Below, piece by piece: positions 1-64,000 of a stretch of DNA of 64,000 nucleotides. The notes under the pieces are model-generated. The model was not told where the DNA came from. It did not search any database and was given only the letters and a program-made list of their open reading frames with translations. The position numbers and the translations under genes were made by a program. Positions within the stretch are counted from its first letter, which is position 1, and every line of letters begins with the position of its first letter. The DNA comes from an uncultured Pelagibacteraceae bacterium (GTDB lineage Bacteria; Pseudomonadota; Alphaproteobacteria; Pelagibacterales; Pelagibacteraceae), in contig CACEIH010000002.1 in assembly GCA_902559565.1 (NCBI GenBank), forward strand, positions 1 to 64,000, in the 5' to 3' direction.

Positions 1-29
1 TACAAAGTGGTAAATTTGATTCATTTAAT

Positions 30-2120
30 ATGAATATAAAAAAACTTACTAATTCTATTGTAATATTTATTATTAATAGATTAATAGAAATTTTTGGTTT
101 GATAATCTCTATTTTTGGTATTCTGTTATTAATCTCATTAATTTCATATTCACCTTCAGACCCAAATTTCATATTTCCAGAAAATACTGAAATAAAAAAT
201 TTTTTAGGATTTAGAGGCAGTTATGTTTCAGATCTTTTTTTTCAGTCTGTTGGACTTATCGCTTACCTAATTCCAGTAACGTATATTTTTACAGGAATAA
301 ATATTTTTAGAAAAAAAGAATTTTTTTTATTAATCAGCAATAGTTTTTATATAGTTATTTATTCATTAATTGGTTCTTTATTTTTTTGTTTATTTTATAA
401 AAACGCTTTTGATCTTTATATTAACGGAAATGGTGGTTTTATCGGTACATTTTTAAGCCAAACCTTTTTAAAAAATATTTTAAATTATAACAACAACATA
501 TCTTATTTTCTAATTTTAATAATTATTATTTCAATATTTTTATTAAGTTTAAATTTTAGTTTTAAAGGTTTCACTTCATTCTTCAAAAAAATATTTAAAA
601 TGTTTTTTGGAGATACAAGTAAAAATTATACTAATAAAAATGAAATAATTAATGAATATATACCACAAGAAGAAATTAAAAATCTTATTCAAGATGATTT
701 ACCTTTTATCAAAACTGATACAAACCAGATATCTAATAAATCAAAATTTAAATTGCCCTCTTTAGATCTTTTAAAAAAACCTGAGAAAAAAGAAAAAAAT
801 AATCTAAATCAGAATGAAAATAACAACCCTGAATTTCTTGAAAAAATTCTTTTGGATTTTGGAGTAAATGGAAAAATTAAAAAGGTAAGTCATGGTCCTG
901 TTGTAACATTGAATGAATTTGAACCCGCAGCAGGTATTAAAGTTTCTAAAATTATAAATCTATCAGATGATATTGCTAGAAATACAAGTTCTGAGTCTGC
1001 TCGTATATCAACAGTTCCTGGAAGTAATACTATTGGTATAGAGTTACCAAACTCATATAGAGAAAATGTTTATTTAAGTGAAATTCTTGACTATCCAAGT
1101 TTTAAAAAAAAAGAAATAAAACTACCAATTGCTTTAGGAAAAAATATTTCTGGAACTCCAATTATAGGAGATTTAGCAACTATGCCACATTTATTAATAG
1201 CCGGTACAACAGGATCGGGTAAATCAGTATGTATTAATACAATTATATTATCTTTACTTTTCAGACATAGCCCAGAAAAATGTAAATTTATTTTAATAGA
1301 TCCAAAAATGTTAGAACTTTCAACTTATGAAGGGATACCACATCTACTTTGTCCTGTAATAACTGAAGCTAAAAAAGCTGCCTCTGTATTAGGTTGGGTC
1401 GTAAAAGAAATGGAGAGTAGATATAGACTTATGACTAAAGAGGGAGTTAGAAACATTGATGGATATAACTCTAAACACAAACTTCCAATGCCTTATATCG
1501 TTGTTGTAGTAGATGAAATGTCAGATTTGATGCTAGTCGCTGGAAAAGAAATAGAAAATTATATTCAAAAATTATCACAAATGGCAAGAGCTGCTGGAAT
1601 TCATATAATTATGGCTACGCAAAGACCTAGCGTTGACGTAATCACAGGAACAATTAAAGCGAATTTTCCAACTCGTATTTCATTTCAAGTAACATCTAAA
1701 ATAGATAGTAGAACTATTTTAGGAGAACAAGGAGCTGAACAATTATTAGGTAAAGGTGATATGTTATATATGTCGTCTGCAAACCGAATAGTAAGGATTC
1801 ATGCTCCATTTGTTTCTGATAATGAAATTGAGAAGATTAATAATTTTTTAAGAACACAGGCAGAACCTGATTATGTAGATGAAATACTAAATTTTGCAGA
1901 TGAAAAAGAAATGGTTGATAATTCAAAAAATCAAGGAGAAAAAGATGAACTTTATCAAACAGCTGTTGAAATTATCAAATCAGAGGGAAAAGCCTCTACA
2001 TCTTTTCTGCAGAGAAAATTACAAATTGGATATAATAGAGCTGCTAGGATAATTGATATGATGGAAGCCGATGGCATAGTAAGCAAAGCAAATCATGTTG
2101 GTAAACGTGATGTTTTATAA
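30..2120 (+). CDS. ftsK: DNA translocase FtsK
   Basis: N-terminal TM segments; Walker A 'AGTTGSGKSVCIN'; C-terminal gamma winged-helix 'SFLQRKLQIGYNRAARIIDMME'. Confidence 0.97.
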   Translation: MNIKKLTNSIVIFIINRLIEIFGLIISIFGILLLISLISYSPSDPNFIFPENTEIKNFLGFRGSYVSDLFFQSVGLIAYLIPVTYIFTGINIFRKKEFFLLISNSFYIVIYSLIGSLFFCLFYKNAFDLYINGNGGFIGTFLSQTFLKNILNYNNNISYFLILIIIISIFLLSLNFSFKGFTSFFKKIFKMFFGDTSKNYTNKNEIINEYIPQEEIKNLIQDDLPFIKTDTNQISNKSKFKLPSLDLLKKPEKKEKNNLNQNENNNPEFLEKILLDFGVNGKIKKVSHGPVVTLNEFEPAAGIKVSKIINLSDDIARNTSSESARISTVPGSNTIGIELPNSYRENVYLSEILDYPSFKKKEIKLPIALGKNISGTPIIGDLATMPHLLIAGTTGSGKSVCINTIILSLLFRHSPEKCKFILIDPKMLELSTYEGIPHLLCPVITEAKKAASVLGWVVKEMESRYRLMTKEGVRNIDGYNSKHKLPMPYIVVVVDEMSDLMLVAGKEIENYIQKLSQMARAAGIHIIMATQRPSVDVITGTIKANFPTRISFQVTSKIDSRTILGEQGAEQLLGKGDMLYMSSANRIVRIHAPFVSDNEIEKINNFLRTQAEPDYVDEILNFADEKEMVDNSKNQGEKDELYQTAVEIIKSEGKASTSFLQRKLQIGYNRAARIIDMMEADGIVSKANHVGKRDVL

Positions 2121-2668
2121 TGAAAAATTTTTATTTATTCATAATTTTTTCATTACTAACAACACAAACATTAGCTTCGACAAAAAAAAATATAATAGAA
2201 AATTTACAAAAAACTAAAAATATATCTTTCAAATTTGAACAAAATATTAATGGGAAAATAGAAAACGGTAATTGCATAATTAAATACCCAAAAAAAATTT
2301 TTTGTCAGTACAAATTAAAAAACAAAAAAATTCTTGTTTCAGACGGTAAGTTGTTAGCAATCAAAACAATAACTAGCTATTATCTTTATCCAATAAAAAA
2401 AACACCTTTGAATTTAATTTTAGATAAAGATTTTATATTAAATAAAATCAACTCATTAAATGATAGAATTGTTGATGATAAATTTATAAATTTTACATTT
2501 AAAGAAAATGATAATGAAATTAATCTATTTTTTGATAAAAACACTCATAACCTAATTGGATGGCAAACAATAGATATCTATCAAAATATTAGCATTACTT
2601 ATCTTTCATCTATTGTTAAGAATCAAAAATTAAAAGAAAATTTATTTACAATACCAAAGCAGAATTAA
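2120..2668 (+). CDS. lolA: Outer-membrane lipoprotein carrier protein LolA-like
   Basis: Signal peptide plus LolA-like fold motifs ('NISFKFEQNINGKIENGNCIIKYPKKIFCQY'); directly follows ftsK as in many Alphaproteobacteria. Confidence 0.85.
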   Translation: MKNFYLFIIFSLLTTQTLASTKKNIIENLQKTKNISFKFEQNINGKIENGNCIIKYPKKIFCQYKLKNKKILVSDGKLLAIKTITSYYLYPIKKTPLNLILDKDFILNKINSLNDRIVDDKFINFTFKENDNEINLFFDKNTHNLIGWQTIDIYQNISITYLSSIVKNQKLKENLFTIPKQN

Positions 2669-3168
2669 AATTTTATAGTTTCTGTTTTAAAAATCTTCAT
2701 TCCTCTTGCAATATAGTTTTTTAATGCATTTTTATGGTCTAAAGTACAAGTATGCACCCATACCCTTCTAGGTTCTTCTAAGAATGATTTTTTAATAGCT
2801 GTAGTTAAAAGAAACGAGCCAAGATTTTTATTTTGATATTCTTCTAATAAACCTAAATAAGCTATCTCGACTTCATTTTTATCGTTATGTGTTATTGTTT
2901 CAAAGAAACCAGCAAGATCATTATTTTTTTTTAAAATATAAGTTTTTACTTTTTTATCTGAAACATACTTTATCCATTGTTGGTCAGACCACACCAAACG
3001 ATCAACCCAATGATGTTTTTTTCCTATATTCTTATAGAAAAATTTATTTAATTGAAAATTGTCAGGCTCTAAAAGTTCAATGAAAAAATCTTGAAATTTT
3101 TTTTCTGAAGCATTTAACTGATTTAGAGAACTAATTTCTAAATAATTTCTTTCAACACTTTTACTCAC
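2665..3168 (-). CDS. GNAT family N-acetyltransferase
   Basis: 'IAYLGLLEEYQNKNLGSFLLTTAIKKSF' acetyl-CoA binding motif. Confidence 0.8.
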   Translation of the reverse strand: MSKSVERNYLEISSLNQLNASEKKFQDFFIELLEPDNFQLNKFFYKNIGKKHHWVDRLVWSDQQWIKYVSDKKVKTYILKKNNDLAGFFETITHNDKNEVEIAYLGLLEEYQNKNLGSFLLTTAIKKSFLEEPRRVWVHTCTLDHKNALKNYIARGMKIFKTETIKF

Positions 3169-3530
3169 ACAACCATCTTACCAACTTTTTCTCCACCAAA
3201 TAAATGAAAATGTAAGTGAGGCACTTCTTGCCCACCATTTTCACTAATATTAGCTAAAGCTCTGTAACCTTTGCCATTATCTACTGATATACCAAGTTTT
3301 TTTGCAACTATGCTTATACCTTTTATTAATCCAACTATCTCCTCAGAGGACGCTTTCTCGCTAAAATCATCCAAATCTATATATTTACCTTTTGGTATGA
3401 CTAGTGCATGAATTTTTTTTTGAGGATTAATATCATAAAATGACAATACATAATCATCCTCATAAATTTTTTTACAAGGAATTTCTCCTCTTAATATTTT
3501 TGCAAAAATATTATTTTCATCGTAACTCAT
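3165..3530 (-). CDS. HIT (histidine triad) family protein
   Basis: 'VPHLHFHLFGG' histidine triad; 'NIFAKILRGEIPCKKIYEDD'. Confidence 0.95.
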   Translation of the reverse strand: MSYDENNIFAKILRGEIPCKKIYEDDYVLSFYDINPQKKIHALVIPKGKYIDLDDFSEKASSEEIVGLIKGISIVAKKLGISVDNGKGYRALANISENGGQEVPHLHFHLFGGEKVGKMVV

Positions 3531-3796
3531 TTTTTTCTCTTATCTAACTCAACCATTACATCTTCAACCTTAATATTATTTGCCTCGAGATACATAATTA
3601 GATGATAAAAAACATCTGCGGCTTCATGAATTTTATTTGTATCTTTATCTACAGCATCTATTAATTCATTTATTTCCTCTAGAACTTTTGCTTTGCTTAA
3701 AGACTTATTGCTAAGTAATTCATTTGTATAAGAGCCTTCTTTGGGATTACTTTTTCTCTCTCTAGCTAATTTTATCAAATTATCAAAAACGTTCAT
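3527..3796 (-). CDS. hisE: Phosphoribosyl-ATP pyrophosphatase
   Basis: 'GSYTNELL...KVLEEINELIDAV....EAADVFYHLIMYLE' HisE motifs; in his cluster. Confidence 0.93.
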   Translation of the reverse strand: MNVFDNLIKLARERKSNPKEGSYTNELLSNKSLSKAKVLEEINELIDAVDKDTNKIHEAADVFYHLIMYLEANNIKVEDVMVELDKRKK

Positions 3797-3798
3797 GG

Positions 3799-4800
3799 TT
3801 ATTTATCTTTCAACAAGATTTCCTCAAGTTTTTCTTCTGTATTCGCCATTGCCATATAGTCTGTAAAAACAGTCATGCCTTCAGCTAGATGTTTGTGTTT
3901 TGCTTTTTGGTTTGCATTAGAATAAATACCAAATTTAAAATAACACTTATTTCTGTAATCTCCCTTATGTTTTTTTTTACCCCAGTTAGTAGGTCCCTCA
4001 TAATCATAAGCAAGTTTTCCATCTATCCAAACTTTTAATTTACCATCCGACTTTTTAGAATTTTTAAAATTAATTCTAACATTAGTCCATGTATCTGTTC
4101 CAAAATTTTCATTAATTTTAAATTCTTTAAGAACTCTTCTTTTTTCCATACTACTAGGTTTCCATTCATTATTATTTTTAAAACTTGAAAACTCATGTTT
4201 GAAAACTAGTTTTGCTCCTATAATACTCATCATCCAAGTAATTTTATGTCCTTTTGGGTGGCATTGTCCGACGTGAAATTGCCTAATTGGATTTTTTGGA
4301 AATAGTATATTGTGAGCTGGCATCATGGCATAGTTAATCCATTTTTCCGTCCCCTCAGTAAATGTCCACTTAGTACTTTTTGATGCAAGTTCAGTACGAA
4401 CACTTCCATAGCCATGCGTGCAATCATTTTGTCCATAACGATTTAAACATTTAGAATAATCAGTTGTAAATGAATAAAATACTTTACCATTGTAAGCAAA
4501 GTCTTCGGCACCAATGACTTGTGCCATCGCACCATCACTAATTTTAGTTTTCATTGAAACCTGATTTGGATAGCCTGGAAAAAAAACCTTTCCTGGTTTT
4601 AATTCTACGTCTTTACCAATTACTAATTTATGAATATTTGTATATCTCTCAAGATCACTTACTTTATGATAAGTTTTAGCCCATTCTTTATGAAGATTTG
4701 CTGCAGTTTGATACCAGGTTTCATCGGCAAATAATGGATTAAAAATAAAAAAAGTTATTAATAAGTATAGTAATTTGAATTTGGTATTAATCATAATCAA
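3799..4800 (-). CDS. Secreted polysaccharide-lyase-like (concanavalin-fold) protein
   Basis: Signal peptide; 'VRTELAS', 'FHVGQCHPKGHKITWMM', 'DGKLKVWIDGKLAYDYEGPTNWG...CYFKFGIYSN' resemble heparin-lyase/glucuronan-lyase-like families. Confidence 0.6.
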   Translation of the reverse strand: MIMINTKFKLLYLLITFFIFNPLFADETWYQTAANLHKEWAKTYHKVSDLERYTNIHKLVIGKDVELKPGKVFFPGYPNQVSMKTKISDGAMAQVIGAEDFAYNGKVFYSFTTDYSKCLNRYGQNDCTHGYGSVRTELASKSTKWTFTEGTEKWINYAMMPAHNILFPKNPIRQFHVGQCHPKGHKITWMMSIIGAKLVFKHEFSSFKNNNEWKPSSMEKRRVLKEFKINENFGTDTWTNVRINFKNSKKSDGKLKVWIDGKLAYDYEGPTNWGKKKHKGDYRNKCYFKFGIYSNANQKAKHKHLAEGMTVFTDYMAMANTEEKLEEILLKDK

Positions 4801-4803
4801 AAA

Positions 4804-5559
4804 TTAAATCCTAACAGGTATTCCTTTTGAGTCCAAATATTCTTTAGCTTCTTTTAATGAATGTTTCCCATAATGAAATATAGATGCAGCTAAAACTGCA
4901 CTAGCTTTTCCTAATTTAATTCCATCAACCAAATGATCTAAGTTACCTACGCCTCCAGATGCTATAACTGGAATATTTACTTTTGATGAAATTTTTGACA
5001 TTAAATCAATATCGTAGCCCACTTGTGTTCCATCTCTATCCATAGATGTTACTAATAACTCTCCAGCACCATTTTCTTCCATTTGTTTTGCATACTCCAA
5101 TGCATCAATGCCACTATTATTTCTTCCTCCGTGAGTAAATACTTCCCACTTTTCTCCACTTTTTTTTGCATCGATTGCAACAACAATACACTGAGATCCA
5201 AATTTTTTTGAACTATCAATAACTACTTTTGAATTTTCAACCGCAGCAGTATTAATTGAAACTTTGTCTGCCCCACAATTAAGTAATTTATTTATGTCCT
5301 CTACACTTCTAATCCCACCACCTACTGTTAAAGGAACAAAGCATTTCTTTGAAGTTTTCTCTACAACATCGTAAATGATATCTCTATTTTCATTAGATGC
5401 AGTGATATCTAAGAAACATATTTCATCTGCTCCACCATCGCTATAGATTTTAGCTTGCTCCACAGGATCTCCCGCATCTTTTAGATCAACAAAGTTTATG
5501 CCTTTTACAACGCGACCATTCTTGACATCTAGGCATGGAATAATTCTATTTTTAAGCAT
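4804..5559 (-). CDS. hisF: Imidazole glycerol phosphate synthase subunit HisF
   Basis: '[23 protein letters not shown]', '[14 protein letters not shown]', '[13 protein letters not shown]'. Confidence 0.98.
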
Positions 5560-6268
5560 CTTCTTTTACTAGTTCCTCTAATTTGATATCACCATCATAG
5601 ATAGCTTTGCCAACTATTATACCTTCAATATTTTTTAAATTCTTTGCTTTTTTAATGTCATCTATTGATGAAACTCCACCGGATATAATCACAGGGCAAT
5701 TTGATACTTCCGCAATTTTTGAAGTTTCTTCAAAATTTGGACTTTGCTTCATACCATCCCTATTAATATCGGTATAAATTAATCTACTAACACCGTAATC
5801 GTTAACCTCTTTTAAATAATCTAAAGTTAATTGATTAGAGTTTTCTTTCCATCCTGACACAGACAAATATCCATCTTTAGCATCTAAACCTAAAGCAATT
5901 TTATTTGAAAATTTTTCACACGATTTTTTTAAAAAATTTTTATCTTTTATTGCTGCACTTCCTAAAATAACTTTCTCAACACCAGCATCGATATATTTTT
6001 GAATACTATCAGGATTTCTAATACCACCACCTACTTCAACCTTTAAATTAAATTTATTAACTATATCCTGAATAATATCTAAATTTACTGTTTCACCAGT
6101 TAAAGCACCATCTAAATCAACTATATGTAAATTTTTAAATCCATGATCCTTATATTTTCCTGCTTGTTCAACAGGAGACATTTCATATTCGGTTTTATTG
6201 TCAAAATCCCCTTTGATTAGTCTTACGCATTTTTTATCTTTAATATCTATGGCTGGAAATATTTTCAT
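5552..6268 (-). CDS. hisA: Phosphoribosylformimino-5-aminoimidazole carboxamide ribotide isomerase
   Basis: '[22 protein letters not shown]', '[14 protein letters not shown]', '[15 protein letters not shown]'. Confidence 0.98.
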
Positions 6269-6895
6269 TTACAAATTTATAAAATTATTAATTATTTTGA
6301 GACCAATCTTATCACTCTTTTCAGGGTGAAATTGAGTTCCAAAAATATTTTCTTTTTCAATAGAACAAACAATATTTGATGAATAATCTGTTGTTGCTGA
6401 AATTACATTTTTGTCATTCGGTACAAATTCATAACTGTGCACGAAGTACATGTGTGAATTATTTTCTATGTTTTGAAAAATCTTACTATCCTTAACTATA
6501 TTAATCTGGTTCCAACCAATGTGAGGAAGTTTAAATTTTCCATTTTGGTTATCAATTTTCGAGACCTTTCCTGAAATCCAACCTAAACCCTTTGTTTCAG
6601 TTTCTTCATAGCCAATATCTGCAAACATTTGTAAACCTACGCAAATTCCGAGAAGAGGTTTTTTCTTAATTATCGCAAATTCATCAAGAGTATCTGTTAG
6701 ACCATTAATCTTTTTTAAAGCATCTACACAACTTTTAAATGAGCCCTGCCCTGGCAAAACTACTTTATCGCTTGATTTAATTTTATCTAAGTCTGAAGTT
6801 ACTTCAATATTAACTTTATCTTGGGCAACTTCTTTAAAAGAGTTTATCACCGAGCTTATATTGCCCGAATTATAATCAACAATTGTAACGTTCAT
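6269..6895 (-). CDS. hisH: Imidazole glycerol phosphate synthase subunit HisH
   Basis: Glutamine amidotransferase 'PLLGICVGLQMFAD', 'GTQFHPEKS'. Confidence 0.97.
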   Translation of the reverse strand: MNVTIVDYNSGNISSVINSFKEVAQDKVNIEVTSDLDKIKSSDKVVLPGQGSFKSCVDALKKINGLTDTLDEFAIIKKKPLLGICVGLQMFADIGYEETETKGLGWISGKVSKIDNQNGKFKLPHIGWNQINIVKDSKIFQNIENNSHMYFVHSYEFVPNDKNVISATTDYSSNIVCSIEKENIFGTQFHPEKSDKIGLKIINNFINL

Positions 6896-6900
6896 TAAAC

Positions 6901-7491
6901 TTATAAAGAACCTTTTGTAGAAGGAATTGATTTCTTATTCCTTGGGTCCATTTCTAATGCGGTTCTTAAAGATCTTGCTAATCCTTTAAAACAAGATTCA
7001 ATAATGTGGTGACTATTATCACCGTAAATATTTTCAACATGTAAAGTAATTCCAGCCGCTTGTGAAAATGCTTGAAACCATTCTTTAAATAACTCTGTAT
7101 CCATTTCACCAAGCTTTTCCACCTTAAGTTTAACTTTCCAAATTAAATAAGGTCTATTTGATACATCAATCGCTACTCTAGTTAATGTTTCATCCATAGG
7201 AATCATTGCATGTGCATATCTTCTAATTCCAACAAATTTTTTAGATGCCTTCTTAAGAGCCTCACCAATAGCAATTCCCGTATCTTCTGTTGTATGATGA
7301 AGATCTATGTGTGTATCGCCTTTAGCTTTAATATCCATATCTATTGATGAATGCTTTGAAAGTTGTTCAAGCATGTGATTCAAAAATCCTATACCAGTAT
7401 CAATCTTATATTTTCCCTTACCATCAATATTAAGATCGACGCTGATGCTTGTCTCTTTAGTTTTTCTACTAATTTTGCCTTTACGCTTCAT
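6901..7491 (-). CDS. hisB: Imidazoleglycerol-phosphate dehydratase
   Basis: '[16 protein letters not shown]', '[16 protein letters not shown]', '[16 protein letters not shown]'. Confidence 0.98.
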
Positions 7492-7547
7492 AATTAAAAA
7501 CAGGTATACATATATTATTCAATTATGGCAATAATACTAAACCTAGC

Positions 7548-7576
7548 CTTGAAGTATTGAAATTAGTATCCATTTA
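7548..7576 (+). promoter_or_regulatory. Putative heat-shock (RpoH-type) promoter for hslVU
   Basis: CTTGAAg - 13 nt - ATCCATTT vs E. coli sigma-32 consensus CTTGAAA-N13/14-CCCCATNT; directly upstream of hslV ATG at 7583. Confidence 0.4.
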
Positions 7577-7582
7577 TAAGCT

Positions 7583-8098
7583 ATGACAACAATTGTGCTT
7601 GTAAGAAAAAACAATGAAGTAGTAGTTGCTGGCGATGGCCAAGTAAGTATGGGCAATACCGTTGTAAAAAGCACTGCTTCAAAAGTAAGAAAAATTGAAA
7701 AGAGAGGTGTGGTAGCTGGATTCGCTGGATCAACAGCTGATGCACTTACTTTATTCGAACGACTAGAAGCTAAATTAGAAAAGCATGCGGGTAATTTATC
7801 TAGAGCTGCTGTTGAATTAGCTAAAGACTGGAGAACAGATAAATATTTAAGAAGATTAGAGGCCTTAATGGCTGTAGGCGATAAAGAAAATAGTTACATA
7901 ATTTCCGGAACTGGGGATGTTTTAGAGCCAGAAGGTGATGTAATCGGTATTGGCTCGGGTGGTAACTATGCTTTAGCTGCTGGAAAAGTTTTAATGGGAA
8001 CTGACATAAATGCTGAACAACTCGCAAAAAAAGCAATTGAAGTAGCAGCAGAAATATGTGTTTTCACAAATAATAATGTTAAAATTGAAAAAATATAA
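7583..8098 (+). CDS. hslV: ATP-dependent protease subunit HslV
   Basis: '[28 protein letters not shown]' active-site Thr N-terminus; followed by hslU. Confidence 0.98.
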
Positions 8099-9471
8099 TG
8101 GATAAATCAAACGTTACTCAATTACACCCTAAAGATAAAGATTCATCAAAGGAAGAATTTTTAGGAAGTTCATTATCACCTAGGGAAATAGTCTCAGAAT
8201 TAGATAGATTTGTAGTTGGCCAAAATAAAGCGAAAAGAGCTGTTGCTGTTGCATTAAGAAATAGATGGAGAAGACAGGCACTTAAAGGCGAAATGAAAAA
8301 TGAGGTTTTGCCAAAAAATATTTTAATGATCGGACCCACTGGTGTTGGTAAAACAGAAATATCTAGAAGGTTATCGAAATTAGCAGAAGCTCCATTTGTA
8401 AAAGTTGAAGCAACTAGATTTACAGAAGTAGGTTACGTTGGGAGAGACGTAGAACAGATAGTGAGGGATTTAGTTGAAATTGCTATCGCAATGGAAAAAG
8501 TCAAAAAAAGAAAAGAAGTCAAAGCTAAAGCACAAAAACTTGCTGAAGAAAAAGTTTTAGATGCATTGGTAGGAAAAAAAGCAAGTGCTGCAACCAGAGA
8601 AAGTTTTAGACAAAGATTAAGAAATGGAGATTTAGATAATAATGAAATTGAAATTGCGGTAAGCGATACTGGTGGAAATAGTACATCATTTGAAATACCA
8701 GGAATGCCAGGAGCTAATGTCGGTATGATTAATATTGGTGAAATGCTTGGAAAATCTATGGGTACTAAAGAAAAAAAGAAAAAGATGACCGTTAAAGAAT
8801 CTCATGAAATTTTACTTAATGATGAATCGGATAAACTTATTGAGCAAGATAAAATTGTTAAAGCTGCAAAAATCTCTACTGAAAATAATGGTATTGTTTT
8901 TTTAGATGAGATAGATAAAATTTCAGGAAGAACAGATAGAGTTGGTGGTGACGTTTCAAGAGAAGGTGTGCAAAGAGATTTATTACCTTTGATAGAAGGA
9001 ACGACTGTAAATACAAAATATGGACCAATCAAAACAGACCATATTTTATTTATTGCCTCTGGAGCATTTCAGTTAGCTAAGCCATCCGATCTATTACCTG
9101 AACTACAAGGAAGATTGCCTATAAGAGTTGAATTAGAAGCATTAACTAGTGAAGATTTTAAAAGAATTTTAAAAGAACCAGATTATAGTTTAATCAAACA
9201 ATACATTGCACTTTTAAAAACAGAAAATGTTGAATTGGAATTCTCCGAAGATGGAATTGATGCGATAGCAAATATAGCCTCTGAAGTAAATTCAACAGTA
9301 GAAAATATTGGTGCAAGAAGATTACATACTATTATTGAAAAAATTTTAGATGAAATTAGTTTTACTGCTACAGATAGAGCTGGAGAAAAAATAATAATCG
9401 ATAAAAATTATATTACAAAAAATTTAGATAATTTAGTTAAAGATACAGACTTGTCAAAATTCATTTTATAA
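8098..9471 (+). CDS. hslU: ATP-dependent protease ATPase subunit HslU
   Basis: '[33 protein letters not shown]', '[14 protein letters not shown]'. Confidence 0.98.
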
Positions 9472-9879
9472 CTTTTTTTTTAAATTAATATAAAAAGCTC
9501 CACTTCCACCATCCTCAATAGATGCCTCTTGTATACTATTTATCATACTCATTAATTCGTTATCATTTTTTATATATTCAGGAATAGAATATTTTAAAAT
9601 TCCTAAATCTTTTGACACATAAGGGTCTTTATCATTTTCTGAGTGCAGTCCTTTCCCAGTAACAATAATCAATCTACTTATATTTTTATTATAAGAATTA
9701 TAGATTAAATCGTTAATTTTTTTGTTTGCATCATCTAATGAATAACCATGAAAATCAAAACTGATTATTTTTTTTTTATTTTTTTTTGTTAAGCTAGAGT
9801 CTTTATCTGGTAAATTTTCATTTTTTGATAAAAAATTTTCCCAATCTTTTTTATCTTTATCTGAAATTTTACTATTCAA
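9466..9879 (-). CDS. Smr-domain protein
   Basis: '[19 protein letters not shown].....[13 protein letters not shown]' Smr/MutS2 C-terminal motif. Confidence 0.85.
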
Positions 9880-10476
9880 TTATGTTAAAATATCCACTAA
9901 TTGCCAATTTGGATTATTTGATTTGGTATCTCTAGAAAATACCCATGTATCATAAATTTTCTTAATTTTATCTGGGTTTCCTGAAACTATTTTTTTTTCT
10001 TTGTCTTTGATGCAAGTTATTACCTCAGCGACAAAATCAACAGTTACTTTTAAAATACTATTAATCTTTTTATGTTCTTTAATATTTGCTGAATTTACTC
10101 CTATGAATGTAATTTCAGCATAATGGCCTCTCTCACCTCTTTCTTTAAGCGCTTGATTAAATTGGTCTTGAACTTTCTTGCTTAAAAGTGGTTTGCTTTT
10201 TATAAGTTTATTATCATCATCACTAAAATCAGTTACAATCGTTTCATAAGCAATTTTTGCTCCTTTTAAAAACTCATCTTGTGCCTCTTTATCAAAAATA
10301 TCTTTTTGATCAGAATTAATTTTTGGTTCAATATTTTTTAATATTTCTTGAAACTGTGGTGTGGGTTTACCTTCAAAACCTGTTCTTTTTCCCAATACAC
10401 CTCTTAATCTTAAAAAAATAAAACCTACAATCATTGCAAGTAATATTATGTCGATGTATTCAAAGCTATAATTCAT
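9880..10476 (-). CDS. Tim44/TimA-like domain protein
   Basis: N-terminal TM; 'EFLKGAKIAYETIVTDFSDDDNKLIKSKPLLSKKVQDQFNQAL' and 'DTWVFSRDTKSNNPNWQLVDI' typical of alphaproteobacterial Tim44-like proteins. Confidence 0.85.
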   Translation of the reverse strand: MNYSFEYIDIILLAMIVGFIFLRLRGVLGKRTGFEGKPTPQFQEILKNIEPKINSDQKDIFDKEAQDEFLKGAKIAYETIVTDFSDDDNKLIKSKPLLSKKVQDQFNQALKERGERGHYAEITFIGVNSANIKEHKKINSILKVTVDFVAEVITCIKDKEKKIVSGNPDKIKKIYDTWVFSRDTKSNNPNWQLVDILT

Positions 10477-10533
10477 AATTATAATTTAATTACTATGTTG
10501 ATTAATTTCAACTAGCAATTACATTAAAGACAA

Positions 10534-10959
10534 ATGAACACAGTTTTATTAACCATTATTTTAGTACCAATAATTGAAATTTATCTATTCATAAAAATAG
10601 GCTCACAAATAGGAGCATTTAATACAATTTCCCTCATATTTATCACAGCCATTATAGGGGTGATCTATGCAAGATACGAAGGACTAAATACCTTGAAATC
10701 AGGAATCTCAGGAATGATTAAAAACGAAGTACCAGCATATGAAATTATATCTGGTGCAGCGATAGCATTCGCAGCAATACTTTTAATATTACCTGGTTTT
10801 GCAACTGATACCATTGGATTTTTAATAATATTTCCATTAACAAGAAAAATAATTTTTGGAAGATTATTAAAAAAATTTAAAAATGAGACATCAAATAAAA
10901 AACCTTATATAGATGGAGAATATGAGGACATAAAAGAAGATGACGACCGAAAATTTTAA
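10534..10959 (+). CDS. fxsA: FxsA family membrane protein
   Basis: 'VPIIEIYLFIKIGSQIGAFNTISLIFITAIIGVIYARYEG' FxsA motif. Confidence 0.85.
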   Translation: MNTVLLTIILVPIIEIYLFIKIGSQIGAFNTISLIFITAIIGVIYARYEGLNTLKSGISGMIKNEVPAYEIISGAAIAFAAILLILPGFATDTIGFLIIFPLTRKIIFGRLLKKFKNETSNKKPYIDGEYEDIKEDDDRKF

Positions 10960-11365
10960 AATTCTAGGAAAATATATTAAGGACATGTCGAGTGAAACTC
11001 CAAATGTCGAAACTTTTTTATTTGTTAAAGAAAATATATCTAAGTATCAGCTTAGCATAGATATTACTTCAAAGCCCCTTAAAGATAAAATTGTTGAAGT
11101 CATAACTACACTTAAATTTCAAGACAAGGACAATAATGAAAAGAAATCATATTTTGAGATAATTTTTGCTACAGTTATAAAAGTTACTGACGATATAAAG
11201 GATAAGAAAATAATAGAAAAAATAATACTTTGTGATGTTCAAAAAGAAATTTATCCTAACCTTGAAACTTCATTATTAAATCTTCTTCATAATTCTGGTT
11301 ACCCGGGAATTAAATTCGAAAAAAAAATTGATTTTGAAAAACTATATAGTCAAAAATTTAATTAA
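10940..11365 (+). CDS. secB: Protein-export chaperone SecB
   Basis: 'KYIKDMSSETPNVE' and 'YPNLETSLLNLLHNSGYPGIKFEKKIDFEKLY'; beside dnaQ as in other Alphaproteobacteria. Confidence 0.9.
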   Translation: MTTENFKILGKYIKDMSSETPNVETFLFVKENISKYQLSIDITSKPLKDKIVEVITTLKFQDKDNNEKKSYFEIIFATVIKVTDDIKDKKIIEKIILCDVQKEIYPNLETSLLNLLHNSGYPGIKFEKKIDFEKLYSQKFN

Positions 11366-12023
11366 AGAAATTTTTTTTAAGATTTGATTTTAAGTATGCA
11401 GAATGTTTAATTTTTTCTTGATCTGAGATTTTTACCACTTCTTTAAAATATAAAGTGTTCTTAATATTCAATTCATTAATTTCTTTATCGCGCGGTTGAA
11501 AATTTAAAGTAGGTTCTTTTTGATCTATAAGATTAATGTAAACTCTTGCCAACAAGTCACAATCAACTAGGGCCGTATGTTTTGATCTTTTAGAATTATC
11601 AATTCTATATCTTTTACACAACGCATCTAAACTTATAGAAGATCCTGGAAATTTATCTCTTGCTAAAATTAATGTATCTACGATATCATTTTTAATTTCA
11701 TCTTTTCCCAAAATCTTCAGTTCATTATTTAAATGCGATAAATCAAACTCAGCATTGTGAATAATTAATCTTTTATCTTTTATAAAATCTAAAAAATCAT
11801 CAACTATTTCTTTAAACTTTTTTTTATTTGACAAAAAATCATCAGTATAACCATGAACCTCTAACGCTTTTTCTGAAACTTTTCTTTCAGGATTTAGATA
11901 ACAATGAAATTTTTTAGCTGTAGGCACAAGATCGCTCAATTCTATGCAGCCGATTTCAACAATCCTATGACCGTCTCTTACAGAAAGTCCTGTTGTTTCA
12001 GTATCTAAAACTACTTCTTTCAT
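11358..12023 (-). CDS. dnaQ: DNA polymerase III epsilon subunit
   Basis: 'VVLDTETTGLSVRDGHRIVEIGCIEL', 'HNAEFDLSHLN', 'HTALVDCDLLARVY' exonuclease motifs. Confidence 0.96.
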   Translation of the reverse strand: MKEVVLDTETTGLSVRDGHRIVEIGCIELSDLVPTAKKFHCYLNPERKVSEKALEVHGYTDDFLSNKKKFKEIVDDFLDFIKDKRLIIHNAEFDLSHLNNELKILGKDEIKNDIVDTLILARDKFPGSSISLDALCKRYRIDNSKRSKHTALVDCDLLARVYINLIDQKEPTLNFQPRDKEINELNIKNTLYFKEVVKISDQEKIKHSAYLKSNLKKNFFN

Positions 12024-12593
12024 CTATAAAAGTTTTTTTAATATTGCTTTAATATCCTTTTTAACAGATTTATCTCTAAAATCATTTTTAATTATAAAAT
12101 TAGATCTTCTATATTTATAATCTAGTGGAAGTTGAAGTTTTTTAAATTTATTAAATAATTGTTGATTAAAATTTTTTCTTTTTTTTAATCTTTTATTTAT
12201 TTGTAATTTTTGAGATTTAACAAATATTATAATATCCTTTTTTCTATTCAATTTATTTTCTAATAGAAGAGGAATATCTAAAATTACTATTTTTTTTGAT
12301 TTATTTTTTCTTAAGAATAAGAACATTTTTTTTCTTATTTCAATATGTACAATTTTAACAATTTTTTTTAAATTTTTTTCATTTACCAATATAGCTTTAG
12401 AAATTTCTTTCTTATTTATGGGAAATGAAAATATGTACTTTGGCAAAACCTTTTTTAGCTTTAAAAAAACTTTTTTTTCTTTTTTATATAATTCTGCAAC
12501 CTCATGATCTGCATTAAATACTGGATAGCCAAATTTTTTTGCTAAAAAGCTCTTGCCCGACCCAATATCCCCTACTAGTCCTATTCTAATCAT
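12024..12593 (-). CDS. coaE: Dephospho-CoA kinase
   Basis: 'IGLVGDIGSGKSFLAKKFG.PVFNADHEVAELY', 'LDIPLLLEN'. Confidence 0.93.
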   Translation of the reverse strand: MIRIGLVGDIGSGKSFLAKKFGYPVFNADHEVAELYKKEKKVFLKLKKVLPKYIFSFPINKKEISKAILVNEKNLKKIVKIVHIEIRKKMFLFLRKNKSKKIVILDIPLLLENKLNRKKDIIIFVKSQKLQINKRLKKRKNFNQQLFNKFKKLQLPLDYKYRRSNFIIKNDFRDKSVKKDIKAILKKLL

Positions 12594-13381
12594 TGGTCTA
12601 ATAATTTTAATACATGATTATTAATTTCTGGCTCTATATTGTGCCATAACTTAAATGCAAAAAAAGCTTGGTAAATAAACATCATTTTACCATTAAATGC
12701 TTTATTCCCATATTGTTTACCAAATTTTAAAAAGTGGGTTTCTTTGGGGTTATAAATGACATCATAAAACAATTTATTTTCTACTTTGGGTAAATCTAAA
12801 TTAATTTTTTCTTGATTCTTAAGACCTATACTTGTTGCGTTAATAATCATATCAAACTCCGGAATTTCACCCCAGTTTACTACTTTTAATCTTTCAAATA
12901 ACTTTTTTAAATTTTCAGCCTTACTTTTAGTTCGATTGCAAATTGTTATGTTGGAAACTTTCATTTTTTTAAGTGAATAAATAATTGATGGAACGACTCC
13001 TCCTGCACCAATTATAAAAATATTCTTATTTTTTAAATCAATATTATTAAATTTAACACTGTATTCAAAACCTTCGATATCTGTGTTGTGACCTATTGCT
13101 TTATTATCTTTTAGCAGAATGGTATTTACAGATTGTGTTTTATGTGCTTCTTCACTTAAGTGATCTAAGTGAGAAATCACTTCTTGCTTAAAAGGAACAG
13201 TAATATTTAATCCGTTAATTTTTCCACTTTTTATTTCTAATATTAAATCTTTGATTTGATCATTTGTTATCCTCATTTTTTCATAATTAGCTTTTATCAT
13301 ATTAGTTTTTATCCAATAATTATGTAGATCTGGGGACAAAGAATGTTCGATTGGGTTGCCTATTACTAAATATTTTTTCAT
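12590..13381 (-). CDS. aroE: Shikimate dehydrogenase
   Basis: 'VIGNPIEHSLSPDLHNYWI', 'GLNITVPFKQEV', 'NTDIEGF', 'IIGAGGVVPSI'. Confidence 0.96.
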   Translation of the reverse strand: MKKYLVIGNPIEHSLSPDLHNYWIKTNMIKANYEKMRITNDQIKDLILEIKSGKINGLNITVPFKQEVISHLDHLSEEAHKTQSVNTILLKDNKAIGHNTDIEGFEYSVKFNNIDLKNKNIFIIGAGGVVPSIIYSLKKMKVSNITICNRTKSKAENLKKLFERLKVVNWGEIPEFDMIINATSIGLKNQEKINLDLPKVENKLFYDVIYNPKETHFLKFGKQYGNKAFNGKMMFIYQAFFAFKLWHNIEPEINNHVLKLLDQ

Positions 13382-13397
13382 ATAAACTTTTTCTATA

Positions 13398-13982
13398 TTA
13401 CTTGTAATTACTTAAATATTCTTTTAATTTTTTTATAGGCAGCCCCATTATTGTGTCTTCATCTCCGTCTATGTCTAAAAACAAATTTCTGCCCTCTCCT
13501 TCTATTTGATACACATTGTATGCATAAAGATTTTCGTCTGATACTTTTGACAAATATACACTAAGTTCTTCTTCTGTAAAATTTTTCATTTTTAATCTTG
13601 CTCTATCAGTATAGTTCCAAATCATTGATCCATTTTTGGAAATGCAAACTGAGCTGATTAAATTATGAGTCTTTCCATTTAGTTTTTTTAATATTTTTAA
13701 TGCTTCCTCTCTGTTAATTGGTTTTGAAATAAGCTCACCATTCAAATCAATTACACTATCTGCACCAAGAACTAACCGTTCAGTCTTTTTTTGACTTACT
13801 TTATTAGCTTTAAGTTCTGCTAAATTCTTTGATATTATCTCGGGAGAAGCTTTATCTTTTAATAAACTCTCTTTAACTATATCTTCATCAACATTTGATT
13901 GTTCAACCTGGGAAACAATATTATTTTTATCGAGAATTTCCTTTCTAACTTTACTCTTTGAAGCAAGTATTATTTCAACCAT
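13398..13982 (-). CDS. maf: Maf family nucleotide pyrophosphatase
   Basis: 'IILASKSKVRKEIL', 'VLGADSVIDLNGELISKP'. Confidence 0.93.
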   Translation of the reverse strand: MVEIILASKSKVRKEILDKNNIVSQVEQSNVDEDIVKESLLKDKASPEIISKNLAELKANKVSQKKTERLVLGADSVIDLNGELISKPINREEALKILKKLNGKTHNLISSVCISKNGSMIWNYTDRARLKMKNFTEEELSVYLSKVSDENLYAYNVYQIEGEGRNLFLDIDGDEDTIMGLPIKKLKEYLSNYK

Positions 13983-14799
13983 TCTGTTTATATATTTCGT
14001 ATATTTTTATTATTGATGCTGCAGTTTCTTCAACTGATTTCCGTGTCACATCAATTGTTGGCCATTTATATTTTTTAAAAGTTTTTTTTGCATCATCAAC
14101 TTCTTTTTTAATTTTTTCGATATCTGTATAAGATTTATTTTCAGTTTCTTTAAGGGAATTCATCCTGTTTTTTCTAATATCAACAAGTCTCTCAGGTTCC
14201 GTATTAAGACCAATTACACAGCTCATTTTTGGATTATCTTTTAAAGCCTTGGGGATTGAATTTTCATTAACTAGAGGGATATTAGATGTTTTAAATCCTT
14301 TGTTTGCTAAATATATTGATGTTGGTGTTTTGCTCGTTCTACTCACTCCTAATAGTATAATGTCTGATTTGTTAAGTTCTTTAAGTAAGTTTCCATCATC
14401 ATGATTCATTGTAAATTGAATTGCCGCTATTCTTTTATAATATTCATCATTTAATGCATACTGGCCGCTGGGTTGATGCGATGCTTTTTGATTTAAAAGT
14501 TTTGAAAAACTCAGAATTAGATCTCCCAAAACCCCAAAACAAGGGATTTTTTTATCTTCGCTAGTGTTTGCTAAATATTTTGCTAAATTAGTGTCAACTA
14601 TCGAATATAAAATTATCGAGTTATCATTTTTTTCAGCCTCAGATAAAATTTTAAAAATCTGATTCTCAGTTCTTGTGAATGAATAAGTGTGTATTTTATA
14701 ATTATTATTTTTAAATTGAGCTTTTATCGCAATAAAAATTCTTTCAAGCATTTCTCCTGTGGAGTCAGATATTAAATAAATTTGATATGTATTGCTCAT
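13975..14799 (-). CDS. Pyruvate, phosphate dikinase / PEP synthase regulatory protein (DUF299)
   Basis: 'IYLISDSTGEMLERI', 'ILLGVSRTSKTPTSIYLANKGFKTSNIPLV'. Confidence 0.93.
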   Translation of the reverse strand: MSNTYQIYLISDSTGEMLERIFIAIKAQFKNNNYKIHTYSFTRTENQIFKILSEAEKNDNSIILYSIVDTNLAKYLANTSEDKKIPCFGVLGDLILSFSKLLNQKASHQPSGQYALNDEYYKRIAAIQFTMNHDDGNLLKELNKSDIILLGVSRTSKTPTSIYLANKGFKTSNIPLVNENSIPKALKDNPKMSCVIGLNTEPERLVDIRKNRMNSLKETENKSYTDIEKIKKEVDDAKKTFKKYKWPTIDVTRKSVEETAASIIKIYEIYKQNG

Positions 14800-15080
14800 G
14801 TATAGAATGTTAATAACTATTTATTATTTAAATCATATTAAACAATTAATACATTTCTAAATTTACGTTGTAAAACAAGCGTTTTATCAACATTATCAAA
14901 CATAAGTATAAATTTTTACATTATTTAAAGGATTTGTTAATTAGCTTCAATTTTTCTTATATATTTTATGAATTTTCAGATCTAAATGTTAATAAATTGT
15001 TAAAAAAATGTTCATAAAAATTTATCACCATTATTCACAAGTTATACTAATAATAATACTTAATATATTTAATTATTAAT
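14800..15080. other. Putative chromosomal replication origin (oriC)
   Basis: 281-bp AT-rich gap between divergent ppsR and hemE; DnaA box TTATTCACA at 15031-15039, near-boxes TTATCAACA 14884-14892 and TTATCACCA 15022-15030, TTAA-N7-TTAA at 14989-15003; hemE-flanking position matches known alphaproteobacterial oriC. Confidence 0.75.
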
Positions 15081-16085
15081 ATGTCACCAATTGAAAAAGT
15101 AATTATTGATAAAAAAACAAATATTAATCCCATATGGATTATGAGGCAAGCTGGTAGATATTTACCTGAGTTTAGAGAAATAAGAAAAAACAATCCTGAT
15201 TTTATTAATTTATGTTTAAATGAGAATTTATCTGCAGAGATAACTTTACAACCTTTAAGAAGATTCGATTTAGACGCAGCTATAATATTTTCTGATATTT
15301 TAATGTTACCTTATGGACTAGGCCAAGAAGTGGTGTTTAAAAAAAATTTTGGACCTAAATTGAGTGAATTAAAACTAGATAAAATTGCTAAAATTGATGA
15401 AATAGATTTTGTAGAAAAAATACATCGAGTCTATAAAGCCATTGAAAAAGTTAGTTCAGATCAAATCCTAAAAAATAAAAATACAATTGGATTTGTTGGT
15501 GCTCCATGGACATTATTGGTTTATATGATTAATCAACACTCTCCTAAAAAAAAACTAAAAGAAAATTTTTTTAAAGACGAGTTTTTAATTAATAGAATTT
15601 TATTAATTATTGAAAAATTTTTAAAAGTTCATATAAAAAATCAAATTGATAATGGTGCAAATATAATACAAATATTTGATAGTTGGGCAGGCTTATTAGA
15701 AGAAAAAGATTTACCAAACTATGTTTACACACCCACGTTAAATCTTGTTAATTATGTTAAGTCTCTAAAAGTACCTGTTATATGTTTTCCTCGAGAAATA
15801 AAAAATTACAAGGAGTTTTGTGACATAGTTAAACCCGATGTTATTAGTATTGATTATAATATAAACCCAAAAGAAATTCTTAAATTTGTAAAAATACCAG
15901 TTCAAGGTGGTTTAGATCCAAAAATCTTATTAACAAACAAAGAAACATTAAAGAAAGAAACGACAAAGTATTTAGAAATTTTTAAAAATCATCCTTATAT
16001 CTTTAATTTAGGACACGGGATATTACCTGAAACTAACCCAGAAATAGTAGAATATTTAGTTCAAATAGTAAAAGATTATAAATGA
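15081..16085 (+). CDS. hemE: Uroporphyrinogen decarboxylase
   Basis: 'PIWIMRQAGRYLPEFREIR', 'LDAAIIFSDILMLP', 'IFDSWAG'. Confidence 0.97.
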   Translation: MSPIEKVIIDKKTNINPIWIMRQAGRYLPEFREIRKNNPDFINLCLNENLSAEITLQPLRRFDLDAAIIFSDILMLPYGLGQEVVFKKNFGPKLSELKLDKIAKIDEIDFVEKIHRVYKAIEKVSSDQILKNKNTIGFVGAPWTLLVYMINQHSPKKKLKENFFKDEFLINRILLIIEKFLKVHIKNQIDNGANIIQIFDSWAGLLEEKDLPNYVYTPTLNLVNYVKSLKVPVICFPREIKNYKEFCDIVKPDVISIDYNINPKEILKFVKIPVQGGLDPKILLTNKETLKKETTKYLEIFKNHPYIFNLGHGILPETNPEIVEYLVQIVKDYK

Positions 16086-17116
16086 AAAAAGCAGTAATTT
16101 TATTTAATTTAGGTGGTCCGGATAAATTAGAGAATGTAGAGCCTTTTTTATTCAATTTATTTAATGATCCAGCAATTTTAAATTTACCTGGTTTTTTTAG
16201 ATACCCGTTGGCAAAGCTAATTGCCAATAGAAGGACTCCAACTGCAAAAAAAATCTATCAAGAATTAGGAGGCTCTTCTCCAATTTTAAAACTTACGGAG
16301 GAACAAGCTGGTGCATTAGAACTTAAACTAAATAAAGATGACGAGCTATCTGAATATAAATGTTTTATAGTTATGAGATGTTGGCACCCTAGAGCAGAAA
16401 ACGTTGTTAAAGATGTAATTGATTATAATCCAAATGAAGTCATTTTAATGCCGCTATATCCACAATATTCAGCCGCAACATCAGGTTCATCGATTAAAGA
16501 GTGGAATAATATTTGTATAAAGAATAATTTAAAAGTTAAAACAAGCACAATTTGTTGTTATCCAACAGACGAAAATTTTATTGAAGCACATAAAGATGAA
16601 ATATTAAAAAAAATTGAAGGTTTAAAAAATTTTAAATTAATATTTTCTGCACACGGATTGCCCGAAAAAAACATTAAAAAAGGTGATCCATATCAATGGC
16701 AAGTAGAACAGTCGGTTGATCGAATTGTTAAGTCTTTGAATATTAAAAATCTAGACTGGATATTAAGTTATCAAAGCCGAGTTGGGCCTTTAAAATGGAT
16801 TGGCCCTTCTACTGAAGATATAATTGTAGAGAGTTCTAAATTAGGAAAACACATTGTTTTAGTTCCAGTCGCATTTGTTTCTGAACACTCTGAGACTTTG
16901 GTCGAATTAGATATAGAATATAAAGAGCTGGCAGATAAAAATGGTTGCAAGAATTATTCTAGAGTATCAGCGCTTGGAACAAACAAAAACTATATTAAAG
17001 CAATGTCTGATTTGATAATAAATAAACAAAATTACGATTTTAATGGAGAGCTTTATCCTCCAAAAGAGCATTGCCCAAGTAAATTTAAAAAATGTCCATG
17101 TTTAAGTTATGAATAG
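16082..17116 (+). CDS. hemH: Ferrochelatase
   Basis: 'AVILFNLGGPDKLENVEPFLFNLFNDP', 'LIFSAHGLPEKNIKKGDPY', 'YQSRVGPLKWIGPSTED'. Confidence 0.97.
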   Translation: MKKAVILFNLGGPDKLENVEPFLFNLFNDPAILNLPGFFRYPLAKLIANRRTPTAKKIYQELGGSSPILKLTEEQAGALELKLNKDDELSEYKCFIVMRCWHPRAENVVKDVIDYNPNEVILMPLYPQYSAATSGSSIKEWNNICIKNNLKVKTSTICCYPTDENFIEAHKDEILKKIEGLKNFKLIFSAHGLPEKNIKKGDPYQWQVEQSVDRIVKSLNIKNLDWILSYQSRVGPLKWIGPSTEDIIVESSKLGKHIVLVPVAFVSEHSETLVELDIEYKELADKNGCKNYSRVSALGTNKNYIKAMSDLIINKQNYDFNGELYPPKEHCPSKFKKCPCLSYE

Positions 17117-17540
17117 TTATTTATTATTTAAAAGTTTACATTTAATAGCAGTTGTGTCTTGGATGGCTGGTCTTTTATATCTTCCAAGAATTTTTGTTTA
17201 CCATTCAGAAAACAGTAATGAAATTATCACCACTGTATTTAAAACTATGGAAAAAAGATTGTTTTACTACATTATGACGCCCGCTATGGTTTTAAGCTGG
17301 CTTTTCGGATTGGCCTTGCTGCATGAGATAGGATTCAATGAACTGGCAAATTTATGGTTACAATTAAAGTTAATTTTGGTGATACTAATGACAATTTATC
17401 ACTTTTATCTTTCTCATTTACTTAACAAGTTTAAGCTTGATCAAAATGAAAAAACTTCAAAATTTTATCGTTTTATTAATGAAATCCCCACTTTATTACT
17501 TATTTTAATAATTTTTATTGTTGTATTTAAGCCAATCTAG
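17109..17540 (+). CDS. hemJ: Protoporphyrinogen oxidase HemJ-like membrane protein
   Basis: 'FKSLHLIAVVSWMAGLLYLPRIFVYH' conserved HemJ motif; follows hemE-hemH. Confidence 0.88.
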   Translation: MNSYLLFKSLHLIAVVSWMAGLLYLPRIFVYHSENSNEIITTVFKTMEKRLFYYIMTPAMVLSWLFGLALLHEIGFNELANLWLQLKLILVILMTIYHFYLSHLLNKFKLDQNEKTSKFYRFINEIPTLLLILIIFIVVFKPI

Positions 17541-17577
17541 GGTTGAATTTTATAATATAGTATATATATTAAACCTA

Positions 17578-17597
17578 ATTATTAAGTCCTTAATAAT
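17578..17597. repeat. 20-bp dyad ATTATTAAG-TC-CTTAATAAT upstream of rho
   Basis: 9-bp perfect inverted arms separated by 2 nt, ending 8 nt before the rho ATG (17606). Confidence 0.6.
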
Positions 17598-17605
17598 CTT
17601 TAATC

Positions 17606-18874
17606 ATGAACATTCAAGAACTAAAACTAAAATCATCCGAACAGCTTATAACTCAGGCTGAAGAGCTAGGAATAGAAAATGCCAGCACTTTAAGGAAGCA
17701 AGAAATTCTTTTTGCAATTTTAAAAAAAGTTGCTGAAAAAGAGGAAATTACAGGTGCCGGTGTTTTACAATTACTTCAAGATGGATTTGGGTTTTTAAGA
17801 GCAATGGAGTCAAATTATCTTCCAGGACCTGACGATATATATGTGAGTCCAAGTCAAATTAGAAAATTTGGCTTAAGAACAGGAGACACTGTAGAAGGTC
17901 CAGTTAGAGCACCAAAAGATGGGGAAAGGTATTTTGCTTTACTTCAAGTAAGTAAAATTAATTTTGAAGAACCAGAGAAATCAAGGCACAAAATAGCATT
18001 TGATAACTTAACTCCACTATATCCAGACAAACAACTTGTTATGGAGGTTGAGGCCACGAAACCAGACAAGAAACAAGATTTAACACCAAGATTAATTGAT
18101 TTAGTCAGCCCAATAGGAAAAGGACAAAGATCTATAATTATTTCTCCACCAAAAGCAGGTAAAACAATGATTTTACAAAGTATTGCTAATTCAATCGCTA
18201 AAAATTATCCTGAATGTTATTTAATTGTATTATTGATAGATGAGAGACCAGAGGAAGTAACAGACATGCAGAGAACTGTTAAGGGCGAAGTAATAAGCTC
18301 TACTTTTGATGAACCTGCTCAACGTCACGTCGCTGTTGCCGAAATGGTTATAGAAAAAGCCAAAAGATTAACCGAACATAAAAAAGATGTAGTTATTCTT
18401 TTAGATTCAATAACAAGATTAGGAAGAGCTTATAATGCAGTAATTCCAAGTTCAGGTAAAGTTTTAACAGGTGGTGTTGACGCTAACGCTTTACAACGTC
18501 CAAAAAGATTTTTTGGTGCAGCTAGAAATATTGAAGAAGGTGGGTCGTTAACTATAATTTCTACTGCATTAATTGATACTGGTAGCAGAATGGATGAGGT
18601 GATATTTGAAGAATTTAAAGGAACAGGAAATAGTGAAACGGTATTAGATAGAAAGATTGCCGACAAAAGAATTTATCCAGCTATGGATATCACTAAATCT
18701 GGAACAAGAAGAGAAGAATTACTTTTTGACAAAAATGATCTTCAAAAAATGAATGTTCTAAGAAGAATAATTGCTCCTATGGGAACAATGGATGCTATAG
18801 AGTTTATAAGTTCAAAACTAAAGGATACTAAAAATAATGCAGAATTTTTCAATTCTATGAATAAGCCTGCATAA
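17606..18874 (+). CDS. rho: Transcription termination factor Rho
   Basis: '[43 protein letters not shown]', 'PPKAGKT', '[13 protein letters not shown]'. Confidence 0.98.
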
Positions 18875-18880
18875 TAAATA

Positions 18881-20833
18881 ATGTCTTTGCTAAGCAGTGA
18901 TCAAAAAATTTTGATTGATAAAGCTTTGCAACTTCATAAAGAGGGTAAATTACAAGAAGCCATCAAATCTTATTCAGAATTATTAAATAAAGATAAAAAT
19001 AATTCTCAACTGTTATTTCTTTTAGGTACCGCTCTCATACAAATAAAAGATTTTAAAAAAGGCATTGATTATTTAAAAAAATGTTTGTCTTTAAAATCAA
19101 ATAATGCTTCTGCTTATAGTAATTTGGGCAATGCCTATAAGGAGCTTCTTCAATACGAAGAAGCATTAAAAAATTATGATGAAGCTATTAAGATAAACCC
19201 TAATTTTGCTGATGCGTTCAGCAACCGCGGAATTATCTTACAGGAAATGAAACGTTTTGAAGAAGCTCTTAAAAGTTACAATAAAGCGTTAGAGATTAAA
19301 CCCGATCATTTTTTTGCCCATAACAATAAAGGCATTACTTTAAAAGATTTAAATCGATATGGTGAAGCATTAGAAAGTTACGATAAAGCCATTGAAATCA
19401 ATCCTTCATTTATTGAACCATACAATAATAAAGGCAATATTTTTAAAGATATAAAGCAATATGATAAAGCATTAGAAAACTATCAAAAAATTATGAATTT
19501 AAATCCAGAATATAACTTCAATTTAGGAAAAATTTTACACACAAGTATGTTTTTGAATGAATGGAAAGATTTTGATATTCTTAATAAAAAAATAGATGAT
19601 GGTATTAAAAAAAGGTTGTGTGCTATAGAGCCTTTCTCATTTCTTGGAATATCAGATGATCCAGCTCTCGAAAAAACAGTTTCTGAAATTTTTATTAAAA
19701 ATAAGTTTCAAAATAATATTGAGATGAATAACTTAGCTCAAAATTATGATCATAAAAAACCAAGAATTGGATATTTGTCTGGAGATTTTTATGATCATCC
19801 AGTCCTTCATCTAATGATGGATATTTTTAAAAATCACGACAAGTCTAAATTTGATATTTATGGATTTTCATTTGGACCAAATAAAGATGATAAATGGAGA
19901 GCTGAGGTTAAAAACTATTTTTTTCATTTTGAAAATATCAACAATATATCAGATCAAGAAGTTGCAAATTTAATTAAAAAAAATGAAATTGATATAGTAA
20001 TTGATTTGTCAGGATTAACAGGAAATTCAAGAGTTGGTATTTTTTCTTATCAGGCGGCACCAATACAAATTAATTATTTGGGTTTTCCAGGTACAATGGG
20101 AGCAAAATTTATTAATTATGTTATAGCGGATGAGGTGGTTATACCAAAAGAGAATCAGAAGCATTTTTCTGAAAAAGTAATATATTTACCATATTGTTAT
20201 CAAGCCAATATGAGTCAAAGAAAAGTCTCATCAAAGAAATTTAAGAGAAAAGATTTTGGATTACCAAACGAGGGGTTTGTTTTTTGTAGCTTTAATAATA
20301 ATTATAAAATTACACCATATATTTTTGATAGCTGGATGAGGATTCTTAAAGAAGTGAAAAATAGTGTTTTATGGGTTTTAAAATCAAATGAAGTAGCGAT
20401 TCAAAACTTAAAGAAAGTTGCAAAGAAAAGGGGAGTTGATGAAAATAGAATAATATTTGCATCCTTCATGTCTAATGACGAACATTTAAAACGAATAACA
20501 TTAGCTGATTTATTTTTGGATTCATTCCCATATAATGCACACACAACCGCAAGTGATGCAGTGAGAATGGGGATACCAATAATTACTTTAACTGGAAAAT
20601 CGTTTTCATCTCGAGTTGGAGCGAGTATTTTAAAAACTATCAATATGGAAAAATTAATTACCTACAATAAAGATGATTATGAAGCATTAGCAATCGAGTT
20701 AGCAAATAAACCTGAAAAATTAATGGATTATAAAAACCAACTTAGAGAAGCTGTAGTAAAATCCCCTTTATTTGATAGTGTAACGCATACAAGAAATTTG
20801 GAAAATCTTTATTTGAAACTTTTAAAGAATTAA
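18881..20833 (+). CDS. TPR protein with SPINDLY/O-GlcNAc-transferase-like C-terminal domain
   Basis: Multiple TPRs ('EALKNYDEAIKINPNFADAFSNRGIIL'); C-terminal 'RIGYLSGDFYDHPVLHLM', 'APIQINYLGFPGTMGA', 'LADLFLDSFPYNAHTTASDAVRMGIPIITLTG'. Confidence 0.92.
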   Translation: MSLLSSDQKILIDKALQLHKEGKLQEAIKSYSELLNKDKNNSQLLFLLGTALIQIKDFKKGIDYLKKCLSLKSNNASAYSNLGNAYKELLQYEEALKNYDEAIKINPNFADAFSNRGIILQEMKRFEEALKSYNKALEIKPDHFFAHNNKGITLKDLNRYGEALESYDKAIEINPSFIEPYNNKGNIFKDIKQYDKALENYQKIMNLNPEYNFNLGKILHTSMFLNEWKDFDILNKKIDDGIKKRLCAIEPFSFLGISDDPALEKTVSEIFIKNKFQNNIEMNNLAQNYDHKKPRIGYLSGDFYDHPVLHLMMDIFKNHDKSKFDIYGFSFGPNKDDKWRAEVKNYFFHFENINNISDQEVANLIKKNEIDIVIDLSGLTGNSRVGIFSYQAAPIQINYLGFPGTMGAKFINYVIADEVVIPKENQKHFSEKVIYLPYCYQANMSQRKVSSKKFKRKDFGLPNEGFVFCSFNNNYKITPYIFDSWMRILKEVKNSVLWVLKSNEVAIQNLKKVAKKRGVDENRIIFASFMSNDEHLKRITLADLFLDSFPYNAHTTASDAVRMGIPIITLTGKSFSSRVGASILKTINMEKLITYNKDDYEALAIELANKPEKLMDYKNQLREAVVKSPLFDSVTHTRNLENLYLKLLKN

Positions 20834-20834
20834 G

Positions 20835-22166
20835 ATGACTATATATGCATTATCATCAGGGCCGGGTACTTCAGGTGTCGCAATTATAAGAATTTCAGGA
20901 AATGAAGCCTTAAATGTTATAAAACTGCTGACTGGTAAGGAAATTCCAACCCCTAGAGTGGCTACCCTTCGAAAAATAAACAATATCAACACTTCTGAAC
21001 TTATTGACGAAGGGATAATTATCTGTTTTCCAGGGCCCCAGAGCTACACTGGAGAGGATATGGCCGAAATTCATGTCCATGGAGGTAAGTCAGTAATTTT
21101 GGCAGTTCAAAATGAGATATCTAAAATTAAAAATTGTCGATTAGCTGAGCCAGGCGAGTTTACAAAGCTAGCTTTTCAAAATGGAAAGATAAATCTTTTA
21201 AAAGCAGAGAGTATTGCCGATTTAATCTCAGCAGAGACTGAAATACAAAGGTTACAAGCTGTTAAAATAATGAATGGAAAATCTTCTGATAAATTTAATG
21301 AACTTAGAATAAAATTGTTGAAACTTTTATCATTCGTTGAAGCTAAAATAGATTTTCCGGAGGAAGATTTACCGGAGGACAATTTAATAAAAATTAAACA
21401 AGATTCATCTGATGTATTAAATGAAATTAATAAAATTTTAAATGATCAAAAGGTCGGAGAAATAATTCGGGAGGGTTTTAAAATTGCAATCGTAGGACCT
21501 ACAAATGCTGGTAAATCAAGTTTATTAAATAATTTATCAAATAGAGAAGTCGCAATAGTTTCTGAGATTGCAGGCACTACGAGAGATGTTGTGGAAACAC
21601 ATTTAAATATAGATGGATACCCTGTTATTATTTCAGATACGGCAGGTATAAGAGATTCAAAAGATGAAATAGAAAAAAAAGGAATTAAGTTATCTCTTAA
21701 TAAAGCAGAAAATGCTGATCTGAAGCTTGTAGTAGTTGATGCTAAAAGTATTGATTTAAGGGGTTTTTTGAATGATTTCTTAAAAAATGATGCTATTTTA
21801 GTCTTAAATAAATCTGACCTTCTGAAGGAAAAATTAAATCCAGAAATTGAAAAATTAAACCATGTTTTAATTTCTTTAAAAGACAATTCTAATATTGATA
21901 AGTTGATTGAAAAAATAAAAGAGAACCTAAAAAATAAATTTATATCTGAGGAAGATATCCTAATTACTAGGGAAAGACATAGACAGCATTTGATTCAGTG
22001 TGTCGATCATTTAAACAATTTTGCTGATAAGAGTAATAAAAATGATTTTGATAAGGCTGCTGAGGATTTAAGGCTTGCTACAAGACAATTAGGCATGATT
22101 GTTGGAAAAGTTGATGTAGAGGAGATATTAGGTAGTATTTTCAACGATTTTTGTATTGGAAAATAA
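20835..22166 (+). CDS. mnmE: tRNA modification GTPase MnmE
   Basis: 'TIYALSSGPGTSGVAIIRISG', 'GPTNAGKSSLLN', 'GTTRDVVE', C-terminal 'CIGK'. Confidence 0.98.
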   Translation: MTIYALSSGPGTSGVAIIRISGNEALNVIKLLTGKEIPTPRVATLRKINNINTSELIDEGIIICFPGPQSYTGEDMAEIHVHGGKSVILAVQNEISKIKNCRLAEPGEFTKLAFQNGKINLLKAESIADLISAETEIQRLQAVKIMNGKSSDKFNELRIKLLKLLSFVEAKIDFPEEDLPEDNLIKIKQDSSDVLNEINKILNDQKVGEIIREGFKIAIVGPTNAGKSSLLNNLSNREVAIVSEIAGTTRDVVETHLNIDGYPVIISDTAGIRDSKDEIEKKGIKLSLNKAENADLKLVVVDAKSIDLRGFLNDFLKNDAILVLNKSDLLKEKLNPEIEKLNHVLISLKDNSNIDKLIEKIKENLKNKFISEEDILITRERHRQHLIQCVDHLNNFADKSNKNDFDKAAEDLRLATRQLGMIVGKVDVEEILGSIFNDFCIGK

Positions 22167-22282
22167 TTGATAATTTCCTTGATTTTTAGCCTTTTTTTTT
22201 AGATTTTCATTGATAAATAACGCTTATTTAAGCAACAAAACTCAAATCTTGTAAAAATCGTAATCGAATATAAATTTACATC

Positions 22283-24154
22283 ATGAAAAAAGATTTATCT
22301 TTTGATGTAGTAGTAATCGGTGGAGGTCATGCAGGCTGTGAAGCAGCAGCAGCATCCGCGCGGCTTGGAGTTAACACTGCTCTATTTACTCACAATAAAA
22401 ATACCATAGGAGAAATGTCATGTAATCCTGCCATTGGTGGTTTAGGAAAAGGTCATCTGGTGAGAGAAATTGATGCTTTAGATGGCGTTATGGGTGAGGT
22501 TGCTGATAAGTCTGGAATACAGTTTAGATTATTAAATAGAAGCAGAGGTCCAGCAGTCAGAGGCCCAAGAACTCAATCCGATAGATCATTATATCGCAAA
22601 TTTATGCAAGAAAAACTTGTAAACTACTGTAATTTAAGCATTTTTTCTGATCCTGTAATTAAGTTTATTTTTAACAATAATGAAATAAGTGGATTTTTAA
22701 CATTAAAAGGTAATAAAGTAAGTTGTAACAAGTTAATACTAACAACAGGCACATTTTTAAACGGCCTGATACATATTGGTGATGAAAGAACCCCTGCTGG
22801 TCGATTTAATGAAAAGCCAAGCACTGGTTTAAGTGAACAGTTAGAGAAATATAATTTTAAAATAGGCAGACTAAAAACAGGGACACCTCCAAGGTTAGAT
22901 TCAAGAACTATTAACTTTGAAAATTTAGAAAAACAATTTGCAGATGATGATCCTTATTTTTTTTCTTTTTTAACAAAAAAAAATCTAAACAAACAAGTAT
23001 CGTGTTCAATGACCTACACCAACGAAAAGGTTCACAGGATTATTAAAAAGAATTTATCTAAAAGTGCAATGTATTCTGGTAATATTCAAGGTGTTGGGCC
23101 AAGATATTGCCCTTCAATAGAAGATAAGATAGTAAAATTTGCGGATAAGACTAGACATCAGATATTTTTAGAGCCAGAGGGCCTTAATGATCATACAATT
23201 TATCCAAATGGTATATCAACATCTCTACCTGAGGTTGTGCAATATGAAATACTCAACAATATCAGTGGTTTAGATAATGTTAAAGTTATAAGGCCAGGAT
23301 ATGCTATAGAATACGACTATATTGATCCCCGAGAACTCTTTTTAACATTGGAGACTAAGAAAATAAAGAATCTGTATCTTGCAGGTCAAATAAATGGAAC
23401 TACAGGATACGAAGAGGCTGCAGCCCAAGGTCTTATAGCTGGAATTAATGCTGCTCTCTCACTTAAAAGAATGGAGCCATTTATTCTTGATAGATCTGAT
23501 GCATATATTGGGGTAATGATTGATGATTTAGTAACCAAGGGTGTTGCTGAGCCTTATAGAATGTTTACATCTAGAGCTGAATATAGATTAAGCCTTAGAT
23601 CAGATAATGCTGACTTAAGACTTACCCACAAAGGAATTAATATTGGTTTAATTTCTAATAATAGAAAAGTTATATTTGAGGATAAATTTGAAAAATTAAG
23701 CAAAATATCGTTGCAGATGTCTAATTTGAATATTTCTCCTTCTAAAGCTCAGAAATTTGGGGTTAAAATAGCTAAAGATGGTGTATTTCGATCAGCTGAA
23801 GAAATCTTAACTCAAAAATCAGTTAATATGAGTAAAATTAGAGATATATGGCCTGAAATTTTAGACCATGGTTCTGATATTGACGAGCAAATTGAAATAA
23901 ATTCACATTACAGAGGTTATTTGAAAAAACAAAAGGCTGATATCTTAGCCTTTAAAAGGGATGAAAATTTAATAATCCCTGATAATATTGATTATGATCA
24001 ATTTTCAGGCCTTTCTAATGAAGTTAAGGCAAAATTCAAGGAAATCAGGCCTAAAACTATGGGTCAGGCACTAAGAATTGATGGAATTACTCCAGCAGCT
24101 GTATATATTTTGTTGTCACACGTTAAAAGAAAGTCTATTAAGCATATAGCTTAA
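22283..24154 (+). CDS. mnmG: tRNA uridine-5-carboxymethylaminomethyl modification enzyme MnmG
   Basis: '[22 protein letters not shown]', '[21 protein letters not shown]', '[18 protein letters not shown]'. Confidence 0.98.
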
Positions 24155-24801
24155 TGGATAATGTAATTTTAAATTCTTACTCTAAAATTCCAAGCTTAAA
24201 TGTTTCACGTGAAACTTGTAATGAGCTGGAAAACTTAATTTCAATGATACAGGAAAAAAATGAAGAAATTAACATTATCAGTAAAAAAAACTCAGAAAAA
24301 AATGTAATAAGAGAAAGACATATATTTGATTCAGCTCAAATCATTGATATTGTTGATTTAAATAGCAATACAACCTGTGATTTAGGTACTGGTGGTGGTA
24401 TGCCAGGATTAATTGTAGCTATAGTGATGAAAAATCTAAAAAATAAGATGAAAATAAATTTATATGAAAAAAGTTATCACAAATGTGTTTTTTTAAAAGA
24501 AGTCTCACAAAAATTAAAATTGAACACAGAAGTAATTCAAAAAGATATATTTACAGTTAAAAATATAGAAACAGGAACAATTATGTCCAGAGCTTTTAAA
24601 CCGCTGCCAGTCATTCTTGATTTAGTAAATCAAAATTTTAAGAAATTTAAAAATTTAATTCTATTTATGGGCAGTTCTGGAAGAAAAATTTTAAACGATA
24701 CACTCACTGATTGGGATTTAGATTATATAGAAAAAAAAAGCATAACTAACGATAACTCATTTATATTAAATATAAAAAAAATTGAAAAAAAAAATTCATG
24801 A
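24154..24801 (+). CDS. rsmG: 16S rRNA (guanine-N7) methyltransferase RsmG
   Basis: 'LNVSRETCNELENLISMIQEKNEEINIIS', 'CDLGTGGGMPGLIVAIV'. Confidence 0.96.
   Translation: MDNVILNSYSKIPSLNVSRETCNELENLISMIQEKNEEINIISKKNSEKNVIRERHIFDSAQIIDIVDLNSNTTCDLGTGGGMPGLIVAIVMKNLKNKMKINLYEKSYHKCVFLKEVSQKLKLNTEVIQKDIFTVKNIETGTIMSRAFKPLPVILDLVNQNFKKFKNLILFMGSSGRKILNDTLTDWDLDYIEKKSITNDNSFILNIKKIEKKNS
24201..24216. promoter_or_regulatory. parS centromere site (ParB binding) inside rsmG
   Basis: TGTTTCACGTGAAACT: 15/16 match to bacterial parS TGTTTCACGTGAAACA, core palindrome perfect; parA-parB lie immediately downstream. Confidence 0.93.
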
Positions 24802-25592
24802 AAATAATTTCTATAATAAATCAAAAGGGTGGGGTTGGCAAAACTACAACAGTGATTAATCTTGCTTCAGCATTGTCACAGCAAGGTAAAAAAATTTTGG
24901 TTATTGATCTCGATCCTCAGGGAAATGCTACAACTGGATTAGGATTATCAAACACCGAAAGATCTGATCAAACAATATATGGAATTCTTAATGGAACAGT
25001 GTCTATTTCTAATGTAATTAAGAAAACTAATTTTGAAAATCTGGACTTGATATCATCTAATGTTGATCTTTCCGGACTAGAGGTTGAAACTGCCGGGGAT
25101 AATGATAGAGCATTTATTTTAAAAGCTAAATTAACCGCATATTTAAATGATTCTAGAGAGTCTTATGATTATATTTTGATAGATTGCCCTCCTTCACTAA
25201 GTTTATTAACTGTAATGGCTTTAGTATCTTCAAATTCTCTTTTAGTACCACTTCAAACTGAATTTTTTGCTTTAGAGGGTTTAACTCAATTAATGAAAAC
25301 TATAGATCGAATAAAAGTTAATTTAAATCCCAAGTTAGAAATTCAAGGAATACTTTTAACAATGTATGATAGAAGAAACAAACTATCTTCTCAAGTTGAG
25401 CAAGAAGCTAGAGATTATTTTAAGGATAAAGTTTATCAAACAGTTATACCTCGAAATGTAAGATTGTCAGAAGCACCATCTCATGGTGTACCTGTTTTGA
25501 TATATGACAAGAGTTGTCCTGGGAGTAAATCCTATTACAGTTTTACTGATGAATTTATTCTTCAAGAAAATAAAATTGGGAGTGCAGCTTAA
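24798..25592 (+). CDS. parA: Chromosome partitioning ATPase ParA
   Basis: 'IISIINQKGGVGKTTTVINLASAL', 'VIDLDPQGNATTGLG'. Confidence 0.98.
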   Translation: MKIISIINQKGGVGKTTTVINLASALSQQGKKILVIDLDPQGNATTGLGLSNTERSDQTIYGILNGTVSISNVIKKTNFENLDLISSNVDLSGLEVETAGDNDRAFILKAKLTAYLNDSRESYDYILIDCPPSLSLLTVMALVSSNSLLVPLQTEFFALEGLTQLMKTIDRIKVNLNPKLEIQGILLTMYDRRNKLSSQVEQEARDYFKDKVYQTVIPRNVRLSEAPSHGVPVLIYDKSCPGSKSYYSFTDEFILQENKIGSAA

Positions 25593-26440
25593 TGAGTTCA
25601 AAAATTAAAAAGGGGTTAGGTAGAGGATTATCATCTTTAATTGGAGAAACCAAAGTTGAGTCTAAAACGAATAAATTACCATTAAGTGAAATCGTTCCTA
25701 ATAAATTTCAACCTCGTAAAAATTTCGATCAAGAAAATTTAGATGATTTAACAAATTCAATTAAAGAACGAGGGGTAATTCAGCCTATCATAGTTAGAAA
25801 ATCAAATTCTGATAATTCCAAGTTTGAAATTATTGCAGGTGAGAGAAGATGGCTTGCTGCGCGTGGAGCAGGGTTACACGATATTCCTGTAGTTATAACC
25901 GATGCAGATGACTTAAAATCCTTAGAGTTTGCTATTGTTGAGAACGTTCAACGGCATGATTTGAACCCCCTAGAAGAGGCTCAGGGTTACAAACGTTTGA
26001 TAGATGAATTTTCTTACGATCAGGAAAAAGTCTCTAAATTTATTGGTAAAAGCAGAAGTTATATAACAAATTCTTTGCGACTATTAAATTTGCCACCAGA
26101 GGTTTTAAAGTTTGTTGAAGAAAAAAAAATAAGTGCTGGTCACGCGAAAATCCTTGTTGGTCTAGAAAATGCACTATTTATAACAAATAAAATTATCGAA
26201 AAAAAACTATCTGTTAGACAAGCTGAGAATTTTGTTAAAATCTTTAAGAAAGGACCAAAGACTGGATCTAAAAGAGTTTATGATGCTAACATTAAAAATT
26301 TAGAGGAGACTATTTCAGATAAAATTGGATTAAATGTAAAAATCAAAAACAACAAAAAAAATAAAGGTACAATCACTTTCTCATATCACGATGTTGATCA
26401 GCTTAATAAGATAATAGATATAATTAAATCTTATTATTAA
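25592..26440 (+). CDS. parB: Chromosome partitioning protein ParB
   Basis: 'KKGLGRGLSSLIGE', 'NKFQPRKNFD', 'IIAGERRWLAARGAGL', 'ENVQRHDLNPLEEAQGYKRL'. Confidence 0.98.
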   Translation: MSSKIKKGLGRGLSSLIGETKVESKTNKLPLSEIVPNKFQPRKNFDQENLDDLTNSIKERGVIQPIIVRKSNSDNSKFEIIAGERRWLAARGAGLHDIPVVITDADDLKSLEFAIVENVQRHDLNPLEEAQGYKRLIDEFSYDQEKVSKFIGKSRSYITNSLRLLNLPPEVLKFVEEKKISAGHAKILVGLENALFITNKIIEKKLSVRQAENFVKIFKKGPKTGSKRVYDANIKNLEETISDKIGLNVKIKNNKKNKGTITFSYHDVDQLNKIIDIIKSYY

Positions 26441-27426
26441 TTTCCTACTGCATTTTCAAGAATAAAATTAGAGACTATAAAAATAGAAGATGTTGGATTT
26501 TTTTTTATTTGAAATTCAATATCATTTGTTTTTATAATTAATTTTTTTATCTGGCTATAATCTAGTTTCTTAATTTGATCTTTTACTATTTCTTTTTCTT
26601 TCCAAAAAATTGGTGGTCTAAATGAAGATATCACATTGTCTAAATTTCCACTTTTTTGTTGTTCGGTTTTAATTTTTAATAATCTCTTCAATTTATTTAA
26701 ATAAATTCTTGTAATTAAAATACAGTCTTCTGAATTAAAATTGTTTTCATTTAAGATTGTTAAGGTTCTTGATTTATTTTTGGCTAATGAACTATCTACA
26801 AGTTCCCCAACTTGATAATTTTCAGCTAAATTAGTTATTTTTAGAATTTCTTCTTCGCTAATATTTTTCTTATTATTTAAAAAATTTTCAATTTTATTTA
26901 ATTCATTATTAAGATTAATTCTATCTCCTCTTGATCGCTCAACAATTATATTTATGTTTTGTTGTGATAACTTTAAATTTTTTTTTCTTAAAAATTCCTG
27001 GACAACTTGTCCTAATGTAAGTTTATTATCTTCATAAAATGGTATACAGACCGTATTAGTTTCTTTTTCAAAAAAATTTCTTATTTTCGATTTTTTTTCA
27101 AGATTCTCTGCGACAAGTATAATTGCAATATCTTCTAAGTTTTTATCAATAATATCATTAATTATTTTTAATATTTTATCTGATATTCTTTTAATGATAA
27201 TTAATTTATCACTTTCAAAAAATGATCTATTATTTATATTTTCTTTAAAATTTTCTAAATTATTTAATATCTCTATTTCATCATAATTATAAATATTTTT
27301 GGGAAGAATTGGTTTTAAATTTTTTTGAATTATTTCTTCTATTAAACCTTTGTTGTTTCCATATAATAAGTAATATCTAAAATTATTAAGATTCTTTTTT
27401 TTTAATTCAAAATATTTAACTATCAT
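26437..27426 (-). CDS. holA: DNA polymerase III delta subunit
   Basis: HolA-like N-terminus 'YYLLYGNNKGLIEEII' and 'GDRINLNNELNKIENF'; beside lptE and leuS. Confidence 0.85.
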   Translation of the reverse strand: MIVKYFELKKKNLNNFRYYLLYGNNKGLIEEIIQKNLKPILPKNIYNYDEIEILNNLENFKENINNRSFFESDKLIIIKRISDKILKIINDIIDKNLEDIAIILVAENLEKKSKIRNFFEKETNTVCIPFYEDNKLTLGQVVQEFLRKKNLKLSQQNINIIVERSRGDRINLNNELNKIENFLNNKKNISEEEILKITNLAENYQVGELVDSSLAKNKSRTLTILNENNFNSEDCILITRIYLNKLKRLLKIKTEQQKSGNLDNVISSFRPPIFWKEKEIVKDQIKKLDYSQIKKLIIKTNDIEFQIKKNPTSSIFIVSNFILENAVGN

Positions 27427-27863
27427 TTTATATTCATATAAATGATTAAATCTTCTACTATCTTATTTATTAGATTATCCTCAACATCAGTTTGATAAAC
27501 TGACAAATCATACTTGTTTTCAATATTGTTGTAATCAAAGCTCTCACTAAAGATTTTTTGTTTCAATATTTTATCATCTTCTTTAATAGTAAATTTTACT
27601 TCTATCAAACTTTTAAATGTTGCCGGCTGACCTTTAGAATTTCTAGAGGTTGTAATTATATTTTTGTTAGTCTCTAAAATTAATTCGTTATTCGAATCAT
27701 TTTTCGTATTTTTATTTATTGTAGAACTAGAAATAATTTTTCTATTTATTCGTTTATCACCAATTAAATTTATTTTTTTAAATGAAAATTGTTCTTTTTG
27801 AATATATAAAGGCTGATAGCCACAAGAGGCTAAGAGAAAAAATATGATTAAAATTTTTTTCAT
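27423..27863 (-). CDS. lptE: LPS-assembly lipoprotein LptE-like
   Basis: Lipobox '...FFLLASCGYQPLY'; position between leuS and holA. Confidence 0.82.
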   Translation of the reverse strand: MKKILIIFFLLASCGYQPLYIQKEQFSFKKINLIGDKRINRKIISSSTINKNTKNDSNNELILETNKNIITTSRNSKGQPATFKSLIEVKFTIKEDDKILKQKIFSESFDYNNIENKYDLSVYQTDVEDNLINKIVEDLIIYMNIK

Positions 27864-30397
27864 TATTTTACGATGATATTAATTAATCTTTCTTTAACAT
27901 AAATTGTTTTATTAATTTTTTTATTCTCAATATATTTATTAATTAAGCCTATTTTATTTATCTTTTCAATAATTTCAGCTTCACTAATATTTTTATCTAT
28001 TAAAATATTGCCTCTTTTTTTACCATTAATCTGTATAACTATTTCTTTTTCTTTTGATTCTAAAAAGTTTTTTATTACATTTGGCCAAGTTAATTTTCCT
28101 TCTTTTTTTATTTTATTCAAACATTCACTAGCTAAATGTGGAATTACAGGCATCATAACAATTAAAATTTTTTCAAAATTTTCTTTTAAATTTTTTTTGT
28201 TTTTTGAGACTTTGATATAAAAATTATAAATGTCATGAAATACTGCTACAATCACGTTGTATCTAAACTTTTCTAAAGCTATATTGATTTTATTAATGGA
28301 TTGATTAGTAAAAACATCAATATTCTTGTCAGATGTATCTGGAACATCTTTTTCAATTAAATTTAAAATATTTTCAGTCATTAACCAAAATTTTTGAATA
28401 AATTTGTATGCTGCTGACATGCCACTTTCAGACCATTGAATATCTTTTTCTGGAGGACTGTCCGATAAAATAAATAATCTAACCGCATCAGCACCATATT
28501 CTGCAATCATTTTTTCAGGATCTATTGTATTTTTTTTAGATTTTGACATTGATTCAGAAGGCCCTACCTTTACTGTTTCAGAGGTATTTTTTTTCATAAA
28601 AAAGTTTTTACCATCCTCAGTAAAAACTTCTTCTGGGTTGAGCCAATTATTGTTTTTATCTTTATAAGTTTGATGACAAACCATACCCTGAGTAAATAAT
28701 CCTTTAAATGGTTCCTTTATCTTAAAATTTTTATTATCTAGACTAATTGCTCTAGAAAAAAATCTAGAATATAAAAGATGTAATATTGCGTGCTCAACAC
28801 CCCCTATATACTGATCAACAGGCATCCAGTAATTGATATCATTTAAATCAAAGGGTTTATCTTTGTTATTTGATGAACAAAATCTCAAAAAATACCAAGA
28901 TGAGTCAACAAAGGTATCTAAAGTATCAGTTTCTCTAGTAAAATTTTTCCCTTCTATAGAAATACTTTTCCAGTCTTTTACCTGATCTAGAGGATTACCT
29001 TTAGTATTTAAATTTATATTTTCTGGAAGAAGCACTGGTAAATTATCTTCTGGTATCTTTACGATGTTATTTTGTTCATCATAAGCAATTGGAATAGGAC
29101 AACCCCAATAACGTTGTCTAGAAATTCCCCAATCTTTTAACCTATAGTTAGTTTTTTTATTTCCAATTTTTTTTTCCTCTAAAATTTCAATAGTTTTAGT
29201 AATAGATTCCTCAGGAGCTGATAATCCATTTAAGAAATCTGAATTAATAATTATACCAGGTCCACTGTATGCTTCACCTTTGACTTCAAATTTATCATTT
29301 TCATTTTTTGGTTTAACAACAGTTTTAATTTTTAATTTGTATTTTTTTGCAAAATCAAAATCTCGTTGGTCATGAGCTGGACATCCGAAGACAGCACCAA
29401 ACCCATAATCCATTAAAACAAAATTAGCAAAATAAACAGGAACTTTTATTTTCTCATCTAGAGGATTTATGGCAAGGAGTTCCGTTTTAAATCCTATTTT
29501 TTCTGCCTGTGCTATCGATTCCTCAGTAGTACCAGTTTTCGAACAACTATTTTTAAATTTAATAAAATCTTTATCTTTTTCATAGAATTTAGATAGTGGA
29601 TGATCAACAGATAAAGCTAAAAATGAAAATCCAAATAAAGTATCTGGTCTTGTTGTATAACATCTTATTTTTTCAATTTTTTTAGAACCTTCAATTTTAA
29701 AATCTATTTCACAACCAAATGACTTACCTATCCAGTTTTTTTGCATTATTTTAACTTTTTCAGGCCAATGATCTAAATCTTTAAGGTCTTCTTGTAATTC
29801 TTCAGAAAATTTAGAAATATTAAAAAACCACTGATTTAATTTTTTTCTTTCTACTATTGCTCCAGATCGCCAGCCTTTTCCATTAATTACTTGTTCATTT
29901 GCAAGAACAGTTTTATCAACTGGGTCCCAATTAACGTAACTTTCTTTTCTATAAACTAAACCTTTATCAAATAGTTCAAGAAATATTTTTTGTTGATGTT
30001 TATAATAATTAGGAGAACAAGTTGAAATTTCTCTACTCCAATCGATAGATAATCCAAGCCTCTTTAATTGAGATTTCATTACTTGGATGTTTTCTTCAGT
30101 CCATTTTTTTGGACTTAGATTATTTTGTTTAGCAGCGTTTTCAGCTGGCATTCCAAAAGAGTCCCAGCCCATCGGGTGTAATACATTATATCCAAGCAGT
30201 GATTTATAACGTGCCAAAACATCACCAATAGTATAATTTCTCACATGACCCATGTGAATTTTTCCAGATGGGTAAGGAAACATTTCTAAACAATAAAATT
30301 TTTTTTTATTTATATCTACTTGAGCTGAAAATGAATTATTTTCTTCCCAAAATTTCTGCCAATTTTGTTCAACAATTTTAAAGTTGTATCTGCTCAA
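27863..30397 (-). CDS. leuS: Leucyl-tRNA synthetase
   Basis: '[29 protein letters not shown]', '[16 protein letters not shown]', '[15 protein letters not shown]'. Confidence 0.98.
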
Positions 30398-30402
30398 TTT
30401 TA

Positions 30403-30978
30403 TTATTCGCCAGTAGGTGTAACTTTATAATCACTTTCTTCACCTTTTCTTTTTCCATCTTCATTTTTAATTTGTGCAGCTTTTCTTAAAACTGCTAATT
30501 TAATCTCATTATCAAGCTCGGAGGACATCAATTGTGTATTACATTTTTGTTTGTCATTACAGATTTTTTTATAAATTTTTACTTTTAAACCATCAGCTCT
30601 AATTTCGTTAGATAAAAAATTTACCATTATTTTAATGGACTCTTCAGAATCTAAATTGTCTGAGTACCAATCAGTAATTATTATTCCACCACCATAATCA
30701 GCTGTTGTAAGTGGAACAAAATCTAAAACTTCCATTGCAGCTCTCCACATCTCATTTGAAGTTGCAAAATCGAATGATCCAGATCTACTCTTACCACCAC
30801 CAATCGAAATTCCCCTTCCTTCTCTAATATTTCTCTCTCTTTTATCAGCATCATTAATAGGTACGTCTTTAACGTCAGCTCTTTTTAATTTAAAAGCACC
30901 ACAGGATTGAAGTATTAGAAGTATAGAAAAGATTAAAAAATTATTTCTAAAAAATGTGAATAATTTATTTGAAAACAT
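30403..30978 (-). CDS. DUF3576-type lipoprotein
   Basis: Lipobox '[13 protein letters not shown]'; '[29 protein letters not shown]'-type sequence found upstream of leuS in Alphaproteobacteria. Confidence 0.8.
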
Positions 30979-31038
30979 TAGAAATATATAATTTGCCTAT
31001 GGTATTATTTAAATAAAAACTTATAGTTAACAAAATGA

Positions 31039-31130
31039 TTAAAAAAAGCCCATATTTCCAATATCATTGAATAGTGTTGTAAAATTATCACAATGTGAGA
31101 AAAAAAACACTTAAATTCGGCTTTTTTTAA
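31039..31130. repeat. Long-range perfect inverted repeat upstream of porin (possible sRNA or structured leader)
   Basis: TTAAAAAAAGCC (31039-31050) and GGCTTTTTTTAA (31119-31130) are exact reverse complements; nested AGTGTT (31073-31078)/AACACT (31106-31111). Confidence 0.55.
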
Positions 31131-31196
31131 CGTTTTGGACTATTTTCCCTTATAAACGGCCTGTTCATATTATTAATAATATAAAAAGGAGTAAAT

Positions 31197-32180
31197 ATGA
31201 CAAATCTAAAAAAAGTAGGTCTTTCAGCTTTAGCTGGATCACTTGTTGCTTTCTCAGCTAACGCTGTGGACATGAGTGTTACAGGTACTGCAGAAGTAAC
31301 TTACACAACTAATGGCGGAACAAATTCAGTAACTGGTAACCCATTTGGATCTAATACATCTATTAAATTCTCTGGTTCTGGTGACGTAGGATTTGGTACT
31401 GCTACAATCGTAAGAACAATTAATGATGGTCTAGGATCAGCATGGTTGTCTGCTTATACAACATTAGATATGGGTGCAATGGGAACTCTTTCTCACGACT
31501 CTATCGGTGGTGGTTTAGCTGGAACAACTGCTAATGATGACTTATTACCATCTGCTTACGAAGAAGTTTGGAATGGTGTATCAGGTACAGGTGTACTAGG
31601 TGCAGCTTCTAACGATACAATCGGTTACACTAACACTATGGGACCTGTATCTATCTCTTTAGCTACTACTAAAGGTGGAACTGGTGGAACTGGTGACGGT
31701 GGAAATGACGGTGAAGGTGTTACTTCACACATTTCTGACTGGTATGTTTCAACTTCAGTACCATACGTAGAAGGTTTATCAATCGGTTACGGTCAGTCTA
31801 AAACTGAATTCGCAATCTCATCTGAAAATGATGATACGTCTATGGTTGGTCACTTGTTATACAGCATGGGTCCTGCATCTCTTGGATACAGAATTGCTGA
31901 GCAACAAGATGGTTCTAACGGATCAAATGGTCTAAACGTTGAAGCTTATGCAGTTGCGTTTAACTTAAACGACGAAATGTCAGTATCATTAGCTACACAA
32001 GACACTGAGTACGATGTTCCATCTGGAACTAACGTAACAGAAACTGTTGATGCAGTTAACGCTTCATACACAGTTGGTGCAGCTTCTGTAAGAGCTACGT
32101 TCTCTGAGTCAGATAATGACGGTGGACAAACAGGTGATACAGATGAGCATATGGAACTAAGTTTAGTATTATCATTCTAA
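31197..32180 (+). CDS. Outer-membrane porin
   Basis: Signal peptide '...ALAGSLVAFSANA|VDMSVTGTAEVTYTT'; terminal 'MELSLVLSF' ends in aromatic F; strong SD AAGGAG at 31186-31191; codon composition distinct from neighbours. Confidence 0.9.
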   Translation: MTNLKKVGLSALAGSLVAFSANAVDMSVTGTAEVTYTTNGGTNSVTGNPFGSNTSIKFSGSGDVGFGTATIVRTINDGLGSAWLSAYTTLDMGAMGTLSHDSIGGGLAGTTANDDLLPSAYEEVWNGVSGTGVLGAASNDTIGYTNTMGPVSISLATTKGGTGGTGDGGNDGEGVTSHISDWYVSTSVPYVEGLSIGYGQSKTEFAISSENDDTSMVGHLLYSMGPASLGYRIAEQQDGSNGSNGLNVEAYAVAFNLNDEMSVSLATQDTEYDVPSGTNVTETVDAVNASYTVGAASVRATFSESDNDGGQTGDTDEHMELSLVLSF

Positions 32181-32205
32181 TCTAAACAAAGTTTTAAATA
32201 TTTAA

Positions 32206-32238
32206 AGGCCCCAATTTTTTATTGGGGCCTTTTTTTTT
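32206..32238 (+). terminator. Intrinsic terminator after porin
   Basis: AGGCCCCAAT-TTTTT-ATTGGGGCCT perfect 10-bp stem followed by T8. Confidence 0.95.
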
Positions 32239-33793
32239 AAAGTCGATCAAGTTTATTGAAAACTTCTTTCATATATTTTTCATAGTTTTGATAGGATGAT
32301 AAAGAAGATTTGTAAATAGGTTGCCTGGCTTGAGCAGAACTTACGGTTTTAATTGGTCTTTTTGTTTTATAGAAATCGAGACATTCTTTTTCAAAATTTA
32401 AATCACAAAAATTTAATAATTTTTTGATTTCATCATCTGCATTATTAAGAATTTTTTCGTAATTAGCTTCATGAATCTCATCAAAAAATTTTGTTTGCCA
32501 AAAACTCATAAGCGCTAAATATTCTTTGTAAAATGTAAATAAATCATCAAAATCATATGCAAAATTAAGCCGATCATCAAAATCATTTTTATAAAGAGAT
32601 AAGATGTTATCTTTTGGATTTCTTGAACAATGTATTATTTTTGAGTTTGGCAGTAATATTTTTATAATGCCTATCCACGCAAAGTTTAACGGAGCTTTAT
32701 CTGTAAATATTAAAGAATTTTGATCAAATCTTTTAACAAAGTTTATATATTCATTCTTTATTTTAGTAATAGTGTTTTTGTCTAGATTATTTAACTTAGT
32801 GTTATCTAAAATATTATTTGTATAAAAATTACTTCTGATTAACTTATTTAAGTAATCTAATTCACCACATCCATAAACTTTTGAATGAGTTGATATAATT
32901 TGTTCAATCAAACTCGTTCCTGATCTTGGTAATCCAACAATAAATATTATTTTTTTATCATCATTAATTTTCTTTTGTGTTTCTATTTCATATTTATCAA
33001 AAAAAGTTTTTAAATTATTAAAGGTTTTGTATTCATTCTCAAAGTTCCTGTTTATCATTTTCTTTTTAGTGTCATTTCCAAGTTTAAAAAATTTAAAAGA
33101 ATTTTCATAATCTTTAAAATCTTCATAAGCTTTACTTATAGAAAAATATAAATTAATTTTTTGAATATTGTTTAAATTTAATTTTTGTAATTTTTCCTCC
33201 ATATTTTTCAAATGAGAACTATCTTTTGTATATTTTGTTGATCGACTAATCATTTTATCTGCATTTGTATTTGCCGGATTTATTTCCAAAACTTTTTCAA
33301 ATTGTTTTTTTGATTTTTCGAATTCCCCAATACTTTGATAAACAAGACCTAAATTATAGTGTGCTAATGCATTTTGATCCTCTATTTTTATAGCTTCTAA
33401 ATAATTCTCAATCGCTTTTTGATAATCATTAAGTTCGAAATACAAATTTCCTAAATTTGTTATAGCATTAATAAAATCAGGCTTTACTTTAATCGCTTTT
33501 AAATAATTTTCTTTTGCATCGTCAAATTTTTTTAATGTTTTAAAAACATTTCCTAAATTATTATAGGCAGCAATATTTTTATTATCCAAATTAATTATAT
33601 ATACAAAAGCATCAGCAGCCATCTTAAGGTTGCCAAGATTTTGATAACAAGATCCTATTAAATTGATTAAAAATATATTATTTGGTAATTTTTTTAATAG
33701 AATCTCTGACTCTCTTAATGTGTGCTCATAGTTTCCAGTATTATAATGGTTGAGTAGAGCTTGTAATTTATTTTTAATTATTTCTTTATCCAT
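32237..33793 (-). CDS. TPR-repeat sulfotransferase-like protein
   Basis: N-terminal TPRs; 'IIFIVGLPRSGTSLIEQIISTHSKVYGCGEL' PAPS-binding P-loop and 'IIHCSRNPKDNILSLYKNDF'. Confidence 0.92.
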   Translation of the reverse strand: MDKEIIKNKLQALLNHYNTGNYEHTLRESEILLKKLPNNIFLINLIGSCYQNLGNLKMAADAFVYIINLDNKNIAAYNNLGNVFKTLKKFDDAKENYLKAIKVKPDFINAITNLGNLYFELNDYQKAIENYLEAIKIEDQNALAHYNLGLVYQSIGEFEKSKKQFEKVLEINPANTNADKMISRSTKYTKDSSHLKNMEEKLQKLNLNNIQKINLYFSISKAYEDFKDYENSFKFFKLGNDTKKKMINRNFENEYKTFNNLKTFFDKYEIETQKKINDDKKIIFIVGLPRSGTSLIEQIISTHSKVYGCGELDYLNKLIRSNFYTNNILDNTKLNNLDKNTITKIKNEYINFVKRFDQNSLIFTDKAPLNFAWIGIIKILLPNSKIIHCSRNPKDNILSLYKNDFDDRLNFAYDFDDLFTFYKEYLALMSFWQTKFFDEIHEANYEKILNNADDEIKKLLNFCDLNFEKECLDFYKTKRPIKTVSSAQARQPIYKSSLSSYQNYEKYMKEVFNKLDRL

Positions 33794-34330
33794 TTATTTA
33801 ATTTTATTTTTTTCTATATAAGAAATAGATGCAAAACCAAAACAATTTATTTTATTAATTATATTAATATTCTCATTATTGATTCCACCTAATGCAATTG
33901 TTTTTTTATTAAAATGTTTGGTTAAAATATTAAATTTCACTGGTCCTAAAAATTGGTTTTTTTTCTTTATTTTAAATAAAGGTGAAATGAACAAAAATTG
34001 CACACCTTGTTTTTTTTTCTCAGATATCTCTTTTAAATTATGTGCAGATCCAATAATCCAAAAGTTATTTTTATTAAAATTTTTGGGTATTACACCTTTA
34101 TTAAATGATGGTATATATACGCCATCTAAATTTAGTTTTATTGCTAGTTTCAGGTCATTTGCTAAAAAGAATTTTCTCTTTTTTAATCTACAAATTTTTT
34201 TTATTTCTAGAATTTCATTTATATTATATTTTTTAGTATAATTTCGATAAATTATATGAATATTTCGATCTAAATTATTTATGCTTTTTTTTTCAAATTT
34301 ACTTATAAAGTAGAAACATAATTTATGCAT
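33794..34330 (-). CDS. ThiE/TenI-like thiamine phosphate synthase family protein
   Basis: 'LDGVYIPS', 'WIIGSAHNLKEI', 'VQFLFISPLFKIKKKNQFLGPVKFNIL', 'TIALGGINNENI'; short and divergent. Confidence 0.75.
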   Translation of the reverse strand: MHKLCFYFISKFEKKSINNLDRNIHIIYRNYTKKYNINEILEIKKICRLKKRKFFLANDLKLAIKLNLDGVYIPSFNKGVIPKNFNKNNFWIIGSAHNLKEISEKKKQGVQFLFISPLFKIKKKNQFLGPVKFNILTKHFNKKTIALGGINNENINIINKINCFGFASISYIEKNKIK

Positions 34331-34972
34331 AAAACAATTATAAATTTATTAAAAATTAAAGAAGAAATAAATTTAAAAGATCTTAAAGATATAAAAATTA
34401 TTGCAGTTAGTAAAACTTTTAATGAAGAAAAAATATTACCTTTAATTAATCACGGTCACTTAGATTTTGGAGAAAATAAAGTACAAGAAGCATTATCAAA
34501 ATGGACAAATATTAAAGAAAAATATAATGAAATAAAACTTCATATGATTGGAAAATTACAATCCAATAAAGTTAAGCATGCTGTAAAAATATTTGATTAT
34601 ATTCATTCTTTAGACAATGAAAAATTAGCTGAAAAAATATCAAATGAACAAAAGAAGATAAATAAAAATATTGATTTACTGATACAGGTTAATGTTGGGA
34701 AAGAGTTGCAAAAAAATGGCATTGATAAACCAGATGTAAAAAATTTTTTTGAATTTTGTAAAAATGATTTAAAATTAAATATAATAGGTTTGATGTGCAT
34801 ACCTCCCAACGATGGAAAAACAAATGAGTATTTTTCTGAAATGTTGAAATTAAAAAATCAATTAAATTTAAATAATTTAAGTATGGGTATGTCTAATGAT
34901 TATTTAGAAGCTATTGAAAATGGATCTACTATGATTAGAGTGGGATCAAAAATATTTGGAGAAAGAAGTTAA
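34325..34972 (+). CDS. yggS: YggS/PROSC family PLP-binding protein
   Basis: 'IIAVSKTFNEEKI', 'DFGENKVQEALSKW', 'LHMIGKLQSNKVK', 'LSMGMSNDYLEAIENGSTMIRVGSKIFGER'. Confidence 0.96.
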   Translation: MHKTIINLLKIKEEINLKDLKDIKIIAVSKTFNEEKILPLINHGHLDFGENKVQEALSKWTNIKEKYNEIKLHMIGKLQSNKVKHAVKIFDYIHSLDNEKLAEKISNEQKKINKNIDLLIQVNVGKELQKNGIDKPDVKNFFEFCKNDLKLNIIGLMCIPPNDGKTNEYFSEMLKLKNQLNLNNLSMGMSNDYLEAIENGSTMIRVGSKIFGERS

Positions 34973-35463
34973 AATATTTTAATTTTTGTCTTTTTATTTA
35001 TTAGTCTCAACATAATTAAAAAATCCTTTTTATTTAAAGCTATACATCCAGCAGTTGGTTTATAATTATTAGTTAAGTGTATAAATATACAGCTACCTTT
35101 ACCTAAAATACTTTTTTTGTAATTATATTTTATAGGTATTAGGAGATCATATTTATGATCATTTCTGAATAATTTTTCATGTTTAGTTTTATCTTTTACA
35201 TTAATTAATTTATTATATTTTTCTTTATTTTTAATATCATCACACCATCCCATTGATTTTTTTATTTTGATTAATTTTAAATTGGTTTTTATTTTTTTTA
35301 TTCTATCTCTTCTATAATAAAGATGTTCGATTTCATAAATGCCTTTAGGTGTTTTTTTATCTCCTTCTTTTTTTCTCTTACTAGTGCCATTTTTACCAAT
35401 AACACACTTAAAGAAGAAATCTTCTACTTGAAGAGTGTATTTATTTTTTAATAAAATTATCAT
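34969..35463 (-). CDS. L,D-transpeptidase (YkuD-like) catalytic-domain protein
   Basis: 'CVIGKNGTSKRKKEGDKKTPKGIYEI', 'IFIHLTNNYKPTAGCIALNKKD' catalytic H/C motif. Confidence 0.85.
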   Translation of the reverse strand: MIILLKNKYTLQVEDFFFKCVIGKNGTSKRKKEGDKKTPKGIYEIEHLYYRRDRIKKIKTNLKLIKIKKSMGWCDDIKNKEKYNKLINVKDKTKHEKLFRNDHKYDLLIPIKYNYKKSILGKGSCIFIHLTNNYKPTAGCIALNKKDFLIMLRLINKKTKIKIF

Positions 35464-35477
35464 ATTCTAAATACTAA

Positions 35478-36041
35478 ATGGAAAATCAAAATTTAATCAT
35501 TTTTAATTTTACAACTATTTTCAAAATATTATCTGAAATTGAAAATAATTTAAATTTTAAAATAATTAAAATTGATAAAGAAGATCTCAATAATTTTGAT
35601 GAAAAGAAATATCCTAACTTTCTTCTTTTAACAAAAAATCAAATTCCAAAGATTGAAAATCAATTTATTTTAGATAATTTACCAATAAAATTGAGTAAAT
35701 TAATTGAAAGAATTAATATTGAGTTTCTTAAAGTAAATTATAAAGATCAATCAAATTATACAGTAGGTAATTATAATCTAGATTTAAATTCTAAAAATTT
35801 TTCTAAAGAGGGAAAAAATTTAAAACTTACTGAAAAAGAAATTAGTACTATTCTTTATCTTTCAAAAAATAAGAAATCAATAAGCATCAAAGAACTTCAA
35901 ACAAAAGTTTGGGATCATAAGTCTCTTCTTGAAACACATACAGTAGAAACTCATATTCACAGACTTAGAAAAAAAATTAAACAAAAATTTAATGATGAAA
36001 GTTTTATTATAAGTTCAAAGAAAGGCTATAGCATAAGTTGA
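35478..36041 (+). CDS. OmpR/PhoB-type winged-helix regulator with degenerate receiver domain
   Basis: C-terminal 'LKLTEKEISTILYLSKNKKSISIKELQTKVWDHKSLLETHTVETHIHRLRKKI'; N-terminal region lacks receiver Asp signatures. Confidence 0.85.
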   Translation: MENQNLIIFNFTTIFKILSEIENNLNFKIIKIDKEDLNNFDEKKYPNFLLLTKNQIPKIENQFILDNLPIKLSKLIERINIEFLKVNYKDQSNYTVGNYNLDLNSKNFSKEGKNLKLTEKEISTILYLSKNKKSISIKELQTKVWDHKSLLETHTVETHIHRLRKKIKQKFNDESFIISSKKGYSIS

Positions 36042-36154
36042 AAAAGAAAAATTTTATCGCTAAAGATTTATTTTCAAAAAAATATAAACCAAGAGTTGTT
36101 AAGCCAAAAAAAGGAAAGGGTAGTTTTAAGAGAAAAAATAGGATTAAAGTCTAG
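36038..36154 (+). CDS. Small basic protein (38 aa), ArfA-like ribosome-rescue factor candidate
   Basis: TTG-start ORF MKKKNFIAKDLFSKKYKPRVVKPKKGKGSFKRKNRIKV*, overlaps the stop of the upstream regulator; core resembles E. coli ArfA '[24 protein letters not shown]'. Not in supplied ORF track (too short). Confidence 0.65.
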   Translation: MKKKNFIAKDLFSKKYKPRVVKPKKGKGSFKRKNRIKV

Positions 36155-37073
36155 CACCTATTTGTTGAATTATTTTAGATGCCATTTCTGTTCCTTTTTT
36201 TAGAGACTCTTCATAAGTAAAATCATTTAAATAACCATGAAGATAACCAGCGGCAAACAGATCTCCAGCACCTGTAAGATCTACTAATTTAAGATTTTTT
36301 TCTATTCCTACTTCATTTACATTATCACCAATAATAGAAACAGCACCTTTAGCGCCTCTAGTAATTATCAAACATTTCTTTATATTTTTACCAAACTCAA
36401 TAACTTCGTTAAAATTTTTTGCATCAATTAATGAACTTATTTCATCTTCATTTGCAAATGTAATATCTAACTTATTTTTTACCAATTCTAAAAAATGTTT
36501 TTTATGTCTATCTACACAAAATTTATCTGATAACGACATTGCAACTTTATTTGCACCATTTATAGCTTTATCAAAAGCTTTTTTAGGATCTCCTTCATCC
36601 CATAAATATCCTTCTAAAAAAATTACTTCACTTTTTTTCACTGCATTAATATCTATGTCGCTCTCATTTATTTTTCCAGCTGTTCCTAAAAAAGTACACA
36701 TTGTTCTTTCAGAGTCTGGGGTAATTAATATTAAACAAGTTCCTGTGGGAAGAATTTCTTTTTTTTTACTGTAAATAAAATCTACATTCTCTTTTTTGAG
36801 TCCATTTTCATATTCAATACCAAAATTATCATTTGAAATCTTACCTATAAAACCAACATCATTTCCTAGTTGTGACAAACCAACAATCGAATTTGCAACA
36901 GAACCTCCTGAAATAGTCTTTTCAATTTTTAAATTAGATAATAATTTTTTAAATTCATTCTCATCAAAAATTAACTTCATATTACTTTTTGTTAGATTAT
37001 TTTGAGAAATAAAATTATCCTCCACCTTACAAATCACATCTACAATTGCATTACCTATTCCTAAAATTTTCAT
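36144..37073 (-). CDS. PfkB family carbohydrate/adenosine kinase
   Basis: 'GIGNAIVDVICKV', 'SGGSVANSIVGLSQLG', 'LVDLTGAGDLFAAGYLHG'. Confidence 0.93.
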   Translation of the reverse strand: MKILGIGNAIVDVICKVEDNFISQNNLTKSNMKLIFDENEFKKLLSNLKIEKTISGGSVANSIVGLSQLGNDVGFIGKISNDNFGIEYENGLKKENVDFIYSKKKEILPTGTCLILITPDSERTMCTFLGTAGKINESDIDINAVKKSEVIFLEGYLWDEGDPKKAFDKAINGANKVAMSLSDKFCVDRHKKHFLELVKNKLDITFANEDEISSLIDAKNFNEVIEFGKNIKKCLIITRGAKGAVSIIGDNVNEVGIEKNLKLVDLTGAGDLFAAGYLHGYLNDFTYEESLKKGTEMASKIIQQIGARL

Positions 37074-37074
37074 A

Positions 37075-37728
37075 TTAAGCTTTTATAGTTTTAAGAGGTT
37101 TTTTTCTATTAGGATAGCAAGTAGTACATATTTTACAAGATAATCCATAGCAATCTCTGGCTTTGCAGAACTCTCTTCCATAATAAATTATTTGAAGATG
37201 GAGTTTGTTCCAATTTTTTTTTGGAAATAATCTTTTTAAATCCTTCTCGGTTTGTACAACATTTTTTCCATTAGTAAGTCCCCATCTTTGAGCTAGTCTA
37301 TGAATATGGGTATCTATTGGGAATGCAGGGTAACCAAAACCTTGTGACATAACCACACTAGCTGTTTTGTGTCCAACACCTGGAAGTTTTTCTAATTCTT
37401 CAAAAGATCTAGGGACTTTGCTTTTATATTTTTCAATTAATATTTTTGATAAGTTATAAATACTCTTGGCTTTAACTCTAAAAATTCCAATTTTTTTAAT
37501 TAATCTTTCAATTTTTTTTCGCCCCAGTTTTTTAAAATGATAAGGTTTATAATACTTAGGATAAATATTTTTAGTAACATTATTAACATTAACATCAGTA
37601 CATTGTGCAGAAAGAAGTACAGAGATTAATAGAGTAAAAACATTTCTGCTTTTTAAAGGAACTTTAATTTTTGGATAGGTTTTATTTAAAATTTTTAAAA
37701 CTATTTTTGCTCTTTGAACTTCATTCAT
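37075..37728 (-). CDS. nth: Endonuclease III
   Basis: HhH 'LEKLPGVGHKTASVVMSQGFGYPAFPIDTHIHRLAQRWGL' and C-terminal Fe-S Cys cluster. Confidence 0.96.
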   Translation of the reverse strand: MNEVQRAKIVLKILNKTYPKIKVPLKSRNVFTLLISVLLSAQCTDVNVNNVTKNIYPKYYKPYHFKKLGRKKIERLIKKIGIFRVKAKSIYNLSKILIEKYKSKVPRSFEELEKLPGVGHKTASVVMSQGFGYPAFPIDTHIHRLAQRWGLTNGKNVVQTEKDLKRLFPKKNWNKLHLQIIYYGREFCKARDCYGLSCKICTTCYPNRKKPLKTIKA

Positions 37729-38504
37729 TATTTGAAATTCATAAGATCTCTCATCGTGTAAAGACCAGGTCTTTTAGCCATTAGCCATTTTGCAGCTGAT
37801 AATGCTCCCTCTGAATATAATGCTCTATCAAATGCTTCATGGTTTAAAGTAATTATTTCTTTACCACTTGAGAATTTAACTTCATGTTCACCTATAATTT
37901 CACCTTTTCTAATAGAATTAAAATTAATTTTTTTTCCATAAGGAAATGTTTTCTTATTTAAATATTTTTTACCAATTAAATCATAAAAATTTTTATTTTT
38001 TCCTTCAGCTATCCCCTTACCAAGCATTAATGCAGTTCCTGAAGGATAATCTTTTTTATGTTTATGATGGATTTCAAAAATTTTACTCAAAAAATTTTTT
38101 CCTAAAGAACTAGAAGCAATTTCTGTTAAATACATTAAAAGATTTATGCCTAAGCTCATATTGCCAGCTTTTAAAATCGGTATTTTTTTTGAAAATTTTT
38201 TAATTAAAATTTCTTCACTTTTTGTAAAACCTGTTGTTCCTATAACAACTCTTTTTTTTAGTTTAGTTGCGATTTTAAGTACTTGAAAAGTACATTTTGG
38301 AACTGAAAAATCTATAATAACATGTGAATTTTTAAATGTATTTTCATTATTTTGTTCAATTTTAACTCCAAAAATTTTTTTATTTATTTTTTTACTTTCT
38401 GTGAGTGCATCAAGTTTGAAATTTTTATTAATTTTCACGGATTTAATTATTTGCTGGCCCATTCGCCCCAAACATCCTGTAACTGCTAAATTTATTTTTT
38501 TCAT
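37728..38504 (-). CDS. dapB: 4-hydroxy-tetrahydrodipicolinate reductase
   Basis: 'MKKINLAVTGCLGRMGQQI', 'VVIGTTGFTKSE', 'EIHHKHKKDYPSGTAL'. Internal ATG preferred over the ORF-track start at 38555. Confidence 0.95.
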   Translation of the reverse strand: MKKINLAVTGCLGRMGQQIIKSVKINKNFKLDALTESKKINKKIFGVKIEQNNENTFKNSHVIIDFSVPKCTFQVLKIATKLKKRVVIGTTGFTKSEEILIKKFSKKIPILKAGNMSLGINLLMYLTEIASSSLGKNFLSKIFEIHHKHKKDYPSGTALMLGKGIAEGKNKNFYDLIGKKYLNKKTFPYGKKINFNSIRKGEIIGEHEVKFSSGKEIITLNHEAFDRALYSEGALSAAKWLMAKRPGLYTMRDLMNFK

Positions 38505-38671
38505 TAAAAGATAATCATTGAAACTATCACAACAGAGATGACAATTACAGACCAAATGAATAAATTTTTAAAAAATTGTTTTGATTTTGAATTAGATCTT
38601 AGAAAAGATGGGAGAACTAGAATTAAAACAGCCATTAAAAAAATTGCTGGTATAATTTGTTCCAAATTCAT
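38504..38671 (-). CDS. Small two-TM protein (55 aa) between dnaJ and dapB
   Basis: MNLEQIIPAIFLMAVLILVLPSFLRSNSKSKQFLKNLFIWSVIVISVVIVSMIIF*; stop overlaps dapB ATG (TAATG); fills the whole dnaJ-dapB gap. Absent from supplied ORF track. Confidence 0.7.
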   Translation of the reverse strand: MNLEQIIPAIFLMAVLILVLPSFLRSNSKSKQFFKNLFIWSVIVISVVIVSMIIF

Positions 38672-38673
38672 TT

Positions 38674-39813
38674 TTAGCTATTCCAAAAACTTTTTGCTTT
38701 CTGAAAAAATTTCTTGATACTAGGGTTAGATTTTTCATTCTCAATTTTTCTAAATCTTTCTAATAAATCTTTTTGTTCTTTATTTAGGTACACTGGAACT
38801 TCAGTTTTAATTTGCACATATAGGTCTCCAAAATCTCCTCTTCTCATAAATGGCATACCTTTTCCTTTTAGTCTAAATTGTTTACCATCTTGTGTTCCAT
38901 CAGGTATTTTAATTTTTGCTTTTTTTCCGTCAATTGTAGGTATTTCGATCGTAGTTCCGAGTGCAGCATCTGCTATGGATATTGGAAATTCAAAAAATAA
39001 ATTTACATCAGATCTTTTGAAAAGTTCATGAGATTTTACATTTATAAATAAATACAAATCTCCAGAGGCACCACCTCTAGTTCCAGCCTCTCCTTTTCCA
39101 GCAAGCCTAATTCTAGTTCCATCATCCACGCCTTTAGGAATTGTTACAGATATTTTTTTTGAAGTTTGTGTATTTCCTTGTCCATTACAGTTTGAGCACG
39201 GATTAGTTATTTCTTCTCCACTTCCAGAGCACTGTGGACACGTTTGTTGAACTGTAAAAAAACCTTGGTTGGAACGTACTCTTCCATTCCCACCACAATA
39301 TGTACATCTATCAGGACTAGAACCTGGTTTAGATCCATTTCCTTTACAAGTGTTACACTTTTCAGAAGTAGAAAATTGTATATTTTGTTTTTTTCCTAAA
39401 TATGCTTCTTCTAATGTTATAGACAGATCGTATCTTAAATCTGATCCTCTGTTATTAGAATTTCGCCCTCTAGAACTTCGTCTTCCTCCACCTCCGAAGT
39501 CACCAAAAAAATCTTCAAATATGTCAGAAAAGTCAGCACCACTAAATCCACCAAATCCTCCAAAGCCGCCTTGTCCACCACCTCCATTTTCAAATGCGGC
39601 ATGACCAAAATTATCATAATTTTCTTTCTTTGATTTATCGGAAAGTATACCGTACGCCTCGCTTGCTTCTTTAAATTTATCTTCTGCGTTTTTATCACCA
39701 GGATTTTTATCAGGATGGTATTTTACTGCTAATTTTCTATAAGCAGATTTTAGTTCTTCAGGAGATGCGCTCTTTGGTACACCCAGGACATCATAATAAT
39801 CTCTTTTAGCCAT
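38674..39813 (-). CDS. dnaJ: Chaperone DnaJ
   Basis: '[36 protein letters not shown]', four CxxCxGxG zinc-finger repeats. Confidence 0.98.
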
Positions 39814-39841
39814 TTATATTACCTGGACTGATAGATGTTTA

Positions 39842-41767
39842 TTAAGCGCTTTTTTCTTTATTATCGTCTTTTACTTCTTCAAAATCCGCATCAACAACAT
39901 TATCGTCTTTTTTTCCTTTTTCATCTTTACCATCATCTTTTCCTGAATCTGGTTTTGTATTCTGTTGTGATTTATATATTGCTTCACCAAGTTTCATTGA
40001 AGCTTGTACAAGTGCTTCTGTTTTTTTCTTTATATCTTCAATATTATCACCTTTAAGGGACTCTTTAAGTGCATTAGAACCATCTTCTATTGCTTTTTTT
40101 TCAGCATCTGAAATCTTAGAGCCATGCTCTTTAAGGTTTTTTTCAGTAGAATGTATTAATGTATCAGCTTGATTTCTTACATCTACAGACTCTCTTTTCT
40201 TTTTGTCTGCTTCTTTGTTAGCTTCAGCATCTTTAACCATTTTTTCAATCTCTTCATCACTTAATCCACCAGATGCTTGAATTTGAATTTTTTGTTCTTT
40301 ACCAGTCCCTTTGTCTTTCGCAGAAACGTTTACAATACCGTTAGCATCTATATCGAAAGTTACTTCTATTTGAGGAACTCCTCTTGGTGCTGGAGCTATA
40401 CCTACTAATTCAAAGTTTCCTAATAATTTATTATCAGTCGCCATTTCTCTCTCACCTTGAAGAACTCTAATCGAAACAGCTGGTTGATTATCTTCAGCAG
40501 TAGAAAACACCTGACTTTTCTTTGTTGGGATTGTTGTATTTTTTTCTATAAGTTTTGTTGATACTCCACCAAGAGTTTCAATTCCTAAAGATAAAGGAGT
40601 TACATCTAACAATAGAACATCTTTAACGTCGCCTTGAAGCACACCAGCTTGAATGGCTGCACCCATTGCAACTACTTCATCGGGGTTAACACTTTTATTA
40701 GGTTCTTTTCCAAAAAAGTTTTTTACTTCATTGATGACTTTTGGCATTCTTGTCATACCCCCAACCATTACTACTTCATCAATGTCACTTGCAGAAATAC
40801 CAGCATCCTTTAAGGCAGTTTTGCATGGTGGTATTGTTCTAGCAATTAAATCTTCAACTAAAGCTTCAAGTTTTGCTCTAGTCATTTTTAAATTAATATG
40901 TTTTGGACCTGTTTTATCGGCAGTTATAAAAGGTAAATTTATATCGGTTTGTTCTGCAGCTGATAGTTCAATTTTAGCTTTTTCAGCGGCTTCTTTTAGT
41001 CTTTGTAAAGCAAGTTTATCTGATTTTAAATCAATTCCACTATCTTTTTTAAATTCTGAAATTAAATATTCTACAACAGCATTATCAAAATCTTCACCCC
41101 CTAAAAATGTATCACCATTTGTAGATTTAACTTCGAATACTCCATCACCTAATTCAAGAATAGAAACATCGAAAGTTCCTCCTCCTAAATCATATACTGC
41201 AATTTTTTTATTTTGTTTTTTATCTAAACCATATGCTAGAGACGCTGCAGTAGGTTCATTGATAATTCTTAGGACTTCTAAGCCTGCAATTTTACCAGCA
41301 TCTTTTGTTGCTTGTCTTTGTGCATCATTAAAATATGCTGGAACAGTGATTACAGCTTTAGTTACAGCTTGACCTAAATATTTTTCTGCTGTTTCTTTCA
41401 TTTTTTGTAATATGAAAGCAGATATTTGCGATGGTGAATATTTTTCACCTTTAGACTCAATCCAAGCATCTCCTTTTTCAGAATTCACAATTTTAAATGG
41501 TGCTGCTTCAATATCTTTTTTAACTGTTGGATCTTCAAAGTTTCTTCCTATTAATCTTTTAACTGCAAAGATTGTGTTTTCAGGATTTGTCACAGCTTGT
41601 CTTTTTGCAGGTTGACCAATTAGTTTTTCTTTTTCTTCAGTAAAAGCTACCACAGATGGAGTAGTTCTCGCACCTTCAGCATTTTCTAACACTTTAGCTT
41701 GGCTACCTTCCATTATGGCAACACAAGAGTTAGTTGTTCCTAAATCTATTCCAATAATTTTACTCAT
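39842..41767 (-). CDS. dnaK: Chaperone DnaK
   Basis: '[19 protein letters not shown]', '[22 protein letters not shown]'. Confidence 0.99.
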
Positions 41768-41787
41768 GTTTGTTTCTCGCTTCTTTC

Positions 41788-41815
41788 ATATAGGGGTTAA
41801 ATTTAATTCTACAAG
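41788..41815 (-). promoter_or_regulatory. RpoH (heat-shock sigma) promoter upstream of dnaK
   Basis: Minus strand CTTG-N17-CCTATAT, matching the alphaproteobacterial RpoH pattern; 20 nt upstream of dnaK ATG. Confidence 0.7.
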
Positions 41816-41827
41816 TTGATTTAATCA

Positions 41828-42478
41828 TTATTTGCTCTCTAAATTCTCTTTGTTTTCAACAGTTTTATTAGCTTCCTTTTCTGTTTTTTTAGATACACCA
41901 ACTAAAGAAGGTCTTAGGAGTCTATCCTTAATGGTAAAGCCTTTTTGAATTTCTTGTATTATTGTTCCAGGTTCTTTTTGGTCATCCTCTATTTCCATCA
42001 TTGCCTGATGGAAGTTTGGATCTAATTTTTTATTAAGACATTCAATAGGTTTAATATTACTTTTTAAAAAAATTGAAATTAAATCTTTATTTATGATTTC
42101 AAGATGATCTAATATTTTTTTTAAAGCCTCTGTATCTTTCAATGATTGATCACTTTTGAGAGTTTGTTTTGATCTCTCAAGATTGTCAATAAGGTTCAAG
42201 GCTTCTTTTGCAAAACTAAAACCACCATAATCAAATGCTTCCTCTTTTTCTTTTTCAAACCTTCTTCTTTGGTTTTCCATTTCAGCGAAAGTTCTTGTGA
42301 TTTTATCTTCAAGTTCAATAATTTTTTCTTCTGGAGTTATTTCTTTAATTTCTTCTTTTGGTTCTTGGCTTGTTTCTTTTTTGTTTTCAGTATCTGAATT
42401 TTCAGGTTTCTCAGTTTCTTCTACTACATCTTGTTTTTGATCTACAGAAGCACTATTTGGGTTTTCTTCTTTTTCCAT
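41828..42478 (-). CDS. grpE: Nucleotide exchange factor GrpE
   Basis: 'TFAEMENQRRRFEKEKEEAFDYGGFSFAKEALNLIDNLERS', 'KGFTIKDRLLRPSLVGVSK'. Confidence 0.96.
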   Translation of the reverse strand: MEKEENPNSASVDQKQDVVEETEKPENSDTENKKETSQEPKEEIKEITPEEKIIELEDKITRTFAEMENQRRRFEKEKEEAFDYGGFSFAKEALNLIDNLERSKQTLKSDQSLKDTEALKKILDHLEIINKDLISIFLKSNIKPIECLNKKLDPNFHQAMMEIEDDQKEPGTIIQEIQKGFTIKDRLLRPSLVGVSKKTEKEANKTVENKENLESK

Positions 42479-42514
42479 AGGTTCTTATATGGTAAGGATT
42501 TTAATAATTTCTAG

Positions 42515-43117
42515 ATGTCAAAACAAAAAATTATTAAATTGCTTATCGGAACCAATAACAAGGGTAAACTTCGTGAAATCAAGAATTTATTGCCAAAAAA
42601 CATCAAAATTTACTCTACATCTAAATTCAATCTTAAAAGTCCAACAGAAAACGGCAAAACATTTAAAGAGAATTCTTTAATAAAATCTAAATATTTTTCT
42701 AAAAAAACGGGGATGATATGTTTGGCTGACGACTCGGGTTTAGAAATAGATCTTTTAAATAAAGAGCCTGGAATTTATTCTGCAAGATGGGGAGGAAAAC
42801 ATGGAGATTTTAATAAAGCTATAAAAAGAGTTTATAGAGATTTAAATAAGAGAGATAAAAATTGGAAAAATAAAAAAATTAAAGCTAGATTTATATGTGC
42901 TTTGTCTATGTCAGATTTAAATAAAAAAATTGCTTGTGTTTTAGGAAAGGTAGAAGGTCAAATATCAAACGAACCGAAAGGAAAAAATGGATTTGGCTAT
43001 GATCCAATTTTTATACCTTTAAATAAAAAGAAAACTTTTGGACAAATGAAACCATCACAAAAATATAAATTAGATCATAGGTATCAGGCTTTTAAGAAAA
43101 TTAAAAAATTTCTATAA
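42515..43117 (+). CDS. rdgB: Non-canonical purine NTP pyrophosphatase (RdgB/HAM1)
   Basis: 'LLIGTNNKGKLREIKNLL', 'CLADDSGLEIDLLNKEPGIYSARWGG', 'GKNGFGYDPIFIP'. Confidence 0.96.
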   Translation: MSKQKIIKLLIGTNNKGKLREIKNLLPKNIKIYSTSKFNLKSPTENGKTFKENSLIKSKYFSKKTGMICLADDSGLEIDLLNKEPGIYSARWGGKHGDFNKAIKRVYRDLNKRDKNWKNKKIKARFICALSMSDLNKKIACVLGKVEGQISNEPKGKNGFGYDPIFIPLNKKKTFGQMKPSQKYKLDHRYQAFKKIKKFL

Positions 43118-44255
43118 GTTTACCGTTGTTGACTTGATAAAAGTTTAATTTATGATTAATCTTATTATCTTTTATATTAAATATACCAATCTTTCCTTTG
43201 AATGAGTTTTTTTTCTTAAATATTTTATCAATATTTTTTAATTCATTATCTAATGATAAATAATATAAAAGTCCCACTAAATCATAACTCAATAATGATA
43301 AATAATTTGGATATTCTTTAAACTCATTAAAAAATATTTTTTCAAAATTTTTTAAGTTTGTTCTATTTATAGAAGGATAATATATTGGTTGGATTGTTTT
43401 CTCTTTTAAAAGACTTTCATCAAACCATTGATTGAATGTTATAATAAACTTATTTTTTGGCGATACATCTGTATACAAAAGAGATGTTATTACACTTTTT
43501 AAACTTTCATCAAAATCTGAAATTACAACTGAGTCAAAATTTACATTTCCAATAGTGTATCTTTTTTTAAGTTTTTCAAGTTGTTGTTCTTTATCTATTA
43601 GTTCCGAATTTTCTACTCTTTTAATTTCATCTAATAAATTTTGCTTTCTAATTTTATAATTTGTAATTTTTTCAATCTGGGCTGTTAATTTAGTTGGCTC
43701 TGTATCGTATAAATGATGTTTAAAAATTTTTATTTTTGAATCTTTTATCGCTTTTTTAATTTCTACTTCATAATTTAGTTCAGGGGTTAAGAATATTGTT
43801 TTTTTTATATCATTCATATCAATAAATTTTTTTATTGTATTCAGTTGTGAGGTGGCATTCACACCTGCACTGATAATATTTTTTGGAAGGTTCACATTTT
43901 TATTTGTTAAAGAAACAAAAATTATATCTTCAACTTCGTCAAGATATTCTAAACTTTTGTAAAATACTGGTCCAATAACTATTTTAATACCCATCTCTTT
44001 TAATTCATTTGCAGATTTAATAGTTTGATTAGGATTTGACTTTGTATCTTTTGGTATTATTTCTATATTTTTTGAATTTATATCTTTTAATGCAATTCTA
44101 GTTGATTTTATAATTTGTTGGCCAATTTCTTTATTGTCTCCACTTAAGGGAACTAATAAACCTATTTTAATTTTTTCTTCAAAAGGAAATACAGGTGAAT
44201 ATTGAAGTAAAAAACTAAAAAAGGTTAGAGTAAAAATTTTAATAAGTTTATACAT
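43101..44255 (-). CDS. Penicillin-binding protein activator / periplasmic-binding-like protein (LpoA-like)
   Basis: 'KIGLLVPLSGDNKEIGQQI', 'IKIVIGPVFYKSLEYL'; adjacent to rsmI. Confidence 0.75.
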   Translation of the reverse strand: MYKLIKIFTLTFFSFLLQYSPVFPFEEKIKIGLLVPLSGDNKEIGQQIIKSTRIALKDINSKNIEIIPKDTKSNPNQTIKSANELKEMGIKIVIGPVFYKSLEYLDEVEDIIFVSLTNKNVNLPKNIISAGVNATSQLNTIKKFIDMNDIKKTIFLTPELNYEVEIKKAIKDSKIKIFKHHLYDTEPTKLTAQIEKITNYKIRKQNLLDEIKRVENSELIDKEQQLEKLKKRYTIGNVNFDSVVISDFDESLKSVITSLLYTDVSPKNKFIITFNQWFDESLLKEKTIQPIYYPSINRTNLKNFEKIFFNEFKEYPNYLSLLSYDLVGLLYYLSLDNELKNIDKIFKKKNSFKGKIGIFNIKDNKINHKLNFYQVNNGKLIEIF

Positions 44256-44288
44256 TTTAAATGATACTATATTATTTTATTTTAAATT

Positions 44289-45152
44289 ATGTTTAGAAAT
44301 TCTAAAAATAGTAATAAAGAAATAAAAAAAGGTCTATATTTAGTATCAACACCAATAGGTAATTTAGAAGATATCACATTAAGAGCTATAAATATTCTTA
44401 ATAAATCTGATTATATATTGTGTGAAGATACAAGGACCTCAAAAATTTTGTTACAAAAATATGATATAAAGGCCAAAGTAGTTTCAAATCACAAATTTAA
44501 TGAAAAAAAAAATTTACCTAAAGTTTTAGACTTATTAAAAAAAGGATCTATCATTTCTCTAATTTCTGACGCAGGTACACCAGGTGTGTCAGATCCTGGA
44601 TCAATTTTAGTAAATGAGTGTATTAAGCATAAAATAGATATTTTTCCATTACCAGGTCCGTCATCAGTTACATCTGCAATATCAATAAGCGGATTTTCAG
44701 AAAAATTCTTTTTTTATGGGTTTTTTCCAGAAAAAAAAAAATTACTAGATGAGGATTTAAAAAGATTATCTAGACTAGACACATCAATAATATTTTTTGT
44801 ATCCGCAAAAAAAGTTAATAAAATTTTCCCTTATTTGAAAAAAAATTTTTCTGGACGAAAAATTCTTATTTGTAGAGAAATGACTAAATATTTTGAAGAA
44901 TATATTCGCTCAGATATTGATGATATTGAAAAATTAAATTTTGAATTAAAAGGTGAACTTACTTTAGTTATCTCTGATTTAAAGTTGGATAAAAAAAGTT
45001 CCCAAGACTTAGATGAATCAGATAAAAGATTAATTAAAGAAATGATTAAAAAACTATCAATTAAAGAAATAATAAATTTTATTAGTCAAAATAAAGAAAT
45101 ATCAAAAAAAAAAATTTATAATTATTGTATAAAGTTAAAAAATGAAAAATAA
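44289..45152 (+). CDS. rsmI: 16S rRNA (cytidine-2'-O)-methyltransferase RsmI
   Basis: 'KGLYLVSTPIGNLEDITLRAINIL', 'CEDTRTSKILL', 'ISDAGTPGVSDPG'. Confidence 0.97.
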   Translation: MFRNSKNSNKEIKKGLYLVSTPIGNLEDITLRAINILNKSDYILCEDTRTSKILLQKYDIKAKVVSNHKFNEKKNLPKVLDLLKKGSIISLISDAGTPGVSDPGSILVNECIKHKIDIFPLPGPSSVTSAISISGFSEKFFFYGFFPEKKKLLDEDLKRLSRLDTSIIFFVSAKKVNKIFPYLKKNFSGRKILICREMTKYFEEYIRSDIDDIEKLNFELKGELTLVISDLKLDKKSSQDLDESDKRLIKEMIKKLSIKEIINFISQNKEISKKKIYNYCIKLKNEK

Positions 45153-45735
45153 ATTATTAGTCTTATTATGTTTACTATTAATTATTCCAAGCTGTGTTGG
45201 TGTATCCTCTAAAGGAATTTTTGGTACAGGTGTGAGTGTAGCTTTTGATCCAAGATCTGTTGGAACACAAATTGATGACTCAATAATGGAAAAAAGTTTA
45301 TCAACAAAAATTGTTTTATTAGATAAAAACTATTTTTTATCTGTTAAATCAAAAGTATTAGATGGTAGAATATTTTTGACTGGCAAAGTAGATAATCCTG
45401 AAGAAAAGCTTAAATTAACTAAATTAGCATGGGAAATTCAAGGTGTAAGGTCTGTAAGAAACGATATAAAAATAAAAGAGGAATTTAATTTTAAACAATC
45501 TGCTAAAGATCTTTTGATAACTTCCCAGTTGAGAACTGCTTTAATTTTAAATAAAGAAATCAAAGCAACAAACTATCAAATTGATACTTACAAAAGAAAA
45601 ATTTATATATATGGAATAGCAATCAAGTCAGAAGAAAAAGATATGGTCATAGATGAAGCTAAACAAATTTTAGATGTCAAAGATGTAATTGCTAGTATAA
45701 TTTTAGTTGATGATTTAAGAATTCAAAAAAATTAG
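45142..45735 (+). CDS. BON-domain lipoprotein
   Basis: Lipobox-like 'LLIIPSCVG'; BON-type 'VKSKVLDGRIFLTGKVDNPEEKLKLTKLAWEIQGVRSVRNDI'. Confidence 0.87.
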   Translation: MKNKLLVLLCLLLIIPSCVGVSSKGIFGTGVSVAFDPRSVGTQIDDSIMEKSLSTKIVLLDKNYFLSVKSKVLDGRIFLTGKVDNPEEKLKLTKLAWEIQGVRSVRNDIKIKEEFNFKQSAKDLLITSQLRTALILNKEIKATNYQIDTYKRKIYIYGIAIKSEEKDMVIDEAKQILDVKDVIASIILVDDLRIQKN

Positions 45736-45736
45736 T

Positions 45737-48019
45737 TTATTTTTTATAATCAATTACATCAGCTGAATAAGCTGCGATAGATGCCAAGTTTAAAATTTCT
45801 GAAGTAGAACTTCTTAATGGTGCTATTTCTATTGGTAAACCCAAACCAATTAATAATGGTCCAATAACTTTAGCCCTACTCATAGATTTTATCATTTTAT
45901 AAGAAATAGCCGCACTATGTTGGCTTGGCATTATTAAAACATTTGAGTTTCCAACAATTTCAGAAAATGGATAAAGTTCTTTATACATTTCTTCTAAAGC
46001 AACGTCAGGCTGCATTTCTCCATCAAATTTAAAATCGACATTATCTTTTTTTAAAATTTCAACTGCATCACTTAATCGTTTTGTTCTTTCTGTTGCAGGT
46101 TCTCCAAAGGTTGAATGTGATAAGAAAGCTACCTTTGGATCAAAACCAAAAAGTCTAACAACTCTTGCGGCTGATTTAGCCATGTCTGCCAGTTGATTTG
46201 CATTAGGGTATTCAATAACAGAAGTATCACAGATAAAAATCGTTTTACCTCTGTTTACAACCAAATTTAAACCAAACATAATTTCACCAGCTCTTGGATC
46301 CACTACTTTAACTATCTTTTCTAGCGAGGAAGAATATCTTCTTGTATTTCCTGTGACCATGGCATCAGCATCTCCAGTAGCAACCATACAAGATGCCCAA
46401 ATTACTCTATCATTTCTAATTAATCTATCACAATCCCATTCTAACATCCCTTTTTCTCTCTGAAGCTTTTTAAATAAATATTTGACATATTTTTCTCTCT
46501 TAACTGTATCTTTTGAATTTACAATTTCGATATCAAAATTTTCATTATAACCAATCTTTTTAATTTGATCATTTATCAAAGACTCTTTACCTACCAAAAT
46601 CGGCGTACCTAGTTTAGAATTTTTAAAAGCTATAGCTGCTTTGAGAGTATTTTCATCTTCACCATCTGCAAAAACAACTTTTTTTGGTTTTTTTTTAATA
46701 TATGTATTCACACCTTGCATAATTGTTACAGTGGGATCTAATCTTTGTTTAAGTTGTTCTCTATAGGTTTCGAAGTTATCTATCTTGACTCTCGCAACAC
46801 CAGATTCAATTGCAGCTTTTGCAACAGCAGCAGGAATTACACTTATTAATCTTGGATCAAATGTTGAAGGGATGATATATTCTTTTCCATAATGTGGTCT
46901 TTCCCCGCCCATTGCTGCAACAACTTCATCGGGTACATCTTGTTTTGCTAAATTTGCTATTGAATGTGCAGCAGCAATTTTCATTTCCTCATTAATTGTC
47001 TTAGATCGAACATCTAAGGCTCCCCTGAAAATATATGGAAAGCCTATTAAATTATTTACCTGATTAGGATAATCCGATCGCCCTGTAGCAATAATTGCAT
47101 CATTTCTTACTTCCTCAATTTCTTCTGGTGTAATCTCCGGATCTGGATTTGCACAAGCAAAGATTATAGGATTTTTTGCCATTTTTTTTACCATATCTTT
47201 TGTCAAAGCACCTTTCGCTGAAAGACCTAAAAATACATCAGCATTTTTAATAGCATCATTAAGTGTTCGATCATTGGTTTCAATTGCGTGGCTTGATTTC
47301 CACTGATTTAAATTTTCTCTACCTCTATAAATAACACCACTACGATCCACCATTGTAATATTTTTTTGAGGTACACCACTTTTTTTGAATAAATTCGTAC
47401 ATGCCATAGCAGAAGCTCCGGCACCATTTACCACTACTTTAATTTTATCTATTTTTTTTTTACTTATATCTAAAGCGTTTATTAATGCAGCAGTTGTAAT
47501 GATCGCCGTACCGTGTTGATCATCGTGAAAAACGGGAATATCTAAAATTTCTTTTAATTTTTCCTCTATAATAAAACAATCTGGAGCAGCAATATCCTCA
47601 AGATTAATTCCCCCAAAACTTGGTGAAAAATTTTTGATACTATTAATTATTTCATTTGGGTCAGAAGCATCAATTTCAAGATCTATCGAATCTATATCAG
47701 CAAATCTTTTAAATAGTACAGCTTTACCTTCCATTACTGGTTTTGATGCAAGTGCTCCTAGATTTCCCATTCCAAGAATTGCAGAACCATTACTAATCAC
47801 GGCAACAAGATTGCCTTTACTTGTATAATCAAATGCAGCCTCTGGATTTTTACTTATAGCCCTTACAGGTGCAGCAACACCTGGAGAATATGCCAAAGCC
47901 AAATCTCTTTTTGTAGTCATATTTTTTGAGGATGAAATTTCAATCTTCCCAGGTTTTTTATGACTATGAAATTCTAATGCCTCTTTGTCAGTATAATGAT
48001 CAATTTTTGTTTTTTTCAT
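45737..48019 (-). CDS. maeB: NADP-dependent malic enzyme with C-terminal phosphotransacetylase-like domain
   Basis: 'SPGVAAPVRAI', 'FHDDQHGTAIITTAALINAL', C-terminal PTA-like 'VFADGEDENTLKAA'. Confidence 0.97.
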   Translation of the reverse strand: MKKTKIDHYTDKEALEFHSHKKPGKIEISSSKNMTTKRDLALAYSPGVAAPVRAISKNPEAAFDYTSKGNLVAVISNGSAILGMGNLGALASKPVMEGKAVLFKRFADIDSIDLEIDASDPNEIINSIKNFSPSFGGINLEDIAAPDCFIIEEKLKEILDIPVFHDDQHGTAIITTAALINALDISKKKIDKIKVVVNGAGASAMACTNLFKKSGVPQKNITMVDRSGVIYRGRENLNQWKSSHAIETNDRTLNDAIKNADVFLGLSAKGALTKDMVKKMAKNPIIFACANPDPEITPEEIEEVRNDAIIATGRSDYPNQVNNLIGFPYIFRGALDVRSKTINEEMKIAAAHSIANLAKQDVPDEVVAAMGGERPHYGKEYIIPSTFDPRLISVIPAAVAKAAIESGVARVKIDNFETYREQLKQRLDPTVTIMQGVNTYIKKKPKKVVFADGEDENTLKAAIAFKNSKLGTPILVGKESLINDQIKKIGYNENFDIEIVNSKDTVKREKYVKYLFKKLQREKGMLEWDCDRLIRNDRVIWASCMVATGDADAMVTGNTRRYSSSLEKIVKVVDPRAGEIMFGLNLVVNRGKTIFICDTSVIEYPNANQLADMAKSAARVVRLFGFDPKVAFLSHSTFGEPATERTKRLSDAVEILKKDNVDFKFDGEMQPDVALEEMYKELYPFSEIVGNSNVLIMPSQHSAAISYKMIKSMSRAKVIGPLLIGLGLPIEIAPLRSSTSEILNLASIAAYSADVIDYKK

Positions 48020-48069
48020 TTATGCTAATTAGGTGTACAAATGGGGTAAAATTAAGACTAATATGATTT

Positions 48070-49599
48070 ATGAATTTAGTTAAGTCAACAGGGACTTTTG
48101 GTTTTTATACTATAATCAGCAGATTACTTGGTTATTTTAGAGATGTTTTAATTGCTATTTTTCTTGGTACAAGTTTTTTAGCAGATGCTTTTTTTGTAGC
48201 TTTTAGAATACCAAACACATTTAGAAGATTGTTTGCTGAAGGAACTTTCAATTCAGCTTTCGTTCCAAGTTATACTTCAGAATCGATAAAAGGCAGATCA
48301 AAATCAAAAAAATTTGCTAGTGAAATTTTTAATCTATTATTTTTAGGTCTATTTTTTTTAGTTTTGATTATTGAAATATTTATGCCATTTTTTATTAGCT
48401 TAATAGCTCCTGGATTTGTTGAGGATGATAAAAAAATTAAACTAGCTATAGATTTAACAAGAATAACCTTTCCATTTCTAATGTTTGTAAGTTTATCTTC
48501 TTTTTTTTCGGCAATACTAAATTCTCATAATAAATTTGCTGCAGCTTCTGCAGCACCAATAATTTTAAATTTAGTTTTAATTGGAATCTTATTTTTTGGA
48601 AGTTACTTAAATGATGAACTTATTTTTTATCTTGCTTATGGAGTATCAGTAGCAGGTTTTTTACAATTAATTTTTTTATATAATTTTAGTAAAAAATTTT
48701 ATCCAGTAGAATTTAAATTTAAATTCGAAATTAACAATAAAGTAAAAATTTTTTTTAGAAAATTATTACCTAGTATTTTTTCATCTGGAGTTACGCAAAT
48801 AAATATACTGGTTGGTACTATAATTGCGTCATTTCAGGCTAGTGCTGTTTCCTATTTGTATTACGCAGATAGAATTTACCAAATAAATTTAGCTATTGCT
48901 GGAATTGCGATTGGGGTCGTTATTTTACCTCAACTTTCAAAACATGTATTTTTGAAGAAAAAGAGCAAGATTTTACAAATTCAAAATAAAGCTCTGGAAT
49001 TGACAATGTTTTTAAGTTTACCTGCCTCTGTTGCTCTATTTGTTGCTTCTGAGAAAATTATTTCAGCATTATTTGGATATGGTTCTTTTGATATGGAAGC
49101 AGTGTCTAATACAGCTAAAGCTCTTTTTTATTTTGGTTTAGGCTTACCTGCTTTTTCTCTAATTAAAGTTTTTTCAACTTTTTTCTTTGCAAATAATGAC
49201 ACAAAAACACCATTTTATATTTCATTAATATCTGTAATTTTGAATATATCTATTAGTATTTATTTTTTTGATAATATTGGTTTTATAATTATTCCAATAG
49301 CAACAACTATTTCATCTTGGTTTAATTCTATAATTTTATTTATTTTTTTAAAAAAAAATAATTTGTTTAATTTTACTAATATGTTTTTTATCAAATTTTT
49401 TAAGATTGTTATAGCTTCAATTTTGATGGGTATTTTTTTCAGATATTTAATAGAATTTTTTGATACTAAACTTGTCTATGATTATGAACTTAAATCAATT
49501 TATTTGGTTTTATCAGTTTTATTAGGATTAATTTTTTATCTAATATTATCTTTCTTTATGAAAGCTTTTAATTATAAAGATCTTAAATTAAAGTATTAA
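48070..49599 (+). CDS. murJ: Lipid II flippase MurJ
   Basis: '[56 protein letters not shown]'. Confidence 0.97.
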
Positions 49600-49601
49600 T
49601 T

Positions 49602-50603
49602 ATGGGAAAAAAAATTTTTTCAGGTGTTCAACCAACAGGTAACCTTCATTTAGGTAATTATTTAGGAGCTATAAAAAATTTTGTTGAATTAAATAATGAT
49701 AATGAAAATAAATGTGTATTTTGTGTAGTTGATCTTCACGCAATAACAGTAAAACAAGACCCAAAAGAATTAAGAAATAATATTCGTGAAACTGTAGCAA
49801 CATTTATTGCAAGTGGGATAGATCCCAAAAAAAGTATTATTTTTAATCAGTCACAAGTAACTGCTCATTCAGAAGCAGCTTGGATTTTGAGTTGTGTAGC
49901 AAGAATGGGCTGGTTAAATAGGATGACGCAATTTAAAGAAAAGGCTGGAAAAGATAAGGAAAAGGCAAGCATTGGATTATACAGTTACCCAGTTTTAATG
50001 GCTGCAGATATACTTTTGTATGACTCCACTCATGTACCCGTTGGAGATGATCAAAAACAACACCTTGAACTTTGTAGAGATATTGCACAAAAATTTAATA
50101 ATGATTACAAAATTGATAATTTTTTTAAAATTCCAGAGCCATTAATTCAAAAAGAATTTTCAAGAATTATGAGTCTTAAAGATGGTTTGAAAAAAATGAG
50201 TAAATCAGAGTTATCAGATTTAAGTAGAATAAATTTAACTGATGAAAAAGATCAAATAATAATGAAGATCAAAAAAGCTAAAACAGATGCTTTGCCAATG
50301 CCATCAAATATTGATGATTTAAAAGAAAGACCAGAAGCAAAAAATTTAATTGGAATTTATTCAAGTATTACAGGTTTATCTTTAGAAAAATCAATACATA
50401 ATTTCTCTGGTGAAAATTTCTCAAAATTTAAAGAAAATCTCGCGGAGGTTTTAGTAGAAAAACTAACTCCAATATCACTAGAAATCAGAAAATTATTAAA
50501 TGAAAAAAACTATTTAGATCAAATACTTTCTGATGGTTGTAAAAAAGCTCATGAAATAGCATCTCAAAAGGTAAAAAAAATTCATGAAATAGTGGGTTTT
50601 TAA
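49602..50603 (+). CDS. trpS: Tryptophanyl-tRNA synthetase
   Basis: '[24 protein letters not shown]', '[18 protein letters not shown]', 'KMSKS'. Confidence 0.97.
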
Positions 50604-50662
50604 ATTAATTTTTATTATCAAGTTTAAATTTCATTAATTTTGACTATATATAAATAAATAAT

Positions 50663-51208
50663 ATGTTCGTTCAAACGCAAATCACTCCAAATCCAAATTC
50701 ACTTAAATTTTTACCGGGTAAAATTGTTTCTAATTATGGTTCTTTTGAAATAACAAAAAAGGATGACACTAATAATGAATTAGTAAGAAATTTATTATCG
50801 ATTAATGGTGTAGAAGGAATTTTTTTAAGTAAAGACTTTATTTCGATAAATAAATACGACGATGTGTCTTGGGATGAAATCAAACATATAGTTATTTCAT
50901 TGATTAACGATTTTTATTCGTCAGGAAAAGAATTTGTAATTGATAAAAGTCTTAAAGAGGAAAATGAAAATTTACAGGAAATAGAGAAAAAAATAGTAAA
51001 AATATTAAATGAAAAAATAAGACCAGCAGTTGCAAAGGATGGAGGGGACATAAAATTTAAAGAATTTGTTGATGGTATTGTAAAAGTACAATTACAAGGA
51101 AGTTGTTCTGGTTGTCCGAGTTCTACTATGACTTTGAAACAAGGTGTTCAAAATTTGTTGTGTCATTATATTCCTGAGGTCAAGAAAGTTGAGGCAATAA
51201 GTGAATAG
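50663..51208 (+). CDS. NifU/Nfu-type Fe-S scaffold protein
   Basis: Nfu N domain 'TQITPNPNSLKFLPGK'; C-terminal 'VAKDGGDIKF...LQGSCSGCPSSTMTLKQGVQNLL' CxxC motif. Confidence 0.94.
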   Translation: MFVQTQITPNPNSLKFLPGKIVSNYGSFEITKKDDTNNELVRNLLSINGVEGIFLSKDFISINKYDDVSWDEIKHIVISLINDFYSSGKEFVIDKSLKEENENLQEIEKKIVKILNEKIRPAVAKDGGDIKFKEFVDGIVKVQLQGSCSGCPSSTMTLKQGVQNLLCHYIPEVKKVEAISE

Positions 51209-52280
51209 AAAAAGATTTAGTGCTTCAAATTTGAAATTCTTTAAATTTTTTGACCAAAGAAATTTAGGATCGTTACCAAGAATTTTTTTAAGCTCATTAA
51301 TGTTAATTTTCTTTTTTTATACTTTTCCTATTTTTTTAAATTATAAGAAAAATAATAATTTTGAGTATCAAAATAATTCTAAAACTATTTTAGCTTACAC
51401 ACTAAATAAAAAAAAAGGAATTGGTGAAAATGAAGATCAATTTTTAGATGAGAATGATCTTTTGGTAGATATATTTAGCCTTAACGATTTAGAGACAGAT
51501 ACAATTAGACTTAATGCTTCAACAATAAATCAACTTTTTGAAGATACAAATTATAAACTTGATGACGTTAGGAAAAATAAATTAGTAAAACCAGTAGCTC
51601 TTACATTATTACCAGCAGAAATTAAAATGATTGAAAGCACTAAAAAAAGAAAAGAATTTTTTATTCAGATTGTTTTACCTTTAATTCTAAAGGAAAATAA
51701 TAATATTAGATTAGATAGAAAAAGACTTTTCGATATAATCAATAAAAGCAGTAATACTGATGTAGAAAAAAAATGGCTAAATAAAAAATACAAACAATAT
51801 GGAATACCTTCTAAAGATCTATCAACACTAAAAATTAGAATGGATGAAGTTCCAGTTTCTTTAGCACTTGCACAAGCGGCAAAGGAAACTGGATGGGGTA
51901 CATCTAGATTTGCTCAAGAGGGAAATGCTTTATTTGGACAATGGACTTGGTCTGGTGAAGGACTGAAACCAAAAGATTCAGATAAAGACACGGGACACAA
52001 AGTTATGAAATTTAATGTACTTCAAGCTTCAGTTAGAGCATATCAAAGAAATCTAAATACCCACTCAACTTATAGATCTTTTAGAAAAGCAAGAGCAAGT
52101 TTAAGAGATCAAGGTAAAAATCTTGATAGTATAATTTTATCACAATTTTTAGATCAGTATGCCGAAACTGGAGAAAAATATGTAGAAGTCTTACAAAAAA
52201 TAATTAAACAAAATAATCTTCAAGATTTTGATGATGCAAAATTATTACCATCCAGTATTGAATTAGAGAGTTTAATTTAA
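51201..52280 (+). CDS. Bax-like glucosaminidase-domain protein
   Basis: 'VPVSLALAQAAKETGWGTSRFAQEGNALFGQWTW...GHKVMKFNVLQASVRAYQRNLNTHSTYRSFR'. Confidence 0.88.
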   Translation: MNRKRFSASNLKFFKFFDQRNLGSLPRIFLSSLMLIFFFYTFPIFLNYKKNNNFEYQNNSKTILAYTLNKKKGIGENEDQFLDENDLLVDIFSLNDLETDTIRLNASTINQLFEDTNYKLDDVRKNKLVKPVALTLLPAEIKMIESTKKRKEFFIQIVLPLILKENNNIRLDRKRLFDIINKSSNTDVEKKWLNKKYKQYGIPSKDLSTLKIRMDEVPVSLALAQAAKETGWGTSRFAQEGNALFGQWTWSGEGLKPKDSDKDTGHKVMKFNVLQASVRAYQRNLNTHSTYRSFRKARASLRDQGKNLDSIILSQFLDQYAETGEKYVEVLQKIIKQNNLQDFDDAKLLPSSIELESLI

Positions 52281-53338
52281 TCTTTTTTTACAGTAAATTG
52301 AGTTCCAAACCAACGCCATTCACCATTATCATTTAGTGAGCAATTTATTCTTCCTCGTCTTGGAAGAAATGGTTCTTGAAATTGAATAATTAAAGTATTT
52401 TTTTCAAATCTTAAATTTGACTTTTTCCATTTGCCACCATCATTTGAATAACAGTTAATATTCTGAAGATTTTTTTGTTCATTAAAAAATTCAACAATTA
52501 GTTTTGGAGGATTATTTTTATTATCTAATTTTTTTTCTTCTGGTTTTAGAAATTTGTATTCTAATGGATTATAATTAATTAATGATTTAAATCTTTTGAG
52601 TTCACCATATTTTTCGTTAATTGGGAATCTGGGTAGTTCAAATCTATCTTTGTTAATATCAATTATTCCAGAATGTTGCCCAAATGCTAATTTAAAATTT
52701 TTTGCAATATAATCTTTCATATAAAGTGAATACTCACCAAATGGATATGAAAAAATAGGAGGAACGTATCCAAGATTTTTTTTAAAAATTCTTGTTGCTG
52801 TTTTTATGTCATTTTTGAAATCAGTCTCAGCCATATCAATAAGATATTCATGAGTGTGTGAATGATGGCCTATATATCCAATCCCAGATTTATCTATTTC
52901 TCTTATTTCATCCCAAGTCATATATCCATTTTTTCCAACTGGCTCTGTTGAAACAAATAATATAAAAGGAATTTTATTTTTTTTTAAGTATGGCCATGCC
53001 TCGTTATAAAATGATTTAAAGCCATCATCTATGGTGATTAAAATTTTTTTTTCATTTTTAGGTTTTTCAAATTCATCTAAAAAAATTTTTGGATCATAAA
53101 ATTTATAACCCAGATTTTTAATTATTTTCATATGTTCAATAAAAACATCCATTCTGATATTTGTAGAAGGATATTTGTTTTCATTGAATCGATGATACAT
53201 AATGGATAAAACACCACTATCATTTGAAAAAAATTTACTATTATTTTCGTCTGATTTAGAGTTAACTAAAAAAAAAAATTGCAAAATGAATAAACTTATT
53301 ATTGATGCCGCAAGAGATAAAATTTTTTTAATGATCAT
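52277..53338 (-). CDS. Secreted polysaccharide deacetylase
   Basis: Signal peptide; 'ILITIDDGFKSFYNEAWPYLKKNKIPFILFVST', 'IGHHSHTHEYL', 'FSYPFGEYS'. Confidence 0.92.
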   Translation of the reverse strand: MIIKKILSLAASIISLFILQFFFLVNSKSDENNSKFFSNDSGVLSIMYHRFNENKYPSTNIRMDVFIEHMKIIKNLGYKFYDPKIFLDEFEKPKNEKKILITIDDGFKSFYNEAWPYLKKNKIPFILFVSTEPVGKNGYMTWDEIREIDKSGIGYIGHHSHTHEYLIDMAETDFKNDIKTATRIFKKNLGYVPPIFSYPFGEYSLYMKDYIAKNFKLAFGQHSGIIDINKDRFELPRFPINEKYGELKRFKSLINYNPLEYKFLKPEEKKLDNKNNPPKLIVEFFNEQKNLQNINCYSNDGGKWKKSNLRFEKNTLIIQFQEPFLPRRGRINCSLNDNGEWRWFGTQFTVKKD

Positions 53339-53672
53339 AAATAATGATATTAATTATAATATTACTTATGAAAATACCAAAACAAATTATGAAAAATTAG
53401 CATTATTAATCAATGATTTTTTGAATTCAAAAAAATTGGATTTAAAAAAAATTTCAGAAATTTATGTTAATAGAGGGCCTGGTAGTTTTGCAGGTATAAG
53501 AAACTCTTTATCAATTGTTAAAGCATTTCATTTAGTTAACAAAATAGATTATTTTTGTTTTAGTTTTGATGATTTTGATGAAAAAAACGATATTAAACAT
53601 GAAAATATACCGAAACTTTGCAAAAAATTGAAAGTTAAAAAAAATTTGATTAATCCTATTTATTTGAGTTAG
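53286..53672 (+). CDS. tsaB: Short TsaB/YeaZ-like t6A biosynthesis protein (129 aa)
   Basis: 'MNKLIIDAARDKIFLMIINN', 'ISEIYVNRGPGSFAGIRNSLSIVKAFHL'. Start moved from ORF-track 53202 to ATG 53286. Confidence 0.8.
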   Translation: MNKLIIDAARDKIFLMIINNDINYNITYENTKTNYEKLALLINDFLNSKKLDLKKISEIYVNRGPGSFAGIRNSLSIVKAFHLVNKIDYFCFSFDDFDEKNDIKHENIPKLCKKLKVKKNLINPIYLS

Positions 53673-53680
53673 AATTGATT

Positions 53681-54100
53681 ATGCCAGAAACTATTGAAAA
53701 AAAATGTTTATCAAAAGGTGTTAAATTAACAGATCAAAGACGAATAATTGCCAAGGTAATGTCAGAGTCATCTGATCATCCTGATGTTGATGAACTTTAT
53801 AAAAGAGCATCTAAAATTGATCCTAAAATAAGTATTGCGACTGTTTATAGAACTGTAAAATTATTTGAGGAGTCGGGTATACTTGCCAGACATGAGTTTA
53901 AAGGTGGGAAGGCAAGATATGAGGAATTGAATGAAGGCCACCACGATCATTTAATAGATGTAAAAACTGGAGATATAATTGAATTTGTTGATGAAGAGAT
54001 AGAAAAATTACAAAAGAAAGTAGCTGAAAAATATGGTTATAAATTAGTAGATCATAAACTTGAATTATATGGGGTTAAAGTAAACCCAAAAGATGAATAG
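53681..54100 (+). CDS. fur: Fur family transcriptional regulator (Fur/Mur type)
   Basis: 'GVKLTDQRRIIAKVMSES.DHPDVDELYKRA', 'ISIATVYRTVKLFEESGIL', 'EGHHDHLIDVKTGDIIEF'. Confidence 0.92.
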   Translation: MPETIEKKCLSKGVKLTDQRRIIAKVMSESSDHPDVDELYKRASKIDPKISIATVYRTVKLFEESGILARHEFKGGKARYEELNEGHHDHLIDVKTGDIIEFVDEEIEKLQKKVAEKYGYKLVDHKLELYGVKVNPKDE

Positions 54101-55421
54101 AAAAATTTTTATCAAAACGTTTGGATGTCAAATGAATGAATACGACTCTAATCGTATACTAGATACAGTAAAAAAAATTGAATTTATTAAAACTGAAAAA
54201 CTTGAAGAAGCAAATTGCTATTTATTAAACACTTGTCATATAAGAGATAAGGCAAAAGAAAAAGTTTATCATGAGATAGGAAGAGTAAAAAAAAGTTTTA
54301 GACTTAAAAAAAAACCTCTTGTAATTGTTACAGGTTGTGTGGCGCAGGCAGAAAATGATGAAATGCTAAAAAGAGAACCCTTTATTGATTTAGTAATTGG
54401 ACCTCAATCTTATCATAAAATTAATGAAAAAATTAAACAATTTTTAGATAGACAAAAAAAAATAGACGAAACAGAATTTGATACAATTTCAAAATTTAAT
54501 TTTTTAAATAAAATTAAAAATACTTCAAATAAAGTTTCTACTTTTTTAACTATACAAGAAGGTTGTGATAAATTTTGTCACTTTTGTGTTGTTCCATACA
54601 CAAGAGGTCCTGAATACTCTAGAACATTCAGAGAAATTATTAATGAAGCGAAAGTTCTTGCTGAAAATGGAGTGAAAGAAATAATTCTACTAGGACAAAA
54701 TGTTAATGCATATAATGATAAAAATTATAATTTATCAAATTTAATTCTTGAAATTGAAAAAATTCCACAAATTAAAAGAATTCGATACACAACTTCACAT
54801 CCAAAGGATATGACAGATGATTTAATCAAGGTATACGGAATATCAAAAAAGTTAATGCCATTAATTCATTTACCAGTACAAAGTGGTTCAGATAAAATTT
54901 TAAAATTAATGAACAGAAAACATTCTGTAAAAGATTACATAAAAATTTACGAAAAACTAAAAAAAATAAATTCTGCAATTGAATTTTCAAGCGATTTTAT
55001 TATTAGTTATCCTGGAGAAGAAGTTGAAGACTTTGATCATACAGTTGAGTTGATTGAAAAAATAAAATTTATAAATTCATATTCTTTTATTTTTAGCCCT
55101 AGACCAGGGACAGTAGCTGAGAATTTAAAATTAATTGATAAAAAAACTTCTATGGAAAGATTAACTAAGATACAAAATAAACTTTCAGAAAATCAAATCG
55201 AGATGCATAAATCTTTAAAGAATAAGATTATAAATGTTTTAGTGGAAAATTTTACAGAAGATAAAACTAAGCTTTTTGGACGTTCAGAATATATGACATC
55301 AGTCGTATTTGATGGTAAAAAAGATGACATTGGTAAAATTGTGCCAGTAAAAATTTTACAAAGTAATAGAAGTACTTTATTTGGTGAAAAACATATTAAC
55401 TCTAATCAAAAGGTAGCATAG
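54093..55421 (+). CDS. miaB: tRNA-2-methylthio-N6-dimethylallyladenosine synthase
   Basis: 'IKTFGCQMNEYDSNRI', radical SAM 'QEGCDKFCHFCVVPYTRG', 'LHLPVQSGSD'-like motif. Confidence 0.97.
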   Translation: MNRKIFIKTFGCQMNEYDSNRILDTVKKIEFIKTEKLEEANCYLLNTCHIRDKAKEKVYHEIGRVKKSFRLKKKPLVIVTGCVAQAENDEMLKREPFIDLVIGPQSYHKINEKIKQFLDRQKKIDETEFDTISKFNFLNKIKNTSNKVSTFLTIQEGCDKFCHFCVVPYTRGPEYSRTFREIINEAKVLAENGVKEIILLGQNVNAYNDKNYNLSNLILEIEKIPQIKRIRYTTSHPKDMTDDLIKVYGISKKLMPLIHLPVQSGSDKILKLMNRKHSVKDYIKIYEKLKKINSAIEFSSDFIISYPGEEVEDFDHTVELIEKIKFINSYSFIFSPRPGTVAENLKLIDKKTSMERLTKIQNKLSENQIEMHKSLKNKIINVLVENFTEDKTKLFGRSEYMTSVVFDGKKDDIGKIVPVKILQSNRSTLFGEKHINSNQKVA

Positions 55422-55424
55422 CAA

Positions 55425-56420
55425 TTGAGTGGTTTAACAAAAAAAAATATCGATTCATCATTAAAATTTGTTTATTCTGATAATAATTCTCTTAGTGTTA
55501 TCTTTCACGATAATGATTTATTAATGGGTGTAGTTGGGGAATTTAATAAAAATTTAAAAGAATTAGAAAAAATTACCAAATCAAATTTATATTCCAGAGG
55601 TAATTCAATTTTAATTAAATCAAATCCTAAAAATAATGAAATATTAAAAAATGCAATTAAATTTTTGGCAAATCAATTTATTATTAATGGTAGTATAGAA
55701 AGTAAAGACATAGTTTCATCTATAGATAAGTTTATGATTAACGAAAAAGTTAAAAATAATAATGTAACTGATATTATTAAGACTCCAAAAAAATCAATTA
55801 TTCCAAGATCTGAAAAACAAAAAGGATATGTCAGAGCTTTAAGAGAAAGTGATATTATTATTTCTGCTGGGCCAGCTGGAACAGGAAAAACTTTTTTAGC
55901 AGTAGCAGTTGGTCTAACTATGTTATTAGAAAAAAAAATTGATAGAATAATTTTATCAAGACCAGCGGTTGAGGCAGGCGAACGTTTAGGTTTTTTACCT
56001 GGGGACATGAAGGAGAAAGTTGATCCATACTTAAGACCTTTATATGACTCTCTCTATGATCTTTTTGATTTTGAAAAAATACAGAGGATGATTGAAATCG
56101 GTGATATTGAAATTGCACCATTAGCTTTTATGAGGGGACGAACTTTGAAAAATTCATTTGCCATTTTAGATGAGGCTCAAAATGCTACTGATACTCAAAT
56201 TAAAATGTTTTTAACTCGTATTGGTGAAAACTCAAAAATTGTAGTTAATGGTGACCCAACCCAAATAGATTTACCTAACAAAAATATGTCAGGATTGATA
56301 AGGTCTAAAGAGCTTCTTGGACATTTGAGCGAAATATCAGTTGTAGATTTTGATCATTCAGATGTTGTTAGACATCCGCTAGTTTCAAAAATAGTTAAAG
56401 CATATTCTAAAAATGATTAA
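55425..56420 (+). CDS. phoH: PhoH-like ATPase (TTG start)
   Basis: 'GPAGTGKTFLAVAVGL', 'LSRPAVEAGERLGFLPGDMKEKVDPYLRPLYD', 'FAILDEAQNAT'. Confidence 0.96.
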   Translation: MSGLTKKNIDSSLKFVYSDNNSLSVIFHDNDLLMGVVGEFNKNLKELEKITKSNLYSRGNSILIKSNPKNNEILKNAIKFLANQFIINGSIESKDIVSSIDKFMINEKVKNNNVTDIIKTPKKSIIPRSEKQKGYVRALRESDIIISAGPAGTGKTFLAVAVGLTMLLEKKIDRIILSRPAVEAGERLGFLPGDMKEKVDPYLRPLYDSLYDLFDFEKIQRMIEIGDIEIAPLAFMRGRTLKNSFAILDEAQNATDTQIKMFLTRIGENSKIVVNGDPTQIDLPNKNMSGLIRSKELLGHLSEISVVDFDHSDVVRHPLVSKIVKAYSKND

Positions 56421-56874
56421 TGTAAATGTCTTCTCAAATGAGAAGGCTTGGTCAAAAAAACTGAAAAGAAAGGAATTTTTTTTTAACAAAATTTGTAGAG
56501 CTTTCCCAAAAAAATATAAATTTTTAGGGAAAAAAATAAGTTTTTCATTACTACTTTCTAATAACAGGAGTATTAAAAAATTAAATAAAGAATTTAGAAA
56601 TAAAAATAAGTCTACAGATATTTTATCATTTCCAATTAACAAGAAAATAAAAATGTCAAAACAAACTTATATTGGGGATATAATAATAAGTTATGATTTT
56701 ATAGATAAACCTAAATCTCAAAAAATTGAAAAATTTAAAGAAAAATTGATCAAGATTTTTATACATGGCTTCCTGCATTTATTAGGTTTCAACCATATTA
56801 AAAATAAAGATTATCAAAAAATGTCAAATGAGGAAAAACGCATATATCAATCAGTAATTTCAAAATTAAACTAA
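56413..56874 (+). CDS. ybeY: Endoribonuclease YbeY
   Basis: 'TDILSFPI', 'IGDIIISYD', zinc motif 'HGFLHLLGFNHIKNKD'. Confidence 0.95.
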   Translation: MINVNVFSNEKAWSKKLKRKEFFFNKICRAFPKKYKFLGKKISFSLLLSNNRSIKKLNKEFRNKNKSTDILSFPINKKIKMSKQTYIGDIIISYDFIDKPKSQKIEKFKEKLIKIFIHGFLHLLGFNHIKNKDYQKMSNEEKRIYQSVISKLN

Positions 56875-56875
56875 A

Positions 56876-58420
56876 TTGAAAACAAAACTGTATACAGAAT
56901 TATTTCTTTTGATTGTTCTAGGAATGATAACTTCTTTTAGTTTACCTCCTTTTAATTATCTAGTTGTAAATTTTGTAACATTCTCTTTATTTTTTGTATT
57001 CTTAATTAAAAAGTCTAAACAACACAAAAATTTAAAATATTATTTTTTATATGGTTGGTTATTTGGTTTTGGTTATTTTGCTATTAGCTTATACTGGATA
57101 CCTATTGCTTTAACTTTTGATCAAAATTTTAATTTTTTATTTCCATTAGCTTTATTTGTAATACCAGCATTTTTAGCTTTGTTTTATGGATTGGTATCTT
57201 TTTCTTTTATAATTTTAAAACCAAAGAAGATTGTGAGCTCTTTTTTGATTTTTTCTCTAATTTTTGGTGTCATGGAATATATTAGAGGTTCAATTTTCAC
57301 TGGATTTCCCTGGAATTTAATCGTCTATAGTTTTTCAAATCAGTTAGAATTTTTAAGTGTGATTTCGATTTTTGGTACTTATGGATTAAATTTATTTTGT
57401 ATTTCATTATTCACTAGCCCAGCAATATTTATATCAAGAGATATGAAAAAAAATATTGGAGTTTGTATTTCAGTCATTATTATTGTTATGTCTTTTTTAA
57501 TTTATGGATTTTCCTATAAAGAAAAATTTAATAAAGCAGAAAAAGTTGTAAATGATTTTAATGTAAGGGTTATTAGCTCAAATATTAGTATTGATAGATT
57601 TTATTCTAATGTTAATTCAGTATTAGTGATTGAAGAGCTGATAAAAATAAGCAATCCAAACATGAATCAAAAAATTATTTTTATTTGGCCAGAGGCAATA
57701 CTACCAGAAATTTCTCAAAATGAATTAAGTGAGTATAAATGGTTGTTTGATAATAAATTTAATGAAAATCATTTATTAATTATGGGCATTAATAGTCATT
57801 CTGTCAAAAATAGTATTAAAAAATACTTTAACTCACTTTCTATTTATGATTATGAGCTGAATTTAATAAATTCCTATAATAAGATAAATTTAGTTCCTTT
57901 TGGTGAATTTTTGCCCTTTGAAAGAATTCTAAAAAAAATTGGTTTTAGGTCTTTAACAAATAACTATCACTCTTTTTCAAAAGGGAATACAAGAGATATT
58001 ATTGAATTAGAAAATAAAAATTTTTCATTAAAAATTTTACCACTAATTTGTTATGAAATAATTTATTCAGGTAAATTGTTCAATGATCTTAATTTTGATT
58101 TAGTTGTTAATATTTCTGAGGATGGATGGTTTGGTAATTCAATAGGCCCGAAACAACATTTTGCCCATAGTATTTTAAGAGCAATCGAAAGTGGAAAATA
58201 TATAGTAAGATCAGCAAATAATGGTATTGCTGCAATTATAAATCCAATTGGTATGACTGAACAAAAAGTAAAATTTGGTCAATCTGGGTATGTAGATTTT
58301 AAGGAAAGTAGAAAAATACAACCAACAATATTTTCTATTTATGGAAATAAAATTTTTGGATTTTTAATTTTATTGTATATTTTTTTAATATTTTCATTTA
58401 ATAAAACTAAAAATGAGTAA
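56876..58420 (+). CDS. lnt: Apolipoprotein N-acyltransferase (TTG start)
   Basis: '[10 protein letters not shown]', nitrilase-like '[12 protein letters not shown]', '[14 protein letters not shown]', 'PLICYEIIY', '[11 protein letters not shown]'. Confidence 0.96.
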
Positions 58421-59582
58421 TCTAAAAAATTATCTTTTTACTAGCGAATCTGTTTCTGAGGGGCATCCAGATAAAGTTTCAGATAGAATTTCAGATATGG
58501 TTGTTGATACTTATTTATCAAAAGATCCACAATCGAGAGTTGCTTGTGAGACACTTACAACAACAAATAAAGTTGTTTTAGCAGGTGAGGTAAGAGGTCC
58601 TGAAACGAATAAAGATGAATTAATAGAAAAAGTTAGAAATTGCATCAAAGATATTGGTTATGATCAAGATGGTTTTACTTGGAAAGAAAAAACAAAAATT
58701 GAAAGTCATTTACACTCTCAATCAACAGATATAGCAATGGGAGTAGACTCCTCTGGGAATAAAGATGAAGGAGCGGGTGATCAGGGTATTATGTTTGGAT
58801 TTGCATGCAATGAAACAGAAGTCTTAATGCCAGCACCCATTCATTATTCTCATAAAATTTTAAAATTAATGGCTGATGATAGAAAATCTGGAAAACTAAA
58901 GAATATTGAACCAGACTCTAAGAGTCAGGTAACATTTGAGTATGTTAATGGTAAACCAACAAAAGTTAAATCAGTTGTAATATCATCACAACATTCTCCT
59001 GATGTAAATCAAGAACAGGTAAAAGATTTATTAAGACCATATATGATAAAATCTATTCCAAAAAATTTTCTAAAAGATTTTAACGAAGAAGAGTTTTATG
59101 TAAATCCAACTGGAAACTTTGTAATTGGTGGACCAGACGGAGATTGTGGATTGACTGGACGAAAAATTATAGTTGATACATATGGTGGTGCCGCACCTCA
59201 TGGCGGTGGAGCTTTTTCTGGTAAAGATCCTACAAAAGTAGATAGATCTGCTGCATACGCTGCAAGATATATAGCAAAAAATATTGTTGCATCAAAAATT
59301 ACAAACAAATGCTTAATTCAATTAGCTTATGCCATTGGAGTCTCTAAACCATTGTCAATTTATGTTGATTTGTTTGATAACGATTTGGATAAAAATAAAT
59401 TTGTTGTTGAAAAAATTAAAGAAAATTTTGATTTAAGTCCAAGAGGAATAAGAGAAATGCTTAGTTTAAATAGACCTATATATGAAAAATCAGCAGCTTA
59501 TGGTCATTTCGGAAGAACACCAGAAAACGATGGTGCATTTTCTTGGGAAAAAACAGATAAAATGAGCATTTTTAATAAATAG
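58413..59582 (+). CDS. metK: S-adenosylmethionine synthetase
   Basis: '[28 protein letters not shown]', '[12 protein letters not shown]', '[29 protein letters not shown]'. Confidence 0.98.
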
Positions 59583-59588
59583 TTTAAG

Positions 59589-59616
59589 TTGAATTAAAGA
59601 AAAACTTTACTATATT
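59589..59616 (+). promoter_or_regulatory. Possible sigma-70 promoter for nusA leader
   Basis: TTGAAT (59589-59594) - 16 nt - TATATT (59611-59616) in the metK-nusA gap. Confidence 0.4.
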
Positions 59617-59639
59617 GCAAATACATTATTGAATTTACA

Positions 59640-59665
59640 AAATGGGCATTAGCCCATTTTTTTTT
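59640..59665 (+). terminator. Intrinsic terminator/attenuator hairpin immediately before nusA
   Basis: AAATGGGC-ATTA-GCCCATTT perfect 8-bp stem running into T9, 13 nt before nusA ATG (59679). Confidence 0.85.
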
Positions 59666-59678
59666 GGAATTTATAAAA

Positions 59679-61232
59679 ATGTTAAATAAAAGAGCAGATA
59701 AATTAGAACTATTAAGAATTGCTGAAGCTGTGGCTTTAGAAAAATCAATTGATAAAGAGTTAATAATAAACTCCATGGAAACAGGTATTGCTAAAGCTGC
59801 AAAATCTAAATTTGGTCAAGATAATGAAATTAAAGTTTCGATTAATCGAGATAATGGAGATATTGAGATTTATCGTAAATTGATAATTAAAGAAAAACCC
59901 GAGAATTCAAATACAGAAATCAAACTTGAGGATGCAATTCAATTAAATGAAATTAATAAAGATAAATCTATTGGTGATGAAGTTTTACAACCTTTACCAT
60001 CATTTGATTTTGGAAGAATAGCTGCTCAAACAGCAAAACAAGTCATTAGCTTTAATGTAAGAGAGGCAGAAAGAGAAAGACAATTTAATGATTTTATTGA
60101 TAAAAAGGATACTATCCTGAGTGGTATTGTAAAACGTTTAGAATTTGGAAATGTAATTGTTGATTTAGGTAGAACAGAGGCAATCATTCAAAAAAATGAA
60201 CTCATACCAAGAGAAAATATTAAGCCAGGGGATAGAATCAAAGCATATTGCTATGATGTAAGAAGAGAACCAAGAGGTCAACAAATATTTTTATCTAGGG
60301 CACACCCTAAATTTATGGAAAAACTTTTTTTTCAAGAAGTTCCAGAAATTTATGATGGTTTAATTGAAATAAAATCATCCTCAAGAGATCCTGGAAGTAG
60401 AGCTAAAATTTGTGTTAGAGCTGTTGATACCTCACTAGATCCAGTTGGAGCTTGTGTTGGAATGAGAGGATCAAGAGTACAAGCTGTTGTTAATGAACTA
60501 CAGGGTGAAAAAATTGATATTGTAAATTGGTCAGAAGATCCTGCAATTTTGGTTTCAAATTCCTTATCACCAGCAGAAGTACAAAGAGTAAATGTGGATG
60601 CAGAAAGAAAAAAACTTGATGTAATTCTTACTGAAGAAAATTTAAGTAAAGCTATTGGACGAAGAGGTCAAAATGTTAGATTAGCCACTAAACTTTTAAA
60701 TTATGAAATTAATATAATGACTGATCAAGAAGACTCTGAGAGAAGACAGCTAGAGTTTAAAGAAAAAACTGACAATTTTGTGAAAAATTTAGAATTAGAT
60801 GAAACTTTAGGACAACTTCTAGTAGCTGAAGGTTTCTCAACAATAGATGATATAAAAGATAGCACTAAAGAAGATCTATCTAAAATTGAAGGTATAGAAA
60901 AGGAAACCGCTGAAGCTTTAATTGAAAGAGCAAAGGAATTTTATGTAAAAGATCAAGAGGATATATCTAAAAGAATTAAAGATTTAGGACTTGCAGATGA
61001 TTTAATAAATCTTAAAGGACTAACTCCTGGAATGTTAATGACATTAGGAGAACAAAAAATTTTAAATCTTACAGACTTTGCAGATTTAGCATCTGATGAA
61101 TTAACTGGAGGTTTTGATATTGTCAAAGGAGAAAGAGTGAAAATTCAAGGATATTTAGAAGATTTTGCTTTATCTAAAACAGAAGCTGACGATTTAATTA
61201 TGTCAGCAAGAAATATAATTTATAAAGATTGA
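59679..61232 (+). CDS. nusA: Transcription termination/antitermination protein NusA
   Basis: S1/KH region 'GACVGMRGSRVQAVVNELQGEKIDIVNWSEDPAILVSNSLSPAEV', 'AIGRRGQNVRLATKL'. ATG 59679 chosen over track TTG 59664, which lies in the hairpin T-tract. Confidence 0.97.
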   Translation: MLNKRADKLELLRIAEAVALEKSIDKELIINSMETGIAKAAKSKFGQDNEIKVSINRDNGDIEIYRKLIIKEKPENSNTEIKLEDAIQLNEINKDKSIGDEVLQPLPSFDFGRIAAQTAKQVISFNVREAERERQFNDFIDKKDTILSGIVKRLEFGNVIVDLGRTEAIIQKNELIPRENIKPGDRIKAYCYDVRREPRGQQIFLSRAHPKFMEKLFFQEVPEIYDGLIEIKSSSRDPGSRAKICVRAVDTSLDPVGACVGMRGSRVQAVVNELQGEKIDIVNWSEDPAILVSNSLSPAEVQRVNVDAERKKLDVILTEENLSKAIGRRGQNVRLATKLLNYEINIMTDQEDSERRQLEFKEKTDNFVKNLELDETLGQLLVAEGFSTIDDIKDSTKEDLSKIEGIEKETAEALIERAKEFYVKDQEDISKRIKDLGLADDLINLKGLTPGMLMTLGEQKILNLTDFADLASDELTGGFDIVKGERVKIQGYLEDFALSKTEADDLIMSARNIIYKD

Positions 61233-61242
61233 GAGATGAAAA

Positions 61243-63441
61243 ATGGAAAACAAAAAAACAAAATTAACTATCTCTGGCAATCCAAAGAAATCTTTTAAGA
61301 ATTTTGAGTCCTCAAAAACAAAAGGAAAAAAAACTGTAGTAATTGATAAGAATCCTGGAAAATCTTTTAATAAAGGGGGGTTCAAAAAACCAGTTGGATC
61401 AAATTTTAAACGCAATTCTTCACCTAATACTAACTTTACTCCCAAAACCCAACCAGTTATTAGTGATTTTGAAAGACGTAAGTTGGCTGAACAAAGGGCA
61501 ACAAAAAGATTAAAAGGAGATTCTGAAAGTGAGAAAAAGAGTAAAATTGGGTCGAAAAAAAGAGAGGTAAAACTTACTGTATCTAGAGCTTTAAGTGATG
61601 AAATAGAGACAAGAGAAAGAAGTTTAGCTTCAGTAAAGAGAGCTAGACAAAAAGAACTTAAGAATAATAACAATCAAGAAAACAAAGAAAATCAAAAACC
61701 AGTTAAGAGAGATGTTAATATTCCTGAGGCAATAACAGTAAGAGAACTTGCGAATAGAATGGCTGAGCAATCAAGTAATGTAATTAAATTTTTATTTGGA
61801 ATGGGAGTCACAGTAACTATTAATCAAAGTTTAGCAGCAGATACTGCAGAATACTTAGTAAAAGAGTTTGGGCATAATCCAATAAGAGAAGAAAAAGCAG
61901 AGGAGATAATTCAGAAAATAAAAGAGTCTAGATCAGAAAATTTAAAAAATAGACCACCTATTGTTACAGTAATGGGTCATGTTGATCATGGAAAAACTTC
62001 AGTTTTGGATGTCCTAAGAAGTTCGAATGTTGTGTCTGGTGAATTTGGAGGAATTACACAACACGTGGGTGCTTATCAGATCGAAAATAATGATAAAAAA
62101 ATTACATTTATTGATACACCTGGACATGCCGCTTTCACTGAAATGAGAGCAAGAGGATCTAAATTAACTGATGTTGTAGTTCTTGTAGTTGCGGCTGATG
62201 ATGGAGTCAAACCCCAGACAATCGAGTCTATTAAACATGCTAAAGCTGCAAAAGTTCCAATAGTAGTAGCGATAAATAAATGTGATTTACCTGAAGCAGA
62301 TCCACAAAAAATTAAAAATCAACTCTTAGAACATGAGTTGATTGCAGAAGATTTATCTGGAGATACTTTAATGGTTGAAATTTCAGCTAAAACAAAATTA
62401 AATTTGGAAAAATTACTTGAAGCAATTATTTTACAATCTGAAATCTTAGATTTAAAAACTGATTTTGACTCAAAAGCAACTGGAGTAGTTCTAGAATCTA
62501 AAATTGATATTGGAAGAGGACCTGTAGCTAATGTAATTGTTACTACTGGAACTTTGAAGAAAGGAGATTTTTTCGTAAGCGGGTTAAGATGGGGAAAAAT
62601 AAGAGCAATAATAAATGATAAGGGAAAAAATATAAATGAAGCATTACCTTCAGCACCTATAGAAATTTTAGGAATAAATGGTGCAGCAAAAGCAGGAGAT
62701 GATTTTATTGTTTTAGAAACTGAAAAAGAGGCTAAAACACTAAGTGAAAATAGAGCTCAAGAAAATAAAGATAGCAAAAATCCACTTTCATTCGCCACTC
62801 AAGAATCAGCATTTTCAAATAAATTGTCTGAAGAATTAAATTTAATTATTAAATCTGATGTTCATGGTTCTTCAGAAGCAATAAAGAATGCAATCGGTCA
62901 AATAAAACATGATGAAGTCAAACCAAAAATAATTTTGTCAGACATTGGAATGGTAACTGAAACAGACGTTACACTCGCTAAAGCCTCAAATGCAGTTTTG
63001 ATAGCCTTTAATGTTAAGCCTAGTAAAGAAGCAAAAAAACTTGCAGAAAACGAAAAAATTACAATATCTTCATATAATATAATTTATGAAGTGTTAGATT
63101 ATATAAAACAAAGGATGTCAGGATTACTTACCCCAGACGTTCAGGAGACAGTAACAGGATCGGCTCAAATATTGGAGATTTTTAAAGTATCAGGCGCAGG
63201 TAAAGTAGCTGGCTCTAAAGTAACTGATGGAGAAATATTTAGCAATTCAAGTGCAAGAGTAATTAGAGATGGAAGTATTATTTATACTGGAAAAATTTCT
63301 ACAATTTTTAGAGAAAAAAATCAGGTGAAACAAGTTAGTAATGGCCAAGAATGTGGAATTACATTAAAAGATTATATGGACTTTCAAAAAAAAGATATAA
63401 TTGAAGCTTTTAATGTTACCTCAAAAGAGAGAACAATATAA
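61243..63441 (+). CDS. infB: Translation initiation factor IF-2
   Basis: '[28 protein letters not shown]', '[19 protein letters not shown]', 'VAINKCDLP'. Confidence 0.98.
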
Positions 63442-63809
63442 TGGCTGATAGAATTGGAAAACCAATATCACAAAGACAGTTGAGAGTTGGTGAAATGATT
63501 AAACAATCTTTAAGTATGATTTTCTTAAGAAATGAGGCTAAGGTACCGAACTTAGAAACAAATAGAATTACAGTGACAGAAGTGAGAATGAGTCAAGATT
63601 TAAAAATTGCGAAAGCATATGTATTGCCTTTAGGCGGAAAAAATGCTGAAGAGGTAATAGAAAAATTAAAAGAATATTCATTTTTAATAAGAAAGATTTT
63701 ATCACAAAAAGTAGTTATGAAATTTTTACCAAAATTACTTTTTAGAAAAGATGAGTCTTTTGAATATGCAGAAAAAATAGAAAGCTTAATAAAACAAACT
63801 AATAAATGA
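63441..63809 (+). CDS. rbfA: Ribosome-binding factor A
   Basis: '[20 protein letters not shown]', '[19 protein letters not shown]'. Confidence 0.93.
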
Positions 63810-63819
63810 GGAAAAATAT

Positions 63820-64000
63820 ATGAGTAAAAATGCAAAAGAATTAGCAATGCACGAAAAAGATACTGGATCTTCTGAGATACAGATTGCTTTGTTAACAGAA
63901 AAAATAGAAACTCTCTCTAAACATATTAAACAATTCAAAAAAGATAAACATTCATCGGTTGGATTGTTGAGAGCAGTTAATAGAAGAAAAAAATTGTTAG
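63820..64000 (+). CDS. rpsO: 30S ribosomal protein S15 (partial, runs off window)
   Basis: ATG 63820: [60 protein letters not shown]... ; SD GAGGAA upstream. Confidence 0.96.

Follow-up and report, generated by a model that had tools for sequence, protein, structure and literature searches.

Does the gap between ppsR and hemE hold the replication origin of a SAR11 chromosome? The question arises from the window analyzed here, the first 64 kb of contig C2 (130,939 bp) of an uncultured Pelagibacteraceae bacterium, whose assembly amounts to 767 kb in 60 contigs and is 59% complete. The closest named relatives are single-cell genomes and MAGs of Pelagibacteraceae, which places the organism in SAR11. 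The initial annotation had placed oriC in the 281-bp intergenic gap at 14800-15080, between the divergent ppsR (minus strand) and hemE (plus strand). This proposal gains support from a GC-skew minimum, conserved DnaA boxes, a gap-specific peak in DnaA boxes and a single nearby parS, and on these sequence-based grounds we consider the gap very probably to be the chromosomal oriC of this Pelagibacteraceae (SAR11) genome. Among the papers listed by our literature search, none described an oriC of SAR11, although cultured strains may well have a prediction in DoriC.

The gap has a GC content of 15.7%, against 28% for the contig (84% versus 72% AT), and only 0.75% of 281-bp windows across the 64 kb are as AT-rich. 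No other gap in the window between ORFs of 100 aa or more is as long, in agreement with its original description as a long AT-rich gap. Gene directions were likewise confirmed on both sides: a minus-strand run leads leftward from ppsR to dnaQ (ppsR-maf-aroE-coaE-dnaQ, 11358-14799), and a plus-strand run rightward from hemE to parB (hemE-hemH-hemJ-rho-TPR/GT41-mnmE-mnmG-rsmG-parA-parB, 15081-26440). Between rho and mnmE, this origin-proximal cluster encodes a TPR protein of 650 aa whose glycosyltransferase family 41 domain is O-GlcNAc-transferase-like (18881-20833). Rfam and tRNA scans of the window gave no matches.

The left boundary gene matches PF03618 (Kinase-PPPase), which we take to be the family formerly named DUF299, COG1806. 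Because ppsR belongs to COG1806/DUF299, the gene pair is the one that bounds the mapped Caulobacter origin: independent mapping methods placed Cori between hemE and CC_0001, a COG1806 gene, and the same arrangement, probably ancestral, is present in Rickettsia (PMC1914354). The gap shares with the hemE/COG1806-type origins both its place between hemE and COG1806 (ppsR) and an AT content above that of its genome; as it matches the Caulobacter origin position, we regard it as a new member of an established type of site. The divergent ppsR/hemE pair, with a gap of 261-284 bp, was found in 145 of the 145 genus loci carrying both genes, and the only other genus locus, where hemE had no match, is a short contig. 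Whole-gap identity between this genome and a complete relative (G082) is mid-range among intergenic regions, the conservation being carried by the boxes; overall identity is only average and was therefore left out of the evidence for oriC.

Table 1. Features of the predicted origin region, in window coordinates
Feature	Position	Strand	Basis
Probable oriC, intergenic ppsR/hemE	14800..15080		Conserved gap length; top DnaA-box cluster
ppsR (COG1806/DUF299, PF03618), left boundary	13975..14799	-	NF003742 E=3e-90; PF03618 E=2e-88
hemE, right boundary	15081..16085	+	TIGR01464 E=1e-95, above cut-off
DnaA box TTATTAACA (+ strand reads TGTTAATAA)	14808..14816	-	Exact TTATNMACA; TGTTNATAA aligned in 43/117 relatives
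DnaA box TTATCAACA (genus consensus TTATTAACA)	14884..14892	+	Exact TTATNMACA; mean column identity 0.947; TTATNAACA in 98/117
DnaA box TTATTAACA (+ strand reads TGTTAATAA)	14987..14995	-	Exact TTATNMACA; TGTTNATAA in 69/117
Weak DnaA-type box TGTTAAAAA, usually TGTTWATAA in relatives	14998..15006	-	NGTTNATAA aligned in 77/117
DnaA box TTATGAACA (+ strand reads TGTTCATAA)	15009..15017	-	Exact TTATNMACA
Weak tandem DnaA-type box TTATCACCA, abuts main box	15022..15030	+	TNATNAYCA in 48/117; among top conserved 9-mers by information
Main DnaA box TTATTCACA, beside putative unwinding side	15031..15039	+	Exact TTATNMACA; top information of DnaA-box registers in gap; exact in 64/117
DnaA-trio-like tract ATA CTA ATA ATA ATA (opposite 3'-TAT GAT TAT TAT TAT-5')	15044..15058	+	Period-3 conservation
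Putative duplex-unwinding element, 7% GC, hemE side	15040..15080		Composition; role suggested by position beside box and trios
Perfect parS core GTTTCACGTGAAAC inside rsmG, just ahead of parA/parB	24202..24215		9.1 kb from gap
parA + parB, origin-proximal segregation genes	24798..26440	+

Exact matches to TTATNMACA occur at five sites in the gap (Table 1), with 0.05 expected per gap length. Dinucleotide-shuffled gaps contained a mean of 0.18 sites and none of 2000 shuffles reached five, and the five-site cluster is unique in the 299 kb of the organism's own genome that was searched. Six box definitions were applied to G082 (1,437,930 bp): under three of them, one being TTATNCACA with one mismatch, no other locus has as strong a box cluster as the homologous gap, and under the remaining three other loci match or beat it. 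In a second complete relative (G012, of which 60% was sampled), the gap is unique for exact TTATNMACA only, and the looser TTATNCACA pattern with one mismatch is matched or beaten at other loci. On this footing the DnaA-box cluster surpasses the rest of the genome, both over the 299 kb of own sequence and across the whole of G082. The organism encodes a complete DnaA whose C-terminal DNA-binding domain is intact and which has the RDHTT motif.

The 117 distinct gaps of relatives carry a mean of 3.23 sites (0.21 expected). Conservation was ranked across these relatives for all 9-mers of the gap, with no motif preselected; by information, TTATTCACA at 15031 and its adjacent shifts come first, and TTATCAACA at 14884 has the highest mean column identity among the top-ranked 9-mers. 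Among the gap's DnaA-box 9-mers, these two are the best conserved in the alignment of relatives, and both had been named in the initial annotation. Every motif position it had given was correct on re-examination of the sequence, and the boxes it listed are all present; those at 14808, 14987 and 15009 had been missed. The box at 15009 keeps its TGTT part in 85 of the 117 relatives and the full TGTTNATAA in only 19. Several boxes fall in 11-bp steps between 14987 and 15031, among them the series 14987, 14998 (weak) and 15009. Two further conserved blocks were seen: AAGCTTCAATTT at 14941-14952 is not a DnaA box and may serve a different origin-binding protein, and TTGTAAAAC at 14868-14876 lies ~8 bp ahead of the 14884 box, with TGTAAAA in 104 of the 117 relatives.

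A TTAA-N7-TTAA motif, also recorded in the initial annotation, is indeed present at 14989-15003 and would be the CtrA site if the gap were a CtrA-controlled origin as in Caulobacter. The motif is kept in only 7 of the 117 relatives and occurs across them at chance frequency (0.34 observed versus 0.29 expected per gap). Searches of ten SAR11 genomes for a CtrA ortholog, with a Caulobacter CtrA as the query, gave best matches of at most about 33% identity, against 70-82% for the same query in four other, CtrA-bearing alphaproteobacteria; a ctrA ortholog has also been published as absent from Pelagibacter (PMC2877005). The identification of this motif as a CtrA site was therefore rejected, and CtrA control of the gap is extremely improbable. 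The TTAA pair is a by-product of the overlapping DnaA-type boxes at 14987, 14998 and 15009, 11 bp apart. CtrA sites, which are typical of Caulobacter and not universal in the class, are not conserved in the gap, and the origin of a Wolbachia strain is reported to have none (PMC1914354). Relative to the initial annotation, TTAA-N7-TTAA is not supported as a CtrA-type element, and the 11-bp-spaced boxes and a trio-type module, described below, are added.

As the organism's own genome is incomplete, GC skew was examined in the two relatives. The cumulative curve of G082 has its minimum at 939,975 and its maximum at 159,092, nearly opposite, and the gap (910,394-910,660) lies 2.0% of the genome from the minimum, with a local value of -9,893 versus -9,998; the arms from the gap to the skew maximum measure about 686 and 751 kb. 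The gene-orientation curve of G082 has its minimum at 882,847 and its maximum at 161,124. In G012, the lowest skew stretch (1,239,500-1,279,500) includes the gap (1,261,949-1,262,209), with the maximum near 656,500. The whole-genome check called for in the initial annotation thus placed the skew minimum of both relatives at the homologous gap or no more than 2% away from it. At fourfold-degenerate sites in G082 there is little skew, with no signal at the gap, so that the whole-genome skew mostly reflects gene orientation. Contig C2 alone shows two GC-skew minima, the lower at 47.9 kb and not at the gap.

A perfect parS core, with 0.003 expected per genome, occurs once in each sequence searched: at 24202 on this contig, at 917,858 in G082 and at 1,254,720 in the searched part of G012. 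Its distance to the gap is about 7.2 kb in G082 and G012 and 9.1 kb here. A search for dif by the E. coli consensus gave no credible match. The dnaA gene lies ~64 kb from the predicted origin (C2 about 79,084-80,532); in Caulobacter, dnaA is close to the origin. Since oriC adjoins dnaA in many bacteria, and the G082 skew minimum does not fall exactly at the gap, the origin might be sought elsewhere in the region, for example beside dnaA, 64 kb to the right on the contig, or at the exact skew minimum, 29 kb off in G082. However, the G082 curve is flat from 880 to 945 kb with almost equal minima, the G012 trough includes the gap, and neither the surroundings of dnaA nor any other part of the own sequence searched (299 kb) or of G082 holds a comparable box cluster; we regard such a displaced origin as very unlikely.

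Next to the main box, the gap carries a second conserved signal. At each third base from 15046, over six triplets, A is present in 99, 97, 98, 99, 91 and 90% of the 117 relatives; the base before that A is T at 92-94% in three triplets, and at triplets 3, 5 and 6 only about 40-60% of relatives have T in this middle position. The three-base periodicity (permutation P 0.0004) is the strongest such signal in the entire gap. The opposite strand reads 3'-NAT-5', the pattern of DnaA-trios (consensus 3'-GAT-5'; PMC8287927), with the first triplet 4 bp from TTATTCACA. The basal unwinding system (BUS) calls for three or more 3'-NAN-5' triplets no farther than 16 bp from a DnaA box; here five consecutive ones lie at 15044-15058, and 85 of the 117 relatives have at least three near the box; both counts are weak tests in AT-rich DNA, and the cross-species period is the stronger support for trios. 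We propose that TTATTCACA and the periodic tract form an unwinding module facing hemE, which the initial annotation did not include.

Within the same order, the sister family has a different neighbor of hemE: in place of ppsR, which was not found there, stands a minus-strand gene of ~195-200 aa, shown to be Maf for one member (L211, PF02545). A box plus a CTA-type repeat remains just before hemE in many of these loci (L199-L204, L207, L210-L215), where the DNA just ahead of hemE reads ...ACAGG...CTACTACTA...TATATATA in many of the members examined and has ACAAC-type variants in others. Because CTACTACTA occupies the same place before hemE in the sister family, a trio reading of the tract is likelier than a chance AT pattern.

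Alternatively, the gap might do no more than carry the divergent promoters of ppsR and hemE; promoter elements would then explain its AT-richness and conserved blocks, and the origin would lie elsewhere. The gene pair is divergent, whole-gap identity is unexceptional, and the conserved TATACT at 15043-15048 resembles, and could also be, the -10 element of hemE, overlapping the tract. Promoters alone, however, do not account for the genome-top DnaA-box cluster, the skew minimum, the nearby single parS or the six-triplet periodic tract, nor for a box and CTA-type tract being kept before hemE in the sister family, where the neighbor is maf rather than ppsR. We therefore give a promoter-only function very little credence and retain the assignment of the gap as oriC.

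Compared with Caulobacter crescentus Cori (hemE / CC_0001; PMC1914354), the SAR11 gap has in common the boundary genes, an AT-rich gap and a DnaA-box cluster, but it is shorter (about 281 bp versus >400 bp), it belongs to organisms without a CtrA ortholog or conserved CtrA sites, and its boxes are mostly of the TTATTAACA type. The predicted origin of Rickettsia prowazekii has the same gene pair, also in an AT-rich genome (PMC1914354), whereas its gap is longer (>400 bp) and CtrA and IHF sites were among the criteria used there. With the BUS of B. subtilis (DnaA-boxes 6/7 plus DnaA-trios; PMC8287927), the SAR11 module shares a box, a weaker tandem box, a trinucleotide tract at an allowed distance and a GAT-type triplet close to the box; in the Pelagibacter genus, by contrast, the tract is degenerate (NNA, NTA at most positions), and canonical CTA repeats are found in the sister family.

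From the computed position, box cluster, conservation, periodic tract, skew and parS, we infer how replication would start, from DnaA binding and the side on which the DNA opens to the loading of helicase and segregation. DnaA would bind five or more TTATNMACA-type boxes, and a DnaA filament would grow from the main box (15031-15039) towards hemE, following the DnaA-trio strand. The filament would open the very AT-rich 15040-15080 segment, where the helicase would be loaded, and two forks would exit, one via ppsR and one via hemE; ParB on the single nearby parS would then segregate the new origins.

Much more tentatively, and with some doubt on our part, SAR11 bacteria may have a minimal, CtrA-free origin of <300 bp, in which the boxes have drifted to the lower-consensus TTATTAACA and the DnaA-trios to degenerate NNA. 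If that were so, control of initiation would rest almost wholly on DnaA, matching the streamlined SAR11 cell cycle. The gap offers a defined DNA for testing the start of replication in a bacterium without CtrA. SAR11 is among the most abundant marine bacterial groups, and a conserved origin resolved to the base would allow metagenomic peak-to-trough growth estimates to be anchored correctly.
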